From contig NZ_CP015164.1 of NCBI RefSeq assembly GCF_001766235.1, positions 2,608,501 through 2,672,500 of the forward strand: a stretch of 64,000 nt of DNA, read 5' to 3'. Position 1 is the first letter of the stretch. Each line of letters begins with the position of its first letter. A program made the position numbers and the translations under genes. Origin of the DNA: Acetobacter ascendens. Lineage in GTDB: Bacteria > Pseudomonadota > Alphaproteobacteria > Acetobacterales > Acetobacteraceae. The notes beneath the pieces were generated by a model. That model worked only from the letters and a program-made list of their open reading frames with translations, searched no databases and was not told the DNA's origin. Positions 1-64,000 of this stretch are shown here, piece by piece.

Positions 1-4
1 TTTT

Positions 5-1600
5 ATGGCCGGAGAAGTTGGCTTGCGGTTTGCCGATCTGCGGTTTGATGTGAATTCCGAAACGGTGCTGGCCGTGCGGGAAGATCACCGAGACGTAGGA
101 GAAGCCAAAACGGCACTGGTGGCGTTGCACGTTCAGGGCAACAAAGCGGGCATTGTGCTTAAGGTTGGCGCAGATTTTTATGCTGCTCCGGCTTTTTCAC
201 CAGATGGGGAATGGCTGGCGTGGGTTGAGTGGGATCACCCCAACATGCCGTGGGATGCCACACGCCTGTGCCTTGCCCGTGTCCAGCGAAATGCTTCGGG
301 CGAAATCTCCGGTATTAAAGATGCACGCGTGCTGGCGGGCGAACAAACAAGCGAATCGCTTATAGAGCCACGTTGGACCTCTGATGGAAAATTGCTGGTT
401 CTGTCTGATCGTGCAGGAAGCTGGACCATATGGAACGTCAACTGGCAGGAAAATAGCCCGACCTTATCTCGTTATCCTGTTCCAGAAGGGGAAGTAGGGC
501 AGCCAGCATGGGTGTTTGGGCAGAGTAGTTACCAGCTACTTAAAAATGAGGGCTGTCTGGTTTTGGCCGTTACGCAGGGCCAAGCAACATGCTGGATAAA
601 ACCGGATCGTACATCTGAGTATCGAATTTTCCATGCCAAGCCAGATCAATGCCCGGTTTCCTTGGCAGATGGCCGTTTTGCTTGGTTGCAAGCGCCGCCA
701 GATGCTTTGCCTTCTGTTGTGGTGGGCACGCCAGAGAAAGGGGCTGAGGTTGTTTTGCAGCGTTCATCGACAGAACAACTGGATGTTGCAGATATTTCGA
801 TACCCGAATCGATTCGTTTTTTAGTGGATGGAGAAGATGGCTTGTGGGGCCATGCCTTTTTTTATCCCCCAACCAACCGTCATGCATCTGTGCCACAGGG
901 TGAACGCCCCCCTATGATTGTACAGGTGCATGGAGGGCCCACAGCACGAGCGCAGGAAGGATTATCTTTTAAAATCCAGTGGTGGACGTCTCGCGGCTTT
1001 GCGGTGCTGGATGTGAATTATGGTGGCTCTACCGGATTCGGACGTGCGTGGCGGAATCGTCTAAAAGGCCAGTGGGGTGTGGTGGATGTAGCAGATTGTC
1101 TGTCTGCCTGTCGTGCCGTTGTAGAATCGGGGCGGGTAGACCCGAATCGTATCGCCATCCGTGGTTCCAGTGCAGGTGGTATGACTGTGCTGGTAGCGTT
1201 GGCTGTCTCAGATATATTTGCGGCGGGTGTGAGCCTGTATGGCGTAACCGATCTGCGGGCCTTGGCGCAGGAAACACATAAATTTGAAGCACGCTATCTG
1301 GATGGTCTGATTGGCCCATGGCCAGAAGCTGAGGCACTATATCTACAGCGCTCTCCAATTTCCGTTGCCGATCAGATTCGTGCGCCTGTGCTGCTGTTGC
1401 AGGGAATGGACGATAAAGTTGTGCCGCCAGAACAGGCCTATTCCATGGCTGATGCCTTAAAAGCCGTTGGAACGCCGGTGACTTTACGAGAATTTGAAGG
1501 GGAAGGGCACGGCTTCCGCAAGGAAGCGACTATTCGTGCGGCCTGTGCAGAAGAATTAGCTTTTTACGCCAAGGTGTTTGGATTTGCTGCGCAGGGCTAA
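5..1600 (+). CDS. S9-family prolyl oligopeptidase-type serine peptidase (probably 5'-truncated by the window edge)
   Basis: Predicted alpha/beta-hydrolase peptidase of the S9 (prolyl oligopeptidase / acylaminoacyl peptidase) family. The N-terminal half carries beta-propeller-like repeats with phrases such as FSPDGEWLAW and RWTSDGKLLVLS. The C-terminal hydrolase domain has the nucleophile motif RGSSAGG (Ser about residue 389), an Asp in GMDDKVVPP (about 469-470) and a His in GEGHGF (about 502), so the triad is complete. The reading frame is open to the left edge and the first ATG is only 5 bases in. Family members are often 600 residues or more, so the true start may lie outside. No signal peptide is visible in the part seen, which suggests a cytoplasmic peptidase. 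The substrate cannot be told from sequence. Confidence 0.85.
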   Translation: MAGEVGLRFADLRFDVNSETVLAVREDHRDVGEAKTALVALHVQGNKAGIVLKVGADFYAAPAFSPDGEWLAWVEWDHPNMPWDATRLCLARVQRNASGEISGIKDARVLAGEQTSESLIEPRWTSDGKLLVLSDRAGSWTIWNVNWQENSPTLSRYPVPEGEVGQPAWVFGQSSYQLLKNEGCLVLAVTQGQATCWIKPDRTSEYRIFHAKPDQCPVSLADGRFAWLQAPPDALPSVVVGTPEKGAEVVLQRSSTEQLDVADISIPESIRFLVDGEDGLWGHAFFYPPTNRHASVPQGERPPMIVQVHGGPTARAQEGLSFKIQWWTSRGFAVLDVNYGGSTGFGRAWRNRLKGQWGVVDVADCLSACRAVVESGRVDPNRIAIRGSSAGGMTVLVALAVSDIFAAGVSLYGVTDLRALAQETHKFEARYLDGLIGPWPEAEALYLQRSPISVADQIRAPVLLLQGMDDKVVPPEQAYSMADALKAVGTPVTLREFEGEGHGFRKEATIRAACAEELAFYAKVFGFAAQG

Positions 1601-1610
1601 GCGTGGAAAT

Positions 1611-1649
1611 AAAAAAGGCTGAAGGAGTAAATGTCCCTCAGCCTTTTTT
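1611..1649. terminator. bidirectional rho-independent terminator between the peptidase and malic enzyme genes
   Basis: Inverted repeat AAAAAAGGCTGA ... TCAGCCTTTTTT, with A-run and T-run outside the stem on either strand. It lies between two convergent genes, so it can serve both. Confidence 0.8.
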
Positions 1650-1654
1650 AGGGT

Positions 1655-3289
1655 TTAGTCTGTATAGCGTGGTTTGTAAGTCAGGTTTTCAATCCACGCC
1701 CGAATGTCTTTGGGGCGTTCCACCGTTGCAGCGTTTTTATCAAAAATAAACTCCGCAATGCGTGTGGCGGAGGTGATGGACACTTCCAGAATATCGCTTT
1801 GTGGTGGGAACAACCGGCCCCGTTCACGCGCTGCCGGATCTACCTGATCTGCCAGAGCCTGTGCGGCTTCAATCACCATTTCATCTGTAATCAGTTTAGG
1901 GCAAGTGGCATACACAGCCAGCCCCAAAGCCGGGAAGATGTAGAAGTTATTGGCCTGTCCCGGATAGAATGTACGGTCATTATACATCACTTCTGGGTAC
2001 TGTAGGCCCGCAGCAAAGAGTGCGCGGCCTTTAGACCATTCATAGGCCTGTTCAGCCGTGCATTCCCCATTTTTCTGCGGCAGAGAAAGCGGGAAAATAA
2101 TGGGGCGTTCGTTCAGCTTGCTCATTTCTTCCACCACTTCTTGGGTGAAAGAACCGCCAGCGGTGGAAACACCAATCAGCACTGTGGGTTTAACAGTTTT
2201 GATCATGCCCAGCAGATCGCGTGAAGGTGGGAGATCCTTGGCGAAACGTTCTTGTTCGGGCAGCAGATCAGAGCGGGAGGTTTCTAAAAGACCGTTCACG
2301 TCCATCAACGTAATGCGGTCGATAGCTTCCTGCTCAGATAGCCCTTCCTGTTTCAAGGCAGAAACAAGCATATCGGCAGTACCAATGCCTGAGGAACCTG
2401 CCCCCAAAAACAAGAAGCGTTGCTGGGTTAGCGATTCGTTCTTGATTTTTAGTGCAGTAATCAGACCAGCCAAGGTAACTGCTGCGGTGCCTTGAATATC
2501 ATCATTATAGCACAGCACACGGTCATGATATTTTTTGAGGTAGCGTAGGGCATCTGTGCCCTTCCAATCCTCAAAATGGATACAGCTTTGCGGAAAGACT
2601 TCCTGCACGGCCTCAATAAATTCTTCTACAAAAGAATCGAGTTCTTCTATCGGGGGTGGTTCACGCCGCAGGCCCAGATACAGAGGGTCAGCTCTTAGGG
2701 CGCTGTTTGTGGTGCCAATATCAAGCTGCACCGGCAGAAGCGAATCGGGGGGCACTGCACCGCAAGCCGTGTACAGATCCAGTTTGCCAATAGGGATACC
2801 CATGCCGTTTACGCCAATATCACCCAACCCAAGAATACGGCCGCCTGTGGTCACACACATGAAGCGCACATTATCCATAGGCCAGTTGTGCAGCACGTCC
2901 TTAATACGGCCACGCATATCCAAACTGATATACATGCCGCGGGGGCGGCGATAGATGTGGCTGAATTGCTGGCATACGGCGGCCAGTGTGGGCGCGTATA
3001 CAATCGGCACGAATCGGGCCGGGTTAGACATCAAAACCTTGTAAAACAGGGTTTCGTTCTGATCGCGTAGGCCACTAAGATAGATGTAGCGTTCCAGATT
3101 GCTGGGTTTGGCCTCAAGATGGCGGTGGATACGTTCTACCTGCCTATCTAGGTTTTCAACCTGTGTGGGTAATAGTCCTTCCAGCCCATAAAGGCGGCGC
3201 TCTTCCTCGGTAAACGCCGTGCCCTTGTTCAGGTGCGCATTATTAAGAAGGGCCATTCCTCGCAGTTGGGGCGTGGAAGCAGAGGGCAT
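1655..3289 (-). CDS. maeA: NAD-dependent malic enzyme
   Basis: Oxidative decarboxylation of malate to pyruvate, linking the TCA cycle and pyruvate metabolism; cytoplasmic. At 544 residues it has the length of the SfcA/MaeA class (about 565) and not of the larger MaeB fusion. Conserved stretches: CVTTGGRILGLGDIG (about 145-159), CYNDDIQGTA (about 255-265, with metal-binding Asp residues) and the Rossmann dinucleotide loop FLFLGAGSSGIG (about 292-303). The NAD rather than NADP preference is inferred from the subfamily. It is a single gene between the peptidase and nusG, with terminators on both sides. Confidence 0.92.
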   Translation of the reverse strand: MPSASTPQLRGMALLNNAHLNKGTAFTEEERRLYGLEGLLPTQVENLDRQVERIHRHLEAKPSNLERYIYLSGLRDQNETLFYKVLMSNPARFVPIVYAPTLAAVCQQFSHIYRRPRGMYISLDMRGRIKDVLHNWPMDNVRFMCVTTGGRILGLGDIGVNGMGIPIGKLDLYTACGAVPPDSLLPVQLDIGTTNSALRADPLYLGLRREPPPIEELDSFVEEFIEAVQEVFPQSCIHFEDWKGTDALRYLKKYHDRVLCYNDDIQGTAAVTLAGLITALKIKNESLTQQRFLFLGAGSSGIGTADMLVSALKQEGLSEQEAIDRITLMDVNGLLETSRSDLLPEQERFAKDLPPSRDLLGMIKTVKPTVLIGVSTAGGSFTQEVVEEMSKLNERPIIFPLSLPQKNGECTAEQAYEWSKGRALFAAGLQYPEVMYNDRTFYPGQANNFYIFPALGLAVYATCPKLITDEMVIEAAQALADQVDPAARERGRLFPPQSDILEVSITSATRIAEFIFDKNAATVERPKDIRAWIENLTYKPRYTD

Positions 3290-3383
3290 GATAACTCCAT
3301 GAGTTGTGAGGCCAAGGGCGGGATTACAGCGGTTTTTTATGCAGAGGGGAAGAGTGCAAACAGCAAGTCTGGGTTAAGGCAAT

Positions 3384-3412
3384 AAAAAAGGCGGCACCAA
3401 GGCCGCCTTTGA
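3384..3412 (-). terminator. rho-independent terminator downstream of nusG
   Basis: Read on the minus strand: stem GGCGGC-CTTGGT-GCCGCC followed by a run of T. It lies 26 bases past the nusG stop. Confidence 0.8.
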
Positions 3413-3437
3413 GTTCTTTCGGATAGAAAAGCTGATT

Positions 3438-3968
3438 TTACAGCTTTTCCACCTGATTGTATTCCAGATCTACCGGTGTAGAACGCCCGAAAATAGAGAC
3501 GCTCACTTTCAAGCGGCCTTTTTCTTCGTCCACTTCTTCAATCACACCATTGAAGGATGTGAATGGACCATCCGCCACACGAATCTGCTCACCCACTTCA
3601 AACGAAACGGCAGAGCGAGGATGTTGCACACCTTCTTCTGTCTGCTTGATAATGCGTTCAGCTTCAGCAGCAGAAATGGGGGTGGGGCGATTTCTGGTTC
3701 CAAGAAAACCCGTAACCTTTGGGGTATCCTTGACCAGATGCCATGTTTCGTCGGTCATTTCCATTTTGACGAGCACGTAACCGGGGAAGAACTTGCGTTC
3801 CGTATTCACCTTCTGGCCACGACGCACTTCAATGACTTCCTCAGAAGGCACCAAAATTTCATCAATATGGTCGCTCAGTCCCTTCTGTTCCGCTTCTTCG
3901 CGGATGTGCTGGGCAATTTTCTTTTCGAAGCCCGAATAGACGTGAACCACATACCAGCGCTTGGCCAT
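3438..3968 (-). CDS. nusG: transcription termination/antitermination factor NusG
   Basis: RNA polymerase elongation factor that also links transcription to Rho and the ribosome. The N-terminal NGN domain opens with [17 protein letters not shown] and has [10 protein letters not shown]. The C-terminal KOW domain has [17 protein letters not shown] (about 125-141). The frame extends 12 codons further upstream, but the ATG at 3968 gives the canonical MAKRWY start and leaves a 4-base gap to secE, so that start is chosen. The result is 176 residues, normal for the family. secE and nusG form one transcription unit, as in most bacteria. Confidence 0.95.
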
Positions 3969-3972
3969 GTCG

Positions 3973-4167
3973 TTAGCCTCCCAGCCCGAAAAGTTGACGC
4001 ACACCGAGACCGATCAGCTGGTCAACAAAAAAGAAAAAGATGGATGCCATGCCTGCCATGGCCAAAACGGCGCCCGTGGTTACCAAGGTAGCACGGCGGG
4101 TGGGCCATGTGACCCGTTCCGCCTCGGCACGCACATCATGCAGGAACTTACCGGGACTGAACGACAC
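3973..4167 (-). CDS. secE: preprotein translocase subunit SecE
   Basis: Small essential subunit of the SecYEG inner-membrane translocon. It has 64 residues, the short single-helix form usual in Alphaproteobacteria. Residues 1-20 carry the conserved amphipathic segment ending in [10 protein letters not shown], followed by one transmembrane helix (about 28-50). It sits directly upstream of nusG and downstream of tRNA-Trp on the same strand, the classical tRNA-Trp/secE/nusG order. Confidence 0.93.
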
Positions 4168-4310
4168 GAACCACCCTTTCTACACTGCACGAAAACCGGA
4201 TATTTTCCGGCGGCAGTCCTGAATACACCACACATTCCGCACAGGATTTCCGCGTTGAAACTTAGAAAAACAAAGCGGAAACTACGGCGCAGAACCTGCA
4301 ATCTTGAACC

Positions 4311-4387
4311 TGGCAGGGGTGGAGGGTCTCGAACCCACAACCTCCGGTTTTGGAGACCGGCGCTCTAGCCAATTGAGCTACACCCCT
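4311..4387 (-). tRNA. tRNA-Trp (anticodon CCA)
   Basis: On the minus strand the acceptor arm AGGGGTG pairs with CACCCCT. The anticodon stem-loop is CCGGTCTCCAAAACCGG with anticodon CCA in the loop CTCCAAA, and the T arm contains GGTTCGAGACC. The 3' CCA is encoded (revcomp of TGG at 4311-4313). It precedes secE-nusG on the same strand. Confidence 0.95.
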
Positions 4388-4611
4388 ACAGCCTGTCTGC
4401 CGTAGCTGGATCAATGCTATAACGGATAACCGTCAGCCTGACCAGCCACTTAACAGCAGCCTTTGCAGGTGGCGGAAGAAAATATGTTGCGGGCTTAAAG
4501 TCAAGAGGCAAACAACAAATGCCTGCCCTTTTTTAGCAGAAGATTAAAAATTTCATCTTCAAACTTGCAAAATATCATCTTTGCAGTTAGTGGCAGAAAT
4601 ATATGGAGTAT

Positions 4612-4685
4612 GCGGGCATAGCATAGTGGTAATGCAGTAGCCTTCCAAGCTACTGAGGAGGGTTCGATTCCCTCTGTCCGCTCCA
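4612..4685 (+). tRNA. tRNA-Gly (anticodon UCC)
   Basis: Acceptor GCGGGCA pairs with TGTCCGC. The anticodon stem-loop GTAGCCTTCCAAGCTAC has TCC in the seven-base loop CTTCCAA. The T-arm is GGGTTCGATTCCC and the 3' CCA is encoded. It is divergent from tRNA-Trp, 224 bases away. Confidence 0.95.
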
Positions 4686-5010
4686 TAATTTACCTTCCCC
4701 AAAAATTTTAAGCAGACCAAAATCCTGCATCCCATCAGTGGATGGTGGGGTGAGTTTTTTATTACGCATCTGGCGTCTTTTTGTGTTTCGTGGTTTGTGG
4801 TGGTTTATAGCCTGTTTTTGCACGCTTTTGGTGGTGCAAACGGGTGTGGAAATAAAAATGGCGCGTCAGGGATGTTGCGTGGGGCTGATGAGCATGCTAG
4901 AGGCCGCGCCGATGGTTGCGTGCTGTAAAACCTTTAACGGATAAGCTGCGGCACCGTCAGAGTTTGTTAGTGTGGAATGCCGGCGCGCACAGAAGGAAAG
5001 AACCAAAAGA
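4686..5010 (+). other. non-coding interval / upstream region of the atp operon
   Basis: 325 bases between tRNA-Gly and atpH. A 68-codon frame (4738-4944) crosses it but has no convincing ribosome binding site or recognisable product. The atp promoter should lie here, but I could not pin down a clear -35/-10 pair. A ribosome binding site AAGGAAAG (about 4994-5001) precedes the GTG chosen for atpH. Confidence 0.4.
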
Positions 5011-5595
5011 GTGGTGGCCTCGGGCGTAACGACAGCACAACCGGTTGCTTTTGCTTCCAATGGTCTTGAAGGCCGTTATGCAACGGCGCTTTATGATCTT
5101 GCAGCCGAACAGCGCCAGTTGGATGCAGTGCTTGATGAAGGTGCCGCTCTTGCGCGCCTGATTGATGAAAGTGCGCCTTTGCGCACGGTCCTGGAAGACA
5201 GGCGTCTTGATATTCTTGTATCTCGCAAAGCCGTTTTGGCTGTGCTTGAGGCGCAGGGGTTCGGGCAGACTCTTCGTAATTTTGTAGGTGTTGTGGCTGA
5301 TAACCGCCGCCTGTCTGTTTTGCGCCGGATTCTGGCTGCGCTTGATGCGCTGGCCGTTTCCCGCCGGGGTGAAGTGGTGGCAGAAGTTGCCAGCGCTTAT
5401 CCGCTTACGCCTGAGCAGCGTGCCCAAGTGCAGGCACGGCTGGCGGAAGCTGGATACTCCCGTATCAATATTCGCGAGCGTGTCGATTCCTCCCTCCTCG
5501 GCGGTTTGGTCGTGCGGGTGGGGGCAAAGCTTTATGACGCCAGCCTTAAGACTCGCCTGTTTCGTTTGCATTACGCCATGAAGGGAGCCGCGTGA
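5011..5595 (+). CDS. atpH: F1 ATP synthase delta subunit
   Basis: Peripheral-stalk subunit joining F1 to the membrane sector. The protein opens its conserved region with [14 protein letters not shown] and has the mid-protein segment [13 protein letters not shown]. The C-terminal conserved block is [26 protein letters not shown]. The frame can be extended to an ATG at 4972, but the GTG at 5011 follows a purine-rich ribosome binding site (AAGGAAAG) and gives a 194-residue protein, closer to family length. It is the first gene of atpHAGDC. Its TGA shares one base with the atpA ATG (TGATG), implying translational coupling. Confidence 0.9.
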
Positions 5596-7130
5596 TGGAA
5601 ATCCGTCCCGCAGAGATTTCGGATATCCTCAAGCAGCAGATTGCCTCGTTCGATAAGGAATCTGATGTTGTCGAAACCGGCACGGTTCTGTCTGTCGGAG
5701 ACGGTATTGCCCGTGTGTTCGGCCTACAGAATGTAATGTCAGGCGAACTGGTGGACTTTCCGACCGCCGGTCAGAAGGGCATGGCCCTGAACCTGGAAAG
5801 CGATAACGTCGGTATCGTTATTTTCGGTGATGACACCAATATCCGTGAAGGTGATACCGTCACCCGTTCCGGTATGGTGGTGAGCGTTCCCGTTGGTAAG
5901 GGCCTGCTAGGCCGCGTTGTTGACGGTCTGGGTAACCCGATTGACGGTAAAGGCCCGCTGACAGACGTTGAACTGCGCCGCGCTGAAGTGAAGGCGCCGG
6001 GCATTATGCCACGTCAGTCCGTGCATGAACCCATGCAGACTGGCATTAAAGCCATTGACGCTCTCGTGCCGGTTGGTCGCGGTCAGCGTGAACTGGTGAT
6101 TGGTGACCGTCAGACCGGTAAAACCACCATTCTGACAGACACTATCCTTGCCCAGAAAACCGTGAACGATGAAGGTGACGACAAAAAGTCACTTTACTGC
6201 ATTTACGTTGCTATTGGTCAGAAGCGTTCCACGGTTGCACAGCTTGTGCGTCTGTTGGAAGAAAAAGGCGCGATGAAATACTCCATCGTCGTTGCCGCTA
6301 CCGCATCTGATCCAGCTCCGCTGCAGTATCTGGCACCTTATGCCGCTTGCGCAATGGGTGAATACTTCCGCGATAACGGCATGCATGCCCTGATCTGCTA
6401 CGATGATCTTTCCAAGCAGGCTGTGGCTTACCGCCAGATGTCCTTGTTGCTGCGTCGTCCGCCAGGTCGTGAAGCTTATCCGGGTGACGTGTTCTTCCTG
6501 CATTCCCGTTTGCTGGAACGCGCTGCGAAGATGTCTGATGAATATGGCGCTGGTTCGCTCACGGCTCTGCCTGTTATTGAAACACAGGCTGGTGACGTTT
6601 CCGCCTATATTCCCACAAACGTTATTTCCATTACAGATGGTCAGATCTTCCTTGAAACCGACCTCTTCTATCGCGGTATTCGTCCTGCGGTAAACGTGGG
6701 TGGTTCTGTGTCTCGTGTGGGTTCTGCCGCACAGATCAAAGCCATGAAGCAGGTTGCAGGTAAGATTAAGCTGGAACTAGCGCAGTATCGTGAAATGGCT
6801 GCGTTCTCCCAGTTTGCATCTGACCTTGATCCGGCAACCCAAAAGATGCTGGCACGTGGTGCCCGTCTGGTTGAGTTGCTGAAGCAGAGCCAGTCTTCTC
6901 CACTTACCGTTGAAGAACAGGTTGTTGTGCTCTTTGCCGGCACCCGTGGTTTTGTTGATGGTATTGCTGTCGATAAGGTTGTGAGTTGGGAACGTGCGTT
7001 GCTGAACGATGTGCGCAGCGCAGGTAAAGATATTCTGGATACCATTAAAAAGGAAAAGGCCATTTCCAAAGATTTGGAAGCGCGCCTGACAGAATACCTG
7101 ACAACCTTCAACCGCAACTTTGCCGGCTAA
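5595..7130 (+). CDS. atpA: F1 ATP synthase alpha subunit
   Basis: Non-catalytic nucleotide-binding subunit of the F1 hexamer. It has 511 residues from the ATG at 5595; a GTG one codon upstream is also possible. It has the P-loop GDRQTGKTT (about 168-176), the N-terminal barrel phrase [12 protein letters not shown] and the C-terminal signature region [17 protein letters not shown]. The sequence is full length and intact. It is translated in series after atpH and followed 17 bases later by atpG. Confidence 0.97.
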
Positions 7131-7147
7131 GAGGGTAGAATCGTCCA

Positions 7148-8038
7148 ATGGCTTCCCTGAAGGAACTCCGCGCGCGTATCGGAAGTATCAAATCGACACG
7201 GAAGATCACGAGCGCCATGAAAATGGTGGCGGCTGCCAAGCTGCGGCGGGCTCAGGCTAGTGCGGAAGCCGCACGTCCCTATGCAGCAGCCATGCGCCGT
7301 ATGCTAGGTGAGCTTGCTGCTGCAACAAAAGGTGAGGACGGTGGTCCGCGCCTTTTGGCAGGCACAGGTCAGGATAAAGTGCATCTGTTGGTGCCTTTGA
7401 CCAGTGACCGTGGGCTTTGTGGCGGTTTTAACTCCAATGTGCATCGCTTAACAGTGCAGACAATCCGTCGTCTTCAGTCTGAAGGCAAAACGGTAAAGTT
7501 GCTACCTGTTGGTCGCCGCGCGTTTAACTTCTTTTCTCGTGATTATGCTGATCTTATCATTGATAAGGTTATTGGCGTTAGCGGTAAGGAAGTACCTTTT
7601 TCTGCTGCCAGCAATCTGGGTGAAAAAATCAACACCCTGCTGGAAGCGGGAGAAATTGATGTCTGTGCCCTTGTGTTCAACAAGTTTCAAAACGCGATGA
7701 CACAGGTGCCGACATGTCAGCAGCTGGTGCCCATGGTTATGGATGAGGCAGAAGAAAAACCTGCTGCGGCATCTAATGATGTGGCTCTGTATGAATTTGA
7801 ACCAGATGAAGCAACGCTGCTGGAAATGCTGCTGCCGCGCAATCTGCAGGTTCAGATTTATGCTTCGCTGCTTGAAACCGCAGCGGGCGAAAACGGTGCC
7901 CGTATGACGGCAATGGATAACGCTACGCGTAATGCTGGCCGTTCCATTGATAGTCTGAGCAAGGTTTATAACAGAACCCGCCAGACAAACATTACTAACG
8001 GATTGATCGAAATCATTTCGGGCGCACAGGCTGTCTGA
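7148..8038 (+). CDS. atpG: F1 ATP synthase gamma subunit
   Basis: Central rotor shaft of F1. At 296 residues it has normal family length. The N-terminal coiled-coil begins MASLKELRARIGSIKSTRKI and continues TSAMKMVAAAKLRRAQ. The conserved core is TSDRGLCGGFN (about 94-104). The C-terminal helix ends with the signature ARMTAMDNATRNA ... YNRTRQTNITNGLIEI. Third gene of the operon. Confidence 0.96.
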   Translation: MASLKELRARIGSIKSTRKITSAMKMVAAAKLRRAQASAEAARPYAAAMRRMLGELAAATKGEDGGPRLLAGTGQDKVHLLVPLTSDRGLCGGFNSNVHRLTVQTIRRLQSEGKTVKLLPVGRRAFNFFSRDYADLIIDKVIGVSGKEVPFSAASNLGEKINTLLEAGEIDVCALVFNKFQNAMTQVPTCQQLVPMVMDEAEEKPAAASNDVALYEFEPDEATLLEMLLPRNLQVQIYASLLETAAGENGARMTAMDNATRNAGRSIDSLSKVYNRTRQTNITNGLIEIISGAQAV

Positions 8039-8066
8039 GCCCGCTCGTTTGCCCCGCAGGAGCTGA

Positions 8067-9542
<1,476 letters not shown>

Positions 9543-9569
9543 TAACCGACTTCGGGAAGGAGCGCATTC

Positions 9570-9980
9570 ATGCCGATCCAGATTGAGATAATCAGTCCTG
9601 AAAAGGTTCTGGTGTCGCGTGAAGTAGATATGGCTGTTCTGCCTGGTATGGAAGGTGATATTGCCGCCATGCCAGAACGGGCACCCATGATGCTTCTTCT
9701 GCGTGGTGGTATTGTTGCCCTGTATGAAGGGGATACAGTGAAGGATCGCTACTTTGTTGGCGGTGGCTTTGCAGACATTACTCCCACACGCTGCACCGTA
9801 CTGGCTGACAAGGCTGTGCCGGTAAGCGAAATTTCTATCGATAATGCGACAGCTCAGCTGGAGGCATTGTCTGAAGCTTGGGATCAGGCAGATAAAACGG
9901 ATACAACCCGTTTGAGCGTGCTGCAGGATCAAATTCAGGCTGTACGTGCTGAAATCGAGGCAGGCTCTCCTGCTAGCTAA
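9570..9980 (+). CDS. atpC: F1 ATP synthase epsilon subunit
   Basis: Regulatory and rotor subunit. The 136-residue protein has an N-terminal beta-sandwich (MPIQIEIISPEKVLVS, then VLPGMEGDIAAMPERAPMM) and a helical C-terminal tail (NATAQLEALSEAWDQA ... DQIQAVRAEIEA). The usual phrase 'GDxGVLPGHAP' reads GDIAAMPERAPMM here, so the GH of the PGHAP motif is replaced by ER. A ribosome binding site (GAAGGAG) precedes the ATG. Last gene of atpHAGDC, followed by a strong terminator. Confidence 0.92.
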   Translation: MPIQIEIISPEKVLVSREVDMAVLPGMEGDIAAMPERAPMMLLLRGGIVALYEGDTVKDRYFVGGGFADITPTRCTVLADKAVPVSEISIDNATAQLEALSEAWDQADKTDTTRLSVLQDQIQAVRAEIEAGSPAS

Positions 9981-9997
9981 GATTGTTGGAAATGTTA

Positions 9998-10031
9998 TAA
10001 AAAAAGCCACCTATATGGTGGCTTTTTTTAT
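9998..10031. terminator. bidirectional rho-independent terminator between atpC and queF
   Basis: AAAAAAAGCCACC-TATAT-GGTGGCTTTTTTT. The stem is AGCCACC/GGTGGCT, flanked by A and T runs, and it lies between convergent genes. Confidence 0.9.
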
Positions 10032-10037
10032 GCCTAA

Positions 10038-10508
10038 TTAGCCGCGCCCACGATAGGTGGGCACATCTTGTTCAGGAACCCATACGCCAGCAGGTGGTTC
10101 ACCCGTTTGCCAGAATACATCAATGGGAATGCCACCGCGAGGATACCAGTAAGCACCTATTCTCAGCCAGCGGGGTGCTAACCTTTCAACAAGAGTATTT
10201 GCAATCTGGATGGAGCAAGCTTCATGGAAAGCGCCGTGGTTACGAAAGCTGGTTAGATACAGTTTGAGTGATTTGCTTTCTACAATCCATTTATCCGGCA
10301 CATAATCAATAACAATATGCGCAAAGTCCGGCTGGCCGGTAATGGGGCAAAGCGACGTAAATTCTGGAGCAGTAAAGCGTACCAGATAGTGTTTGTCTGG
10401 ATAAGGGGCAGGCACGCGTTCCAGAATGGCTTCTTCTGGGCTTTGTGGGGCAGCAACTTGCTTTCCAAGCTGGGTCAACTGGTCGCGGCCATCATCGGTT
10501 GAGGTCAT
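10038..10508 (-). CDS. queF: NADPH-dependent 7-cyano-7-deazaguanine reductase (preQ0 reductase)
   Basis: Reduces preQ0 to preQ1 in queuosine tRNA modification; cytoplasmic. The catalytic Cys lies in [16 protein letters not shown], and the QueF motif [20 protein letters not shown] binds NADPH/substrate. The short unimodular form of about 156 residues is seen. A longer frame to 10646 exists, but the ATG at 10508 follows CAGGAG at the right distance and begins [11 protein letters not shown], so it is preferred. Convergent with the atp operon, divergent from rnd. Confidence 0.93.
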
Positions 10509-10627
10509 TTTGTGCTCCTGCACATGTGGTTTTTTGCAGATGTTCCGCGAGTTGGCTTGTTCGTCAAGTTTCACGTGTAACGTTTGGTCACTTCTTTTTC
10601 TAACGGTCTGGATGTAAGAAGAAAAAC

Positions 10628-11836
10628 ATGGCCAGATCAGCAACACCTGAATTCCCTCCCGCGCGCCTTATTTCCTCTACTCAGGAGTTAGAGGCGGCTC
10701 TTGCACCCTTTCATAACGAAAGCTTCGTAACGGTTGATACGGAGTTTATGCGGGAGCAAACATACTGGCCAGAACTCTGTCTGGTTCAGATTGGCGCGAC
10801 TCATGATATCGTGCTGATAGATGCGCTGGCTGAAGGTATTGATCTTACTCCGCTGAAAAATCTTTTTGCAGATACGTCGGTGCTGAAGGTATTTCATGCT
10901 GCTCGGCAGGATCTGGAAATTTTTCTGCATCTGTTTGATGCGTTGCCAACACCCCTTTTTGATACACAAGTTGCGGCAATGGTTGCCGGTTTTGGGGATC
11001 AGGTAGGGTATGACAGTCTGGTTGGTTCTTTAACCGGACATATGATTGATAAAAGCCATCGCTTTACAGATTGGTCTGTGCGTCCTCTATCTCCAGCCCA
11101 GCTTACATATGCTGCGGGGGATGTTACGTGGCTGCGGTTGGTTTATGAGCGGCTTGTTAAAAAACTGGAGCAGGAACAGCGTCTGGATTGGGTTGCGGCT
11201 GAAATGGCCGAGCTGGAAGATCCCGCTACATTTCGCCCTGACCCAGAAAAACAGTGGGAGCGTTTGCGCGCGCGCACCAACAATCGGCGTATGCTTGCTG
11301 TCTTGCGTGCTATTGCCGCCTTGCGCGAACGTGAAGCCCAGCGCGTAAATGTTCCGCGCCAACGGCTTGTAAAAGATGAAAGCCTGCTGGAAATTGCGGC
11401 AACGACTCCGGCAACATCCGAAGCTTTAACCCGTGTTCGCGGTGTTTCTCGTGGGTTGGCAGAAGGACGCACAGGGCAGGCTTTGTTGCAAGCTATCAAG
11501 CAGGCGCAGGCTTTGCCAGATTCGGAACTGCCACGTTCTCCACGTAACAAGAGCAAGGATACACCAAGGCCTTCTGCATCGTTGGTGGCATTGTTGAAGG
11601 TGCTTTTAACATCTTGCTGTGAAAAGCATGATGTAGCGCCGCGCTTGGTGGCATCAACAGACGATCTGGATGCCTTGGCGCTTGATCCTTCTCAGCCACA
11701 TGCTGTGTTGGCTGGGTGGCGGCGTAAGGTGTTTGGTGAAACAGCACAGGCTTTGTGTGAAGGAAAAATAGCACTTTGCGTAAAGTCTGGCCGCGTTGTG
11801 GCTATTCCACAGAATACGGATGTACCTTCTGCTTAA
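10628..11836 (+). CDS. rnd: ribonuclease D
   Basis: 3'-5' exoribonuclease acting on tRNA precursors and other structured RNAs. It has 402 residues. The N-terminal DEDD exonuclease domain shows [11 protein letters not shown] (Asp and Glu of Exo I), [13 protein letters not shown] (Exo II) and [18 protein letters not shown] (Exo III, YxxxD). An HRDC helical domain follows (about 210-290, [21 protein letters not shown]). Divergent from queF with a 119-base gap. Confidence 0.93.
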
Positions 11837-11850
11837 TAAAAGCAGAAGGT
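11824..11850. terminator. perfect inverted repeat overlapping the rnd stop (possible terminator)
   Basis: ACCTTCTGCTT-AATAA-AAGCAGAAGGT, an 11-bp perfect stem with a 5-base loop. It includes the last rnd codons and its TAA. There is no T-run, so intrinsic termination is only possible. It lies between convergent rnd and the kinase gene. Confidence 0.4.
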
Positions 11851-11865
11851 ACGAAGCTGTTAGGC

Positions 11866-12864
11866 TTAAAAGCCCATTTCTTCCCAGAGGTTGGAAAGTG
11901 GGCGTGCGCCGTAGTGTGAGATAATTTCAGAAGCCGCGACTGAAGCCAGACGGCCACATTCTGGCAATGTCCGGCCAGATGTCAGGCCTGCCATAAAGCC
12001 GGCAGCGTAGGCATCCCCAGCCCCTGTTGTATCCACGACCTGAGTTGGTACAGGGGCAACCTTGGTCATTTGTCCATCATGTAGCACAACACTTCCTAAG
12101 CCGGAGCGTGTGAGTGCTGCAAAGGTTGTGTCTTGTGCGGTATGGCGTGCGGCAATGTCAAAGTTTTCTGTTTCGTACAGAGCGCAGATTTCATCCTCAT
12201 TGGCAAAGAGAATGTCCACATGGCCCTTCACCAGATCTAAAAAAGCCTGACGGTGACGACCAACGCAGAATGGGTCTGAAAGAGAAAGAGCTACTTTGCG
12301 CCCAGCTGCGTGCGCCAGAGCTGCTGCACGGCGGAATGCTTCTTGCGCATGCGGTGGATCAAACAGATACCCTTCCAGATACACAATGCTGGAGTCTGCA
12401 ATCATGTCTGGCAGTACATCTTCTGGCGTAAAACAGGTGCATGCGCCCAGATAGGTTGCCATGGTGCGCTGCCCATCTGGCGTAACCATAACAATGCAAC
12501 GTGCTGTTGGCAGATTATCAAAAACCTGCGTGTTCAACGGTGCAGATGGAAAGGTAATGCCATTGCCACGCATATCTTCGGTAAATTGCTTACCTGCATC
12601 ATCGCGCGCAACTTTGCCCAGATAAGCAACGCGTGCGCCAAACTGAGCAGCCACAACACAGCTATTTGCCACAGAACCACCGCCCATAATCTGTTCTGGA
12701 GCAAGAAGAGCCTGCAATGTGTTAGCACGGTCAGCATCAATCAGCGTCATGCTGCCGGGGGTTAAGCCTTGTTTTTGCAGAAAAGCGGGTTCTACACGGG
12801 CAAGAATATCCGTAATGGCATTACCAATGCCGAGGATGTCATATTTTACATCTGAAACAGTCAT
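11866..12864 (-). CDS. PfkB-family kinase, probable adenosine kinase
   Basis: Ribokinase-fold sugar/nucleoside kinase of 332 residues. The N-terminal part YDILGIGNAITDILARV and the glycine-rich GGGSVANSCVVAAQFGARVAYLG resemble adenosine kinases. The C-terminal PfkB signature VVDTTGAGDAYAAGFMAGL (about 272-290) holds the catalytic Asp. Adenosine is the likely substrate from the overall pattern, but other ribokinase-family substrates cannot be ruled out. Single gene, divergent from the bactofilin gene. Confidence 0.8.
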   Translation of the reverse strand: MTVSDVKYDILGIGNAITDILARVEPAFLQKQGLTPGSMTLIDADRANTLQALLAPEQIMGGGSVANSCVVAAQFGARVAYLGKVARDDAGKQFTEDMRGNGITFPSAPLNTQVFDNLPTARCIVMVTPDGQRTMATYLGACTCFTPEDVLPDMIADSSIVYLEGYLFDPPHAQEAFRRAAALAHAAGRKVALSLSDPFCVGRHRQAFLDLVKGHVDILFANEDEICALYETENFDIAARHTAQDTTFAALTRSGLGSVVLHDGQMTKVAPVPTQVVDTTGAGDAYAAGFMAGLTSGRTLPECGRLASVAASEIISHYGARPLSNLWEEMGF

Positions 12865-13078
12865 GATAGCGGCAGATTTTCCTGAAAAATTTCACATACC
12901 AGCTGTTTCGCTACAGTGCTGCCATAAAAAGGGCAACACTAGGGCTTATGGAATGCTTGCCGCAGAACCGCCTGGCTGTATAAGAAAATAAGCACATGGC
13001 GAGACGGTTTGATGCGGGCGGGTGCTTGAGCAGTGGGGCCCGTCCAATAGTGAACAGCCAGCAAGGCGGGGGATTTTC

Positions 13079-13768
13079 TTGTTTAAAAGACGTAAGCCCG
13101 AAGATAATCGGCCATCTGAGCAGTCTGGTTCCGCCAGTCAGGCGGGCGCGCAGCGTTCCGCTGGCGGGTTTGGTTCCATTTTTTCTTCTAATCCAGCGGG
13201 AACGCCAGCAAAACCTGCGCCCCGCCCTGAGACAGATACAGTAAAGGAGACCTCATCCATGGGTCGTGCGCCTCTTCCTTCCGGTTCCCCTCTTCCTTCC
13301 GGTGCTGGTATGCCGCCTTTTCCGGGTGCGGCAGCAGCGCGTGGCATGCCGCAGCAACCTCAGCAGCCTAAAAAGGATGAGCCGGAACAGCGCACTTTGG
13401 TGGTTGGGCGTGGCATTAGTGTGCAGGGAACGGTGCAGGACGCAGAACGCCTTGTGGTTGAAGGCACTGTTGAATCCAGCATGATTACGGCCAAGGAACT
13501 GGTGGTTAAGCCCGGTGGCTTGTTCCGCGGTGGTGTGGAAGTGGAAAATGCAGAAATTGCTGGCACTGTTGATGGCACGCTGACCGCTCGTGGTAGCTTG
13601 ACACTACAGGGCAGTGGCCGCTTGCTTGGCAAGGCAGCCTGCCACCGCCTGAAGGTTGAAGATGGTGGCCAGATTACTGGTCAGTTGGAAATGCTGAGCG
13701 GTGATTCTGCTTCTAAGCCTTCTTCAGCAGCGCCCGCACCAGAAAAGCCAGCAGCAGCCGAAGGCTGA
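13079..13768 (+). CDS. bactofilin (polymer-forming cytoskeletal protein)
   Basis: Bactofilins form nucleotide-independent filaments at the inner membrane and help place cell-wall enzymes. The central beta-helical domain (about residues 105-205 in the longer frame) starts RTLVVGRGISVQGTVQDAERLVVEGTVES and continues with VKPGGLFRGGVEVENAEIAGTVDG. It is flanked by Pro/Ala-rich disordered tails, which is the family architecture. The frame begins at 13022, but a TTG at 13079 lies 6 bases past GGCGGGGGA and gives the typical MFKRRKPED opening, so it is the likely start. A strong hairpin follows. Confidence 0.88.
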   Translation: MFKRRKPEDNRPSEQSGSASQAGAQRSAGGFGSIFSSNPAGTPAKPAPRPETDTVKETSSMGRAPLPSGSPLPSGAGMPPFPGAAAARGMPQQPQQPKKDEPEQRTLVVGRGISVQGTVQDAERLVVEGTVESSMITAKELVVKPGGLFRGGVEVENAEIAGTVDGTLTARGSLTLQGSGRLLGKAACHRLKVEDGGQITGQLEMLSGDSASKPSSAAPAPEKPAAAEG

Positions 13769-13787
13769 TTATAACGCCCCTGACTTG

Positions 13788-13821
13788 CCCCTGAAGGCTT
13801 ATTTTATAAGGCCTTCAGGGG
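13788..13821. terminator. hairpin terminator between bactofilin gene and gcrA
   Basis: CCCCTGAAGGCTT-ATTTTAT-AAGGCCTTCAGGGG, a long stem with one bulged G, between convergent genes. There is only a short T-run downstream. Confidence 0.6.
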
Positions 13822-13852
13822 ATGGGGTTTATTGATTTTAGAAAAATAAGAT

Positions 13853-14458
13853 TTAGGCGACGTTATCGCGCCTGTCGCGCAGCCTTACATAGGCAATCTG
13901 CGCATGTTCCTCACAATATGGTTTGCCCGGTATCGGGGTGGCACCACAAAAATGGAAGCCCGGTGTGCCTGGGTCTCCGATCGGCCAGCAGCAAGATGGG
14001 CCACGGCGTTTTTGTGGTTCTGGATCAGAAATACTGCGCAAAGGGGCCTTGGGCTTGCTTTTGCTTGAAGCCGCAGGTTTTTCCTTTTTTGCAGGTTTTT
14101 CTTCTGCCGCAGGGGCAGCGGTTGCAGCCGGTGGTGTAGAACGTGCAGGAACTGGCAGTGCAGATGGCTGTTTTTCTGTTTCACCCATAGGAAGTGCTTC
14201 GGCCTGTTTTACAGGCTGGGCAGGTGCTGCCGTTTGTGCCGTAGCCGGAGTGGCTGCTGCGGGAGTATCGGCCTTTTCTGCAGTTTTGGGCTTGGCATTC
14301 CGTCGAATGGGGGATGGCCGTGGCGGCAATCCCAAACGATGCGCCTTTCCGACAACCGCATTTTTGGTGATGGAAAGACGCCTACCAATTTCTGCCGTTG
14401 AAAGACCTTCCGCCCATAATGCCTTGAGCTGGGCGATAATTTCTTCGGTCCACTCCAT
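13853..14458 (-). CDS. gcrA: GcrA cell-cycle regulator
   Basis: Alphaproteobacterial co-activator that binds sigma70-RNA polymerase and acts at CcrM-methylated promoters. The N-terminal DNA-binding helix-turn-helix (1-45) reads MEWTEEIIAQLKALWAEGLS ... GRRLSITKNAVVGKAHRLGL. A long Ala/Pro/Lys-rich linker follows. The C-terminal sigma-interacting domain contains CCWPIGDPGTPGFHFCGA and GKPYCEEHAQIAY. At 201 residues it is somewhat longer than typical because of the linker. No ccrM gene is in the window. Confidence 0.93.
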   Translation of the reverse strand: MEWTEEIIAQLKALWAEGLSTAEIGRRLSITKNAVVGKAHRLGLPPRPSPIRRNAKPKTAEKADTPAAATPATAQTAAPAQPVKQAEALPMGETEKQPSALPVPARSTPPAATAAPAAEEKPAKKEKPAASSKSKPKAPLRSISDPEPQKRRGPSCCWPIGDPGTPGFHFCGATPIPGKPYCEEHAQIAYVRLRDRRDNVA

Positions 14459-14605
14459 TTACGGCCACCTTACTATAAATATTGCATCGTTCACGGGTAA
14501 AATACCACGCTTTCAGTCAAGGATATATTACGGTGATGCCCGTTTCATCTCAAGAAGAAAGCCTGCAGGACAGGATGCACCATAAGAATAAGTTGGGTAA
14601 GGCGG

Positions 14606-16087
14606 CTAACCCTGCTTGTTTGGAGTATCTGATGTTCCCAGTAAATCATCTGTCAGGGTGATGGAAGATTGTGTGGGAGGAACAAGATGAATGGGTTTGT
14701 GGCTGAAGGCCTTCCAGCCCACAAATAGGATGATGGCCAGAATAGGAATACAGGCCACAGAGAATGATCCTGTTGGGTAATCAAATGCCATAAGCACAAT
14801 GATGCTGCAAAAAAACAAAATGGTTGCCCAAGATGTAAATGGCGCACCTGGCATGGCAAATCCGGTAGGGGCAATGCGGCCTGCGTTGATGGCTTGCCGT
14901 AGCTTGATCTGGCTGAGCAGGATAAAGCACCATGTGCTGATAATCCCCAGAGAGGCCAGATTAAGAACAATTTCAAAGATTTGCGAAGGCAGCAAATAGT
15001 TCAGAAAAACGCCAACAAGATAGATACCTACAGTTGTGAGAATGGCGGCAGAAGGAACGGATTGTTTGCTCATATGCGTAAGGTAACGCGGAGCGGAGCC
15101 ATTAAGTGCCAGAGCGCGTAGAACACGACCGGTGGAATACAGGCCAGAGTTCAGGCTGGAGAGCGCTGCCGTAAGCACCACAATGTTCATAATGGAATCC
15201 ACGCCCGATATACCCAGATGGGAGAAAAATGTCACAAATGGGCTGGTGCCTGCCTGATAAGCAGACCAAGGCAGCAGAAGAACCAGCAGAGTAACAGTGC
15301 CAACATAAAAAATAGCAATGCGCCACATTACGTTATTGATGGCAGTGGGCAGAACGGTGCGCACATCCTGACATTCACCAGCGGCAGTACCGATCATTTC
15401 TATACCTGAATAGGCAAAAATAACCCCTTGAGTGAGTGCCAGTGCAGGCAAGATGCCATGAGGGAACAAGCCGCCATGCTGTGTAATCAGGTTCAAACCG
15501 GTTGTGTGATGATCTATGGGTACACGCAGGCCCAAAATAGCGCTTCCGATAATCAGAAAGAGAACCAGCGCTACAATTTTGATAAGGGAAAACCAGAACT
15601 CCATTTCCCCAAACCATTTCACGCCAATCAGGTTCATGCCAGTTATGAGCAAGAGTGCCAGCATGGCAAATACCCATTGGGGCATATGCGCAAAAGTGCC
15701 CCAGAAGTGCATGTAAAGCGCTACGGCGGTGATATCGACAATGCCTGTCATAGCCCAGTTGAAAAAAGACATGGCACCAGCAATGTAAGATGCCTTGGGG
15801 CCTAGAAATTCTAAGGTATAGGAAACAAAGCTACCGCTGGTTGGGTGATACATGACCAACTCACCCAAAGCACGCAGCATGAGAAAACAGAAAATCCCGC
15901 ATACCAAGTAAATAAGAGCCAACGAAGGCCCTACTGCTTGCAGACGTCCACCTGCGCCTAAAAACAAGCCAGTACCAATAGCGCCCCCAATGGAGATCAT
16001 CTGAATCTGCCGTTTATTGAGAGCGCGATGATAACCTTCTGATGTATGTGATGGCGTTGCGTGCGGAGTGGAGGTTTTGTCGGGCAT
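14606..16087 (-). CDS. ansP: amino-acid permease of the APC family, AnsP (L-asparagine) type
   Basis: Twelve-helix inner-membrane proton/amino-acid symporter of 493 residues. The first helix has the APC motif IGGAIGTGLFLGAGGRL (about 33-49). The stretches FINWAMTGIVDITAVALYMH-like (about 108-126), GMNLIGVKWFGEMEFW and IMNIVVLTAALSSLNSGLYS follow closely the enterobacterial L-asparagine permease as I recall it. Substrate assignment rests on that resemblance; other APC substrates are possible. Single gene, with no asparaginase gene nearby. Confidence 0.75.
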   Translation of the reverse strand: MPDKTSTPHATPSHTSEGYHRALNKRQIQMISIGGAIGTGLFLGAGGRLQAVGPSLALIYLVCGIFCFLMLRALGELVMYHPTSGSFVSYTLEFLGPKASYIAGAMSFFNWAMTGIVDITAVALYMHFWGTFAHMPQWVFAMLALLLITGMNLIGVKWFGEMEFWFSLIKIVALVLFLIIGSAILGLRVPIDHHTTGLNLITQHGGLFPHGILPALALTQGVIFAYSGIEMIGTAAGECQDVRTVLPTAINNVMWRIAIFYVGTVTLLVLLLPWSAYQAGTSPFVTFFSHLGISGVDSIMNIVVLTAALSSLNSGLYSTGRVLRALALNGSAPRYLTHMSKQSVPSAAILTTVGIYLVGVFLNYLLPSQIFEIVLNLASLGIISTWCFILLSQIKLRQAINAGRIAPTGFAMPGAPFTSWATILFFCSIIVLMAFDYPTGSFSVACIPILAIILFVGWKAFSHKPIHLVPPTQSSITLTDDLLGTSDTPNKQG

Positions 16088-16257
16088 ACAAACATTCCAT
16101 GCAGATAGAAATTCTGTACTTTCACAATAAATTGAAAATACAGAATCAATTTATACAGAAATGCAAAAGGTTATCTAAGTTCTTGCATATCAACCGTTAT
16201 TTTAACGCAACATATAAAATCTGCGCTGTCAATCCAGCTTATAGGTAGAACCTTATC

Positions 16258-17295
16258 TTACGGAAGATTTGAGAAGATTTTGCCGTGTGAAATGTCCAAC
16301 CCGAATTGTTCACCTTCAGAAATTTCTGTTGGCATTGGTGTTGTAATATCAAGTACCTTTTGGGTGGTCTGCACAGCATAGTGATACAGCCCATTGGGGT
16401 TGCGGCTGCGAGAAAGAATATGAGCAGCACCTTTGCCGCTTACAAACAGCACATCGCAAGGGCGGATAAATACTGTTGTTTTGCCAATCTTGTCAGTTAC
16501 CGGAAATGGCAGGGCATCAGTATTTTCAGGGATAAACTGCCCATTCTGTATTTCTCCTGCAAATTCCAGTGTTTCACCCAGAAACTGCATGACAAACGGT
16601 GTTTGCGGAGATGTGTTGAGCGTGCCGGCATCAGCATCCTGCACAATGCGGCCGTCTTGCATGACTACAAGTCTGTCTGCAATATCCAGGGCTTCTTCAT
16701 GATCGTGCGTAACCAGAATGGTAGTAAGCCCCAGCTTATCATGCAGTTCTCTTAACCAGCGGCGGATGGTGCGGCGTACAATCGGGTCCAGTGCTCCAAA
16801 TGGTTCATCCAACAGGAGCAGCTTAGGTTCTGTTGCAAGAGCGCGTGCCAAGGCAACGCGTTGCCGTTGCCCACCAGAAAGCTGATCTGGACGGGCATCT
16901 GCCAAATGTGGAAGTTGAATAAGTTCCAGAGGATCTTGTACGCGGGCTGCAATAGCTGCGCGATCTGGGCGCTGCTTGCGTGGTAAAACATCAAGCCCAA
17001 AGGAAATATTGCGCGCCACACTCATATGCCTGAACAGTGCATAGTTCTGGAAAACAAAGCCAGTTTTACGTTTTGGAAGATCAGAATGACCGATGGGGAG
17101 GTCATCAATCAATAACTGCCCTTCATATACTGGGGAGAGGCCGCCAATAGCGCGGAGTAAAGATGTTTTGCCAGCGCCAGAAGGGCCAACCAATGCAATA
17201 AAGGCACCGTCTTCAACTGTCAGATTAATATCATCCAAAATCTTGCGGGAGGAACCAGGAGCATATTGTGTAAAAGAGTGCAGGTTAACGCTCAT
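16258..17295 (-). CDS. cysA: sulfate/thiosulfate ABC transporter ATP-binding protein
   Basis: ATPase of the sulfate importer. Walker A GPSGAGKTSLLRA (about 37-49), Q-loop FVFQNYALFRHMSV, signature LSGGQRQRVALARAL and Walker B LLLLDEPFGALD. The C-terminal part (about 245-345) is a TOBE-like regulatory domain containing TVFIRPCDVLFV. It overlaps the cysW stop by 4 bases (ATGA), so cysT-cysW-cysA is one coupled unit. The binding protein gene lies 3.3 kb away on the other strand. Confidence 0.9.
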   Translation of the reverse strand: MSVNLHSFTQYAPGSSRKILDDINLTVEDGAFIALVGPSGAGKTSLLRAIGGLSPVYEGQLLIDDLPIGHSDLPKRKTGFVFQNYALFRHMSVARNISFGLDVLPRKQRPDRAAIAARVQDPLELIQLPHLADARPDQLSGGQRQRVALARALATEPKLLLLDEPFGALDPIVRRTIRRWLRELHDKLGLTTILVTHDHEEALDIADRLVVMQDGRIVQDADAGTLNTSPQTPFVMQFLGETLEFAGEIQNGQFIPENTDALPFPVTDKIGKTTVFIRPCDVLFVSGKGAAHILSRSRNPNGLYHYAVQTTQKVLDITTPMPTEISEGEQFGLDISHGKIFSNLP

Positions 17296-18110
17296 GAAGG
17301 CTGTTTCCTAAAAGAATGCTCAAATATTGTGCGAAGCAGAACTGTGCTCATGGCACATAGGGCAAGAAGTGCGGCCATGCTGAAGGCGGCTACTGTTTGG
17401 TATCCATTATAAAGTGTTTCGATATGCAGCGGCATCGTTTCTGTAACGCCTGGGATATGGCCTGAAACAACAGAAACGGCCCCAAACTCACCAATGGCAC
17501 GGGCAGTGGTAAGCAGAATGCCAGATAGTAGCGCCCAGCGCGCATCTGGCAGGGTAACTTGCCACAAGGTTTGCCAGAAATTTGCACCTAGCAAAAATGC
17601 CGCTTCTTCTGCATCGCGTCCTTGTTGTTCCATGTAGGGCATAAGAGTGCGCGTGACATAAGGGAAGGTAACAAACAGGGTGGCCAGCACGATGCCAGGC
17701 ACAGCAAAGGCAATTTGCATATTATGGGCAGCTAACCAATTGCCCCACCAGCCTTCCTGCCCAAACAGCAAAAGCCATATCAGGCCAGCAATGACGGGAG
17801 ACACGCTGATAGGAAGCTCTATCAGCGTGATGAGAAAGCGTTTGCCCATAAAAGAATATTTTGTCAGGCACCATGCTGCGGCAATACCGCCGAGAGTGTT
17901 TGTAACGGTAACAATTACAGTAACAAACGCGGTTAACCGCATAGCAGACAGAGCGTCTGGTTCCAGCAATGCAGATACGGCAGCATGTACCCCTTGCCTG
18001 AGTGCTTCTGTAAAAATGAGCACAAGCGGTAGCAGAAGCATAAGCAGCACAACAGCATAACTGCACCCGCAGAGAATAAGGCGGCTTATGGAAAAGCGCG
18101 TGGTTGTCAT
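17292..18110 (-). CDS. cysW: sulfate ABC transporter permease CysW
   Basis: Inner-membrane permease of the sulfate importer, about six helices. It has the EAA loop EEAAFLLGANFWQTLWQVTLP and the CysW-like GEFGAVSVVSGHIPG. The frame extends to 18176, but the ATG at 18108-18110 overlaps the cysT stop as ATGA and begins MTTTRFSISR, so it is preferred (272 residues). Pairs with CysT as a heterodimer. Confidence 0.9.
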   Translation of the reverse strand: MTTTRFSISRLILCGCSYAVVLLMLLLPLVLIFTEALRQGVHAAVSALLEPDALSAMRLTAFVTVIVTVTNTLGGIAAAWCLTKYSFMGKRFLITLIELPISVSPVIAGLIWLLLFGQEGWWGNWLAAHNMQIAFAVPGIVLATLFVTFPYVTRTLMPYMEQQGRDAEEAAFLLGANFWQTLWQVTLPDARWALLSGILLTTARAIGEFGAVSVVSGHIPGVTETMPLHIETLYNGYQTVAAFSMAALLALCAMSTVLLRTIFEHSFRKQPS

Positions 18111-18952
18111 TTGACATCTTCCATAACAAGCCCGCGTGAAACGCGTAGACGCAAGAAACTTACACCTCCTAGGCAAATCAAAGCGGTTAGCAGCAGCATC
18201 ACAGCAATAGTTGTTGCGCCAGAATAATCGAATTCCTGCAGGCGCATAACAATGAGCAGGGGGACGATTTCACTGCGGAAAGGCTGATTGCCAGCAATAA
18301 AAATAACGGAGCCGTATTCACCAATGCAGCGGGCAAAGGCTAACCCAAACCCGCTTAATGTTGCGGGAAGAATGGCTGGTAGAATGACACGGTAAAATTT
18401 CTGAAAAGGTGTAGCCCCAAGCAAGAAGGCTGCTTCTTCTACCTCTGATGGAAAATTCTGTAATACAGGCTCAATAGTACGTACCAGAAACGGTAGGCCC
18501 ACAAACATGAGGGCAATGACAATACCGGTTGGCGTAAAGGCTACTTGTAGGCCTGCATGTACTAACAGCTTTCCCATCCAGCCATTGGGTCCGTACAAAG
18601 TGGCAAGCGTAATGCCTGTTACTGCTGTGGGGATAGCAAAAGGTAGATCAATGCATGCATTGATGATTTTGTAACCCGGTGGACGAAGCCTTACCAATGT
18701 CCACGCCAACAAAATGCCTAAGGGCAGATCAAGCAAAGCAGCAAACAGCGCACAACCAAAGCTGACACGAAAGGCTGCAAATACCCGGGTATCATGCAGG
18801 GTTTGCAAGATGGCAGCCGTACCATCCTGCCAAGGGCGTACAATAAGGGCTAGCAGGGGCAGAATAACAAGCAATCCTACCCATAAAAGCGTGATGCCAA
18901 AGGTAAGCGGAAAGCCGGGCAGAGTATGGCGGCGCAGAAAAAACATAGGCAA
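18107..18952 (-). CDS. cysT: sulfate ABC transporter permease CysT
   Basis: Second permease of the sulfate importer, 281 residues. Signature stretches are DLPFAIPTAVTGITLATLYG (about 140-159), the EAA loop VEEAAFLLGATPFQKFYRV and the conserved RCIGEYGSVIFIAGN. It is the first gene of the minus-strand cysTWA unit; its promoter should lie in the AT-rich interval 18953-19496. Confidence 0.9.
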   Translation of the reverse strand: MPMFFLRRHTLPGFPLTFGITLLWVGLLVILPLLALIVRPWQDGTAAILQTLHDTRVFAAFRVSFGCALFAALLDLPLGILLAWTLVRLRPPGYKIINACIDLPFAIPTAVTGITLATLYGPNGWMGKLLVHAGLQVAFTPTGIVIALMFVGLPFLVRTIEPVLQNFPSEVEEAAFLLGATPFQKFYRVILPAILPATLSGFGLAFARCIGEYGSVIFIAGNQPFRSEIVPLLIVMRLQEFDYSGATTIAVMLLLTALICLGGVSFLRLRVSRGLVMEDVK

Positions 18953-19496
18953 GCAGATAAATCCATCGTGGAGGCACGTTATACGTATGATTTGTTTTGA
19001 AAATGGAATATGCCATGCGGCATACTCTGTGGGTCAAACCATGCTGGGTCTTCAGAGCCTTTCCTTACGCTGATGTTATTAAAACCTATCCCATCGCTGG
19101 AAATAACAAAATACGAAAAATATACGTGTTAAAAGTTTTCTGCGATTCTGTAGGGTTATGATCGGTGATGGAAAAATTTTTATAAGCGAGGAATTTTTAT
19201 TAGTATATTGATTAATAAAGAAAAATTAACATGCACAAATTTTTGTTGTTAAAAAAAATAACCATTTTTCATGGTTTATTATTGCGCGGTTGTGTGTTTG
19301 CTCATAATGTCTCCCAAGTTACAACGCGTCAGAATCACAAAGGGTGATGCGCATATGTATCCGGTTTGTTTACGAATGTGCTGTGCGGTTCGATGTCGTG
19401 CAGCCAAGGCGCCTAAATATGCGCCTGTTTTCTTTTTCTGATCTAGCCGGATAATAAGTTGCCGGCTGGGTGTGTTCTTTATCCAGAGGCATTCAA
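18953..19496. other. 544-base AT-rich intergenic region between divergent halves of the sulfate locus
   Basis: No convincing coding frame. About 19080-19290 is strongly AT-rich and should hold the divergent promoters for cysTWA and the plus-strand genes. The last 90 bases before the small gene at 19497 carry two hairpins (listed separately). I saw no recognisable operator for CysB and no SAM-riboswitch consensus. Confidence 0.5.
19407..19467 (+). promoter_or_regulatory. two leader hairpins upstream of the small sulfate-locus gene; the first terminator-like
   Basis: Hairpin 1 is AGGCGC-CTAAATAT-GCGCCT followed by GTTTTCTTTTTCT, which resembles a rho-independent terminator. Hairpin 2 is AGCCGG-ATAATAAGTTG-CCGGCT (19445-19467), ending 18 bases before the ribosome binding site AGAGG. 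A terminator placed inside the leader of a gene suggests attenuation or the end of a short upstream transcript; neither can be decided from sequence. Confidence 0.45.
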
Positions 19497-19706
19497 ATGC
19501 TGGAATCTCAGATTATCGAAGTAAATGGTACTTTTTTAGGTACTGTTATTCTGGAAGCAGACCGTTCTACGCGTCGTTTTTATGCGGCGCATGAAAGCGT
19601 AAAATCTTTACATAACAGCAGATTTACGCAGACAGATAATCCAATGTTGTCTGTTGCGTGCGTGTTTCGTCGTGTTGGCCAGGGGCGGGGTAGTATGCAC
19701 GCTTAA
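19497..19706 (+). CDS. small protein of unknown function in the sulfate locus
   Basis: 69-residue frame starting MLESQIIEVNGTFLGTVIL. An ATG at 19497 sits 7 bases past AGAGG; the frame extends nine codons further but without a better site. Its first 45 residues look like a compact folded domain with alternating hydrophobic residues, then a basic tail. I do not recognise the family. It lies upstream of a porin gene and a sulfate-binding protein gene on the same strand, so a role in sulfur uptake or its control is plausible by context only. Confidence 0.55.
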   Translation: MLESQIIEVNGTFLGTVILEADRSTRRFYAAHESVKSLHNSRFTQTDNPMLSVACVFRRVGQGRGSMHA

Positions 19707-19925
19707 AAATTAGGTTTGTGTATATTGCCACGGCCTAGTCTATCTATTGTATGTAAGCAGTAATAAAAACCTTTCTAAACAGTGTTTTATGTTTTGACAG
19801 GAAGGGGTGCTGCAAGCTAAATAGTTCTTGGTTCGAAATAATATACGTAAAATCGTATTCAAGTAAAACAACAAGTATTTCCCATGTGGGTTAAAAACAA
19901 CCAAAGGGGTTGTTGGGGGCGCTTA

Positions 19926-21596
19926 ATGACTGGTTCCGTTCGCTCTGGTTTTTTGCTGACAACAGCCATATCAGGTCTGTTTTTTCCATGCGTATTACAT
20001 GCAGAAACATCAGAGGCTGAAGTTGCGGCCTTGCGGCGTGAAATGGCCATGATGCGCCGTGACATGCAGGGTGAAATTCATCGCCTGCAAATGCGTGTTG
20101 CACGGTATGAGCACGTTGCACAGGGTAAGGGAAATACCACCAAGGTAGTATCATCTGGTGCCTCACCCCCACATCTTGTGGCTGCTGGGCCAGAAGAGCC
20201 CCAGCCTGTGTTCGCAGAAGAACCTTCTCGCCCCGTGCATCATGGCCCCCGCACCGGGACGGAAGCGCACCCGGCTTTGCCTGAAGGCCCTGTTGCTTCG
20301 TGGGCAGAGTTCAAGGCTGCTTCGGCAAAGAAAGAAACAGTTCATATTGGTGGCATTCAAGTTGGTTTTCCAAAAGGGCGGCCAACTATTGCTTCAGATG
20401 ATAAAGCCTACGCATTTTCCATTGGTTTGCTGGCTCAGGAAGATGTGGGCGGTTTTTTTGGCATGTCTCCACGAAATGGAGAAACCAAAGGCAATTTCAA
20501 TTCATTAACACAAAATGCACGTCGCCTGCGGCTCTATCTTTCTTGGAGATATAAAGATTGGGTTGTTAACGTAACGCCAGATTTTGGATCCAGCAGTGTT
20601 GATGGAACTGTTGGCTTGTTTGAAGCAAATCTGAACTATACGGGGTTGCGGAATACAACGCTAACTGTTGGGTATTTTCAGCCGCGTATGGAAGAAGAAA
20701 GCGCGGAACGTTCAGGAGCTTTCGAGTTTCTGGAACGTCCAACTATTGTGGATCTGGTACGTAACCTTGCTGGTGGTGTGGCACGCTTTAGTGTTGGTGG
20801 TGAACATTACGAAAAACGTTGGCTTGTGTCAGGATATTTCACGGGTCAGAAATTTGGGGACCGCTCCAAGGATACTACGATAGTTGATAGCCAGACAGGT
20901 GCAGTTATCCGCGCGGCTGGTCGTCCTTATGTTTCAAAAGATATAGATGTGCATGTGGGTGCCGGGGCAACTTCTGTATTCAAGGTTAATGAAAACAGCA
21001 GCGACCGCCAGTTGAAATTGTCCGACAACATGGAAGTGCCACTGGGTGAAACCAGTCTGCTCACATCAGGAGCACTTACGGATGTTGCGCAAATCTGGGC
21101 TGCCGGCCCCCAGTTGGCTTTGCGTTGGAAGCGCTTTTTGCTGAAGGGTGAATACTACCATATTGGCGTGCAGCGTGATCATCAGGCACAAACAGTTCAC
21201 CTCCCATCTTTGGGTTTTGATGGGTGGTATGTGGCTGCAAACTATACAATTTTGGGCACACCAAGATCTTATAGTGAGAAAACAGCAGCGTTTACCACAC
21301 CCGGCGTAACGTATGACTTTGATCCGGCAACCGGCCACTGGGGCGCGCTGGAAGTAAGTGGGCTCTGGAGTGTGACAGACTTGTACGGTACGGAAAATCA
21401 GGGTGGAGAAGGCGTTAACGGCAACCAGTAAACAGTCTGGCAGGGTGGTTTCAACTGGTATCCTAATAGGCATATCAAGGTGATGTTGGATTACGCACAC
21501 TTTATTGTCACGCGTTCCAAGGGTGTATCAGGTGGCGTTAATCTATTTGGGCGCGATGGAAATGCAGTTGTTGGCCGTGTGCAGGCGGCATTCTGA
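19926..21596 (+). pseudogene. OprO/OprP-type porin with one in-frame stop near the C-terminus
   Basis: Outer-membrane porin of the phosphate-selective/anion porin type. The signal peptide runs from MTGSVRSGFLL to CVLHA, followed by a coiled-coil stretch (ETSEAEVAALRREMAMMRRD) and a beta-barrel. A start at 19884 is possible, but the ATG at 19926 follows GGGGGCG and fits the signal peptide better. A TAA at 21429-21431 interrupts the frame. After it the same frame continues for 54 codons (TVWQGGFNWYPNRHIKVMLD ...) and ends QAAF-TGA at 21594-21596. The terminal Phe is the expected outer-membrane targeting residue. A single CAA-to-TAA change would explain the stop. The shortened protein would lack the last barrel strands and the Phe. 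Confidence 0.8.
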
Positions 21597-21622
21597 AAAA
21601 CTGGTTTGAAGGTCTCATAATC

Positions 21623-22657
21623 ATGAAAAACAAAGACTTTTCTCTTTCTCGTCGTCGTCTGCTTGTTGGAGCCGCGGCTTTAGGGGGCGGCGCCTTTTTG
21701 GGTATGCATGTGCAACAAGCACAGGCTGCCTCTTTCAACCTTCTGAATGTATCTTATGATCCAACGCGTGAGCTGTATGCTGAAGTAGACAAGGCTTTTG
21801 CAAACACATGGCATCAGGCACACCAGGAAGATAGCGTGACTGTTAAAACAGCGCATGGGGGATCGGGCGCACAGGCGCGTTCTGTGCTGGAAGGTGTGCC
21901 AGCAGATGTGGTCACATTAGGCTTGGCCTATGATATTGATTTACTTGCACAGAAAGGCCTGATTGCTACAGATTGGCAAACACGTTTGCCGCATAATTCT
22001 ACACCTTATACAAGCACAATCGTTTTTCTTGTGCGCAAGGGGAATCCGAAAAACGTTAAGGACTGGCCAGATCTTGTGCGTGATGGTGTGCAGGTTATTA
22101 CACCTAACCCCAAAACATCTGGTGGTGCCCGTTGGAATTATCTGGCCGCGTGGGGATGGGCGTTGCATCATAATAATGGCTCAGAAGATGCAGCAAAAAC
22201 TTATCTAAAAAGCTTATTCAAGCATGTTCCCGTTTTGGATACCGGAGCACGCGGTGCAACAAACAGTTTTGTACAACGCCATCTGGGTGATGTTTTGCTG
22301 GCGTGGGAAGACGAAGCATTGATGGCCGCTCGAGATATCGGGCCAGATCAGTTTGATATTGTTGTACCTTCACAAACCATTCTTGCAGAACCTCCTGTTT
22401 CTTTGGTGGATAAAAATGTAAAGGCACATGGCACAGAAGATGTTGCCAAAGCATATCTGGAGTTTTTGTTTTGTCCAGAAGGGCAAAAAATTGGTGCCAA
22501 ACATTATTTCCGTCCGGTAGATCCGGCAGTGTTGGCGGAATATGGGCAGGTGTTTCCGAAGGTGGAGACATTTGATGTTGCAAGTCTTGGTGGATGGACA
22601 AAACTGCAAAAAGGCCATTTTTCAAATGGCGGTATTTTTGACAGTCTTTATAGATAA
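21623..22657 (+). CDS. sbp: sulfate ABC transporter substrate-binding protein
   Basis: Periplasmic sulfate-binding protein for the CysTWA importer, 344 residues. The N-terminus has a twin-arginine-like motif SRRRLLVG, a hydrophobic stretch and a cleavage region QAQAA, suggesting Tat export. Mature hallmark sequences are NVSYDPTRELYAEVDKAF, VKTAHGGSGAQARSVLEGVPADVVTL and NPKTSGGARWNYLAAWG. It lies 26 bases past the porin gene and is probably co-transcribed with it. Confidence 0.9.
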   Translation: MKNKDFSLSRRRLLVGAAALGGGAFLGMHVQQAQAASFNLLNVSYDPTRELYAEVDKAFANTWHQAHQEDSVTVKTAHGGSGAQARSVLEGVPADVVTLGLAYDIDLLAQKGLIATDWQTRLPHNSTPYTSTIVFLVRKGNPKNVKDWPDLVRDGVQVITPNPKTSGGARWNYLAAWGWALHHNNGSEDAAKTYLKSLFKHVPVLDTGARGATNSFVQRHLGDVLLAWEDEALMAARDIGPDQFDIVVPSQTILAEPPVSLVDKNVKAHGTEDVAKAYLEFLFCPEGQKIGAKHYFRPVDPAVLAEYGQVFPKVETFDVASLGGWTKLQKGHFSNGGIFDSLYR

Positions 22658-22686
22658 TTTTGCAGGTATAGAAAGAATTTTTGATA

Positions 22687-23739
22687 TTATATGAAGGATG
22701 GCGCTGGCATGTATTGCTGGCGCCATGCTCGTGGGGAAACGCCGCTCCATTTGCGGAATGCTCTGCTGAACGCGCTGGTTTCAGAATATCCCAATAATCT
22801 GGCAATCTGGCTTATGTCATGCTCTGGTTGTTGTAGAAAAACACATGCCTGTTTATAGCGCGTGGTTTCCATCAAATCAGAATAAGATATTCCAAGGTCA
22901 GCCAGCCGCCTTTGCAGAGTCCAAACCGGCATATTCATGCGTGTAGCTAATAGGGTGAGATGCCCACCTTCTGGTAAAATCTCCTCAAGTGCTAACAAAA
23001 CGTGCTCTTTAAAAGACATGTGCGGATGAGGTGTACTGTGCCCGTTGCGGGCGAGTGAGATAAGAGACGCTTTTACAATTTCCAGTGTATGCGGTTGTGC
23101 ATCCGGCATTGCGTGTTCCAAACCAATATCGCGGAAAACAAGCGCATTGGTAGCACGGTTAAAACGAACGGTTGCCTGAAAGGCATCTTGGTGCTCGTGT
23201 GCCTGTTCGGGTTGCGCATGTGCAAAATGCACTTCTTCAGGCTGCCACGCAGGCCCTAAAGCATAGCGTAACACATTGCAGAACATGCCTAACGTAAGTT
23301 CTGCATCTTGCCGGCGTTCTGTAATGGTTGGATCTGTAATAGCGTATTCAAGCTGTAATAGATTGCCTTGCCTTACAAGGCGCGTGTGCGTACAGCTTTG
23401 ATGATAAATAAAGTGCGTTGCAAGATTATGAATGGCTTCTTTTACCGTGGGTGAAAGAAGCGCCACAAACCCGATCAGCCCCAATGTTTGCGGTTGAAAC
23501 TGCTGCCCAAACCACAGACCCAGATTGCCATGCTGTGTTTCTTTTGCTGCTTCAGTAAACAGGCGGCAATATGCGTTCAGGCTCAGCATATCTGTGGGCA
23601 GGGCTAATTTGCCCGGAGCCAACCCCGCTCGGCCAGCAATGCGGTCAATATCGCCCCCATGGCTTGTAATAAAGCCTTCTGCGCCAGAAGCGGCGGCGGC
23701 CATAACGCCAGAGGCAGAAAAGGCGAGCAGGGGAGACAT
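22687..23739 (-). CDS. AraC-family transcriptional regulator next to the ethanolamine genes
   Basis: 350 residues from the ATG at 23739 (MSPLLAFSASG); the frame extends to 23838 but with a poor opening. The N-terminal ligand-type domain resembles the arabinose-binding-like domain of OruR/ArgR-type AraC regulators (NLGLWFGQQFQPQTLGLIGF). The C-terminal double helix-turn-helix ends YKQACVFLQQPEHDISQIA RLLGYSETSAFSRAF-type sequence followed by RKWSGVSPRAWRQQY. It is divergent from eutB, so control of ethanolamine use is inferred from position. It is not the enterobacterial EutR in sequence style. Confidence 0.82.
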   Translation of the reverse strand: MSPLLAFSASGVMAAAASGAEGFITSHGGDIDRIAGRAGLAPGKLALPTDMLSLNAYCRLFTEAAKETQHGNLGLWFGQQFQPQTLGLIGFVALLSPTVKEAIHNLATHFIYHQSCTHTRLVRQGNLLQLEYAITDPTITERRQDAELTLGMFCNVLRYALGPAWQPEEVHFAHAQPEQAHEHQDAFQATVRFNRATNALVFRDIGLEHAMPDAQPHTLEIVKASLISLARNGHSTPHPHMSFKEHVLLALEEILPEGGHLTLLATRMNMPVWTLQRRLADLGISYSDLMETTRYKQACVFLQQPEHDISQIARLLGYSETSAFSRAFRKWSGVSPRAWRQQYMPAPSFI

Positions 23740-23825
23740 TGCAATCCTTTGTCTGAAGCGAGTGTGTGATCTGCAGCCTTCTTTGTTATGAAATGTTAAA
23801 AATATGTAGCGAGCAGTCAAGTCGC

Positions 23826-23867
23826 AAATCATTTCCATATGATATCATTCCGAAGTAGATATGATTT
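23826..23867. promoter_or_regulatory. inverted repeat in the regulator-eutB intergenic region
   Basis: AAATCAT (23826-23832) and ATGATTT (23861-23867) flank a second short dyad (ATATGATATCAT). It lies between divergent promoters, 58 bases before the eutB ATG. A possible operator for the AraC-type regulator; the region is AT-rich, so chance is not excluded. Confidence 0.3.
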
Positions 23868-23924
23868 TAATGCATGCAGAAAGTGAACCCTATCTCTTTC
23901 ACGTGTAGCTAAGGAGTTCCTTCA

Positions 23925-25313
23925 ATGGTGTATCGTTGCACTCTGGGGGGTGAGACATACAGCTTCGATGATCTGAAAACGTTGCTGGCAGTTGCATCAT
24001 CCGAACGCTCGGGAGACCAGTTGGCTGGTGTTGCAGCACAGTCTGATGTGCAGCGTATTGCCGCACGTTATGCCTTGGCCGATCTACCATTGCAGACCTT
24101 TTTGGACGTTGCGCTTGTTCCATATGAGGAAGATGAGGTGACGCGCCTTATTATGGATACGCATGATAAGGAAGCCTTCGCACCCCTGGCGCATATGACA
24201 GTTGGGCAGTTTCGGGATTGGCTGCTCTCGCACGAAGCTGATACCGCAACACTGGCTGCCGTTGCGCCGGGTATCACGCCAGAAATGGCTGCGGCAGTTA
24301 GCAAGTTGATGCGCAATCAGGATTTAATGAGTGTAGCGCGCAAAATTCGTGTGGTCACAGGTTTTAGAAATACTATTGGTTTGGAAGGGTGTTTGTCTTC
24401 CCGCTTGCAACCTAATCATCCCACGGATGATCTTAAGGGAATTGCTGCATCAACACTGGATGGTTTGCTGTACGGTATGGGGGATGCTGTTATCGGCATT
24501 AATCCGGCTACAGATAGTGTGGCAAATGGCATGGCCTTACTGGACATGTTAGATCATGCGCGCCAGCGTTATGATATCCCTACCCAGACTTGTGTGCTTA
24601 CGCATGTGACCAATACACTGGAAATTATGAATAAGGGCGGGGCGGTAGATCTGGTTTTTCAATCTATTGCGGGCACACAAAAGGCGAATGAAGGGTTTGG
24701 GATTAACCTTTCTATTCTGGCAGAAGCGCAAGATGCTGCGGTAGCGCTTAAGCGTGGCACTGTTGGCCAGAATGTCATGTATTTTGAAACGGGTCAGGGT
24801 GCGGCTCTTTCAGCTAATGCGCATCATGGTATGGATCAGCAAACAGCAGAGGCACGGGCCTATGCTGTTGCGCGTGCGTATAATCCCTTACTGGTAAATA
24901 CAGTTGTTGGATTTATTGGCCCTGAATATCTGTACGATGGAAAGCAGATTATCCGTGCTGGTTTGGAAGACCATTTCTGCGCCAAGCTGTTAGGTGTGCC
25001 AATGGGGTGTGATGCCTGTTACACCAACCATGCTGAGGCCGATCAGGATGATATGGATAACCTGATGGTGCTTCTTGGCACAGCGGGCATTACCTTCCTG
25101 ATAGGTGTGCCGGGCGCTGATGATGTGATGCTGAATTATCAAAGCCTTTCGTTTCATGATATTCTGACATTGCGCAATTTGTTGGGTCTAAAGCCTGCTC
25201 CAGAATTTGCTGCGTGGTTGGAGCAAATGGAACTGTACGATAGCAAGCACAACCGCATGCGGGAACTTGCACCGGGGCAAACCCGCCTTGGGCAGTTGGT
25301 AGGTGCCGCATGA
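23925..25313 (+). CDS. eutB: ethanolamine ammonia-lyase large subunit
   Basis: Adenosylcobalamin-dependent conversion of ethanolamine to acetaldehyde and ammonia, with EutC. The 462-residue TIM-barrel subunit has LSSRLQPNHPTDDLKGIAAS (about 157-176), GDAVIGINPATDSVAN and DHFCAKLLGVPMGCDACYTNHAEADQDD. The ATG follows AAGGAG with 8-base spacing. It overlaps eutC by 4 bases (ATGA). No eut microcompartment shell genes lie nearby; acetaldehyde would feed the cell's aldehyde oxidation directly (inference). Confidence 0.95.
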   Translation: MVYRCTLGGETYSFDDLKTLLAVASSERSGDQLAGVAAQSDVQRIAARYALADLPLQTFLDVALVPYEEDEVTRLIMDTHDKEAFAPLAHMTVGQFRDWLLSHEADTATLAAVAPGITPEMAAAVSKLMRNQDLMSVARKIRVVTGFRNTIGLEGCLSSRLQPNHPTDDLKGIAASTLDGLLYGMGDAVIGINPATDSVANGMALLDMLDHARQRYDIPTQTCVLTHVTNTLEIMNKGGAVDLVFQSIAGTQKANEGFGINLSILAEAQDAAVALKRGTVGQNVMYFETGQGAALSANAHHGMDQQTAEARAYAVARAYNPLLVNTVVGFIGPEYLYDGKQIIRAGLEDHFCAKLLGVPMGCDACYTNHAEADQDDMDNLMVLLGTAGITFLIGVPGADDVMLNYQSLSFHDILTLRNLLGLKPAPEFAAWLEQMELYDSKHNRMRELAPGQTRLGQLVGAA

Positions 25314-26095
25314 CAGATAAAAAGCTGCTTTTTACAGGCGCAACGGCCCCGGAAAAACGTGAGGGCTGGCAAGGATTGCGCCAGTTTACACGGGCCAGAA
25401 TTGGTTTAAGTCGTTCTGGAAATGCACAATGCACAAAAGATGTTTTGGCATTTCAGGAATCTCATTCCAAGGCGCGAGATGCTGTGCATATTCCTTTGGA
25501 TATTGCGCATTTACAGGCAGAAATGGGAGATACCCCTGTTATCTGTGTTTCCAGTCAAGCCCCAGATCGGCAAACTTATTTGCGCCGTCCAGATCTAGGG
25601 CGCAGGTTGAATGCTGAATCACTTGCGGGTTTGTCTCATGGGGCATGGGATGTGGTGTTTGTTGCGGCTGATGGACTGTCTTCTATCGCAACACAGAAGG
25701 AAGCCTTGCCGCTGTATCGGGCTATGTGCAAGCGGTTGTTAGGGTGGCGTATTGCACCTTTGGTTGTGGCAACGCAAAGCCGAGTAGCTCTGGGTGATGA
25801 AATTGCCCAGAAAATGGGTGCAAAAATTGTTGTTATGATGATTGGGGAGCGCCCCGGCCTAAGTGTTGCTGACAGTATGGGAGTGTATCTGACATACGCG
25901 CCTTATGTCGGCTGTCCAGATTCTTCCAGAAACTGTCTTTCAAATATTCATACATATGGTCTTTCTACGTCTGCTGCTGCCGACAAACTCACTTGGTTGA
26001 TGCAGGAAGCCATGCGTTTGAAAGAAACAGGAATTGGTTTGAAAGATTCTTCCCCAGAGAATGGAATAATCGAAAATACACCGAAAATTTCTTGA
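25310..26095 (+). CDS. eutC: ethanolamine ammonia-lyase small subunit
   Basis: Small subunit that completes the B12-binding site. The 261-residue protein contains FTRARIGLSRSGNAQ, the conserved RRPDLGRRL (about 85-93), VVFVAADGLSS and GERPGLSVADSMGVYLTYAP. Near the end SRNCLSNIHTYGLS matches the conserved C-terminal block. Start codon overlaps the eutB stop, so the two are made in step. Confidence 0.94.
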   Translation: MTDKKLLFTGATAPEKREGWQGLRQFTRARIGLSRSGNAQCTKDVLAFQESHSKARDAVHIPLDIAHLQAEMGDTPVICVSSQAPDRQTYLRRPDLGRRLNAESLAGLSHGAWDVVFVAADGLSSIATQKEALPLYRAMCKRLLGWRIAPLVVATQSRVALGDEIAQKMGAKIVVMMIGERPGLSVADSMGVYLTYAPYVGCPDSSRNCLSNIHTYGLSTSAAADKLTWLMQEAMRLKETGIGLKDSSPENGIIENTPKIS

Positions 26096-26127
26096 TAATT
26101 CTCTGACACAAAAGGATGTACTGAAGC

Positions 26128-27480
26128 ATGGGCGAGGGTTCAACGCATCTCAAAAAATCTCTAAGCACGTTCCATTTATGGGGTATTGCTGTTGGTCTGG
26201 TTATTTCCGGGGAATATTTTGGCTGGAGCTATGGCTGGGGCACCGCTGGAACTTTAGGGTTTTTGGTAGCCACAGTTTTTGTGGCCATTATGTACACTGC
26301 TTTTATCTTTAGTTTTACAGAACTAACCTGTGCTATCCCACATGCTGGTGGCCCATTTGCTTATAGTTTTCGTGCATTGGGGCGCTGGGGTGGTTTGTTG
26401 GCAGGACTTGCCACGCTGGTTGAATTTATTTTTGCACCACCAGCTATCGCATTGGCTATTGGTGCGTACCTGAATGTGCAGTTTCCCAACCTCTCCCCTA
26501 AAGTTGCGGCATTGGGAGCATATTTGGTGTTCATGACACTGAATATTGTGGGTGTGCATATTGCTGCAACATTTGAATTGTTTGTAACAATTGCAGCTAT
26601 TATCGAGCTTCTTGTGTTTATGGGAGTCGTTGCTCCTGCATTTTCATGGCACAATTTTCTTCAGAACGGCTGGGGTATTGCTCCGCATTTTGGCTGGACA
26701 GCTATGGGCGGCATTTTTGCGGCCATCCCATTCGCAATCTGGTTCTTTTTGGCCATTGAAGGCGTTGCCATGGCGGCAGAGGAAGCAAAAGATCCGCGGC
26801 GTTCTATCCCTATCGCTTATATTGCGGGTGTGCTTACGCTTGTTTCATTGGCGTTTGGTGTCATGCTTTTTGCTGGCGGTGTAGGGGACTGGCGAACCCT
26901 CGCTAATCTGAATGATCCTTTGCCTCAAGCCATGAAGGCCGTAGTGGGCAGCAACAGCGGGTGGTTGCACATGTTGGTGTGGCTTGGGCTGTTCGGGCTG
27001 GTTGCCTCTTTGCATGGTATTATCATGGGGTATGGCCGGCAGATCTTTGCATTGGCACGCGCAGGATTCTTGCCTGCTGTGTTGGGCAAACTGCATCCGC
27101 GTTTCAAAACGCCTTATACGGCCACGTTGGCTGGTGGCAGCATCGGGATTGCAGCTATCTTTTCGGATGATATTATCTCTATCAACGGGCAGTCTTTAAC
27201 TGCCACATTGGTAACCATGTCTGTTTTTGGTGCTTTGACCATGTATTTGCTAAGCATGGTAAGCCTGTTTCGCTTGCGCCTGAAAGAACCAGCTTTGTCT
27301 CGCCCTTATCGGGCACCATTGTACCCGGTTTTGCCAGCAATTGCGTTGCTGGGTGCCATTGTTTCACTTGTGGCGGTTATCTACTACAATCTTACAATAT
27401 TTTTCATATACGTTGGGTTTATCGCGATTATTACGTGTCTTTTCATGGCGTTTTCGCGCAAACCACAATCAGGCCTTTAA
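26128..27480 (+). CDS. eat: ethanolamine permease (APC superfamily)
   Basis: Inner-membrane permease of 450 residues and about twelve helices. The N-terminal LWGIAVGLVISGEYFGWSYG and GTAGTLGFLVATVFVAIMY are typical of the ethanolamine permease family, as is the FAIWFFLAIEGVAMAAEEAKDP segment (about 210-231). It lies 32 bases past eutC with a GGATG ribosome binding site, so eutB-eutC-permease form an operon for import and breakdown. An IS5-family element is inserted 68 bases downstream of the stop. Confidence 0.88.
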   Translation: MGEGSTHLKKSLSTFHLWGIAVGLVISGEYFGWSYGWGTAGTLGFLVATVFVAIMYTAFIFSFTELTCAIPHAGGPFAYSFRALGRWGGLLAGLATLVEFIFAPPAIALAIGAYLNVQFPNLSPKVAALGAYLVFMTLNIVGVHIAATFELFVTIAAIIELLVFMGVVAPAFSWHNFLQNGWGIAPHFGWTAMGGIFAAIPFAIWFFLAIEGVAMAAEEAKDPRRSIPIAYIAGVLTLVSLAFGVMLFAGGVGDWRTLANLNDPLPQAMKAVVGSNSGWLHMLVWLGLFGLVASLHGIIMGYGRQIFALARAGFLPAVLGKLHPRFKTPYTATLAGGSIGIAAIFSDDIISINGQSLTATLVTMSVFGALTMYLLSMVSLFRLRLKEPALSRPYRAPLYPVLPAIALLGAIVSLVAVIYYNLTIFFIYVGFIAIITCLFMAFSRKPQSGL

Positions 27481-27548
27481 TGCCGTTAGAGATTATACGA
27501 TTAAAGCGTTTCTAGATTAGATTGTATTGGTCATTTACTGCAGTGTTA

Positions 27549-28453
27549 GAGCCCTTTTGGAAATTCACGGATGAGCGTTTCGGCGTAGCATGAGGCTTCC
27601 CATGGCGATGTGGATCATGGCCTCTGCGACGTCGATCCGCTGTTCGTAGTCCTTCACAAGGCGACGCCAGCGGATCATCCAACCGAAGGTCCGTTCCACA
27701 ACCCACCGACGCGGCAGGATTTCAAACCCTTTTGCTGTCTCTGACCGCCGGATGATCTCGACTGTGAAGTCGAGAAAAGTGGCCTTATCCATCAACTGGA
27801 GGCGGTCATAGGCTCCATCGGCAAACAGGTGCTTCACCCAAGGCCAGCGTTTACGAATGGCATCAAGGATCATCTGTCCTCCTGCACTGTCCGAAATATC
27901 GGCTGTTGTCAGCTGGACCAGGAGAAGGCGGCCATCCGTATCAACTGCGATGTGACGTTTCCGACCGACGATCTTCTTGCCTGCGTCATAACCACGTGTC
28001 TTTGCGTGGGGTGCCTTGATACTCTGGCTATCAATGACACCACCCGATGGACTGGTTTCGCGTCCTGCCGCTTCACGATCGAGCATCAGACAGACATCAT
28101 GAATGGTCTGGAACAGGAAACGGCGCATCAGCCTGCGGAACCACCAGTAAACCGTTTGCCATGGGCCAAAATGAACCGGAAGCATCTCCCAACCGCAGCC
28201 TGAGCGCACGAGATAGCGCAGAGCATTGATGATCTCACGGAAATCGGTTGTCCGTTTCCGACCACGCCGGTTCGCAGGGGGCATCAGAGGCGCTATGCGC
28301 TCCCATTCCTCATCTGTCAGATCAGACGGATAGCGTTTCGTCTTGCGTGTAATTCCGGCCATGCGGCCTCGTTGTGCTGGCGTCCACATCCTGCCTTTGA
28401 ATCACGCTCAAAACCTCTTGAAAACCTATCATAGCGAATTTCCAAAAGGGCTC
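27549..28453 (-). mobile_element. IS5-family (IS1031-group-like) element, copy 1, complete
   Basis: 905 bases bounded by 18-bp perfect terminal inverted repeats GAGCCCTTTTGGAAATTC, with a 3-bp target duplication TTA on both sides (27546-27548 and 28454-28456). TNA target duplications fit the IS1031 group. A near-identical copy lies at 47202-48106. Confidence 0.93.
27565..28389 (-). CDS. IS5-family transposase (copy 1)
   Basis: DDE transposase of 274 residues. The N-terminal DUF4096-like region YPSDLTDEEWERIAPLMPP is followed by the DDE residues in VIDSQSIKA (Asp), LFADGAYD (Asp) and WVVERTFGWM (Glu). A second possible start lies nine codons in. It appears intact. It differs from copy 2 at least by Ala versus Thr in DREAAGRE and Met versus Ile in FGWMIRW. 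Confidence 0.93.
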   Translation of the reverse strand: MWTPAQRGRMAGITRKTKRYPSDLTDEEWERIAPLMPPANRRGRKRTTDFREIINALRYLVRSGCGWEMLPVHFGPWQTVYWWFRRLMRRFLFQTIHDVCLMLDREAAGRETSPSGGVIDSQSIKAPHAKTRGYDAGKKIVGRKRHIAVDTDGRLLLVQLTTADISDSAGGQMILDAIRKRWPWVKHLFADGAYDRLQLMDKATFLDFTVEIIRRSETAKGFEILPRRWVVERTFGWMIRWRRLVKDYEQRIDVAEAMIHIAMGSLMLRRNAHP

Positions 28454-28630
28454 TTATAACGTTTGGATATATTCAGGCGTTATAACATATTTTATTTTTA
28501 ATCACTTTATTCTTGCGTAAATGAGAATGTAAATGCATCTCAAGCCTTGCATGTGGTGTCATGCAAAGGCATATAATCACGCAAAAGTGATCATGACACG
28601 ACAAGATGCAGGCTGCTATGCCGGAAGTTC

Positions 28631-29500
28631 CTACGGCGTGTCGTCAGTTAAGCCCTGAGAGTGGCACGTGAGGGTTGTACTTTGTGTCTGCGTGTGCTGA
28701 CTGTTTTCCCGTTTTTTTGGGGAGACAGACAGATGCGGCGCTATAGTTTACGCGATGACCAGTGGGAGCGGATAAAGGATCTTCTTCCTGGTCGAGAAGG
28801 CTATGTCGGCGGCACTGCGGTGAACAACCGTCTGTTCGTGGAGGCGGTGCTGTATCGCTATCGCGCGGGTATTCCATGGCGCGACCTTCCTGCCCGTTTC
28901 GGTGACTGGAAAAACGTGCACCGGCGTCTGCGCCGCTGGTGTGAAAGCGGCGTCATCGAACGGATATTTCGTTATCTGGCCGCTGATTACGACAACGAAT
29001 ACATGATGATCGACAGCACAATTGTCCGAGCGCATCAGCATAGTGCCGGAGCTCTCAAAAAAGGGGCACGGATCAGGCCATCGGACGATCACGAGGCGGG
29101 CTAACTACAAAGATCCATGCCATCTGCGACGCTCTGGGCAATCCAGTGGAACTCGGCATCACACCGGGACAGGATGCCGATATCACCCAGGCAGAACCAC
29201 TTCTGGAAAACATCGAACCGGATGCTTTCCTTGCTGACAAGGCGTATGACGCGGACAGGTTGATCGATCGGCTGATACAGCGCGGGATTACCCCGGTCAT
29301 CCCGCCAAAACGCAACAGAACGACACGACGGAAAACCGATTTTTCTCTCTACCGCGAACGGAACCTTGTTGAGAGGTTCTTCAATAAACTCAAGCAGTTT
29401 CGCGCTATCGCAACCCGCTACGATAAACTGAAATCGACCTTCCTCGCAGCCGTGCAGTTCGCCTCAATCATCATCCTGCTTAACTGACGACACGCCGTAG
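28631..29500 (+). mobile_element. IS5-family (IS427-group-like) element, copy 1, complete
   Basis: About 870 bases between inverted repeats CTACGGCGTGTCGTCAGTTA and its complement TAACTGACGACACGCCGTAG. The outer CTA/TAG suggests a TA duplication at a CTAG-like site. Two overlapping frames encode the transposase. A 3' fragment of the same element lies at 46658-47201. Confidence 0.88.
28733..29487 (+). CDS. IS5-family transposase made by -1 frameshift (orfA 28733-29104, orfB to 29487)
   Basis: orfA starts MRRYSLRDDQWERIKDLLPG after GGGGAG and contains the first catalytic Asp in YMMIDSTIVRAHQHSAGA. A run of six A (29057-29062, CTCAAAAAAGGGG) is the likely slip site. The -1 frame from there reads GTDQAIGRSRGGLTTKIHA, the expected continuation of IS5 transposases, then DAFLADKAYDADR (second Asp) and ERNLVERFFNKLKQFR (Glu). 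The stop of orfA at 29104 and the first ATG of orfB at 29146 make separate translation unlikely to give a full enzyme. Confidence 0.85.
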
Positions 29501-29753
29501 AGTCCGGTAGGATTGTTGCGTTTCAGGCAAGCCAGATATGAATATAGTGTTTGACAAGCCGCAGATTTATGCAAGAAACAGGACTAAAATGATCTTGTTT
29601 GCGCGGTTTTGAATTGTATTCTGAATGGCTTGCATTGTTCAGGTAAAACATGTGGTTTTTTGCAGGTACAGGGTGAGTAAGATGTTATTTTAAAACAGTA
29701 TCTGCAGATGTTGGAGCAACGATTATTTCAAAATTTCTTAAAAGGATTCCCTA

Positions 29754-30944
29754 ATGAAGCGGGAAGTCAGTAGTTTAACCCATGCTGCTGTTGTGGGTGT
29801 GCTCATAGGGCTGTCAGGATGCGATCAGAAGGCATCTACCCCTGAAATGCCGCCGCAAAGTGTGCAGGTTCAGGTTATGAAAAAGCAGTCTGTTGCGGTG
29901 CATACCACTCTTCCCGGTCGTACGGATGCTTTTGAAATTGCACAGGTTCGCCCGCAGGTTACAGGTGTTATTGAAAAGCGGCTGTTCCGTGAAGGCGCTG
30001 ATGTTGTTGCAGGCCAGCAGCTGTACCAAATTGATCCTTCACGTTATAAAGCGGTATATGACACAGCGCGTGGGCAGTTGGCAGAAGCTCAGGCTGCCGA
30101 GGTTACGGCGCGTGCCAAGCTGAATCGCTATCGTGGGCTTGTACAGTCTCATGCCATTAGCCAGCAGGATTTCGATGATGCTCTGGCCGCGGAAAAGGAA
30201 GCTCAAGGGCGTATCCTAAATGCACAGGGGCAGGTAGAAAGCGCACAGGTGAATCTGGGCTATACAAAAATGTATGCGTCCATTTCCGGTCGGATCAGCC
30301 GTACGCTGATAACCGTTGGCGCGTTGGTTACGGCAAACCAGACAGACAATACGGCCATTATCACGCGGCTGGATCCTATATATATTGACGTTAATCTACC
30401 TGCCATCACGCTGTTACGCCTTAAGCGCGAACTGGCGGAAGGACGTATTCAACGGCAGGAAGATGGCAAGGTTCCGGTAAAGGTCACGCTGGAAGATGGC
30501 TCTGTCTATGAACACACAGGCCAGATGGCGCTTTCTGAAGTGAACGTGGATACCGCTACGGCCACTGTTATTGTACGTGCCATCATGCCGAACCCGGATA
30601 AAATGTTGCTGCCTGGTATGTATGTACATGCCCAGTTGGATGAGGGCGTGGACCCCGCCGCCCTTGTGGTGCCGCAGGATGCCGTAACACGTAACACACA
30701 TGGTGACCCGCAGGTATGGGTGGTTAAACCCGACAACACGGTTGATCTACGCCAGATCACCACTGGGCAAACCATTGGCACCAGTTGGATTGTGACATCC
30801 GGGCTGAAGGAAGGCGAACGCATTGTTGTGGAAGGGCTGCAAAAAGTAACGCCCGGAGCTAAGGTTGATCCGCATGAAGAGGCCCCACAACCTGCAGCCA
30901 ATGCCGCCAGCCCCGTAGATCAGAACTCTCAAAAGAGCCAGTAA
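29754..30944 (+). CDS. RND efflux periplasmic adaptor (membrane fusion protein)
   Basis: AcrA/MexA-type adaptor, 396 residues. The N-terminal lipoprotein-like signal ends in GLSGC (about 19-23), giving a lipid-anchored Cys. The lipoyl-like and hairpin regions show RPQVTGVIEKRLFREGADVVAGQQLYQIDP and NLGYTKMYASISGRIS. Five bases separate it from the RND pump gene. First gene of an adaptor-pump-outer-membrane-factor operon; no regulator gene is adjacent. Confidence 0.92.
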   Translation: MKREVSSLTHAAVVGVLIGLSGCDQKASTPEMPPQSVQVQVMKKQSVAVHTTLPGRTDAFEIAQVRPQVTGVIEKRLFREGADVVAGQQLYQIDPSRYKAVYDTARGQLAEAQAAEVTARAKLNRYRGLVQSHAISQQDFDDALAAEKEAQGRILNAQGQVESAQVNLGYTKMYASISGRISRTLITVGALVTANQTDNTAIITRLDPIYIDVNLPAITLLRLKRELAEGRIQRQEDGKVPVKVTLEDGSVYEHTGQMALSEVNVDTATATVIVRAIMPNPDKMLLPGMYVHAQLDEGVDPAALVVPQDAVTRNTHGDPQVWVVKPDNTVDLRQITTGQTIGTSWIVTSGLKEGERIVVEGLQKVTPGAKVDPHEEAPQPAANAASPVDQNSQKSQ

Positions 30945-30949
30945 CCAGC

Positions 30950-33900
30950 ATGAGCCTTTCACGCTTTTTTATTGATCGGCCAATTTTTGCGTGGGTGATC
31001 AGTCTTATTATTATGCTGGTTGGGGGGCTGTCCATTTTTCGGCTGCCTATTTCCCAGTACCCCAGCATTGCGCCGCCGCAAATTGCCATCAGTGTGACGT
31101 ATCCGGGTGCTTCGGCTGATACGGTGAACGATACTGTTGTGCGCCCGATCTTGCAGCAGATGTTCGGTCTGGATCATTTGGAGTACATTTCGGCGCAGTC
31201 TTATGCCTCGGGCCAGATGGAAATTGATCTGACCTTTGCGCAGGGGACAGACCCCGATATTGCGCAGGTACAGGTACAAAACAAGCTCCAGCTTGCGCAG
31301 CCAAAACTACCAACAGAAGTCACTGCTCAGGGCTTGAGCATTACCAAGGCAGTTAAGAACTTCATGCTCGTGGTGGCTTTTATTTCCACCGATGGCAGCA
31401 TGAACGGCGGTGATATTGCTGATTATGTGGCGTCCAATATTTCAGACCCGCTCAGCCGTGTGTCCGGCGTGGGTGATCATACGCTGTTTGGTTCTGAATA
31501 TTCCATGCGTATCTGGATGGACCCGGCCAAGCTGTTCAACTACGGCCTGACCGTAAGAGATGTTGAAACAGCCATTCAGACCCAGAACATTCAGCTTTCA
31601 TCCGGTGAGCTTGGTGGTTTGCCTGCCACCAAGGGTATTCGGTTGGACGCCACTATTATTGGCCCGCAGCGTCTGACATCTCCGGAAGAGTTTGAAAGAA
31701 TTCTGCTGAAAGTGCAGCCTGATGGTTCTCAGGTGCGTATTCAGGATATCGCCAAAGTTGAACTTGGGCCGCAGACTTACAACACCAATTCCTATTATAA
31801 TAACATGCCGGCTTCCGGTATGGCGCTTAAGCTGGCACCGGGTGCAAACCAGATTGCAACAGAAGCCGCAGTGCGTGCTCAGTTGCATGAGTTGGAACAG
31901 TTTTTCCCGCCGGGTTTGAAAACCGTTTATCCGCTGGATACCGAACCGTTTATTACGCTTTCTATTGGGGAGGTGGTTGAAACACTGCTGGAAGCCATTG
32001 GCTTGGTCTTTTTGGTCATGCTGGTGTTTTTGCAGAATTTCCGTGCCACGCTTATTCCCACCATTGCGGTACCTGTTGTGTTGCTGGGTACGTTCGGGCT
32101 GCTGAATCTTTTGGGGTATTCTATCAATACACTTACCATGCTGGCCATGGTGCTGGCTGTTGGCTTGCTGGTGGATGATGCCATTGTGGTGGTGGAAAAC
32201 GTTGAGCGTGTGATGACGGAAAAGCAGCTTTCTCCGCGGGAAGCTGCCCGTGTTTCCATGGATGAAATCTCTGGCGCGCTGGTGGGTATCGTGCTGGTTC
32301 TGTCTGCGGTGTTCTTGCCTATGGCGGCGTTTTCTGGGTCCGTCGGGGTTATTTACCGGCAGTTTTCTATCACCATTGTTTCGGCTATGTGGCTTTCCGT
32401 GTTGGTGGCTATGGTGCTTACGCCAGCTCTGTGCGCCACCATGCTAAAGCCGGGGCAGCATGAAAAAACCAAAGGCGTGGCCGGGTGGTTTAACCGCAAT
32501 TTTACAAAGCTAACCAACGGCTACCTTGGTGGCGTAAACTATCTTCTGCGGCATTTTATGCTGGCAATGGGGGCTTTTGTTCTCATTACAGCCATTGTGG
32601 TTGTTCTGTTTCTACGGGTGCCCGGTGGCTTTTTGCCGGATGAAGATCAGGGGCTGATTTTTGGGCAGATCACCATGCCGCCCAATGCTCCCATGGAAAA
32701 GACAGCCGAGATTAACCACGCTGTTGCAGATTATATTCTCAAGACAGAAGCTGATTCTGTTGAATCCGTTTATTCTGTAAACGGGTTTAACTTTGCTGGG
32801 CAGAGCCAGAACTCTGGCGCGTTCTTTATCCGTTTGAAGGATTGGTCTGTCCGCCCCAAAGCATCACAATCTTCTGCTGCTATTGCCATGCGGATTATGA
32901 TGCACTTTTGGGGCAGCCCCAAAGCGCAGATTCTGGCCTTTAACCCGCCAGCCATTCTTGAGCTAGGTAACGCAACGGGCTTTGACCTTGAGTTGGAAGA
33001 CCGTGCGCATTTGGGCCATCAAAAACTTCTGGAAGCTCGCAATATGGTGCTGGGCATGGCTGCTCAGGACCCAAGCCTGCTGGCGGTACGTCCGAATGGC
33101 ATGGAAGATGCTGGCCAGTACCATCTGGATATTGACCGGGAAAAAGCAAACGCTCTTGGCGTAACAATTGATGATATCAATACCACTATTGAAGGGGCAT
33201 TGGGGTCTATTTACGTTAACCAATTTACGCGGAACGACCGTGTAAAGCAGGTATATATCCAAGGCGTTGCCAGTTCCCGTATGCAGCCGCAGGATCTGGA
33301 TAAATGGTATATCCGCAACTTTACGAACACATTGGTGCCGCTTAATGCTTTTGTAAGCGCCCACTGGATTTCTGGCCCCCAGAAGGTTGAAAACTATAAC
33401 AGCTTCAATGCTTTTGAAATTTTGGGGCAGCCTGCCGCAGGTTACAGTTCTGGGCAGGCACTGGCGACAATTACCAATATCTTGAAAAAACTGCCTGCAG
33501 GTATTGGCTATGAATGGACTGGTCTGTCTTTCGAACAGAACGCGTCTGGGTCTTCTACAGGGCCGCTTTATGCTCTGGCTATGATTGTTATTCTGCTGTG
33601 TCTGGCAGCGTTGTACGAAAGTTGGGCTATTCCGCTGGCGGTTCTTCTGGTTATTCCGCTGGGGGTTGTTGGTGCAATTATTGCAACGTTGATGCGTGGC
33701 TTGGCGAACGACGTCTATTTCCAAGTAGGGCTGCTTACGACTGTTGGGTTAGCTGTTAAGAACGCCATTCTGATTGTTGAATTTGCCAAAATGGGCTTTG
33801 AGCAAGGCAAGACCTTGGAAGAGGCCGTTCTAACCGCTGCGCGCGAACGTTTGCGCCCGATTTTAATGACATCCATTGCCTTTGTGGTGGGGGTATTCCC

Positions 33901-34105
33901 GCTGGCTATTGCATCCGGGGCAGGGTCTGCCGCGCGTGTTGCCATTGGCACGGCTGTGGTAGGCGGTATGGCTTCGGCAACGTTGCTGGCTGTTTATTTT
34001 GTGCCTGTGTTCTTTGTGGTTGTTCTTCGGCTTTTCAAGGTGAAGCGCATTAATGAACGCACAGACCCACACGCCCAGATTATGAATTCTGACGGACACG
34101 AGTAA
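30950..34105 (+). CDS. RND multidrug efflux pump, HAE1 (AcrB/MexB) type
   Basis: Inner-membrane proton-driven exporter of 1051 residues. It opens MSLSRFFIDRPIFAWVISLI. Helix 4 carries the proton-relay Asp pair in GLLVDDAIVVVENVER (about 404-419). Two large periplasmic loops and a second set of helices follow (VGLAVKNAILIVEFAKMG, with the relay Lys). The length and these motifs mark the hydrophobe/amphiphile class. Substrates cannot be read from sequence. Confidence 0.95.
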   Translation: MSLSRFFIDRPIFAWVISLIIMLVGGLSIFRLPISQYPSIAPPQIAISVTYPGASADTVNDTVVRPILQQMFGLDHLEYISAQSYASGQMEIDLTFAQGTDPDIAQVQVQNKLQLAQPKLPTEVTAQGLSITKAVKNFMLVVAFISTDGSMNGGDIADYVASNISDPLSRVSGVGDHTLFGSEYSMRIWMDPAKLFNYGLTVRDVETAIQTQNIQLSSGELGGLPATKGIRLDATIIGPQRLTSPEEFERILLKVQPDGSQVRIQDIAKVELGPQTYNTNSYYNNMPASGMALKLAPGANQIATEAAVRAQLHELEQFFPPGLKTVYPLDTEPFITLSIGEVVETLLEAIGLVFLVMLVFLQNFRATLIPTIAVPVVLLGTFGLLNLLGYSINTLTMLAMVLAVGLLVDDAIVVVENVERVMTEKQLSPREAARVSMDEISGALVGIVLVLSAVFLPMAAFSGSVGVIYRQFSITIVSAMWLSVLVAMVLTPALCATMLKPGQHEKTKGVAGWFNRNFTKLTNGYLGGVNYLLRHFMLAMGAFVLITAIVVVLFLRVPGGFLPDEDQGLIFGQITMPPNAPMEKTAEINHAVADYILKTEADSVESVYSVNGFNFAGQSQNSGAFFIRLKDWSVRPKASQSSAAIAMRIMMHFWGSPKAQILAFNPPAILELGNATGFDLELEDRAHLGHQKLLEARNMVLGMAAQDPSLLAVRPNGMEDAGQYHLDIDREKANALGVTIDDINTTIEGALGSIYVNQFTRNDRVKQVYIQGVASSRMQPQDLDKWYIRNFTNTLVPLNAFVSAHWISGPQKVENYNSFNAFEILGQPAAGYSSGQALATITNILKKLPAGIGYEWTGLSFEQNASGSSTGPLYALAMIVILLCLAALYESWAIPLAVLLVIPLGVVGAIIATLMRGLANDVYFQVGLLTTVGLAVKNAILIVEFAKMGFEQGKTLEEAVLTAARERLRPILMTSIAFVVGVFPLAIASGAGSAARVAIGTAVVGGMASATLLAVYFVPVFFVVVLRLFKVKRINERTDPHAQIMNSDGHE

Positions 34106-34109
34106 AACT

Positions 34110-35594
34110 ATGACGCATTTTTCCGCATCACGTCAGTCGCGCTTGTATCGTCAGGTTGCATGTTTCGCAGTGTCTGTCGGGCTTTTGGGTGGCTGCACCA
34201 TGATACCCAAATACAAGCGACCACAACCGCCGCTTGCACAAACATGGGCAGATTATCAGCACACAGATAATGCCATGTTGCAAAAGGCTGCATCCGATAT
34301 CGGCTGGCGGGACTTTTTTATAGACCCGCGTTTGCAGCAGCTGATTACAATTGCCCTGCGTGAAAATAGAGATATCCGGCAGGCTGCGGCCAGCATTGTA
34401 GAAGCTCAGGGGCGTTATGATATCCAGCATGCAGGCCTGTTCCCCAGCATTGGGGCAACAGGTGGGCCGATGTATCAGGCCCCATCAGATGCTGCGGGTT
34501 TGAGCTTTGCACCTGGTTTGGATACAGCCCAGACAGGTACAGGCATGGCGCGTAATCCATTCCGTTTCTATCAGGGGGGAATTGGATTTTCGGCCTACGA
34601 AATTGATATTTTTGGCCGTATCCGCTCCCTTAGCCGAGAGGCGGCAGAAGAAACGCTAGCCCAGCAGGAAAACCTGCGTGGTGTTACCATCAGTATTATT
34701 GCACAGGTTGCTAATGCCTATATTGCGTGGCTAGGCGATAAGCAGGACGTCGTACTTGCGCAAAACACGCTGAGCAGCCAGCAAGGCACATTGCAGCTAA
34801 TCCAAGATAAATATAACCACGGGGAAGCTGATCTGCTGACTGTCCGGCAGGCAGAAACGCAGGTTGCACAAAGTGCTGGCCTGCTGGCTGATTCTCAAAG
34901 AAGGGTGGAGCAGGATGAAAATCTTATCAGCTTGCTGATAGGGGCACCCATTCCTGCAAACTTGCCGCCCCCTTCCAATTTGGGGCAGCAAACTGTTCTG
35001 GCGGATGTACCTGCAGGTTTGCCGTCTGACCTTCTGAATCGTCGGCCGGATATTGCGCAGGCTGAACATGATCTGTTGTCTGCGCAGGCGGATATTGGTG
35101 CAGCGCGTGCAGCGTTTTTCCCGCGCATTACACTTACGGCCAGTGATGGTATTTCCAGCTTGCAGTTTCATAAACTGTTTACATCTGCGGCAACCACTTG
35201 GGGCGTTAACCCAACCATTCAGATTCCCTTGTGGACATGGGGCCAGAATTCAGGAAACCTAAAAGCTTCCAAAGCGCGTCGGGATAGCAAAATTACGGCT
35301 TACGAAAAAACAGTGCAGACAGCATTTCGGGAAGTTGCAGATGCGCTGGCTGGTAGAAAGGCGTATTTGGATGAGCAGAAAGAAGTAGATGCCTTGGTAA
35401 GTGCTTCAGGGGATGCTTATCGTCTTGCAAAAATGCGTTACGAAGCAGGGATAGATTCCTATTTAACAACATTGGAATCGCAGCGAGCCTATTTGCAGGC
35501 ACAGCAAAATCAAATCTCAGTAGATGTATCCAGATATCAAAATCTGGTCACGCTTTATCGTTCAATGGGTGGTGGCTGGAAAGAAAAAGGATAA
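34110..35594 (+). CDS. RND efflux outer-membrane factor (TolC/OprM-like lipoprotein)
   Basis: 494 residues. The lipoprotein signal is VGLLGGCTMIPKYKRP (lipobox LGGC). The family phrase GWRDFFIDPRLQQLITIAL (about 65-83) and the two TolC repeats follow, including PSDLLNRRPDIAQAEHDLLSAQADIGAARAAFFPRI and YRLAKMRYEAGIDSYLTTLE. Four bases separate it from the pump gene. It forms the exit duct for the pump. A terminator follows. Confidence 0.93.
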   Translation: MTHFSASRQSRLYRQVACFAVSVGLLGGCTMIPKYKRPQPPLAQTWADYQHTDNAMLQKAASDIGWRDFFIDPRLQQLITIALRENRDIRQAAASIVEAQGRYDIQHAGLFPSIGATGGPMYQAPSDAAGLSFAPGLDTAQTGTGMARNPFRFYQGGIGFSAYEIDIFGRIRSLSREAAEETLAQQENLRGVTISIIAQVANAYIAWLGDKQDVVLAQNTLSSQQGTLQLIQDKYNHGEADLLTVRQAETQVAQSAGLLADSQRRVEQDENLISLLIGAPIPANLPPPSNLGQQTVLADVPAGLPSDLLNRRPDIAQAEHDLLSAQADIGAARAAFFPRITLTASDGISSLQFHKLFTSAATTWGVNPTIQIPLWTWGQNSGNLKASKARRDSKITAYEKTVQTAFREVADALAGRKAYLDEQKEVDALVSASGDAYRLAKMRYEAGIDSYLTTLESQRAYLQAQQNQISVDVSRYQNLVTLYRSMGGGWKEKG

Positions 35595-35619
35595 TTGGAT
35601 ATTTGAAAAAACGGCAAAT

Positions 35620-35647
35620 AAAAAGCCGCCCTAAAGGGCGGCTTTTT
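35620..35647. terminator. bidirectional terminator between the efflux operon and the cold-shock gene
   Basis: AAAAAGCCGCCC-TAAA-GGGCGGCTTTTT. The compact GC stem is flanked by A and T runs, between convergent genes. Confidence 0.92.
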
Positions 35648-35673
35648 ACAGCATCAAATGCAGCTTAAAGCAA

Positions 35674-35880
35674 TTAGATTGCTTTAATGCTTACTGCAGA
35701 TGCCTTGCCGTTACGGCCAGCTTCGAGCTCGTAAGAGACCTGCTGACCTTCGGTAAGGGTATGCATACCGGCGCGCTCAAGCTCAGAGATATGAACGAAC
35801 GCGTCCTGTCCCCCATTGTCCGGCTGAATGAAACCAAAACCCTTTGTAGGGTTAAACCATTTTACGGTGCCTGTTGCCAT
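35674..35880 (-). CDS. cspA: CspA-family cold-shock protein
   Basis: Single-domain RNA chaperone of 68 residues. RNP1 is KGFGFIQPD and RNP2 is DAFVHIS. It opens MATGTVKWFNPTKGFG. The ribosome binding site AAAAAAGGAG precedes the ATG. The 294 bases upstream (35881-36174) hold no gene. A long 5' leader is usual for this family, but I could not identify a specific thermosensor fold. Confidence 0.95.
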   Translation of the reverse strand: MATGTVKWFNPTKGFGFIQPDNGGQDAFVHISELERAGMHTLTEGQQVSYELEAGRNGKASAVSIKAI

Positions 35881-36174
35881 AACAAGGCTCCTTTTTTACA
35901 ACTGCGGTCGTGTACAAAATACACACGAAATCATAACTTTTAAGGAGAAAAACTGACGCAACATGCGCCGATGACTCAGATAAAAGCATCCGCTTGCGCT
36001 ATCAATGTGCGCAAAACAAAAGGAATGCAAGGATAAACTGATGGCTACCAAAAATTAAATTATTATTCCCAAGCCAACACGCTGTATAATAACACTTTTT
36101 AGTATTTTTATTTTTGAATTTATAAAATTAAATAAAGTGTCTGCATAAAATTTGAAGCAGATACTATTTATGTT

Positions 36175-37698
36175 TCAGGATGGTGGATGGGCCAGACGAT
36201 CATTCCTGATATAGACGGAAGATCCCGCACGCATTTGGGTATAATCTGTGTGCAGAATATCAACCACGCAGGACATGAACTTTTTTGGATCATGCACACC
36301 CCAAATAACCCAGCTATCAAAATAAATGGCTGGAGGTTTATCTTTGGGTAAATCAACACATAAATCGCGATCATACCCATGCCACGGGTGGGCGGCGTAA
36401 TCCGCTTCCCATGGGAGATACGCATGATATTTCTTTATGGGTAAACGGTGGGCCAGAAGATATACATCAGGGCTATACGGAACAGCCAAAATCCATTCAT
36501 CGGGGCGTGTATAGGCACGAATGGTTCTGGCAAAATCAACAGAGTCATTTTGCGTCAGATGCCACCCAGCGGCGTGTCTTTGCGCCAGTGTCTGCCCCCA
36601 AGGAGAAGAGAGGGCGTGTTGGGAGACTAGAAATATTCCTCCAACGCTACCAAATGCTAAGAGCGATAAAATATTAGGGCGATTTTTTAAGCAGGCTGTG
36701 GCCGTCAAGCTTGCCAAAGCAAAAGCGGCCATAAGGAAAGCTCCGTTTTGAAAGACATCCATACCTCGTATCTGAAGTGTCAGCAGACCGCAGATAGCTA
36801 GAAGGGCACAGAGTTTATAGGTGCTTTTCCAGATAAGAAGAAAACTACCGAGACCAATGGTGATGACAGGCAGTGTTTCTAGAATGCGATCAGGCGCAAA
36901 GGAAAGCGCCATGCCGTGCAGAAAGGCATCTATGCCAAAGGGAATGTAATGCACATACCATTTTTGGTTGGCGATAATATGGAAAGCAATCATGCCACCA
37001 ATATCACCATAGAGCGCGAGCCATAATGCCATAACCAAACAGGCACAAAGGCACCCCAGCGTAATTCCTTTTATGGTTTCTTTGTAAGCTGAGCGATGAA
37101 ACAACCAAATCAGGCAAGGAATGGCGTAAAAGAAAATGGCGAGTGGACCAAACGCATAGGCTGCGAAAGGCAAAAGTGCTGTGGCAAAACCACCACAAAA
37201 AGCCTGAGGCATAGATACAGACTTATTAAGACATAGTGGCACTACAAAAGTAGCCATGCTGATAACAGTTAATGCACCGCCAATGGGCCAATAACTATCC
37301 AGATTAAGGCCTTGTACAGTCCAGACAGATGCAATGCCTCCTAACCACATGGTAGTGGCCAGGTAACGCTGCCAATTAACAGTAAAAAGAGATGTACAAA
37401 AAATGGCCAGCCCGGCAAGGCTGGCCATAAGGGTAGAAACAAACCGGAAAATCCAAAGGTGCGAAGTACCCGCAACAGGGCCAAGTATCCATGAGAGCAT
37501 GAAAACAAGAGGCCCATGTGCATCAATATAGTCTCGATAAAGCCGATCACCATGCTGCATGGCGAGAACACCTAGAATGTGCCCGGATTCATCGCTGAAA
37601 GGCAGGCCGCCAAAGCCTTCTATATTTCTGAATATGAAAAAACTTATGCAGATGGAAAATAGAACCGGCGGAGTTATCAGTCTATTGGTAACACGCAT
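36175..37698 (-). CDS. polytopic membrane protein, probable glycosyltransferase family 39-like
   Basis: 507 residues from the ATG at 37698 (MRVTNRLITPPVLF); the open frame extends to 37860 but would overlap the siderophore receptor gene. About ten hydrophobic helices. The first periplasmic loop has DESGHILG and YRDYIDAHGPLVF, reminiscent of the acidic loop of lipid-linked sugar transferases (ArnT/PMT type). The C-terminus is a soluble periplasmic domain (about 400-507). Donor and acceptor are unknown. Its start lies 43 bases from the stop of the receptor gene on the same strand. Confidence 0.6.
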   Translation of the reverse strand: MRVTNRLITPPVLFSICISFFIFRNIEGFGGLPFSDESGHILGVLAMQHGDRLYRDYIDAHGPLVFMLSWILGPVAGTSHLWIFRFVSTLMASLAGLAIFCTSLFTVNWQRYLATTMWLGGIASVWTVQGLNLDSYWPIGGALTVISMATFVVPLCLNKSVSMPQAFCGGFATALLPFAAYAFGPLAIFFYAIPCLIWLFHRSAYKETIKGITLGCLCACLVMALWLALYGDIGGMIAFHIIANQKWYVHYIPFGIDAFLHGMALSFAPDRILETLPVITIGLGSFLLIWKSTYKLCALLAICGLLTLQIRGMDVFQNGAFLMAAFALASLTATACLKNRPNILSLLAFGSVGGIFLVSQHALSSPWGQTLAQRHAAGWHLTQNDSVDFARTIRAYTRPDEWILAVPYSPDVYLLAHRLPIKKYHAYLPWEADYAAHPWHGYDRDLCVDLPKDKPPAIYFDSWVIWGVHDPKKFMSCVVDILHTDYTQMRAGSSVYIRNDRLAHPPS

Positions 37699-37741
37699 GT
37701 TGGTTCTATTTTCCCTGCGTTTGATTATGCGGAAAAGAGTA

Positions 37742-40096
37742 TCAGAACTCCGCAGAGAAAGTGAAGTGATAAACACGTGGTAATCCGGCATATAGGCTGG
37801 ATGCAGCGCCGGATGTGCCACTTGGTGCGCCTGTATAAACAGAGGCCCAGTAGCGTTCATTTGTCGCGTTACTCACCCCAAAACGTACAACCCACGGAAA
37901 CTGTGCCACATGGAATGCGTAGCGCGTGCCCAGATCCAACGTGGTGTAGGACCCGGTATGGAGCGTGTTGGTAACGTTGGCTGCACGGTTGCCCATATAA
38001 TGCACATTGGCATTGAAGGCCCAACCAGATGCAAATGACCCCATAGAAGCCGGCAAGCGATAATCTAGCAGCATGTTGGCCTGCAAGGGTGCAGCACCAA
38101 CAATTTCCTTATTGTTGAGCGAGGAGGATGCTGCATGTACCAGTTCTGCATCCAGCCATGTCATGCCAGCAAGTACAGAAAGATTAGGCAGCACTTCGCC
38201 AGAAATTTGCGCTTCCACACCATAGTTCCGCTGCGTGCCACCATATTGATAGGTCTGGCAATTTGTCATGGCTGCACAACCCGCATCCGGGTTTTTTGCG
38301 GCCACATACATGGCGTAAGGTGATGTCATACGGAAACCGGCAACGTTAAACTGCATTGTCTTGTAACGCAGTTTGTAGCCCACTTCATATTCTTCAGAAT
38401 GTGCAATGGGCAGCGCCATGTTTGTGTTAGTGTAGCTTGCACTATTAGGAGTAACAGGCCCTGCTTCAACAGAGCGACCATAGGTGAAATAGATGGTCTG
38501 GTTATCTGTTGGTTTGTACATCACGCTGGTCGTCGGGCTAAAAGCTGCGGATGTATCAAATGTTTTTCTCAGAGGGCTTTTAGAATTCAGCGCACTTTCC
38601 TGATTGATCCAGCTCCATGCAAGGGTGCCCATAATAGACCAATGTTTGTTGATGCGCATTGTGTCACCCACAATAAAAGACTGGCTGGTGACACTGCTGG
38701 ATTTATAACGCCCGTGATAATAAGGCTGTGTGCCGCTGGAAGGGGAAGCGCCGGAAAGATTATATACCCCCAAGTTCTGCGCACTTGTTACAGCACCTGT
38801 GGGGTTGTAATTGCCCATCATGTAACCGTTGGTGCCAATTACCAGATCATGCTGCAAGGGGCCGGTGTGAACGCGTCCGTTAAAATAGGCCATGTTACTG
38901 CCTACACGGAAATCATTCGCCGTGGTTGTGGCTGTTGCTTTGGAACTAAACCAGCCATCGCTACCAGTTAGACCACCACAGGTTTTGCTGCCATCGCACA
39001 ATGTATCTGCCACACCAAAGGATTGTCTGGCGGCATCCTGATACAGGCCGCCGAGTGTGAAGCTCCAATCCTTGTTGATCTGGTGCTTAATGTTGGCAAG
39101 AAACGTATTGGTTTCCATATTGTAGCCGCTCCATTCAGGAGCCAGCCGCTTGCTCAGATCCGGCGCTTCGGGAAGTTTGTCTCCGCCTACGCCGGTTGCT
39201 AGAATACCAAAACCCGGAGCAGTGCCGCGTTGGTCAAAAGTATAATGGCTGGCATCAATTTCGATAACCGTCTTGTCATCAAGATAGATATCAAAATCAC
39301 CGCTAACCATTTCGCGGCGTACCATACTGCCTTGTGTATAAGCTGTGCCGTTGGCATGCAGCATGTTCAGGCGGTAACCAAACCAGCCATTCCGCCCTAA
39401 ACGGCCAGAAATATCGCCATTAACGGTTGGCGTGCCAATGGAATCAACACCAACAGAAAGGCGTTCAGTACGCCGATCCGTGGGGCGTTTAAGTGTATAT
39501 TCAAAAACACCGGCCGGGTTTTCTGGCCCATACATTGCGCCTGCAAGGCCGTTCAGAACTTGCAAGTTGTCTACCCATTCTGCCGCATAAGGCGTAGTGG
39601 CAACAACGTTAAGCCCATCAAGGCGAGAGTTGGAGATCACATCAGCTTCAAACCCGCGGGATTGTGGGCGAGATGTGTTGGGGTCACCACGAACTTCCAA
39701 TTGCACGGAAGGCAGATATTGCGCCATGTCGTTGAGGTTGCGGATCTGCTGGTTCACCACAACATCGTGCGGAACACCCATGACGGAATAAGGTGTATCC
39801 AGAGTATCTCGGTTACCTAATGGGCCCAGATACACAATTTTGTTCATATATTTGGCAGCCGTACCATCGGCTGCATGGTGGCCATGAACATTCACAGTTT
39901 CACCATTGGAGCCATCCAATATCCCTGCAATGGGGGCTGCGGTGGCTTGTTTTTTTGGTGCTGCTGTTTTGATAGCGGCTTGTTTGTTGCCCGTGTGCGG
40001 CTTTGTAGAAGTAGGCGTTGCAGCCAGTGCCGAAGTTGTCAACAAAAGGGCGCCAAATGTTCCGGCGGCGCAAAAAGTCTGGAAACGATCGTGCAT
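37742..40096 (-). CDS. TonB-dependent siderophore receptor
   Basis: 784-residue outer-membrane receptor. The signal peptide ends TSALAAT, followed by an Ala/Lys-rich stretch, a TonB-box-like ETVNVHG (about 65-71) and the plug domain with DTPYSVMGVPHDVVVNQQI, NDMAQYLPSVQ and RGFEADVISNSRLDGLN. The 22-strand barrel ends FTFSAEF with the terminal Phe. The plug style matches ferric-siderophore receptors. No Fur box could be recognised in the 284 bases upstream, and no siderophore synthesis or ABC genes are adjacent. Confidence 0.9.
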   Translation of the reverse strand: MHDRFQTFCAAGTFGALLLTTSALAATPTSTKPHTGNKQAAIKTAAPKKQATAAPIAGILDGSNGETVNVHGHHAADGTAAKYMNKIVYLGPLGNRDTLDTPYSVMGVPHDVVVNQQIRNLNDMAQYLPSVQLEVRGDPNTSRPQSRGFEADVISNSRLDGLNVVATTPYAAEWVDNLQVLNGLAGAMYGPENPAGVFEYTLKRPTDRRTERLSVGVDSIGTPTVNGDISGRLGRNGWFGYRLNMLHANGTAYTQGSMVRREMVSGDFDIYLDDKTVIEIDASHYTFDQRGTAPGFGILATGVGGDKLPEAPDLSKRLAPEWSGYNMETNTFLANIKHQINKDWSFTLGGLYQDAARQSFGVADTLCDGSKTCGGLTGSDGWFSSKATATTTANDFRVGSNMAYFNGRVHTGPLQHDLVIGTNGYMMGNYNPTGAVTSAQNLGVYNLSGASPSSGTQPYYHGRYKSSSVTSQSFIVGDTMRINKHWSIMGTLAWSWINQESALNSKSPLRKTFDTSAAFSPTTSVMYKPTDNQTIYFTYGRSVEAGPVTPNSASYTNTNMALPIAHSEEYEVGYKLRYKTMQFNVAGFRMTSPYAMYVAAKNPDAGCAAMTNCQTYQYGGTQRNYGVEAQISGEVLPNLSVLAGMTWLDAELVHAASSSLNNKEIVGAAPLQANMLLDYRLPASMGSFASGWAFNANVHYMGNRAANVTNTLHTGSYTTLDLGTRYAFHVAQFPWVVRFGVSNATNERYWASVYTGAPSGTSGAASSLYAGLPRVYHFTFSAEF

Positions 40097-40314
40097 AGAT
40101 CTGGCAGGTCCGGGTTTAAAGTAAAGAACAAAGGGGTGAGCTTCTTTTGCCGGGCCTGATATCAGCTTGTCTATATATATTGGTACATAAATCTATATAT
40201 GTGTGAATATGGATAGAGAGTGATGCCAAAATAATACAGTTATGCCGAAGGGGCTGCGGAGCGATAAGCGGGAATTGATAGGCGCAGTGAATGCAAGAAA
40301 AAATAATTGTGGAA

Positions 40315-40352
40315 CAATAAAAAACAGGCTCTACCCAAAAGAGTAGAGCCTG
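40315..40352 (-). terminator. rho-independent terminator downstream of the Hint-domain gene
   Basis: Read on the minus strand: CAGGCTCTAC-TCTTTTGG-GTAGAGCCTG then GTTTTTTATT. A 10-bp perfect stem with a T-run, 29 bases past the stop at 40381. Confidence 0.88.
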
Positions 40353-40380
40353 CATAGAAATAAGTATTATATCAGGCCGT

Positions 40381-41489
40381 TCAGGCAGAACGTTTGGTAT
40401 CTACTTTATTCTCATTATGGGCCAGAAAAGGCCCTGCTGCGCGAATAGTTATGGATAGAATGCCAATATTGCCGTGGGAGAGATAACCTTCCAAAGGCAG
40501 TACAGCGTTACCATTGGTCCATGCGCAATCAGTCCAATCCGTATCATGCCAACCGCCTGGTTTTTTAGCCTGAAGGTGGGAGGTAATTTCATACTGATGT
40601 TTGGCAGAAAGAAGATGTACATCTCCCACAGCAACACCCATCAGGCGACGGTCATTTACAAATGGACCGATGACATCTGTCGGGCGGTTGGCGCGGGAAA
40701 CAATGCGCACAGAATTTGTGTTGGCTGGCAGCATGAAGCTGTAGTGCTGTCCATCCTGCCGGATAGGGTGAAGCGTAGTTCCGTTTTCTGTAAAGAGGTA
40801 CAGATTAGGATCATATGTTAGTTCAGCAGATACTGGCGCCTCGGCGGAGCTTCTGTTCCGTGCTTTTAGCTTGTGGAACAAGGGTTCAACAAAAACACGA
40901 TCTACGCACAAAGGTGCACCGGCATCTTCTTCCCAATTACGATGGGTGCCACGTAGGCGGATAACCGTACCTTTCTGACAGAAATTACGACGGTTGCCTG
41001 TATCCAGATAGCTTTCTGTTAGCATACCATCTGCAATGATAACGGAATGCTGATCTGTTTCCACATGATAATAATCATAGGAGGTAATGGACTTATCGTA
41101 AAAAATGGAAATTCCGTTTACCAGCATACGTACGGGTACGAACTTACCATCAAAGAACAGGCAATGTTCTGCGGTAATCAGCATATCCTTGTAAGGTATA
41201 CCTTCAGCAAGGGCATTTTTGCACACACGTACAGGATACCCGGCTTCATCATCAGGTAGGTCAGGGCGAACATTGCATTGGGCCTTACCTATCCACACAA
41301 CCGGGCGCGTTGTTTCCTTATTGTTCTGCCAATCAAAGGTAATAACTTCTGTACCAACAACAAGGTTTTCAACAGGAATTTCGCCTTCAGAAGTGCGAAT
41401 CATGCTGCCGCTTAAGAAACAAACCTCGTAAATTAGGTTGCCGTCATTCCCAACAACCAAGGCATTGCCATGCTGCGATACACCATCGA
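40381..41489 (-). pseudogene. Hint (Hedgehog/intein) domain protein, 5' part lost to an IS insertion
   Basis: The C-terminal 359 codons from the TTG at 41460 contain a Hint_2-type domain beginning CFLSGSMIRTSEGEIPVENL (splicing-type Cys at the start) with ITAEHCLFFDGKFVPVRML and QHSVIIADGMLTESY. The frame stays open upstream as VDGVSQHGNALVVGNDGN until it meets the IS1380-family end at 41490, with the target TCGA at 41486-41489. In acetic acid bacteria such Hint domains usually sit behind long repetitive, probably exported N-terminal regions; that part is missing here. The remaining frame lacks a native start and promoter. Confidence 0.82.
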
Positions 41490-41841
41490 CGCGGAAATCT
41501 CACGGAAGGGTTGTACATCGAGTTAGATTATGAAAAAGTCTATTTTGTGTAAAAGAAATTTTCGTAAGCTATAAGAAAACCCGATGCAGACAGAGTGTAG
41601 CGCAGGCGCGTATGAGTTTCCAGCCTCCTGTGGACGGCGTGTTGTGGCCCGTTTTGACGGGGGTCGCATGAGTTCGGATGGGGGCGTCATTCTGGTGAAG
41701 CAGGCTGATGACATTCTGGGTCTCAGCCGCCGCTTTGCTGCCTGTTTTCGCGATAAGCGGCATCCCGGCTTTGTGGAATACCGGGTTGAAGACCTTGTCC
41801 GTCAGCGGATCATGGGCCTGGCACTGGGCTATGAAGACCTT
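41490..41841 (+). mobile_element. IS1380-family element, copy A, left-end fragment
   Basis: Nearly identical to the first 350 bases of copy B (offset 727). It begins CGCGGAAATCTCAC directly after TCGA inside the Hint gene. It is broken at about 41841 by the IS5-like element beginning GGCTCAGGACCC. Its right part is absent from the window. Confidence 0.88.
41584..41841 (+). pseudogene. IS1380-family transposase, N-terminal fragment (copy A)
   Basis: 86 codons identical to copy B except Lys for Glu in FRDKRHPGF. The frame then runs a few codons into the next element and stops. Not functional. Confidence 0.9.
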
Positions 41842-42216
41842 AGGCTCAGGACCCATTGATTTGATTGCGGAAATCTGATTCAGCCTCTGTGAGGAGACTG
41901 AAGATGAGTGACCTGTATTGGCTGACCGAGGAACAGATGGATCGTCTGCGGCCCTTTTTCCCGAAGAGCCATGGCAAACCTCGCGTTGATGACCGTCGTG
42001 TGTTGAGTGGGATCATTTTCGTGAACAGAAATGGTCTGCGCTGGCGTGATGCCCCCCGGGAATACGGTCCACACAAGACGCTCTACAACCGCTGGAAGCG
42101 CTGGAGTGCTATGGGGATCTTCATCCGCATGATGGAGGGATTGGCTACTGGCAAGGCAGAGCCTCAGACAATCATGATTGATGCGACCTATCTCAAGGCC
42201 CATCGCACGGCTTCGA
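41842..42216 (+). mobile_element. third IS5-family element, left-end fragment
   Basis: Starts near GGCTCAGGACCCATTG next to CTTA in IS1380 copy A and runs to TCGA at 42213-42216, where IS1380 copy B begins. The right half is absent. Distinct from the two other IS5-type elements in the window. Confidence 0.78.
41904..42216 (+). pseudogene. IS5-family transposase orfA fragment
   Basis: Starts MSDLYWLTEEQMDRLRPFFP, continues FVNRNGLRWRDAPREYGPHK and MIDATYLKAHRTAS (first catalytic Asp), then runs into the IS1380 end, where the frame is foreign and stops at 42260. The second and third catalytic residues are missing. Confidence 0.88.
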
Positions 42217-42310
42217 CGCGGAAATCTCACAGAAGGGTTGTACATCGGGTTAGATTATGAAAAAGTCTGTTTTGTACAAAATAATTTTTCATAAGCAATA
42301 AACGAACCCG

Positions 42311-43696
42311 ATGCAGACAGAGTGTAGCGCAGGCGCGTATGAGTTTCCAGCCTCCTGTGGACGGCGTGTTGTGGCCCGTTTTGACGGGGGTCGCATGAGT
42401 TCGGATGGGGGCGTCATTCTGGTGAAGCAGGCTGATGACATTCTGGGTCTCAGCCGCCGCTTTGCTGCCTGTTTTCGCGATGAACGGCATCCCGGCTTTG
42501 TGGAATACCGGGTTGAAGACCTTGTCCGTCAGCGGATCATGGGCCTGGCACTGGGCTATGAAGATCTCAATGATCACGATGCCCTGCGGCATGACCTGAT
42601 CTTTGGTCTGGCCTCGGGCCGTCTGTCAGGAGGCCGGGCAAACTGCGCAGCATTGGCTGGCAAATCTACACTGAACCGGTTGGAGCGCAGTGGGCACAAG
42701 GCAGATCGTTACTGTCGGATCATTGCTGATCATGAGGCCCTGGCTACCCTGTTCGTCACGCTCTACATGGACCGGCATGATCGGGCTCCTGCCCGGATCG
42801 TTCTGGACGTGGACGCGACCGATGACCGTATCCATGGCCATCAGGAAGGCCGTGCCTTTCATGGGTATTACGGCCATAACTGCTATCTTCCCCTGTATGT
42901 CTTCTGCGGGGATCATCTCCTCAGCGCTACCCTGCGCACGGCAGACAGGGACCCGGGGAAGGAAGCACTGGCAGACATCCGCCGGATCGTGGAGCAGATC
43001 AGGAGCCGCTGGCCCCGGGTGCGTATCCTGGTGCGTGGGGACAGCGGTTTCGCCCGGGACAGTCTGATGACATGGTGCGAAGACAACCACGTTGACTTCC
43101 TGTTTGGGCTTGCAGGCAACACCCGCCTGTATGACCGGATTGCCTCTTTGTCCGCTGAGGTTCGTGACGAAGCCGCCACGACAGGCAGAGCTGCGCGCGG
43201 TTTCGCCTCCTTTGACTGGATCACAAAGGACAGCTGGACGCGCCGCAGGCGGGTCGTGGCCAAGGCCGAATGGCGCCACGGCAACCGCTATCATCGCTTT
43301 ATTGTCACCACGCTACCGCAGGGAATGTCCGACCCCCGCCATCTCTACGAACAGATTTACTGCGCACGCGGGGATATGGAAAACCGCATCAAGGAATGCC
43401 AGATGGATCTGTTCTCAGACAGGACATCCTCCCATACCATCCGCGCCAACCAGCTCCGGCTGTGGTTCTCGGCCGCAGCCTATGTCCTGCTCACCGCTCT
43501 GCAAAAGATGGCCCTTGGCCAGACCAGCCTGGAGACGGCGACCTGTGGCACCATCCGCGCACGACTGCTCAAAATCGCGACACGTGTAACGCTCAGCGTC
43601 CGTCGGATTGTCCTGTCCATGCCGGACATGTTCCCCTGTCAGCATGAATTCGCCCTCGCTCATGCACGATTGCGAAGGCTCCGGCAGGCCGTCTGA
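42311..43696 (+). CDS. IS1380-family transposase (copy B)
   Basis: 461-residue DDE transposase (DDE_Tnp_1 type). Catalytic Asp regions are IVLDVDATDDRIHG (about 158-171) and RILVRGDSGFARD (about 238-250), and the Glu region is ARGDMENRIKECQMDLFSDR (about 355-374). It appears intact, with ATG at 42311 as in copy A. Confidence 0.92.
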   Translation: MQTECSAGAYEFPASCGRRVVARFDGGRMSSDGGVILVKQADDILGLSRRFAACFRDERHPGFVEYRVEDLVRQRIMGLALGYEDLNDHDALRHDLIFGLASGRLSGGRANCAALAGKSTLNRLERSGHKADRYCRIIADHEALATLFVTLYMDRHDRAPARIVLDVDATDDRIHGHQEGRAFHGYYGHNCYLPLYVFCGDHLLSATLRTADRDPGKEALADIRRIVEQIRSRWPRVRILVRGDSGFARDSLMTWCEDNHVDFLFGLAGNTRLYDRIASLSAEVRDEAATTGRAARGFASFDWITKDSWTRRRRVVAKAEWRHGNRYHRFIVTTLPQGMSDPRHLYEQIYCARGDMENRIKECQMDLFSDRTSSHTIRANQLRLWFSAAAYVLLTALQKMALGQTSLETATCGTIRARLLKIATRVTLSVRRIVLSMPDMFPCQHEFALAHARLRRLRQAV

Positions 43697-43957
43697 AGAA
43701 ACAGACAGTGCACAGACCACATAGCTTCCACCAACACTGCCTTCTCAGGCCGTGACACCCGCACTGCGTTCAGAACCCGCCGCCAGAAGCAGAATATCGT
43801 CAATATTCCAGATCGGGCTCCTGTGGGATGACTGAATTCTACAAAATGACCCGAAATTGCCTCAAGTGTGAGATGGGGTGGTTGCCGTCCTCCCCGCACG
43901 GCATCGCAATGTGCCAGAATGGTCGTTGGAAGAAACGACTGCGCGAAAGGACGGCAG

Positions 43958-44980
43958 ATGAAGGATACAGTGATAGGCGTTGATCTGGCAAAGAACATTT
44001 TCCAGGTTCATGGAGCTTCGCGTGCGGGCGAGGTGATGTTTCGCAAAAAGCTGCGTCGTCAGCAGTTTATGCAGTTCATGGCCACGCAGCCGCCTGCTCT
44101 GGTCGTTCTTGAAGCGTGCGGGAGCGCGCATTACTGGGCTCGCGAACTGGCAGGAGCTGGTCACGAGGTCAGACTGATCGCTCCGCAGTATGTGAAGCCT
44201 TTCGTGAAGCGCCAGAAGAACGATGCTGCTGATGCGGAAGCGATTGTCATTGCGGCCCGTCAGCCGGAAATGCGCTTTGTCGAACCACGCACTGAAGCGC
44301 AGCAGGCGCGTGGCGTTCTTTTCCGGGCCCGGCAGCGTCTGGTGCACCAGCGCACGGAACTGGTGAATGCCCTGCGTGCCGTTCTGTATGAATTCGGTCT
44401 CGTCGTGCCACAGGGGATTGCGCATATCAGACACATTGAAGCCATGCTGGATGAGGCGGTTCTGCCAGAGGCTGTGAAGCAGGAATGCCTTGATCCGCTG
44501 CGACAGATTTCGGAGCAGAGTGTGCGGATTGATGTCAGAACAAAGAAGATCAGGATGCTTGCCCAGGAAAGTGAAAACACCTGCAGATTGCAGAGCATGC
44601 CTGGAGTGGGTCCTCTGACCGCTCTTGCGATTGAAGCTTTTGCGCCTGACCTGCAGAGCTTCCGGCGCGGGCGCGACTTTGCTGCGTGGCTGGGGCTGGT
44701 GCCCCGTCAGTTCTCATCTGGCGGAAAGGAAAGGCTGGGGAAGATATCAAAAGCCGGGCAGGCTGATATCCGCAGGCTTCTCATCATGGGCGCCATGACC
44801 CAGGTGAACTGGGCCAGCCGTAAGGCCCCTGCACCGGGAAGCTGGCTGGCACGGATGCTGGCCCGCAAGCCCCGTATGCTGGTAGCCATTGCGCTGGCCA
44901 ACAGGATGGCACGAGCCATCTGGGCCATGGCAACAAAACAGGAGGATTATCGGGATCCGGCCCTGTCCGTGGCAGCCTGA
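43958..44980 (+). CDS. IS110-family transposase (DEDD), element 1
   Basis: 340 residues from ATG 43958 (MKDTVIGVDLAKNIFQVHG); the frame opens earlier but this matches the family and follows AAAGGACGGCAG. The RuvC-like N-terminal domain has the Asp in GVDLAKN, Glu in VVLEACGSAHYW and DxxD in KNDAADAEAI. The C-terminal transposase_20 region has SMPGVGPLTALAIEAF and FAAWLGLVPRQFSSGGKERLG. Intact. Confidence 0.93.
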   Translation: MKDTVIGVDLAKNIFQVHGASRAGEVMFRKKLRRQQFMQFMATQPPALVVLEACGSAHYWARELAGAGHEVRLIAPQYVKPFVKRQKNDAADAEAIVIAARQPEMRFVEPRTEAQQARGVLFRARQRLVHQRTELVNALRAVLYEFGLVVPQGIAHIRHIEAMLDEAVLPEAVKQECLDPLRQISEQSVRIDVRTKKIRMLAQESENTCRLQSMPGVGPLTALAIEAFAPDLQSFRRGRDFAAWLGLVPRQFSSGGKERLGKISKAGQADIRRLLIMGAMTQVNWASRKAPAPGSWLARMLARKPRMLVAIALANRMARAIWAMATKQEDYRDPALSVAA

Positions 44981-45094
44981 GCGATGGCTCGGCTCCCGCG
45001 GATGGAACCGGTAGGGGTGTGAGAGGGCGATGACCTGAATGGGCGCATGATCGTCTGATCCGGATCGGAAAAACCAGTGGATTTCTCTGTGCTT

Positions 45095-45233
45095 TAAAGC
45101 ACGCCTGTGAGATTTGGATCTGATCCGCTGATCACCATACTGGCCAGTGGCTTCTGAAAGGCCACATCAACAGGCCTTACAGAAGACCGCACACGATCAC
45201 ACGTCAATATGGGTCAGAAAACTCTTGCATAAC
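45095..45233 (+). ncRNA. putative seekRNA/bridge RNA of IS110 element 1
   Basis: In the 3' non-coding region. A hairpin-forming sequence GGCC-ACATCAACA-GGCC (45160-45176) is shared with element 2. TGTGAGAT at 45106-45113 equals the element's left flank/edge at 43867-43874. ACAGAAG at 45179-45185, 2 bases past the hairpin, equals 46642-46648, the other half of the interrupted IS1380 end. Guide RNAs from the 3' region are established for the IS1111 group; assigning guides here is inference. The ends of the RNA are not known. Confidence 0.6.
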
Positions 45234-45261
45234 GGACGGCAACCATATGTGGACGGCTCCC

Positions 45262-45395
45262 CCTTGCAAGGGGCTAGGCAAGAAAATGATCGGATCTTTG
45301 CTTCCATATGTCCGGCCTGTTGATGCGGCCATAGGGTCGCTGGCCAAGATGGCTTCCGCAGCGTGAGCCCCAAACACAGAAGCGGTCTTTGATGA
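45262..45395 (-). ncRNA. putative seekRNA/bridge RNA of IS110 element 2
   Basis: Read on the minus strand: CTTCTGTG (45382-45375) equals the element's left flank (46648-46641). Then 44 bases lead to the hairpin GGCC-GCATCAACA-GGCC (45330-45314). Two bases later ACATATGG (45311-45304) equals the right flank (45250-45243), which is the tail of element 1. Spacing mirrors element 1. Inferred guide RNA; its ends are unknown. Confidence 0.6.
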
Positions 45396-45523
45396 CCACT
45401 GGTTGCCACGGGTTTTCTCACGCCATGGATCGATCGATCACACCATCTGCTCTATTACTTGCAAGCCACGACCTCAGCTCGGCACGAGAGCGTCAAATGT
45501 CAGCGCATCGTGCCAGGCTAAGC

Positions 45524-46564
45524 TCAAACAGCAGCTGCGCCGGGTTGCTGCAGAAGGCGCTTATAGTGTTCGCCGCTGACCATCAGTTTCCAGGCAATCC
45601 GCGCAATCTTATTGGCAAGGGCCACCGCTGCGAGTTTCGGTTTTTTGCGCTCCAGCAATTCACGTAACCAAGATGAGGCATTCTTCCCATTGGTCCGCCG
45701 GGCATGCGACACGACTGCGGTCGCGCCAACCACCAGCGTGCTTCGCAAGACCTCATCGCCAGCGCGTGTGATTCTGCCAAGCCTTGTTTTTCCACCGGTT
45801 GAGTGATCCCTGGGCGTCAATCCGATCCAGGCCGCAAAGGCTCGACCCGATTTGAACAGATGCGGATCAGGCGTTTTCATCATCAGCAGCGCTGCGCCGA
45901 TCGGGCCAACGCCCGGAATTTTCGCAAGACGCTGACTGCATTCGTTGGCGCGGTGCCATGCCATCACCTTGCCCTCAAGCTGTTCGATTTCACCTTGCAA
46001 TTCAGCATATTCCTTTGCGTGAAGGGCAAACAACTCGCGCGTCAATGTGGGCAGGCTTTCGTCCGCAGCGATCCGATCAAGGAGTGCCTCAATCCGGCAC
46101 ATGCCTTTGGGCGCCGTGATCCCAAACTCGGCAGCATATCCCCGGATCGTATTGGCGAGCTGTGTGCGGTTCCGGATAAGTCGTGCCCGCATTCCAATCA
46201 GCATCAACGCTGCCTGCTCTTCCTCGCTCTTGAGCGGGACGAACCGCATTGTAGGCCGACTCATCGCTTCACAGAGGGCTTCCGCGTCGGCGGCATCGTT
46301 TTTCCCGCGCTTGACATAAGGCTTCACGAGCTGCGGCGCGATCAGCTTCACTGTGTGTCCCAGACACGAGAGCACCCGCCCCCAGTAATGGGAGGCGCCA
46401 CAGGCCTCAATCGCGATTTCAATCGGGGGCAGTTTCTCAAAAAACTTTACCATCTCCCGGCGGGATAGCTTCCTGCGCAAAACAGGCTGCTCCTTCGCGT
46501 TTACACCGTGCAATTGGAAAACACTTTTTGACGTGTCCATGCCAATACGGATAATTTGTTCCAT
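45524..46564 (-). CDS. IS110-family transposase (DEDD), element 2
   Basis: 346 residues from ATG 46564 (MEQIIRIGMDTSKSVFQLHG), which follows GGAGG; the longer frame to 46600 is less likely. DEDD residues lie in GMDTSKS (Asp), IAIEACGASHYWGR (Glu) and KNDAADAEAL (DxxD). The C-terminal half has KIPGVGPIGAALLMM and FAAWIGLTPRDHSTGGKTRLG. Clearly a different element from number 1, though the same group. Intact. Confidence 0.92.
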   Translation of the reverse strand: MEQIIRIGMDTSKSVFQLHGVNAKEQPVLRRKLSRREMVKFFEKLPPIEIAIEACGASHYWGRVLSCLGHTVKLIAPQLVKPYVKRGKNDAADAEALCEAMSRPTMRFVPLKSEEEQAALMLIGMRARLIRNRTQLANTIRGYAAEFGITAPKGMCRIEALLDRIAADESLPTLTRELFALHAKEYAELQGEIEQLEGKVMAWHRANECSQRLAKIPGVGPIGAALLMMKTPDPHLFKSGRAFAAWIGLTPRDHSTGGKTRLGRITRAGDEVLRSTLVVGATAVVSHARRTNGKNASSWLRELLERKKPKLAAVALANKIARIAWKLMVSGEHYKRLLQQPGAAAV

Positions 46565-46657
46565 GGGTGGCCTCCTCTGTGAATTCTGCAACGACTTCAC
46601 CTTGGCACATCGCGATGCCGTTGGGAGCCGTCCACCCCATCACAGAAGAAATCCGCG

Positions 46658-47201
46658 TCGAACGGATATTTCGTTATCTGGCCGCTGATTACGACAACGA
46701 ATACATGATGATCGACAGCACAATTGTCCGAGCGCATCAGCATAGTGCCGGAGCTCTCAAAAAAGGGGCACGGATCAGGCCATCGGACGATCACGAGGCG
46801 GGCTAACTACAAAGATCCATGCCATCTGCGACGCTCTGGGCAATCCAGTGGAACTCGGCATCACACCGGGACAGGATGCCGATATCACCCAGGCAGAACC
46901 ACTTCTGGAAAACATCGAACCGGATGCTTTCCTTGCTGACAAGGCGTATGACGCGGACAGGTTGATCGATCGGCTGATACAGCGCGGGATTACCCCGGTC
47001 ATCCCGCCAAAACGCAACAGAACGACACGACGGAAAACCGATTTTTCTCTCTACCGCGAACGGAACCTTGTTGAGAGGTTCTTCAATAAACTCAAGCAGT
47101 TTCGCGCTATCGCAACCCGCTACGATAAACTGAAATCGACCTTCCTCGCAGCCGTGCAGTTCGCCTCAATCATCATCCTGCTTAACTGACGACACGCCGT
47201 A
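46658..47201 (+). mobile_element. IS5-family (IS427-group-like) element, copy 2, right-end fragment
   Basis: Matches 28956 onward of copy 1 from TCGA through the right inverted repeat ending GACGACACGCCGTA. The left half is replaced by the IS1380 right end at the target TCGA. The right end touches the IS1031-group copy 2 without a spacer. Confidence 0.9.
46662..47189 (+). pseudogene. IS5-family transposase, C-terminal fragment (frameshifted type)
   Basis: Starts within RIFRYLAADYDNEYMMIDST and contains the A6 slip site and the whole orfB portion (MELGITPGQDADITQAEPLL to the stop at 47189). The N-terminal 75 residues or so are missing. Confidence 0.9.
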
Positions 47202-48106
47202 GAGCCCTTTTGGAAATTCACGGATGAGCGTTTCGGCGTAGCATGAGGCTTCCCATGGCGATGTGGATCATGGCCTCTGCGACGTCGATCCGCTGTTCGT
47301 AGTCCTTCACAAGGCGACGCCAGCGGATTATCCAACCGAAGGTCCGTTCCACAACCCACCGACGCGGCAGGATTTCAAACCCTTTTGCTGTCTCTGACCG
47401 CCGGATGATCTCGACTGTGAAGTCGAGAAAAGTGGCCTTATCCATCAACTGGAGGCGGTCATAGGCTCCATCGGCAAACAGGTGCTTCACCCAAGGCCAG
47501 CGTTTACGAATGGCATCAAGGATCATCTGTCCTCCTGCACTGTCCGAAATATCGGCTGTTGTCAGCTGGACCAGGAGAAGGCGGCCATCCGTATCAACTG
47601 CGATGTGACGTTTCCGACCGACGATCTTCTTGCCTGCGTCATAACCACGTGTCTTTGCGTGGGGTGCCTTGATACTCTGGCTATCAATGACACCACCCGA
47701 TGGACTGGTTTCGCGTCCTGTCGCTTCACGATCGAGCATCAGACAGACATCATGAATGGTCTGGAACAGGAAACGGCGCATCAGCCTGCGGAACCACCAG
47801 TAAACCGTTTGCCATGGGCCAAAATGAACCGGAAGCATCTCCCAACCGCAGCCTGAGCGCACGAGATAGCGCAGAGCATTGATGATCTCACGGAAATCGG
47901 TTGTCCGTTTCCGACCACGCCGGTTCGCAGGGGGCATCAGAGGCGCTATGCGCTCCCATTCCTCATCTGTCAGATCAGACGGATAGCGTTTCGTCTTGCG
48001 TGTAATTCCGGCCATGCGGCCTCGTTGTGCTGGCGTCCACATCCTGCCTTTGAATCACGCTCAAAACCTCTTGAAAACCTATCATAGCGAATTTCCAAAA
48101 GGGCTC
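47202..48106 (-). mobile_element. IS5-family (IS1031-group-like) element, copy 2, complete
   Basis: 905 bases with the same 18-bp inverted repeats as copy 1. The flanking triplets differ (GTA on the left, TTA on the right), so there is no target duplication. This indicates recombination or deletion after insertion. It ends 9 bases before the stop of the O-antigen-ligase-like gene. Confidence 0.93.
47218..48042 (-). CDS. IS5-family transposase (copy 2)
   Basis: 274 residues, intact, with DDE residues in VIDSQSIKA, LFADGAYD and VVERTFGWI. At least two substitutions against copy 1 (Thr for Ala in DREATGRE, Ile for Met in FGWIIRW). Confidence 0.93.
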   Translation of the reverse strand: MWTPAQRGRMAGITRKTKRYPSDLTDEEWERIAPLMPPANRRGRKRTTDFREIINALRYLVRSGCGWEMLPVHFGPWQTVYWWFRRLMRRFLFQTIHDVCLMLDREATGRETSPSGGVIDSQSIKAPHAKTRGYDAGKKIVGRKRHIAVDTDGRLLLVQLTTADISDSAGGQMILDAIRKRWPWVKHLFADGAYDRLQLMDKATFLDFTVEIIRRSETAKGFEILPRRWVVERTFGWIIRWRRLVKDYEQRIDVAEAMIHIAMGSLMLRRNAHP

Positions 48107-48115
48107 TTAACACAA

Positions 48116-49438
48116 TTATGCACGTTTTTGTGAGCTTGATGCTGCGATAAGCCAACCAACGAACATAAAAATCCATCCCGCTGTGGGAAAAGAAAAAACA
48201 GCACTGGTTGAAGTAATGGGCCATAACAAAATGCAACAGGTCACAAATAGCATGGCTTGCTGCGGATGATGCTCTACATTTAGCGCTCTCCACCCAGTGC
48301 GCAACCATTGGAAAGCCAGCGCTATAAACAGCACAAGGCCTGGTAAACCGGCTGTTGTGGCAATTTGCAGATAATAGTTATGAGGGTGAATGTTACAGCC
48401 CCGATCCGTATCATTTGTAAGCGTTTCTATGCCCAGAAAAGATAAGGCATGAGTTTGGATAGGAACGTGGCAGAAATTTCTAAAGCCATCCATACCCAGC
48501 CCCATCCAAGGATGTTGGGCAACCATAGTAATGGCAGAGCGGAAAAGCTTACCATAATCGCTTTGGGCGAAATGATGCAGTTGATCTGAAAATTTCAGAA
48601 CAAGCTTGGCGTAAACGGGCGGAGAGATCACAGGCAGGCTGGCAATCAATCCACCGGCACAAGCAAGAATGAGGCCAAAGGGCAGGCGAAAACGAGGGAA
48701 GATAAATGCTGTAAGAGACAGGCCAAAAAAGAGCAGCACACAGCTCATGCGTTGGCCGATAAGCACCATAGTTGTAACGCTCAGCAACAAGAGCGCGCAG
48801 CCAAGAACCCAATATTTCAGCTTATTGTGGCGTAACAGGCGTAAAACGCTCGGCATAATGCCGGGAAAAAACAGCATCAGCAGCGTAAAACCCGCACGGG
48901 GCTTTATGAATGGCCCTGTCAAGCTGCCATCACCCCAGCGCGGCATACCCATCAGATTGGTGCCGGTTAGATACTGTTGCCAGCATTGGCTTATCAACCA
49001 TAAGGCCGCCAGTAAGCAGATGCGCTCCAGCCATATGCGCCGTGCTTCAGTGGCAAGAAGCCAGCATTGCAGTGCTACACAAAACAGAAAAATCCGAGGT
49101 AGGCAGAGCGCCTGAACCCATGCTCCCGTAATGCCAACATGTATGGAGGAAAGCAAGCTGAACCCGCAAAATAATGCGGCCAGTTTAAGCCAAGGTTGTT
49201 TAACCCATTGCCAGTTCTTCAACAGGTAACAGTGCAGAAGAAACAGCCCACCAATAACAGAAGCAAACGTGTCTGAAAGGGCGCGGCTATAGAATAGAAA
49301 AAATGGGAAGATGCTCAGACACACCAAACCTACTGCTGTCAGATATCCAGCCAGCTTGACACGGAGTGGGGAGGAAACAGCAGGAGACATGTCTGGAATG
49401 GATAAGGCTGGCCACCCGATATTGCAGCCAGCCTCCAA
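48116..49438 (-). CDS. O-antigen ligase/polymerase-like membrane protein (Wzy_C family)
   Basis: 440 residues from TTG 49438, or 424 from ATG 49390 (MSPAVSSPLRVKLAGYL); neither start has a strong ribosome binding site. About ten to eleven helices. The large loop before the last helices has HPWMGLGMDGFRNFC and DRGCNIHPHNYYLQIATTAGL; the H/N-rich HPHNYYLQ motif is typical of the O-antigen ligase family. Likely role is joining or polymerising surface polysaccharide in the periplasm. Which polymer is unknown; no sugar genes are adjacent. An IS element ends just past its stop. Confidence 0.8.
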   Translation of the reverse strand: MEAGCNIGWPALSIPDMSPAVSSPLRVKLAGYLTAVGLVCLSIFPFFLFYSRALSDTFASVIGGLFLLHCYLLKNWQWVKQPWLKLAALFCGFSLLSSIHVGITGAWVQALCLPRIFLFCVALQCWLLATEARRIWLERICLLAALWLISQCWQQYLTGTNLMGMPRWGDGSLTGPFIKPRAGFTLLMLFFPGIMPSVLRLLRHNKLKYWVLGCALLLLSVTTMVLIGQRMSCVLLFFGLSLTAFIFPRFRLPFGLILACAGGLIASLPVISPPVYAKLVLKFSDQLHHFAQSDYGKLFRSAITMVAQHPWMGLGMDGFRNFCHVPIQTHALSFLGIETLTNDTDRGCNIHPHNYYLQIATTAGLPGLVLFIALAFQWLRTGWRALNVEHHPQQAMLFVTCCILLWPITSTSAVFSFPTAGWIFMFVGWLIAASSSQKRA

Positions 49439-49451
49439 TCAGTTTGAGTGA

Positions 49452-50009
49452 TTAGAACGGAATTTCGTCATCAAGATCTCCGTTGCCGCCAGAAGCATCC
49501 CAGCCGCCGGAGTTATTGCTACCGCTGCGCTGTGCTGGCGGCTGGCGTGGAGCGGATGATGGGGCGCCATAACCACTGCCGCCGCCACTATTATAGCCGC
49601 CATAGCTGCTTCCGCCGCCAAAGCCACCGCTGCCTTCACCTTCGCCTTCGCCACTATTGCGGCTATCCAGCAGCACCAGCTCACCACGGAAACGGTCAAT
49701 AATCACTTCCGTCGTGTAGCGTTCCTGACCGCCCTGATCTGTCCATTTTCTGGTCTGCAGGGAACCTTCCAGATAAACTTTGCGGCCTTTGCGCAGGAAA
49801 CGTTCGGCTACATCAGCCAGACGTTCATTGAAAATGACCACGCGATGCCACTCTGTGCGTTCACGTCGTTCCCCAGATGCGCGGTCATTCCATGTGTCGC
49901 TGGTAGCCAGAGAGAAGGAAACAATCTTTGCACCGCTCTGGCTGGAACGCACTTCGGGGTCCTTGCCCAGATTGCCGACCAGAATAACCTTGTTAACGCT
50001 GCCAGCCAT
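49452..50009 (-). CDS. ssb: single-stranded DNA-binding protein
   Basis: Replication and repair SSB, 185 residues. The OB fold starts MAGSVNKVILVGNLGKDPEV and includes ERTEWHRVVIFNERLADVAE. A Gly/Ser-rich disordered linker (about 120-175) leads to the acidic partner-binding tip DLDDEIPF. The gene directly upstream of the ligase-like gene on the same strand; 13 bases separate them. Confidence 0.96.
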   Translation of the reverse strand: MAGSVNKVILVGNLGKDPEVRSSQSGAKIVSFSLATSDTWNDRASGERRERTEWHRVVIFNERLADVAERFLRKGRKVYLEGSLQTRKWTDQGGQERYTTEVIIDRFRGELVLLDSRNSGEGEGEGSGGFGGGSSYGGYNSGGGSGYGAPSSAPRQPPAQRSGSNNSGGWDASGGNGDLDDEIPF

Positions 50010-50086
50010 AAATGCCGTTACCTTCTATTTGCGTAAAATCCATTTTCGTTCTGCCTATGTAGCGCACCAGCCGAACGGGTGAAAGC

Positions 50087-50671
50087 TTAAAGCCGCCAGA
50101 TGGAGAATCGGGCTGCACCATGTTGGCGTTCTGCTAGAAAAGCAGGTGTGTTTGCTGTTTCTGGCGCTTCTTCCGTGTTGGAAAAAGGCAAAGGTTCCTC
50201 ACGCCCAGTTTCAATGACCGCAATGGTATTTGGGGCAATCCAACCTTTGTTTTGCAGAGCCTTGAGGGCGCGCTCAGGCAGATTCTGATGATATGGCGGG
50301 TCCAGAAACACCAACCCAGCCGGGGAAGTGCAAGCCGGCGGTGACGTCACATCCCGCGCAATCACGGTGCAGCTATCTTCCCACTTGCAGGCCTGAATGT
50401 TGGCCCGTAGCGCGGCTAGGGCAGGGCGGCTCGTTTCGAAAAAAGTGGCATGCTTTGTCCCGCGAGAAAGAGCTTCCAGCCCCAGTGCGCCGGTGCCAGC
50501 AAAAGCATCTAGCACATGCGCACCAGAGATAAGCGCAGGCCCGCCCCAGGGTGCATGCAGCAGCATATCAAACAAGGCTTGTCGTACCCTGTCTGCAGTG
50601 GGGCGTGTGGTCTGTCCTGCTGGGGCTGTTAGCAACCGCCCTTTACGGCTGCCAGCAATAATCCGAACCAT
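50087..50671 (-). CDS. rsmD: 16S rRNA (guanine966-N2)-methyltransferase RsmD
   Basis: 194 residues. It opens MVRIIAGSRKGRLLTAPAGQ, with the SAM-binding motif VLDAFAGTGALGLEALSRG (about 50-68) and the catalytic LVFLDPPYHQ (about 121-130, DPPY). Its ATG overlaps the stop of the pseudouridine synthase gene (TAATG), so the two ribosome-modification genes are coupled. Confidence 0.94.
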   Translation of the reverse strand: MVRIIAGSRKGRLLTAPAGQTTRPTADRVRQALFDMLLHAPWGGPALISGAHVLDAFAGTGALGLEALSRGTKHATFFETSRPALAALRANIQACKWEDSCTVIARDVTSPPACTSPAGLVFLDPPYHQNLPERALKALQNKGWIAPNTIAVIETGREEPLPFSNTEEAPETANTPAFLAERQHGAARFSIWRL

Positions 50672-51447
50672 TAGTCTGCCTGTTTTGCGGGTGCGCGCTG
50701 GGCTGGGGGAGCCTTTTCTGTTGCTTTGGGCAACTGATCACGCAACACGCGCGGAGAAACTTCCTCCAGTTCACGGCGCAGCAAGGTGCCAAGCTGGAAA
50801 GGCCCATAGCTGGTGCGTATCAGGCGGCTGACGTGTAGGTTCATGCCCGCCATGACCTTACGAATTTCACGGTTTTTCCCTTCCTTGAGGGAAACTGTCA
50901 GCCACGCATTATCACCCTTGCGCGAATCCAGAGCAGCATGGATAGGGCCGTAACGCACGCCATCAAACACGCTGCCCTGAGCCAGATTTGCCAAGCGTTC
51001 TTCATCCACCACGCCAAAGACGCGCACACGGTAGCGGCGTAGCCAGCCGTTGGAGGGAAGTTCCAGCCTACGTGCCAGTTCGCCATCATTGGTGAGCAAC
51101 AGCAGCCCTTCACTGTTCAGATCAAGCCGCCCAACGCTGATAACGCGTGGCATGCCTTCTGGCAGGGAGGCAAAAACCGTGGGCCGGCCTTCTGGGTCTT
51201 TATGTGTTGTCACCAAACCATCTGGTTTATGGTAACGCCACAAACGTGTGCGTTCTGGGGCAGAAACGGGTTCCCCATCAACCTGCACAATATCGCCATC
51301 TGTTACAAAAGTGGCGGGGTGCGTAACGGGTTGGCCATTTAGACGGATACGGTTTTCCTCTATCATGCGCTCCGCATCACGGCGGCTGGCCACGCCACTG
51401 CGGGCCAGCCATTTTGCTATGCGTTCCCCTCGGGTTTCCTGCGTCAC
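50671..51447 (-). CDS. rluB: rRNA pseudouridine synthase, RluB/RsuA type
   Basis: 258 residues from the GTG at 51447, which follows AGGAG and overlaps the stop of the upstream gene (GTGA). The N-terminal S4 domain is ERIAKWLARSGVASRRDAERMI. The catalytic region has VGRLDLNSEGLLLLTNDGEL (Asp about residue 112) and GKNREIRKVMAG. A basic Pro/Ala/Lys tail ends the protein. Whether it acts on 23S (RluB) or 16S (RsuA) rRNA is inferred from subfamily style. Confidence 0.88.
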   Translation of the reverse strand: MTQETRGERIAKWLARSGVASRRDAERMIEENRIRLNGQPVTHPATFVTDGDIVQVDGEPVSAPERTRLWRYHKPDGLVTTHKDPEGRPTVFASLPEGMPRVISVGRLDLNSEGLLLLTNDGELARRLELPSNGWLRRYRVRVFGVVDEERLANLAQGSVFDGVRYGPIHAALDSRKGDNAWLTVSLKEGKNREIRKVMAGMNLHVSRLIRTSYGPFQLGTLLRRELEEVSPRVLRDQLPKATEKAPPAQRAPAKQAD

Positions 51448-52175
51448 GCTGAATCTCCTGCTGCCTGTATGAAGGCCTTGAAAAGTGCTTTGTCTGCGGG
51501 GTCTATGCCAAATTCCGGGTGCCATTGCACCCCAAGGCAGAAAGAATGTGTGGGATCTTCAATCCCTTCAATAATACCATCTTCTGCCACGGCGTTAATA
51601 ATGCATCGGCCTGGTGTTTTGACAGCTTGATGATGGGAGGAATTAACGCCAATACGTGCAGGGTTGCCTATGCTACGTGCTAATAAGGTATCAGGCGTTA
51701 CTGTGACACTATGGCTTGCTTCATTCCGTGGGTTTGGCTGCTCATGCGGAAGGGCTGTTGGGCATTCTTCCGGGATGTGTTGGATCAGGCTGCCACCAAG
51801 GGCTACGGCTATAAGTTGCATGCCACCGCATATTCCCAAAACCGGCATATCACGTTGCAGGGCTGCGGTTAGATAAGCTGCTTCTGCCTGCGTGCGGCGA
51901 GGGCGCAAAGTTATGGTGGGGTGAACATGTGTTTCCCCATACAAAGTGGGGTCAATATCAAACGCGCCCCCCGTTATAATCAATCCATCCAACAGGTGCA
52001 TGTAATCGGCACAAAGCTGCGGAAACAAAGGGAGCGCAATAGGTAAGCCACCAGCGGTGGAAACGGCAGACATATAATTTTCCCGTATGGCATACCATTT
52101 AAAGCGGGAATAACGGTCTTCACCGCCATCCTCCAAATCAAGCGTAATACCAATAACGGGGCGTTTTTCTATCAT
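51444..52175 (-). CDS. class-I glutamine-amidotransferase-like hydrolase (peptidase C26, PuuD-like)
   Basis: 243 residues. The nucleophile elbow is PVLGICGGMQLIAVALGG (Cys about residue 114), and the His-Glu pair is in LGVQWHPEFGID (about 218-229). Also present is DGLIITGGAFDIDPTLYGE. The pattern matches gamma-glutamyl-gamma-aminobutyrate hydrolases of putrescine breakdown, but no other puu genes are near, so the substrate is uncertain. It shares a 4-base overlap with the rluB start. Confidence 0.85.
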   Translation of the reverse strand: MIEKRPVIGITLDLEDGGEDRYSRFKWYAIRENYMSAVSTAGGLPIALPLFPQLCADYMHLLDGLIITGGAFDIDPTLYGETHVHPTITLRPRRTQAEAAYLTAALQRDMPVLGICGGMQLIAVALGGSLIQHIPEECPTALPHEQPNPRNEASHSVTVTPDTLLARSIGNPARIGVNSSHHQAVKTPGRCIINAVAEDGIIEGIEDPTHSFCLGVQWHPEFGIDPADKALFKAFIQAAGDSA

Positions 52176-52298
52176 ATGCCACTATCCTGAAAGAACGGGA
52201 GGAAGAGGGATAAAAGACCGTTCTTTCAGGGGGTATGTAGCAAAGTACTGGCGCGGGAAACAAAAACCCGTGTGGCTAATCTGTTTCTGGCCTGCCTA

Positions 52299-52451
52299 TT
52301 AGCGGGATAGAAAGGAAGGAATACTGATAGGGAGCGTTTTGGTAGCGGTAGGGGGCGGCGCCAAGGTTGCTGGCTCGTAATTGACACCATCTGCAATGGC
52401 GAGACCAAATCCAATGGCCGCAGCAGCCAGAATGAAAGACAGGCTATGCAT
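52299..52451 (-). CDS. 50-residue peptide with a hydrophobic N-terminus
   Basis: Begins MHSLSFILAAAAIGFGLAIA followed by DGVNYEPATLAPPPTATK and SIPSFLSR. GGAGG lies 7 bases before the ATG at 52451, a strong ribosome binding site. The hydrophobic stretch could be a signal peptide or a membrane helix, and the remainder is Pro/Thr-rich. It is a single gene between puuD-like and tadA. Family unknown; translation is inferred from the ribosome binding site. Confidence 0.5.
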   Translation of the reverse strand: MHSLSFILAAAAIGFGLAIADGVNYEPATLAPPPTATKTLPISIPSFLSR

Positions 52452-52672
52452 GTTTCTGACCCTCCTCGCTCGGGTTTGGTATGATTGCAAAAGAGCAATC
52501 CCAATAAGGTGGCCTCACGCTCTGTTACAGAACGGATTAAGGCTCCTTTAAGGCAGGATGACAAAAAAGCATGCATGATTGCAAGAAAAATCTGGATGTT
52601 TTCTGGCACATAAAAGCGAAAAAAACCTGAACGTTTCGGATCGTAGAGAGTAACATTTCGTGAGCACACGGC

Positions 52673-53128
52673 ATGACTAAACAAAGTGGCATGGCACTGG
52701 CGTTGCAGCAGGCCCATCTGGCTGCTGCAAATGGAGAAGTGCCTGTGGGGGCCGTGCTGTTAGATAGCACCGGAAAAGTGCTGGCGCAGGCTGGTAACCG
52801 AGTGGAGGAATTGCACGATCCATCAGCTCACGCTGAAATGTTGGTTATGCGCAAAGCCGTACAGCAGCGGCAGGGCCAAAAGCTGGCGGATTGCACTTTA
52901 TTTGTATCACTCGAACCATGCCCCATGTGTGCGGCAGCTATGGCGCATTTTCGGCTGGGGAGGGTGGTGTTTGGTGCGTATGACGCCAAAGGCGGAGGCG
53001 TAGAGCACGGTGCACGCTTGCCCCATCGGCCCGAAACCTTACATCGTATGGAAGTTATAGGCGGGGTAAGGGAGCGGGAAGCTGCAGAAATGTTGAGGGC
53101 TTTTTTCCAGAAATTGCGCTGCCGATAA
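52673..53128 (+). CDS. tadA: tRNA-specific adenosine deaminase
   Basis: Converts A34 to inosine in tRNA-Arg(ACG). The 151-residue protein has the deaminase zinc motifs HAEM (about 60-63, with the proton-shuttling Glu) and LEPCPMCAAAM (about 82-92). NGEVPVGAVLLD and FGAYDAKGGGVEHG also match TadA. Other nucleoside deaminases share the fold. Confidence 0.88.
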   Translation: MTKQSGMALALQQAHLAAANGEVPVGAVLLDSTGKVLAQAGNRVEELHDPSAHAEMLVMRKAVQQRQGQKLADCTLFVSLEPCPMCAAAMAHFRLGRVVFGAYDAKGGGVEHGARLPHRPETLHRMEVIGGVREREAAEMLRAFFQKLRCR

Positions 53129-53304
53129 CATCTTGTGAAATTATGAAGATACAGCTTTTTTTTTCTTGGTTAAGAAACCATGTTAGCGTTGTAGGCGTAA
53201 AGCACTGTAAACTCTGGGCAATCTGTGGTGGCTGCCGGAGCTGGGTGTTTGGACCGTCCGGGAATTGTCCTGTCGGGATAAAACAAGGAACAGTCGAAGT
53301 CGTG

Positions 53305-54873
53305 ATGTCGGGAAAATCTGTGACAAAAGTTTGGGCGCGGAACAGACGCCGTAATTGGATGTCAGCCCTTCTGGCAAGCTGTGTATTGGTAACGGCAGCC
53401 GCTCCATGGTGCAGCACGCCAGCACGCGCAGAAGCTGATAGTGTTATTAAGCCAAACACCCCCACTTCTCAGCGTATTCCAGATTTTGTTAGTCTGGTTA
53501 AGCAGGTTAAGCCGGCTGTGGTGTCTATTACATCCATGATCCGGGCAGATGCAGTGGAAGGTGATGGTGGCGGTATGGGCGGAATGCCTTTTCCGTTCCC
53601 GTTCCCTTTCCAGATGATGCCCCAGCCTTCACATCAGACGATTGAGGCCAGAGGCTCTGGCTTCCTGATTTCAGCCGATGGTTATGTGGTAACCAACAAC
53701 CATGTGGTGAAAGGCGCCACCAAGGTTACGGTCATACTGGATGATGGCACAACGCTGCCTGCCAAAGTGGTGGGGCGTGATGGCAAAACCGATCTAGCGC
53801 TGCTGAAAGTTACAACCTCCGAAAAACTTCCCTTTATTGAGTTAGGGGAATCGGACGATGTGCAGCCTGGCGAATGGGTGATTGCCGTTGGTAACCCGTA
53901 TGGCTTGGGCGGTACTGTTACCGCAGGTATTGTTTCTGCGCGTGGCCGAGACATTAACGAAGGCCCTTACGACAACTTCATTCAGGTTGATGCGCCCATC
54001 AACCGCGGGAATTCTGGCGGCCCACTGTTTACGCAGGATGGTAAGGTTGTTGGGGTTAATACCGCTATTCTTTCTCCCTCCGGCGGGGGGTCCATTGGTA
54101 TTGGGTTTGCGATTCCATCGGATACCGTGCGCAATGTGGTCGAGCAGCTTCGCAAAACCGGACATGTGGTGCGCGGCTATCTAGGCGTAAATGCACAGGT
54201 TATTTCTCCGGTTATGGCGCGTGCGCTTGGGTTGCCTGCACCAGCTACGCCGGGGGCACAGCCAATTGGTGCGCTGGTGGCAAGCGTAAGCCCCGGCAGT
54301 CCGGCTGAAAAAGTTGGCCTGAAATCGGAAGATGTGATTACCGATTTCAACGGGCAGAAGGTCAGCAACCCACATGATCTGGCTGTGCGTGTGGCATCTA
54401 TTGCGCCGGGTAAGCAGGCTACAATCGGTTATTTGCGCGGTGGTAAAGCCCAAACAGCTACCGTTACAATCGGAGATTTGAAAACCGCTTCCAGCGATGG
54501 CAGTAGCGGAAGCAATGCTGATGTTGCACGTGGCCAGCGGCTTGGTATTGCCTTGGCACCGCTTTCTCGCGATGTGCGCCAGCAATTGGGGCTTTCAGCG
54601 GATGTGCGCGGCGTTGTTGTGAGTGATGTTGATCCCGGCTCTCCGGCAGATCAGGCTGGTATTCGTCCTGGAGATGTTATTCAGGCAATCGGTAGCCAAG
54701 CTGTGGATTCCCCGCGTGCGGTGGTTGCCAGCGTGAAGGCGGCACTGGCTGCCAAAAAGCCTGTGCTGTTGCGGGTTATGCGGGATAATCAGTCTCTGTT
54801 TATCGCGATCTCTCCAGATGGCGGAAATAACGCCCCACCATCTGATGATGGCGGTGATGATGACGATAACTAA
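53305..54873 (+). CDS. degP: DegP/HtrA-family periplasmic serine protease
   Basis: Envelope quality-control protease, 522 residues from ATG 53305 (MSGKSVTKVWARNRR). The signal peptide ends near TPARAEA. The trypsin-like domain has the His in VVTNNHVVKGA, the Asp in KTDLALLKV and the Ser in RGNSGGPLF. Two PDZ domains follow (GALVASVSPGSPAEKVGL and GVVVSDVDPGSPADQAGI). A Gly/Met/Phe-rich loop (GGMGGMPFPFPFPFQMMP) lies before the protease core, as in many DegP proteins. The open frame extends upstream to 53143 but without signal-like sequence. A terminator follows. Confidence 0.93.
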   Translation: MSGKSVTKVWARNRRRNWMSALLASCVLVTAAAPWCSTPARAEADSVIKPNTPTSQRIPDFVSLVKQVKPAVVSITSMIRADAVEGDGGGMGGMPFPFPFPFQMMPQPSHQTIEARGSGFLISADGYVVTNNHVVKGATKVTVILDDGTTLPAKVVGRDGKTDLALLKVTTSEKLPFIELGESDDVQPGEWVIAVGNPYGLGGTVTAGIVSARGRDINEGPYDNFIQVDAPINRGNSGGPLFTQDGKVVGVNTAILSPSGGGSIGIGFAIPSDTVRNVVEQLRKTGHVVRGYLGVNAQVISPVMARALGLPAPATPGAQPIGALVASVSPGSPAEKVGLKSEDVITDFNGQKVSNPHDLAVRVASIAPGKQATIGYLRGGKAQTATVTIGDLKTASSDGSSGSNADVARGQRLGIALAPLSRDVRQQLGLSADVRGVVVSDVDPGSPADQAGIRPGDVIQAIGSQAVDSPRAVVASVKAALAAKKPVLLRVMRDNQSLFIAISPDGGNNAPPSDDGGDDDDN

Positions 54874-54900
54874 AGGGTTGAAGTAACCCGAATCATTGGA

Positions 54901-54933
54901 AAGGCTGGTTCAGAAATGGGCCAGCCTTTTTCT
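54901..54933 (+). terminator. rho-independent terminator downstream of degP
   Basis: AAGGCTGG-TTCAGAAATGGG-CCAGCCTT followed by TTTCTTT. It may also serve the convergent regulator gene. Confidence 0.78.
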
Positions 54934-54941
54934 TTGGCAGG

Positions 54942-55760
54942 CTAAATAGATTTTAGGCCGTAAGCGATGTCTTGTAGATTGGGCAGGGAAAGAATGCGGA
55001 TGCAATGATTCTCAGTGCCAGAGATAACTTTATCGCGGCGGAGGGCGCTGATAGTGCGGCTTACAGTTTCAATTGTTAGGCCCAGATAGTCTGCAATATC
55101 CACACGCGTCATGGGCACAGAAGCCGTGGTTTGCGCATCAGGATCGTGTGGATGTGTGCGCTGATATTGCTTGATACGGTCTAGCAGAAAACTGGCAACT
55201 TTTTCTTTGGCGGTTTTGCGCCCCAAAAGCAGCATCTGTTCCTGCGCATCAGCTAGCTCGTGCGTGACTGCGGAGAGAAGATGATGGGCGAATCGTGGGT
55301 ATTCTCCCAATAGATTTTCTATTTGTGTATGTGTGCAGCGGCACAACAACACAGTGCTTACGGTTTCCGCCCCAAAGGAATAAGTGCGCGAGTTGCTAAG
55401 GCCAACAAACTGCCCTGCATCGGCAAACCCGGTAATCTGGCGGCGCCCATCTGGTAGAGATTCAAAGAGTTTAACGGTGCCGTTGATAACGTTGAAAAAG
55501 GCAGATGCTGGTGTGCCTTCCTCAATAACCGCCGTACCCGGTGGTAGAGAAACCTGACGCGTGGCGTGCGCCAAAACCGCCACATCCTGATCTTCTATGC
55601 TGCTGCAAAGGTTGTACTCGCGCACCTTACACATCAAACATCGTGCAGTATCGGTATCTGCACGCCCAGTGCGTTTGCCAGCGGAATGAAGTGCCTGAGC
55701 GGAAGGAGAAGGTGGCATGGGAGCAGAATCCGGAAAACCCGGTACCTTCAGCATTAGCAT
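54942..55760 (-). CDS. FNR/FnrN-type oxygen-responsive transcriptional regulator
   Basis: 272 residues. Cysteines near the N-terminus in CLMCKVREYNLC (about 41-52, Cx2Cx7C) suit an oxygen-labile iron-sulfur cluster of the FnrN type, with further Cys in LLCRCTH. A cyclic-nucleotide-like barrel follows, then the helix-turn-helix TRVDIADYLGLTIETVSRTI with the E-x2-S-R reading residues of FNR proteins. A perfect FNR box lies 61 bases upstream (autoregulation likely) and a second one faces ompW-hemN. Confidence 0.88.
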   Translation of the reverse strand: MLMLKVPGFPDSAPMPPSPSAQALHSAGKRTGRADTDTARCLMCKVREYNLCSSIEDQDVAVLAHATRQVSLPPGTAVIEEGTPASAFFNVINGTVKLFESLPDGRRQITGFADAGQFVGLSNSRTYSFGAETVSTVLLCRCTHTQIENLLGEYPRFAHHLLSAVTHELADAQEQMLLLGRKTAKEKVASFLLDRIKQYQRTHPHDPDAQTTASVPMTRVDIADYLGLTIETVSRTISALRRDKVISGTENHCIRILSLPNLQDIAYGLKSI

Positions 55761-55820
55761 TATGGCGAACGTGCTGAACCGGAAAGAAAGGGAATGTGTT
55801 GCGTAAATATTATGTCATTG

Positions 55821-55834
55821 TTGATATAAATCAA
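55821..55834. promoter_or_regulatory. FNR box upstream of the FNR-type regulator gene
   Basis: TTGATATAAATCAA, a perfect match to the TTGAT-N4-ATCAA consensus. It is 61 bases before the regulator's ATG on the minus strand. Confidence 0.85.
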
Positions 55835-55951
55835 TAATCGGCAGATGTCTGGGGCGGAATTGGTTACAATTTGCCTTGGCTATAGGCCTTAAAATGCGCT
55901 GTGATTAAAATGACACAGTAGTGTCGCATATGAGGCGGAGATGCTTGGGAT

Positions 55952-55965
55952 TTGATCTAAATCAA
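55952..55965. promoter_or_regulatory. FNR box upstream of ompW-hemN
   Basis: TTGATCTAAATCAA, a perfect consensus palindrome. It is 75 bases before the ompW-like ATG at 56040, a position that suits activation near -41. Confidence 0.85.
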
Positions 55966-56039
55966 GGCTGGAAGAACGAGCGCGTGATTTTTTCCGCTTC
56001 AGATTATCGTTCTCTGGCGCAGTGGAAAGACACACAGAC

Positions 56040-56873
56040 ATGGTCAAGTTCCGTTCCCTTTTTACGGCAGTGGTGGCTGGCGTTGCCGCTCTGGCCGGTA
56101 CCGCCAAAGCTCAGACAACAGCTCCTAACGCTGCGTATGTGAATGCGCCGGTCATGCAGCGTATTCCCGATGCACCAAAACCGGGTGCAGGGCATTGCGG
56201 CCTGTTTGAAACCTGCGCTAGCACCAAGATTGGTCTGGGCCGTGGTGACTTCATGATCCGTTTGTCCGGTGTGGGCGTTCTGCCGCAGGACCGTGACAGC
56301 AAAGCTTGGCTGACAGCACCGGGCCTTGGTCTGAACCATCTGCCACTGAACAACACGCACCTTTCCACCACTAATCAGGCCATGCCGGAACTGACGGTGG
56401 AATACTTCATCACAGATAACCTGTCTGTTGACCTGATCGCCACCAGCACTCGTCATGAAGTGGCTGCTCTGGGTAGCGATGTTCCTTCACTGGGTGGGCC
56501 CCGCAAGCTGGATGTTGGTAGCGCATGGGTTTTGCCCCCTACGCTGACATTCGCTTGGCATTTCCGCCCGCATAAGCGCTTCAACCCGTATGTGGGTGTA
56601 GGTGCAACGGCTATGTGGTTCCATAACATGAACGGCAACCGTGGTTCTGCTCTGGGTCTGACTAAGCTGAACGCAGGCTTTACCGGTGGTCCTTCTGTGA
56701 ACGTTGGTTTCGATTATCAGATCGTCGGCAACTGGTTCTTCAACGCAGACGTCAAGCAGATGTTCGTGCGTATGCATGCTTGGGTTGAAAACCCAGCAGA
56801 AAGCCTGAAGGTGAAAGCACACGAATCTCTGGATCCGACAGTGGTTTCCGCTGGTATTGCTTACCGGTTCTAA
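56040..56873 (+). CDS. ompW: OmpW-family outer-membrane protein
   Basis: 277 residues from ATG 56040 (MVKFRSLFTAVVAGVAALAG, signal peptide ending AKAQ); a GTG-type extension to 56022 is less likely. Small eight-stranded barrel features are GDFMIRLSGVGVLP, PELTVEYFITDNLSVDLIA, FNPYVGVGATAMWFHNMN and the C-terminal AGIAYRF ending in Phe. OmpW proteins carry small hydrophobic compounds and are often raised under low oxygen, which fits the FNR box upstream. hemN follows 8 bases later. Confidence 0.88.
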   Translation: MVKFRSLFTAVVAGVAALAGTAKAQTTAPNAAYVNAPVMQRIPDAPKPGAGHCGLFETCASTKIGLGRGDFMIRLSGVGVLPQDRDSKAWLTAPGLGLNHLPLNNTHLSTTNQAMPELTVEYFITDNLSVDLIATSTRHEVAALGSDVPSLGGPRKLDVGSAWVLPPTLTFAWHFRPHKRFNPYVGVGATAMWFHNMNGNRGSALGLTKLNAGFTGGPSVNVGFDYQIVGNWFFNADVKQMFVRMHAWVENPAESLKVKAHESLDPTVVSAGIAYRF

Positions 56874-56881
56874 GAGATATT

Positions 56882-58267
56882 ATGGGCGCGGCATCCGTAT
56901 CTGATCTGATTTCCCGCTACGGCGGGAATCTGCCGCGCTATACAAGTTACCCGACCGCAGCCAGTTTTACGGAAGCGGTCGGCCTCCAACAGGTTGCAGG
57001 TTGGCTTAAAGCCTTGCCTGAGAATGAACCTGTCTCCCTCTATTTCCATGTTCCTTTTTGTGATGAACTCTGCCGGTTTTGTGGGTGTAATACATCCGTC
57101 ATGCGGCATGAGGATGGGCGCTTAGCGTACGGTGACCTCCTACGTGAGGAAATGCGCCGTATAGTGGCCCTTGTGGGGGAACAACGCACAGTAAGGCATG
57201 TGCAGTTTGGTGGCGGCACGCCGACCACTCTGCCTCCGCACGCTTTGCGGCAGATTATGCGTTCTATCCGAACATTCTTTCAGATTGATCCACAGGCCGA
57301 GCTGGCTATGGAGCTTGATCCACGGCATGTGCCGCAAGATTACCCTGCTTTGCTGGGTGATCTGGGGTTTACCCGTATCAGCCTTGGTGTGCAGGATCTG
57401 GAACCTCGGGTGCAAGAAGCGTGTGGACGTCATCAGACCTTTGAGCAGACAGAAGCCAGTATTCAGGCAGCACGTGCTGCGGGCGTATCTGGCGTTAATA
57501 TTGATCTGATTTACGGCTTACCCTACCAGACGGTTGAAAGCGTGGGCGCAACTGCGCTGAAAATTGCATCATTACGGCCAGACCGGTTGGCTGTATTTGG
57601 GTATGCTCATGTGCCGTGGAAGCAAAAACGGCAGCGTCTGATCCCGGAAGCCTCTTTGCCGAAGTCTGATGAAAGACTGGCGCAGCGGGCGGAAATAGAT
57701 CGGGTTTTGCAGGAGCAGGGCTATCAATCCATAGGGTTGGATCATTACGCTTTGCCAGAAGATGGTTTGGCTCAAGCCGCTACAGCAGGCACGCTGCATC
57801 GTAATTTTCAAGGTTATACAACAGATCCCTGTCCTGTTTTGTTGGGAATGGGGGCTTCTGCTATTTCTATGTTGCCTGCCGGATTTGCCCAAAACATTAC
57901 AAGTGTAGCCGCATATGCGCGCGCAATGGCTGAAAATTCCGATTCTCTTCCGGTTGCGCGTGGCGTTGCTTTTACAGAAGATGACAAATTGCGTGGAGCC
58001 ATTATCGAACGCATTATGTGCGATATGGCTGTTGATCTTGCCGCTTTAGGGCAGGAGCATGATTTTTCTGAAGAACTGGCACAACTTCATCCATTCGAGC
58101 AGGATGGATTGGTGAAGATTGATGGCCAGAAAATCAGCGTTACGGTGTTTGGTAGGCCTTTTGTAAGGCATGTGGCTGCAGTGTTTGATACCCGGCGGCG
58201 TGCTTTGCAACAGCAGGCACAAGGTGTTGGGCAAGGTCCCACTCCACAGTTTTCTGCTGCCCTTTAA
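56882..58267 (+). CDS. hemN: oxygen-independent coproporphyrinogen III oxidase (radical SAM)
   Basis: Haem synthesis without oxygen: decarboxylates coproporphyrinogen III. 461 residues. The radical-SAM cluster motif is FCDELCRFCGCN (CxxxCxxC, about 60-70), preceded by PRYTSYPTAASF and PVSLYFHVPF typical of true HemN. HVQFGGGTPTTL and DLIYGLPYQT are further SAM/substrate motifs. Co-transcribed with ompW behind an FNR box, consistent with induction at low oxygen. Confidence 0.93.
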   Translation: MGAASVSDLISRYGGNLPRYTSYPTAASFTEAVGLQQVAGWLKALPENEPVSLYFHVPFCDELCRFCGCNTSVMRHEDGRLAYGDLLREEMRRIVALVGEQRTVRHVQFGGGTPTTLPPHALRQIMRSIRTFFQIDPQAELAMELDPRHVPQDYPALLGDLGFTRISLGVQDLEPRVQEACGRHQTFEQTEASIQAARAAGVSGVNIDLIYGLPYQTVESVGATALKIASLRPDRLAVFGYAHVPWKQKRQRLIPEASLPKSDERLAQRAEIDRVLQEQGYQSIGLDHYALPEDGLAQAATAGTLHRNFQGYTTDPCPVLLGMGASAISMLPAGFAQNITSVAAYARAMAENSDSLPVARGVAFTEDDKLRGAIIERIMCDMAVDLAALGQEHDFSEELAQLHPFEQDGLVKIDGQKISVTVFGRPFVRHVAAVFDTRRRALQQQAQGVGQGPTPQFSAAL

Positions 58268-58403
58268 GTAGAACCAAGCCTTGATTGTGCCAGTATTTTG
58301 GCGCAAGGAAGGAAAGCTCTCCGTGAAAGGGAGCTATGCAAGACAACCATAGAGCTGTCTTTTACCCAGCCGATATTCTGTGACAGATGAAGGATCGGAC
58401 GCC

Positions 58404-59081
58404 ATGAGTCCTGATGCCACTGCTCCCGATCAGAGCGTGACGTTCTCTCTGCCAAATCTGTTGGCGCAAACGCCAGTGGCTTCTGACCCTTTTCCACATT
58501 GGATGTTGGAAACCGTGCTGGAGCCAGATGCCTGTGCGGCACTATTGGAATGGGATCCCGGCGAGTCGGCTATTGCAGGAGATGTGGGCGGTCGGCGTGA
58601 GACGCGGAACAAATCTCGCGTGTTTGTTGATCCTGCTGTTCGGCAACAGGATGAACGCCTAAACCGTATGGCGCATTTGCTGGATAGTGATGCCATGCGG
58701 CATACTTTTGAACGTATCTGCGATGTGCAATTGGATACAGCAGCTCTGCGGCTGGAATTATGCCTGGATTCGGATGGTTTCTGGTTGGAACCACATACAG
58801 ATATTGGGGCCAAAAAACTTACCCTGCTTATCTCTCTTTCCACCGGAGAAGGGGCTGATGAACTGGGAACAGACTTGATGACTCCAGATGGCAAATCAGT
58901 TGCGCGTGCCTCTGGAGCATTTAATTCGGCAGTGCTGTTTATTCCGTCTGACAAAACATGGCACGGTTTTGTAAAGCGGCCCATTAAAGGCACGCGCCGC
59001 ACATTGATTGTTAATTTTGTTGATCAGAACTGGCGTGCAGTGCACGAACTGGCGTTTGGGCCGCGTTCTGTTCAGCACTGA
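58404..59081 (+). CDS. 2OG-Fe(II) oxygenase family protein
   Basis: 225 residues from ATG 58404, which has GAAGGA eight bases upstream; a GTG at 58380 is possible. The iron ligands are HTD in WLEPHTDIGAKKLTLL and the distal His in KTWHGFVKRP, followed by the 2-oxoglutarate-binding Arg region KGTRRTLIVNFV. Substrate unknown; possibly a hydroxylase of a small molecule or protein. Single gene between hemN and the ETF group. Confidence 0.75.
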   Translation: MSPDATAPDQSVTFSLPNLLAQTPVASDPFPHWMLETVLEPDACAALLEWDPGESAIAGDVGGRRETRNKSRVFVDPAVRQQDERLNRMAHLLDSDAMRHTFERICDVQLDTAALRLELCLDSDGFWLEPHTDIGAKKLTLLISLSTGEGADELGTDLMTPDGKSVARASGAFNSAVLFIPSDKTWHGFVKRPIKGTRRTLIVNFVDQNWRAVHELAFGPRSVQH

Positions 59082-59193
59082 TTTTTCTGACATGGCTGTT
59101 TCTGGCAGAACGGGCCTGCGTGCCCGTTTTTGCAATTCTGCGCCAAATCGGGTTTAGGGAAGCAGCATATCTTTAAACGGGGATGAAACGGGA

Positions 59194-60831
59194 ATGAGCG
59201 AGCCTGTGCGGGAATCGATGGAATTTGATGTCGTTATTGTTGGGGGCGGCCCGGCTGGGCTGGCCGCGGCAATTCGGCTACGCCAGCTTTCTCCAGATCT
59301 GAGCGTTTGCCTGATTGAAAAAGGCAGCGAGATCGGAGCGCATATTGTTTCTGGGGCCGTTATTGAACCCCGCGCACTGGCAGAACTGATTCCTGATTGG
59401 AAAGAACGTGGTGCACCGCTGAACACGCCGGTGACATCAGAAGATATGCTGTATCTGACCGAAACCGGCAGCTTGCGCGTTCCTTTGCTGGATAAGGTTA
59501 TGCCGCATATGGCAAACCACGGGAACTATATTGTCAGCCTTGGGGAAGTTTGCCGTTGGCTGGCTGCGCAGGCAGAAGAACTGGGCGTGGAAATTTATCC
59601 GGGTTTTGCCGGTGCCGATGTCCTTATTGAGCGCAACCGCGTGGTTGGCGTTGTTACGGGCGATATGGGTGTGACCAAAGAAGGCACGCCCGGCCCCAAT
59701 TACCAGCCCGGTATGGAGTTGCGCGCCCGTTACACCTTGTTTGCAGAAGGGTGCCGTGGCTCTCTGACCAAGCAGGTAATGGCGCATTACGATTTGCGCA
59801 AAGATGTGGACCCGCAGACATACGGCCTTGGCATCAAGGAAGTATGGGAAATTCCGGCAGAAAAACATCGTCCCGGTTTAGTGCAGCACAGCTTTGGCTG
59901 GCCGCTGGATGACAGCACCTATGGCGGTGCATGGTTGTACCACTTTGGTGAAAATCTGGTGTCCTACGGCTTTGTGGTGGGGCTGGATTACGCCAATACG
60001 TGGCTTTCTCCGTTTGAAGAAATGCAGCGCATAAAGTTGCATCCGGCCTTCCGCCAGCATCTGGAAGGTGGTCGCCGTATCTCTTACGGTGCACGTGCCC
60101 TTTCTGAAGGTGGGTTGCAGGCCATTCCGCGCCTTACCTTCCCCGGTGGCGCACTGATTGGGGATTCTGCTGGCTTCCTGAATGTGCCTAAAATCAAGGG
60201 CACTCATACAGCCATGAAGTCCGGCATGTTGGCAGCAGAAGCTGTTGTAGAGGCCATTAAAACAGACCGTGTTGAACCCGGTGCATTTACAGAAAAAGTG
60301 CGGCGTTCATGGTTGTGGCCAGAACTGCGGTCTGCCCGTAATATTCGTCCGGCTTTTGCGCATTTTGGTGCCAAGGGTGGTGCTGTGTATGCCGCCATTG
60401 ATGCCATGCTGCTCCGTGGCCATGCCCCGTGGACACTGCACTTCAAGCATGAAGACAGCGATACCCTTAAGCCTGCTTCCTTGTCTGAAAAACCCTTCTA
60501 TCCGAAGCCCGACGGCAAGCTGACATTTGATCGTCTTTCCTCTGTCTTCCTGTCTGCTACCAATCATGAGGAAGATCAGCCGGTGCATCTGCGCCTGCGT
60601 AACCCCAGCCTATGGAAGCCGGTGAACTGGGATGTTTTCCGTGCGCCAGAAAGCCGGTATTGCCCAGCAGGTGTGTATGAAGTGGCAGATGAAGCCACAA
60701 ACCCACACTTGCAGATTAACGCGCAGAACTGTGTGCACTGCAAAACGTGTGACATTAAAGATCCCGCCCAGAATATAGACTGGACCACGCCAGAAGGTGG
60801 TGGTGGCCCTAATTATCCGGCCGGTATGTGA
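59194..60831 (+). CDS. electron transfer flavoprotein-ubiquinone oxidoreductase
   Basis: Passes electrons from reduced ETF to membrane ubiquinone. 545 residues. The N-terminal FAD-binding motif is FDVVIVGGGPAGLAAAIRL. GCRGSLTKQVMAHYDLR and a membrane-association region follow. The C-terminal 4Fe-4S motif is NCVHCKTCDIKDPAQNI with YCPAGVYEV upstream (four cysteines in all). It precedes etfB and etfA on the same strand, forming a complete ETF module, probably for oxidation of acyl-CoA or methylated amines; no dehydrogenase is in the window. Confidence 0.95.
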   Translation: MSEPVRESMEFDVVIVGGGPAGLAAAIRLRQLSPDLSVCLIEKGSEIGAHIVSGAVIEPRALAELIPDWKERGAPLNTPVTSEDMLYLTETGSLRVPLLDKVMPHMANHGNYIVSLGEVCRWLAAQAEELGVEIYPGFAGADVLIERNRVVGVVTGDMGVTKEGTPGPNYQPGMELRARYTLFAEGCRGSLTKQVMAHYDLRKDVDPQTYGLGIKEVWEIPAEKHRPGLVQHSFGWPLDDSTYGGAWLYHFGENLVSYGFVVGLDYANTWLSPFEEMQRIKLHPAFRQHLEGGRRISYGARALSEGGLQAIPRLTFPGGALIGDSAGFLNVPKIKGTHTAMKSGMLAAEAVVEAIKTDRVEPGAFTEKVRRSWLWPELRSARNIRPAFAHFGAKGGAVYAAIDAMLLRGHAPWTLHFKHEDSDTLKPASLSEKPFYPKPDGKLTFDRLSSVFLSATNHEEDQPVHLRLRNPSLWKPVNWDVFRAPESRYCPAGVYEVADEATNPHLQINAQNCVHCKTCDIKDPAQNIDWTTPEGGGGPNYPAGM

Positions 60832-60894
60832 ATTTGGAGTAAAGTACGGTAAGGCTGCGTCCGAACCATCCTGCGTCTGCAAGCGAAAGAAGTC

Positions 60895-61644
60895 ATGAAG
60901 ATACTTGTACCTGTAAAGCGGGTTGTTGATTACAACATCAAACCGCGTGTGAAGGCAGATGGCAGTGGTGTTGATACCACTGGCGTCAAGATGTCCATGA
61001 ACCCGTTTGATGAAATCGCGGTGGAAGAAGCTGTGCGCCTGCGCGAAAAAGGCGCTGCTTCCGAAGTTGTTGTGGTTTCTGTTGGTGTTCAAAAGGCGCA
61101 AGATACACTGCGCACTGCCATAGCTATGGGCGCTGATCGCGCTATTCTGGTTCTGTCAGAAGAAAGCCCTGAACCGCTGGCCGTAGCCAAGGTGCTGCGC
61201 AAGCTGGTGGAAAAGGAAGAACCGGGTCTGGTTATTCTGGGCAAGCAGGCCATTGATGATGACATGAACGCTACAGGCCAAATGCTTGCTGGTCTGCTTG
61301 GTTGGGGGCAGGGCACGTTTGCCAGCAAGGTAGAAATTGCTGATGGCCATGCACGTGTCAGCCGTGAAATTGATGGTGGCACGGAGGAGGTTTCCCTCAC
61401 GCTGCCCGCTATCATCACGGCCGATCTGCGCCTGAACGAACCACGCTATGCCTCTTTGCCGAACATCATGAAGGCCAAGAAGAAGCCGCTGGAAACCATT
61501 GAAGCCGCTGAACTGGGCGTGGATATGAAGCCCCGTCTGAGCATTGTTTCTGTGGCCGAGCCGCCGGAACGCAAAGCTGGCATCAAGGTTGGTTCCGTTG
61601 GGGAACTGGTGGAAAAATTGCGTAACGAAGCAAAGGTGATCTGA
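60895..61644 (+). CDS. etfB: electron transfer flavoprotein beta subunit
   Basis: 249 residues. It opens [20 protein letters not shown], with the ETF-beta signature [21 protein letters not shown] and the AMP-binding region [19 protein letters not shown]. The recognition-loop segment [16 protein letters not shown] is present. The etfA ATG follows 2 bases after its stop. Confidence 0.95.
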
Positions 61645-61646
61645 TC

Positions 61647-62573
61647 ATGACCGCTCTTGTTCTTCTGGATCATGAAGAAGGCCAGATCAGAAAGGCCGCT
61701 CTATCTGCTGTAACGGCAGCCGCCCAGTTGGGTGAAGTGCATGTGCTAGTAGCGGGTGATGCTTCCATCGCACAGGCTGCGGCTGCTGTGCCTGGCGTTG
61801 CCAAGGTGCTGCATGCAGCAGATGCACGCTATGCACACGAGCTAGCTGAACCTCTGGCTGCTCTTATTGTTTCTCTGGCTGGTCAGTACGATCACATTGT
61901 TGCGGCTGCGGGTGCCACGGGCAAGAACGTGCTGCCACGTGCAGCCGCTCTGCTGGATGTGCAGCCTATTCCAGATGTTATCCGCATTGTGGATGCAGAA
62001 ACATTTGTGCGCCCCATTTATGCGGGCAATGCTCTGGCTACAGTTAAGTCATCAGACGCCAAAAAGGTGCTGACGGTGCGTAACGCCGCCTTTGATGCAG
62101 CCGCATCTACGGGCGGCAATGCTCCGGTTGAAGCTGTGGACGCAGTTGATGCACCAGCAGTTTCCAAGTTTGAAACTGTTCAGTTGTCTGATTCCGAACG
62201 TCCAGACCTGGAAACAGCCCGTGTGGTTGTGTCTGGTGGTCGTGGTATGCAGAGCGAAGAAAAATTCCATACTCTGGATCCGCTGGCCGATGCCTTGGGT
62301 GCAGCTATTGGTGCATCTCGCGCTGCTGTGGATTCCGGTTTTGTGCCGAACGAATATCAGGTGGGGCAGACAGGTAAGATTGTTGCGCCTGAACTGTACA
62401 TGGCCTTTGGTATTTCCGGCGCTATCCAGCATCTTGCCGGTATGAAAGACAGCCGCGTGATTGTGGCGATCAACAAAGACCCAGAAGCTCCCATTTTCCA
62501 GGTTGCAGACTATGGAATGGAAGCTGATTTGTTTGAAGTTGTGCCGCAGTTGGTTGAAGAGCTGAAGAAATAA
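61647..62573 (+). CDS. etfA: electron transfer flavoprotein alpha subunit
   Basis: 308 residues. The C-terminal FAD domain has [14 protein letters not shown], then [20 protein letters not shown] and the ETF-alpha signature [20 protein letters not shown]. It pairs with EtfB as the soluble electron carrier for the upstream ETF-QO. A terminator follows. Confidence 0.95.
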
Positions 62574-62604
62574 CCCTTCGCTTCTAAACTATTTGCTGAA
62601 GCAA

Positions 62605-62640
62605 CCCCGCATACAGGCATGTATGCGGGGTTTGTTTTTT
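62605..62640. terminator. rho-independent terminator downstream of etfA
   Basis: CCCCGCATAC-AGGCAT-GTATGCGGGG followed by TTTGTTTTTT, a 10-bp perfect stem. It lies between convergent etfA and the tetR-type gene. Confidence 0.92.
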
Positions 62641-62648
62641 AATGGGAA

Positions 62649-63290
62649 TTATGTGCCGTAAGTGGCCAGAAACATGCTTACAGAGGCATGAATAACTTTT
62701 TCTTCGTCTTCAGCCATATTATCGTAAGGCATGTTAAAGCGCTTTCTATGCGCGATCCGTGTCTGACAAAGTGAGAAAAACTGTTCTGCAGCAAAAACAG
62801 GATCATCTGTTTTTAATGTGCCGCGCTGGGTTTGTTCGCGAATCCAGTTAGACAAAGTTTCAATGGCAATTCGCGGGCCGTGAGACCAAAAAATGGTTGC
62901 AAGCTGAGGAAAGTGCGGAGCCTCAGAAACAATCATTCTGTAAAGCATCAAACTTTCAGGCTGGGTAATCAACTGCACCATGGCGCGGGCTACGGCGGTA
63001 AGTGTTTCTTTAGGTGAGGCTTCTTTTTGTACCGGAGCAAGAGCTGGAGGTAGTTTTTCCCGGCAGCATTTTTCTACAAAAGCCCCAAAGAGATCAGCTT
63101 TATTGGTGAAATAATTATATAATGTGCCTTTAGAAACACCTGCCTCACGCGCAATGACAGACATACTGGCGCCTTCGTAGCCGTGTTCAGCAAACACGTT
63201 GTAGGCCCCTGTTAAAATCTGCTCTCGCTTTGCTTCTGATTCCCCCGTGCAGGCAGAAGTGAGGGAGGAAATGGAGGAAGGTTCAGACAT
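62649..63290 (-). CDS. TetR/AcrR-family transcriptional repressor
   Basis: 213 residues. The N-terminal helix-turn-helix is KREQILTGAYNVFAEHGYEG followed by VIAREAGVSKGTLYNYFTNKADLF. The C-terminal ligand domain resembles AcrR-type regulators (ETLSNWIREQTQRG). It is divergent from an efflux outer-membrane factor gene, with a palindrome in between, so it probably represses that efflux operon and itself. Confidence 0.88.
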   Translation of the reverse strand: MSEPSSISSLTSACTGESEAKREQILTGAYNVFAEHGYEGASMSVIAREAGVSKGTLYNYFTNKADLFGAFVEKCCREKLPPALAPVQKEASPKETLTAVARAMVQLITQPESLMLYRMIVSEAPHFPQLATIFWSHGPRIAIETLSNWIREQTQRGTLKTDDPVFAAEQFFSLCQTRIAHRKRFNMPYDNMAEDEEKVIHASVSMFLATYGT

Positions 63291-63353
63291 CAGGATTTCA
63301 GACTTTAAAGATCAGGCGATTGACGCACAGAGGAAAGAAGGTAGGTTACCATG

Positions 63354-63374
63354 CTGACCGAACTGGTCGGTCAG
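63354..63374. promoter_or_regulatory. probable TetR-family operator
   Basis: CTGACCGA-ACTGG-TCGGTCAG, perfect 8-bp arms with a 5-base centre, between the divergent tetR-type gene and the efflux gene. ACCGA/TCGGT arms are common in AcrR-type operators. Confidence 0.72.
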
Positions 63375-63427
63375 TGCAAGGGCTGGTATTTTCTATCAGG
63401 CATATAATTTTCGGTGAGGGTGAACGG

Positions 63428-64000
63428 GTGGCAAAACGGAATGCACAGCGCACAGGCGCGTTGGCGCTGGTTTTCATGCTGGCGGGGTGCATGGTGGGGC
63501 CAGATTATAAAAAGCCAGATACATGGTCTCCCTCTCAGTGGCAGCGTGCAGCAGATAAAGATACATCACAGTTGCTAAGTGTGCCCACTACGCAAGCGCC
63601 CGATCCGCAATGGTGGGATATTTTTAATGACCCCGAACTGACCTCGCTTGAAAAGCGTCTGGCAGATCAGAACCTTGATGTACAGCAAGCGACCGAACAA
63701 TTTGCGGTTAGCCGTGGGCAGTTGCTGCTTGCTGGTGCAGAACGCTTTCCAGATCTTGCGGCTTCCGGTTCATATCGAAGGGCGCAGTATAGCAGCAAGC
63801 AGTTGCAACGCATTGTAGAGCGTATTGGCCAAAATGCTGCCGGAACAGGAATGGGGGAAATGCTTTCGACTCAGTCCTCATCCATCTCTATTCCTCTGCT
63901 GAACCAGTGGCAGGATGGACTGCAGGCGAGTTGGGAGGTGGATCTGTGGGGGCGTGTGCGCAGGCAGTACGAAGCTGCCAAGGCGTATATGAAAGCTACT
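63428..64000 (+). CDS. efflux outer-membrane factor (NodT-type lipoprotein), cut by the window end
   Basis: Starts at GTG 63428 after GGTGAGGG. The lipoprotein signal ends VFMLAGCMVGPDYKKP (lipobox LAGC), followed by the family phrases PQWWDIFNDPELTSLEKRL and WEVDLWGRVRRQYEAAKAY. The first 191 codons are visible. RND or MFS pump genes may follow outside the window. Likely under control of the divergent TetR-type repressor. Confidence 0.88.
   Translation, partial: MAKRNAQRTGALALVFMLAGCMVGPDYKKPDTWSPSQWQRAADKDTSQLLSVPTTQAPDPQWWDIFNDPELTSLEKRLADQNLDVQQATEQFAVSRGQLLLAGAERFPDLAASGSYRRAQYSSKQLQRIVERIGQNAAGTGMGEMLSTQSSSISIPLLNQWQDGLQASWEVDLWGRVRRQYEAAKAYMKAT

What the first reader, a model, noticed from the sequence alone, without database searches (positions are those of the whole stretch)
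45095..45395. Two IS1111-group elements carry 3' non-coding RNAs whose two variable segments match the two halves of each element's own insertion site
Seen directly: both 3' non-coding regions share GGCC-N9-GGCC (CATCAACA kept within the N9). In element 1 TGTGAGAT (45106-45113) lies 46 bases before the hairpin and equals the left flank/edge (43867-43874). ACAGAAG (45179-45185) starts 2 bases after the hairpin and equals 46642-46648, the far half of the interrupted site. In element 2 (minus strand) CTTCTGTG (45382-45375) lies 44 bases before the hairpin and equals its left flank (46648-46641). ACATATGG (45311-45304) starts 2 bases after the hairpin and equals its right flank (45250-45243). Four matches of 7-8 bases at mirrored positions are unlikely by chance. 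Guide RNAs (seekRNA/bridge RNA) are established for IS110/IS1111 elements; assigning these guides is inference.
Basis: partly seen in the sequence, partly recalled or inferred. Interest (0 to 1): 0.85.

Follow-up and report, generated by a model that had tools for sequence, protein, structure and literature searches.

The report
Jumping gene guided onto another's end
Two neighbouring bacterial jumping genes carry RNA-coding segments that match the sites they sit in: the first matches the end of a third mobile element, and the second matches the end of the first, so each RNA likely steers its element there and the second would probably cripple the first.

Summary
Two IS1111-type elements, E1 (+) and E2 (-), have seekRNA/bridge-RNA-like 3' non-coding regions; a covariance model of 44 E1-family RNAs, E2 not among them, finds E2's at E=1.5e-13. 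The first segment of each element is a target guide (left half). The second (ACAGAAG; ACATATGG) is nearly constant and tracks the element's own right end (45 of 48 in E1's family), so it is a donor-end segment. Across 48 distinct guide pairs both guides track the flanks (0 of 20,000 shuffles). E1's guides spell IS1380A's right end; E2's spell E1's right end. E2 lies at an E1 right end in 22 of 23 distinct locations read, including E1s only 94-95% identical to the window's. Its exact 14-base target occurs 20 times in 49 genomes of the genus, each time at an E1-type end, and not at all in this genome. RNA production and E1 disablement are untested.

The parts
42311..43696 (+). IS1380A-type transposase gene; its element's right end is E1's target
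   Evidence: NCBIfam NF033539 IS1380, E 1.4e-124; copies beside E1 annotated IS1380A in plasmid records
42895..42911 (-). Intact target of the reprogrammed E1 variant (CCCCGCAGAAGACATAC) inside the IS1380A transposase gene
   Evidence: variant E1s L231, L232, L233, L305 sit at this point of the gene and carry guides GTATGTCTT and CCCCGCAGA
43858..43873 (+). Left half of E1's target: IS1380A right end TGCCTCAAGTGTGAGA
   Evidence: intact copies in the same genome read TGCCTCAAGTGTGAGA|AATCCGCG, 23 of the 30 loci read
43874..45245 (+). E1 body (1372 bp), cut off from its last bases by E2
   Evidence: unit shared by copies with and without E2
43880..43890 (+). E1 left subterminal inverted repeat GGTTGCCGTCC
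   Evidence: pairs with GGACGGCAACC 45234-45244
43958..44980 (+). E1 DEDD transposase, 340 aa
   Evidence: PF01548 + PF02371; NF033542
45049..45201 (+). E1 guide RNA region (seekRNA/bridge-RNA-like), predicted
   Evidence: CM R1 157.2 bits (member of the training set); 32-pair consensus, 9 pairs with changes on both sides
45079..45086 (+).
45089..45102 (+). Inner hairpin GTGC-loop-GCAC separating the two target guides
   Evidence: helix 4, 99.4% of cells paired, 2 of 4 pairs with changes on both sides
45106..45113 (+). E1 left-half target guide TGTGAGAT
   Evidence: same as 43867-43874; tracks left flank in relatives
45179..45185 (+).
   Evidence: 7/7 identical to own right end in 45 of 48
45234..45244 (+). 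E1 right subterminal inverted repeat GGACGGCAACC; part of E2's target
46643..46649 (+). E1 right terminal bases CAGAAGA, separated from the body by E2
   Evidence...GGCAACCA|CAGAAG is contiguous in E1 copies without E2
46650..46657 (+). Right half of E1's target: IS1380A outer end AATCCGCG
45246..46640 (-). E2 (1395 bp), inserted in E1's right end, core TG (inferred)
45249..45263 (-). E2 right subterminal inverted repeat GGGGGAGCCGTCCAC
   Evidence: pairs with 46635-46623
46623..46635 (-). E2 left subterminal inverted repeat GTGGACGGCTCCC
45524..46561 (-). E2 DEDD transposase, 345 aa, 41% identical to E1's
45285..45439 (-). E2 guide RNA region, predicted
   Evidence: found by CM R1, built without E2: 59 bits, E=1.5e-13
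45400..45407 (-).
45375..45382 (-). E2 left-half target guide CTTCTGTG = E1 right end CACAGAAG read on the other strand
45304..45311 (-).
   Evidence: equals the bases at E2's right junction; ACATA or ACACA recurs at the right end of E2 relatives in other sites

Best explanation
E1 and E2 are IS1111-type insertion sequences whose 3' non-coding regions carry a pair of segments matching the two halves of the site each occupies, E1's site being the right end of IS1380A and E2's site the right end of E1, and the folded RNAs likely act as guide RNAs that steer each element's recombinase there. The 5' guide is the reverse complement of the right half and the 3' guide equals the left half; the two flank a small hairpin in one predicted internal loop (sequence match shown, structure predicted with covariation support). 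A third, near-constant segment equals the element's own right end and likely serves the donor side (inferred). E2's insertion places 1.4 kb between E1's subterminal repeat and its last bases (shown), so E1 would probably no longer excise (inferred). The result is a three-tier nest, IS1380A <- E1 <- E2, in which one guided element is programmed against the end of another.
For: Empty IS1380A ends in the same genome: 23 of the 30 loci read, the other 7 carry E1. 48 distinct guide pairs: left guide 206 of 288 positions match own flank (shuffle mean 77, sd 7.7), right guide 183 of 288 (mean 77.6, sd 7.9); 0 of 20,000 shuffles reach either. With a one-base slide, right guide at least 5/6 in 38 of 48 against 1.5% of mismatched pairs; left at least 4/5 in 40 of 48 against 4.7%. 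E2 family: right guide at least 7/8 in 12 of 13 against 6% of 150 mismatched pairs. Natural reprogramming: E1 variants (94-95% identical) carry other guides (GTATGTCTT, CCCCGCAGA) and sit at the matching point inside the IS1380A transposase gene. Third segment equals own right end in 45 of 48. Structure: 9 of 32 pairs with changes on both sides, 0 of 500 shuffles; E2 found by the E1-family model. E2 at E1 ends: 11 of 12 full copies in this genome, 22 of 23 distinct outer flanks over the copies read. E2s of 99.86% and 99.93% identity sit at the same base in E1s of 94.3% and 95.1% identity (L310, L305). Target 14-mer: 20 places in 49 genomes, 20 of 20 at E1-type right ends, none in this genome. 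The one E2 read with a changed right guide (GGTAACC, L309) sits in an E1 with the matching changed end.
Against: No RNA data. Ten of 48 right guides and eight of 48 left guides fall below those cut-offs. The lone E2 copy (L083) has GG, not TG, at the right junction. One E2 (L237) has a three-base insertion in the left guide with the same host end. Some nests may be copies of one nest moved by IS1380A or by recombination, so 22 locations are not 22 independent insertions; the 94-95% E1 hosts show more than one. The left donor guide of the bridge-RNA model was not identified. Genome G162 keeps three exact free E1 ends beside one E2-occupied end, so E2 does not always saturate. Shuffles ignore relatedness.
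Confidence: 0.9

Rival explanations
1. One reading: the first and second segments (TGTGAGAT + ACAGAAG; CTTCTGTG + ACATATGG) are the two guides for the two halves of each target.
For: Exact string matches in the window.
Against: The second segment is nearly invariant in elements sitting in unrelated sites and tracks the element's own right end, variants included: ACACAAG, AAAGAAG, ACAAAAG, AGAGAAG, ATAGAAG, ACAGAGG. A different segment tracks the right flank.
Confidence: 0.04
2. E2 recognises E1's end by protein or shared terminal repeats (both ends contain GGACGGC and GATGGGGTGG), and the guide matches are incidental.
For: E1 and E2 ends are visibly related.
Against: E2 relatives with the same terminal repeats sit in other sites that match their own guides. 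The lone E2 copy, in a Nudix-like gene, shares CTTCTG...GTTGCC with E1's end but lies in ordinary gene sequence.
Confidence: 0.04
3. E2 met E1 once and the pair has since been copied as a unit by IS1380A transposition or recombination, so the association is historical, not targeted.
For: Many nests lie in IS1380A and are nearly identical.
Against: E2 sits at the same base in E1s only 94-95% identical to the others while the E2s are 99.86-99.93% identical to the window's. Nests also lie outside the IS1380A right end: L077 and L080 elsewhere, L305 inside the IS1380A gene. One E2 lies alone at a guide-matching site.
Confidence: 0.1

Closest known systems
IS1111-family seekRNA elements ISEc11, ISPa11, ISKpn4, ISPst6 (Siddiquee et al. 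2024, PMC11187229)
   Same: DEDD transposase about 340 aa, subterminal inverted repeats, non-coding region downstream of tnp, two short segments matching the two target strands with the top-strand complement first (abstract, sections 6, 13, 14 and passages read)
   Different: Here the targets are ends (or the gene) of other insertion sequences, and one element's target is the end of another IS1111-type element; no RNA was measured
IS110-family bridge RNA, IS621 (Durrant et al. 2024, PMC11208160; passages read)
   Same: Separate target-matching and donor-matching parts of one RNA
   Different: RNA region in the right end, not the left; only one donor-side segment recognised here
IS4321/IS5075 into Tn21-family terminal repeats, and IS1383 into IS1384 repeats (titles seen in the reference list of PMC11208160; papers not read)
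   Same: Group members that target the terminal repeats of another mobile element, as E1 does with IS1380A
   Different: Those hosts are, from recall, DDE-type elements; E2's host E1 is itself a guide-RNA-type element, and the two guides that spell its end were identified here

Membership tests
IS1111 family | DEDD (RuvC-fold) N-terminal domain plus PF02371 C-terminal domain, about 330-350 aa | tested here: met
   PF01548 and PF02371 in both, 340 and 345 aa; NF033542 'IS110 family RNA-guided transposase'; match to IS621 and ISCro4 chains
IS1111 family | GL-P----S(T)G motif | tested here: met
   read from the translations: GLVPRQFSSG (E1), GLTPRDHSTG (E2); motif as given in PMC11187229
IS1111 family | Subterminal inverted repeats | tested here: met
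   E1 11 bp, E2 13 bp
IS1111 family | Long non-coding region downstream of tnp | tested here: met
   E1 44981-45233, E2 45523-45264
seekRNA (IS1111 type) | Two segments matching the two target strands, top-strand complement 5' of bottom-strand match | tested here: met
   order compared with PMC11187229 passages
seekRNA (IS1111 type) | Short RNA that co-purifies with the transposase and is needed for transposition | not testable with these tools
   no expression data
bridge RNA (IS110/IS621) | Donor-binding part matching both sides of the donor junction | tested here: inconclusive
   right-end segment met (45 of 48); no counterpart for the left end recognised by eye
bridge RNA (IS110/IS621) | Conserved RNA secondary structure | tested here: met
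   no Rfam family but tRNA reaches its gathering score in the window

The most novel reading that the evidence does not exclude
E2 is an RNA-programmed hyperparasite: a guided insertion sequence whose guides spell the working right end of another guided insertion sequence, which it seeks out, caps and sterilises. In this genome every E1 right end found is capped (12 of 12, one by a remnant). It follows E1 into differently programmed variants, and its guide follows changes in the host's end (GGCAACC/GGTAACC), as in an arms race.
Probability: 0.45. Interest if true: 0.8.

Novelty: new variant of a known kind. Interest (0 to 1): 0.62.

Why it matters
IS1111 elements aimed at the ends of other transposable elements are known. 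Here a guide-RNA-type element is aimed at the end of another, with both guides read from sequence and the target, in the 49 genomes searched, confined to that host's ends. If it works as inferred, it is a natural RNA-guided brake on a mobile element, and it makes two questions testable: how guides change target, and whether capping sterilises the host element. The 48 guide/target pairs are also a usable table of natural reprogramming in one clade, in which a near-constant donor-end segment can be told apart from the target guides.

Tried and rejected
GGCC-N9-GGCC as the conserved hairpin: exact only in E1 copies and a few relatives. Rfam at gathering threshold: only two tRNAs in the window. 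A third model hit at 55971-56012 (E=0.14) is taken as chance. E1-family members aimed at other mobile elements were looked for: L106, L109, L130, L131 and L161 lie just after an IS5-like transposase end, L122 inside an IS110-type transposase gene, L125 after an IS4-like one. The IS5 and IS4 names are recalled from the translations, not from a family search; the other elements' sites were not classified. Whether whole nests move as IS1380A units could not be settled. A left donor guide was looked for by eye and not found. Searches of the held papers listed no paper that by title or abstract start reports an IS1111 element aimed at another IS1111 element's end; subscription journals and bioRxiv preprints are mostly not held, and the listed papers were not read beyond PMC11187229 and PMC11208160 in part.

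Full report
Observation. The window lies in a 3.0-Mb genome in 4 contigs. Near-identical copies of both elements come from Acetobacter and Komagataeibacter plasmids.

What the two elements are. E1 (43874-45245, +) and E2 (46640-45246, -) each encode a DEDD transposase with PF01548 and PF02371, named 'IS110 family RNA-guided transposase' by NCBIfam and 41% identical to each other. Both have subterminal inverted repeats and a long non-coding region after the gene, which are IS1111 features (PMC11187229, section 6 read).

Where the ends are. E1 relatives at 64-99% protein identity sit in unrelated places, yet the left junction nearly always reads ..AGA|TGGGG or close to it and the right ..GGCAACCA|CAGAAG or a close variant (odd left ends in L089 and L097). 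So CAGAAG belongs to the element's end. In the same genome intact IS1380A right ends read TGCCTCAAGTGTGAGA|AATCCGCG. Of 50 pattern matches, loci were given for 30; 23 of these are intact and 7 carry E1. So E1 landed in the IS1380A right end. In E1 copies without E2, GGCAACCACAGAAG is contiguous. In the window E2 lies inside it. The lone E2 copy L083 interrupts a gene that looks like a Nudix hydrolase (recalled from its motif, not from a family search); relatives have it uninterrupted, e.g. GGTTGCTGGGGGTTGCC in L296.

Guides. Of 86 E1-family elements with both ends, 19 were dropped: 14 with the right end split by E2 (the window included), 3 with an anchor not found (L089, L091, L151), 2 mis-paired. 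The other 67 rows give 48 distinct guide pairs. At fixed offset the six bases before AGAT in the RNA match the left flank at 206 of 288 positions (shuffle mean 77, sd 7.7), and six bases near the 5' edge of the loop match the reverse complement of the right flank at 183 of 288 (mean 77.6, sd 7.9); no shuffle of 20,000 reaches either. Allowing a one-base slide in both real and mismatched pairs, right guide at least 5/6 in 38 of 48 against 1.5%, left at least 4/5 in 40 of 48 against 4.7%. The worst misses are L093, L098, L108, L118 and L147 on the right and L121 on the left. Shuffles ignore relatedness, and a few elements share a target.

Reprogramming within E1. E1 variants 94.3-95.3% identical to the window's E1 (L231, L232, L233, L305, L310) carry other guides, GTATGTCTT and CCCCGCAGA. 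In L231, L232, L233 and L305 the left flank is the matching point inside the IS1380A transposase gene; the window's own copy still holds that site intact (42911-42895, minus strand). IS1380A gene pieces lie on both sides of L231 and L232. L310's right flank does not match the window's IS1380A and its left flank is off the contig.

The third segment. ACAGAAG after the AGGCC helix strand equals the element's own right end, 7/7, in 45 of 48 (one further row, the tail-duplicated form of L231, gave no segment); of the 16 rows where either departs from ACAGAAG, 13 still agree. It is therefore read as a donor-end segment. The donor role is inferred from the bridge-RNA model (PMC11208160, passages read).

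E2 family. From 33 rows (L020 and L051 lacked the anchor), leaving out L079, L080, L239 and tail-duplicated rows of L002, L008 and L041, 13 distinct guide regions remain, four of them E2 itself. Right guide at least 7/8 in 12 of 13 against 6% of 150 mismatched pairs; left at least 5/6 in 12 of 13 against 16%. Offsets were free in both real and mismatched pairs. E2's guides are GGCAACCA and CTTCTGTG, which overlap to spell CTTCTGTGGTTGCC, E1's right end read on the other strand.

RNA structure. The alignment of 44 E1-family RNAs (A1; 49 regions were found with coordinates or skipped, and near-copies were left out) gives 32 pairs in 6 helices; 98.6% of cells pair, 9 pairs have changes on both sides, 0 of 500 shuffles reach that. 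The two target guides lie on the two sides of one internal loop around a small hairpin. A covariance model of these RNAs, E2 not included, finds E2's at 45439-45285 (-), full length, E=1.5e-13.

E2 goes to E1. This genome has 13 E1 matches. Twelve have a right end, and all twelve are followed by E2 sequence: eleven by a full E2, one (L076) by a short remnant. Of 12 full E2 copies, 7 abut E1 directly, 4 abut it behind a duplicated piece of E2's own tail (L071, L077, L079, L080), 1 is alone (L083). Over the loci listed, 25 E2 copies have 23 distinct outer flanks, 22 of them at E1 ends (right sides; L244, with a truncated E2, not counted). The best E2 place in each of nine unlike plasmid records lies next to E1 (in L239 behind three tail copies), as read in the loci; in seven near-copies of one of them the coordinates say the same. 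Other places in those records were not read. E2s of 99.86% and 99.93% identity sit in E1s of 94.3% and 95.1% identity (L310, L305), so there was more than one insertion. In 49 genomes of the genus the 14-mer GGCAACCACAGAAG occurs 20 times, each time at an E1-type right end listed; this genome has none, and four one-mismatch sites. In G366 both guide and host end carry the same C-to-T change. In G176 the three free E1 ends read are of the GGTAACC kind, while the occupied one is GGCAACC. That is suggestive, with small numbers. Against saturation: G162 has three exact free ends beside one occupied end.

Mechanism. [quoted passage not shown] At the Nudix-like site the left junction has TG and the right GG, as if each junction kept one partner's core (inferred). 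E2 separates E1's subterminal repeat from its last seven bases. Since movement of these elements needs the correct target around the donor (PMC11187229, discussion read), E1 is probably immobilised; this is untested.

Known and new. seekRNA-guided targeting is established, and elements of this group aimed at other elements' ends are known by title (IS4321/IS5075, IS1383). New here, as far as the searches of held papers show, is a guided element aimed at another guided element's end, with guides assigned, and a clade-wide separation of target guides from the donor-end segment.

Noticed in passing
L071, L077, L079, L080, L239 (E2); L231, L306 (E1): Pieces of the element's own 3' tail are duplicated in tandem (from 19 bp up to three extra 490-bp copies). 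In E2 the right end ACATA is joined to an internal NGG; in L080 (E2) and L231 (E1) the join is at the donor-end segment. Slippage or self-recombination by the recombinase could explain it.
   Followed up: partly
L106, L109, L130, L131, L161, L122, L125: Other E1-family members lie at the end of IS5-like elements, inside an IS110-type transposase gene (conserved KRQKNDAADA region) or after an IS4-like transposase, so aiming at other mobile elements recurs in this clade.
   Followed up: partly
L231, L232, L233, L305 and window 42895-42911: E1 variants with different guides sit inside the IS1380A transposase gene rather than at its right end: a second address in the same host element. The window's IS1380A still has that site intact.
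   Followed up: partly
G000 (50 places): The window's genome holds 50 matches to the IS1380A right end (47 exact); 23 of the 30 read are free of E1.
   Followed up: partly
window 46641-47189 and 47218-48042: The nest abuts reading frames that look like IS5-type transposase pieces (recalled, not searched); the IS1380A outer flanks show no matching target duplication by eye, suggesting recombination between copies.
   Followed up: no
L076 (G000:C1:179745-181147): E1 followed by only a short remnant of E2's right end, then other sequence.
   Followed up: no
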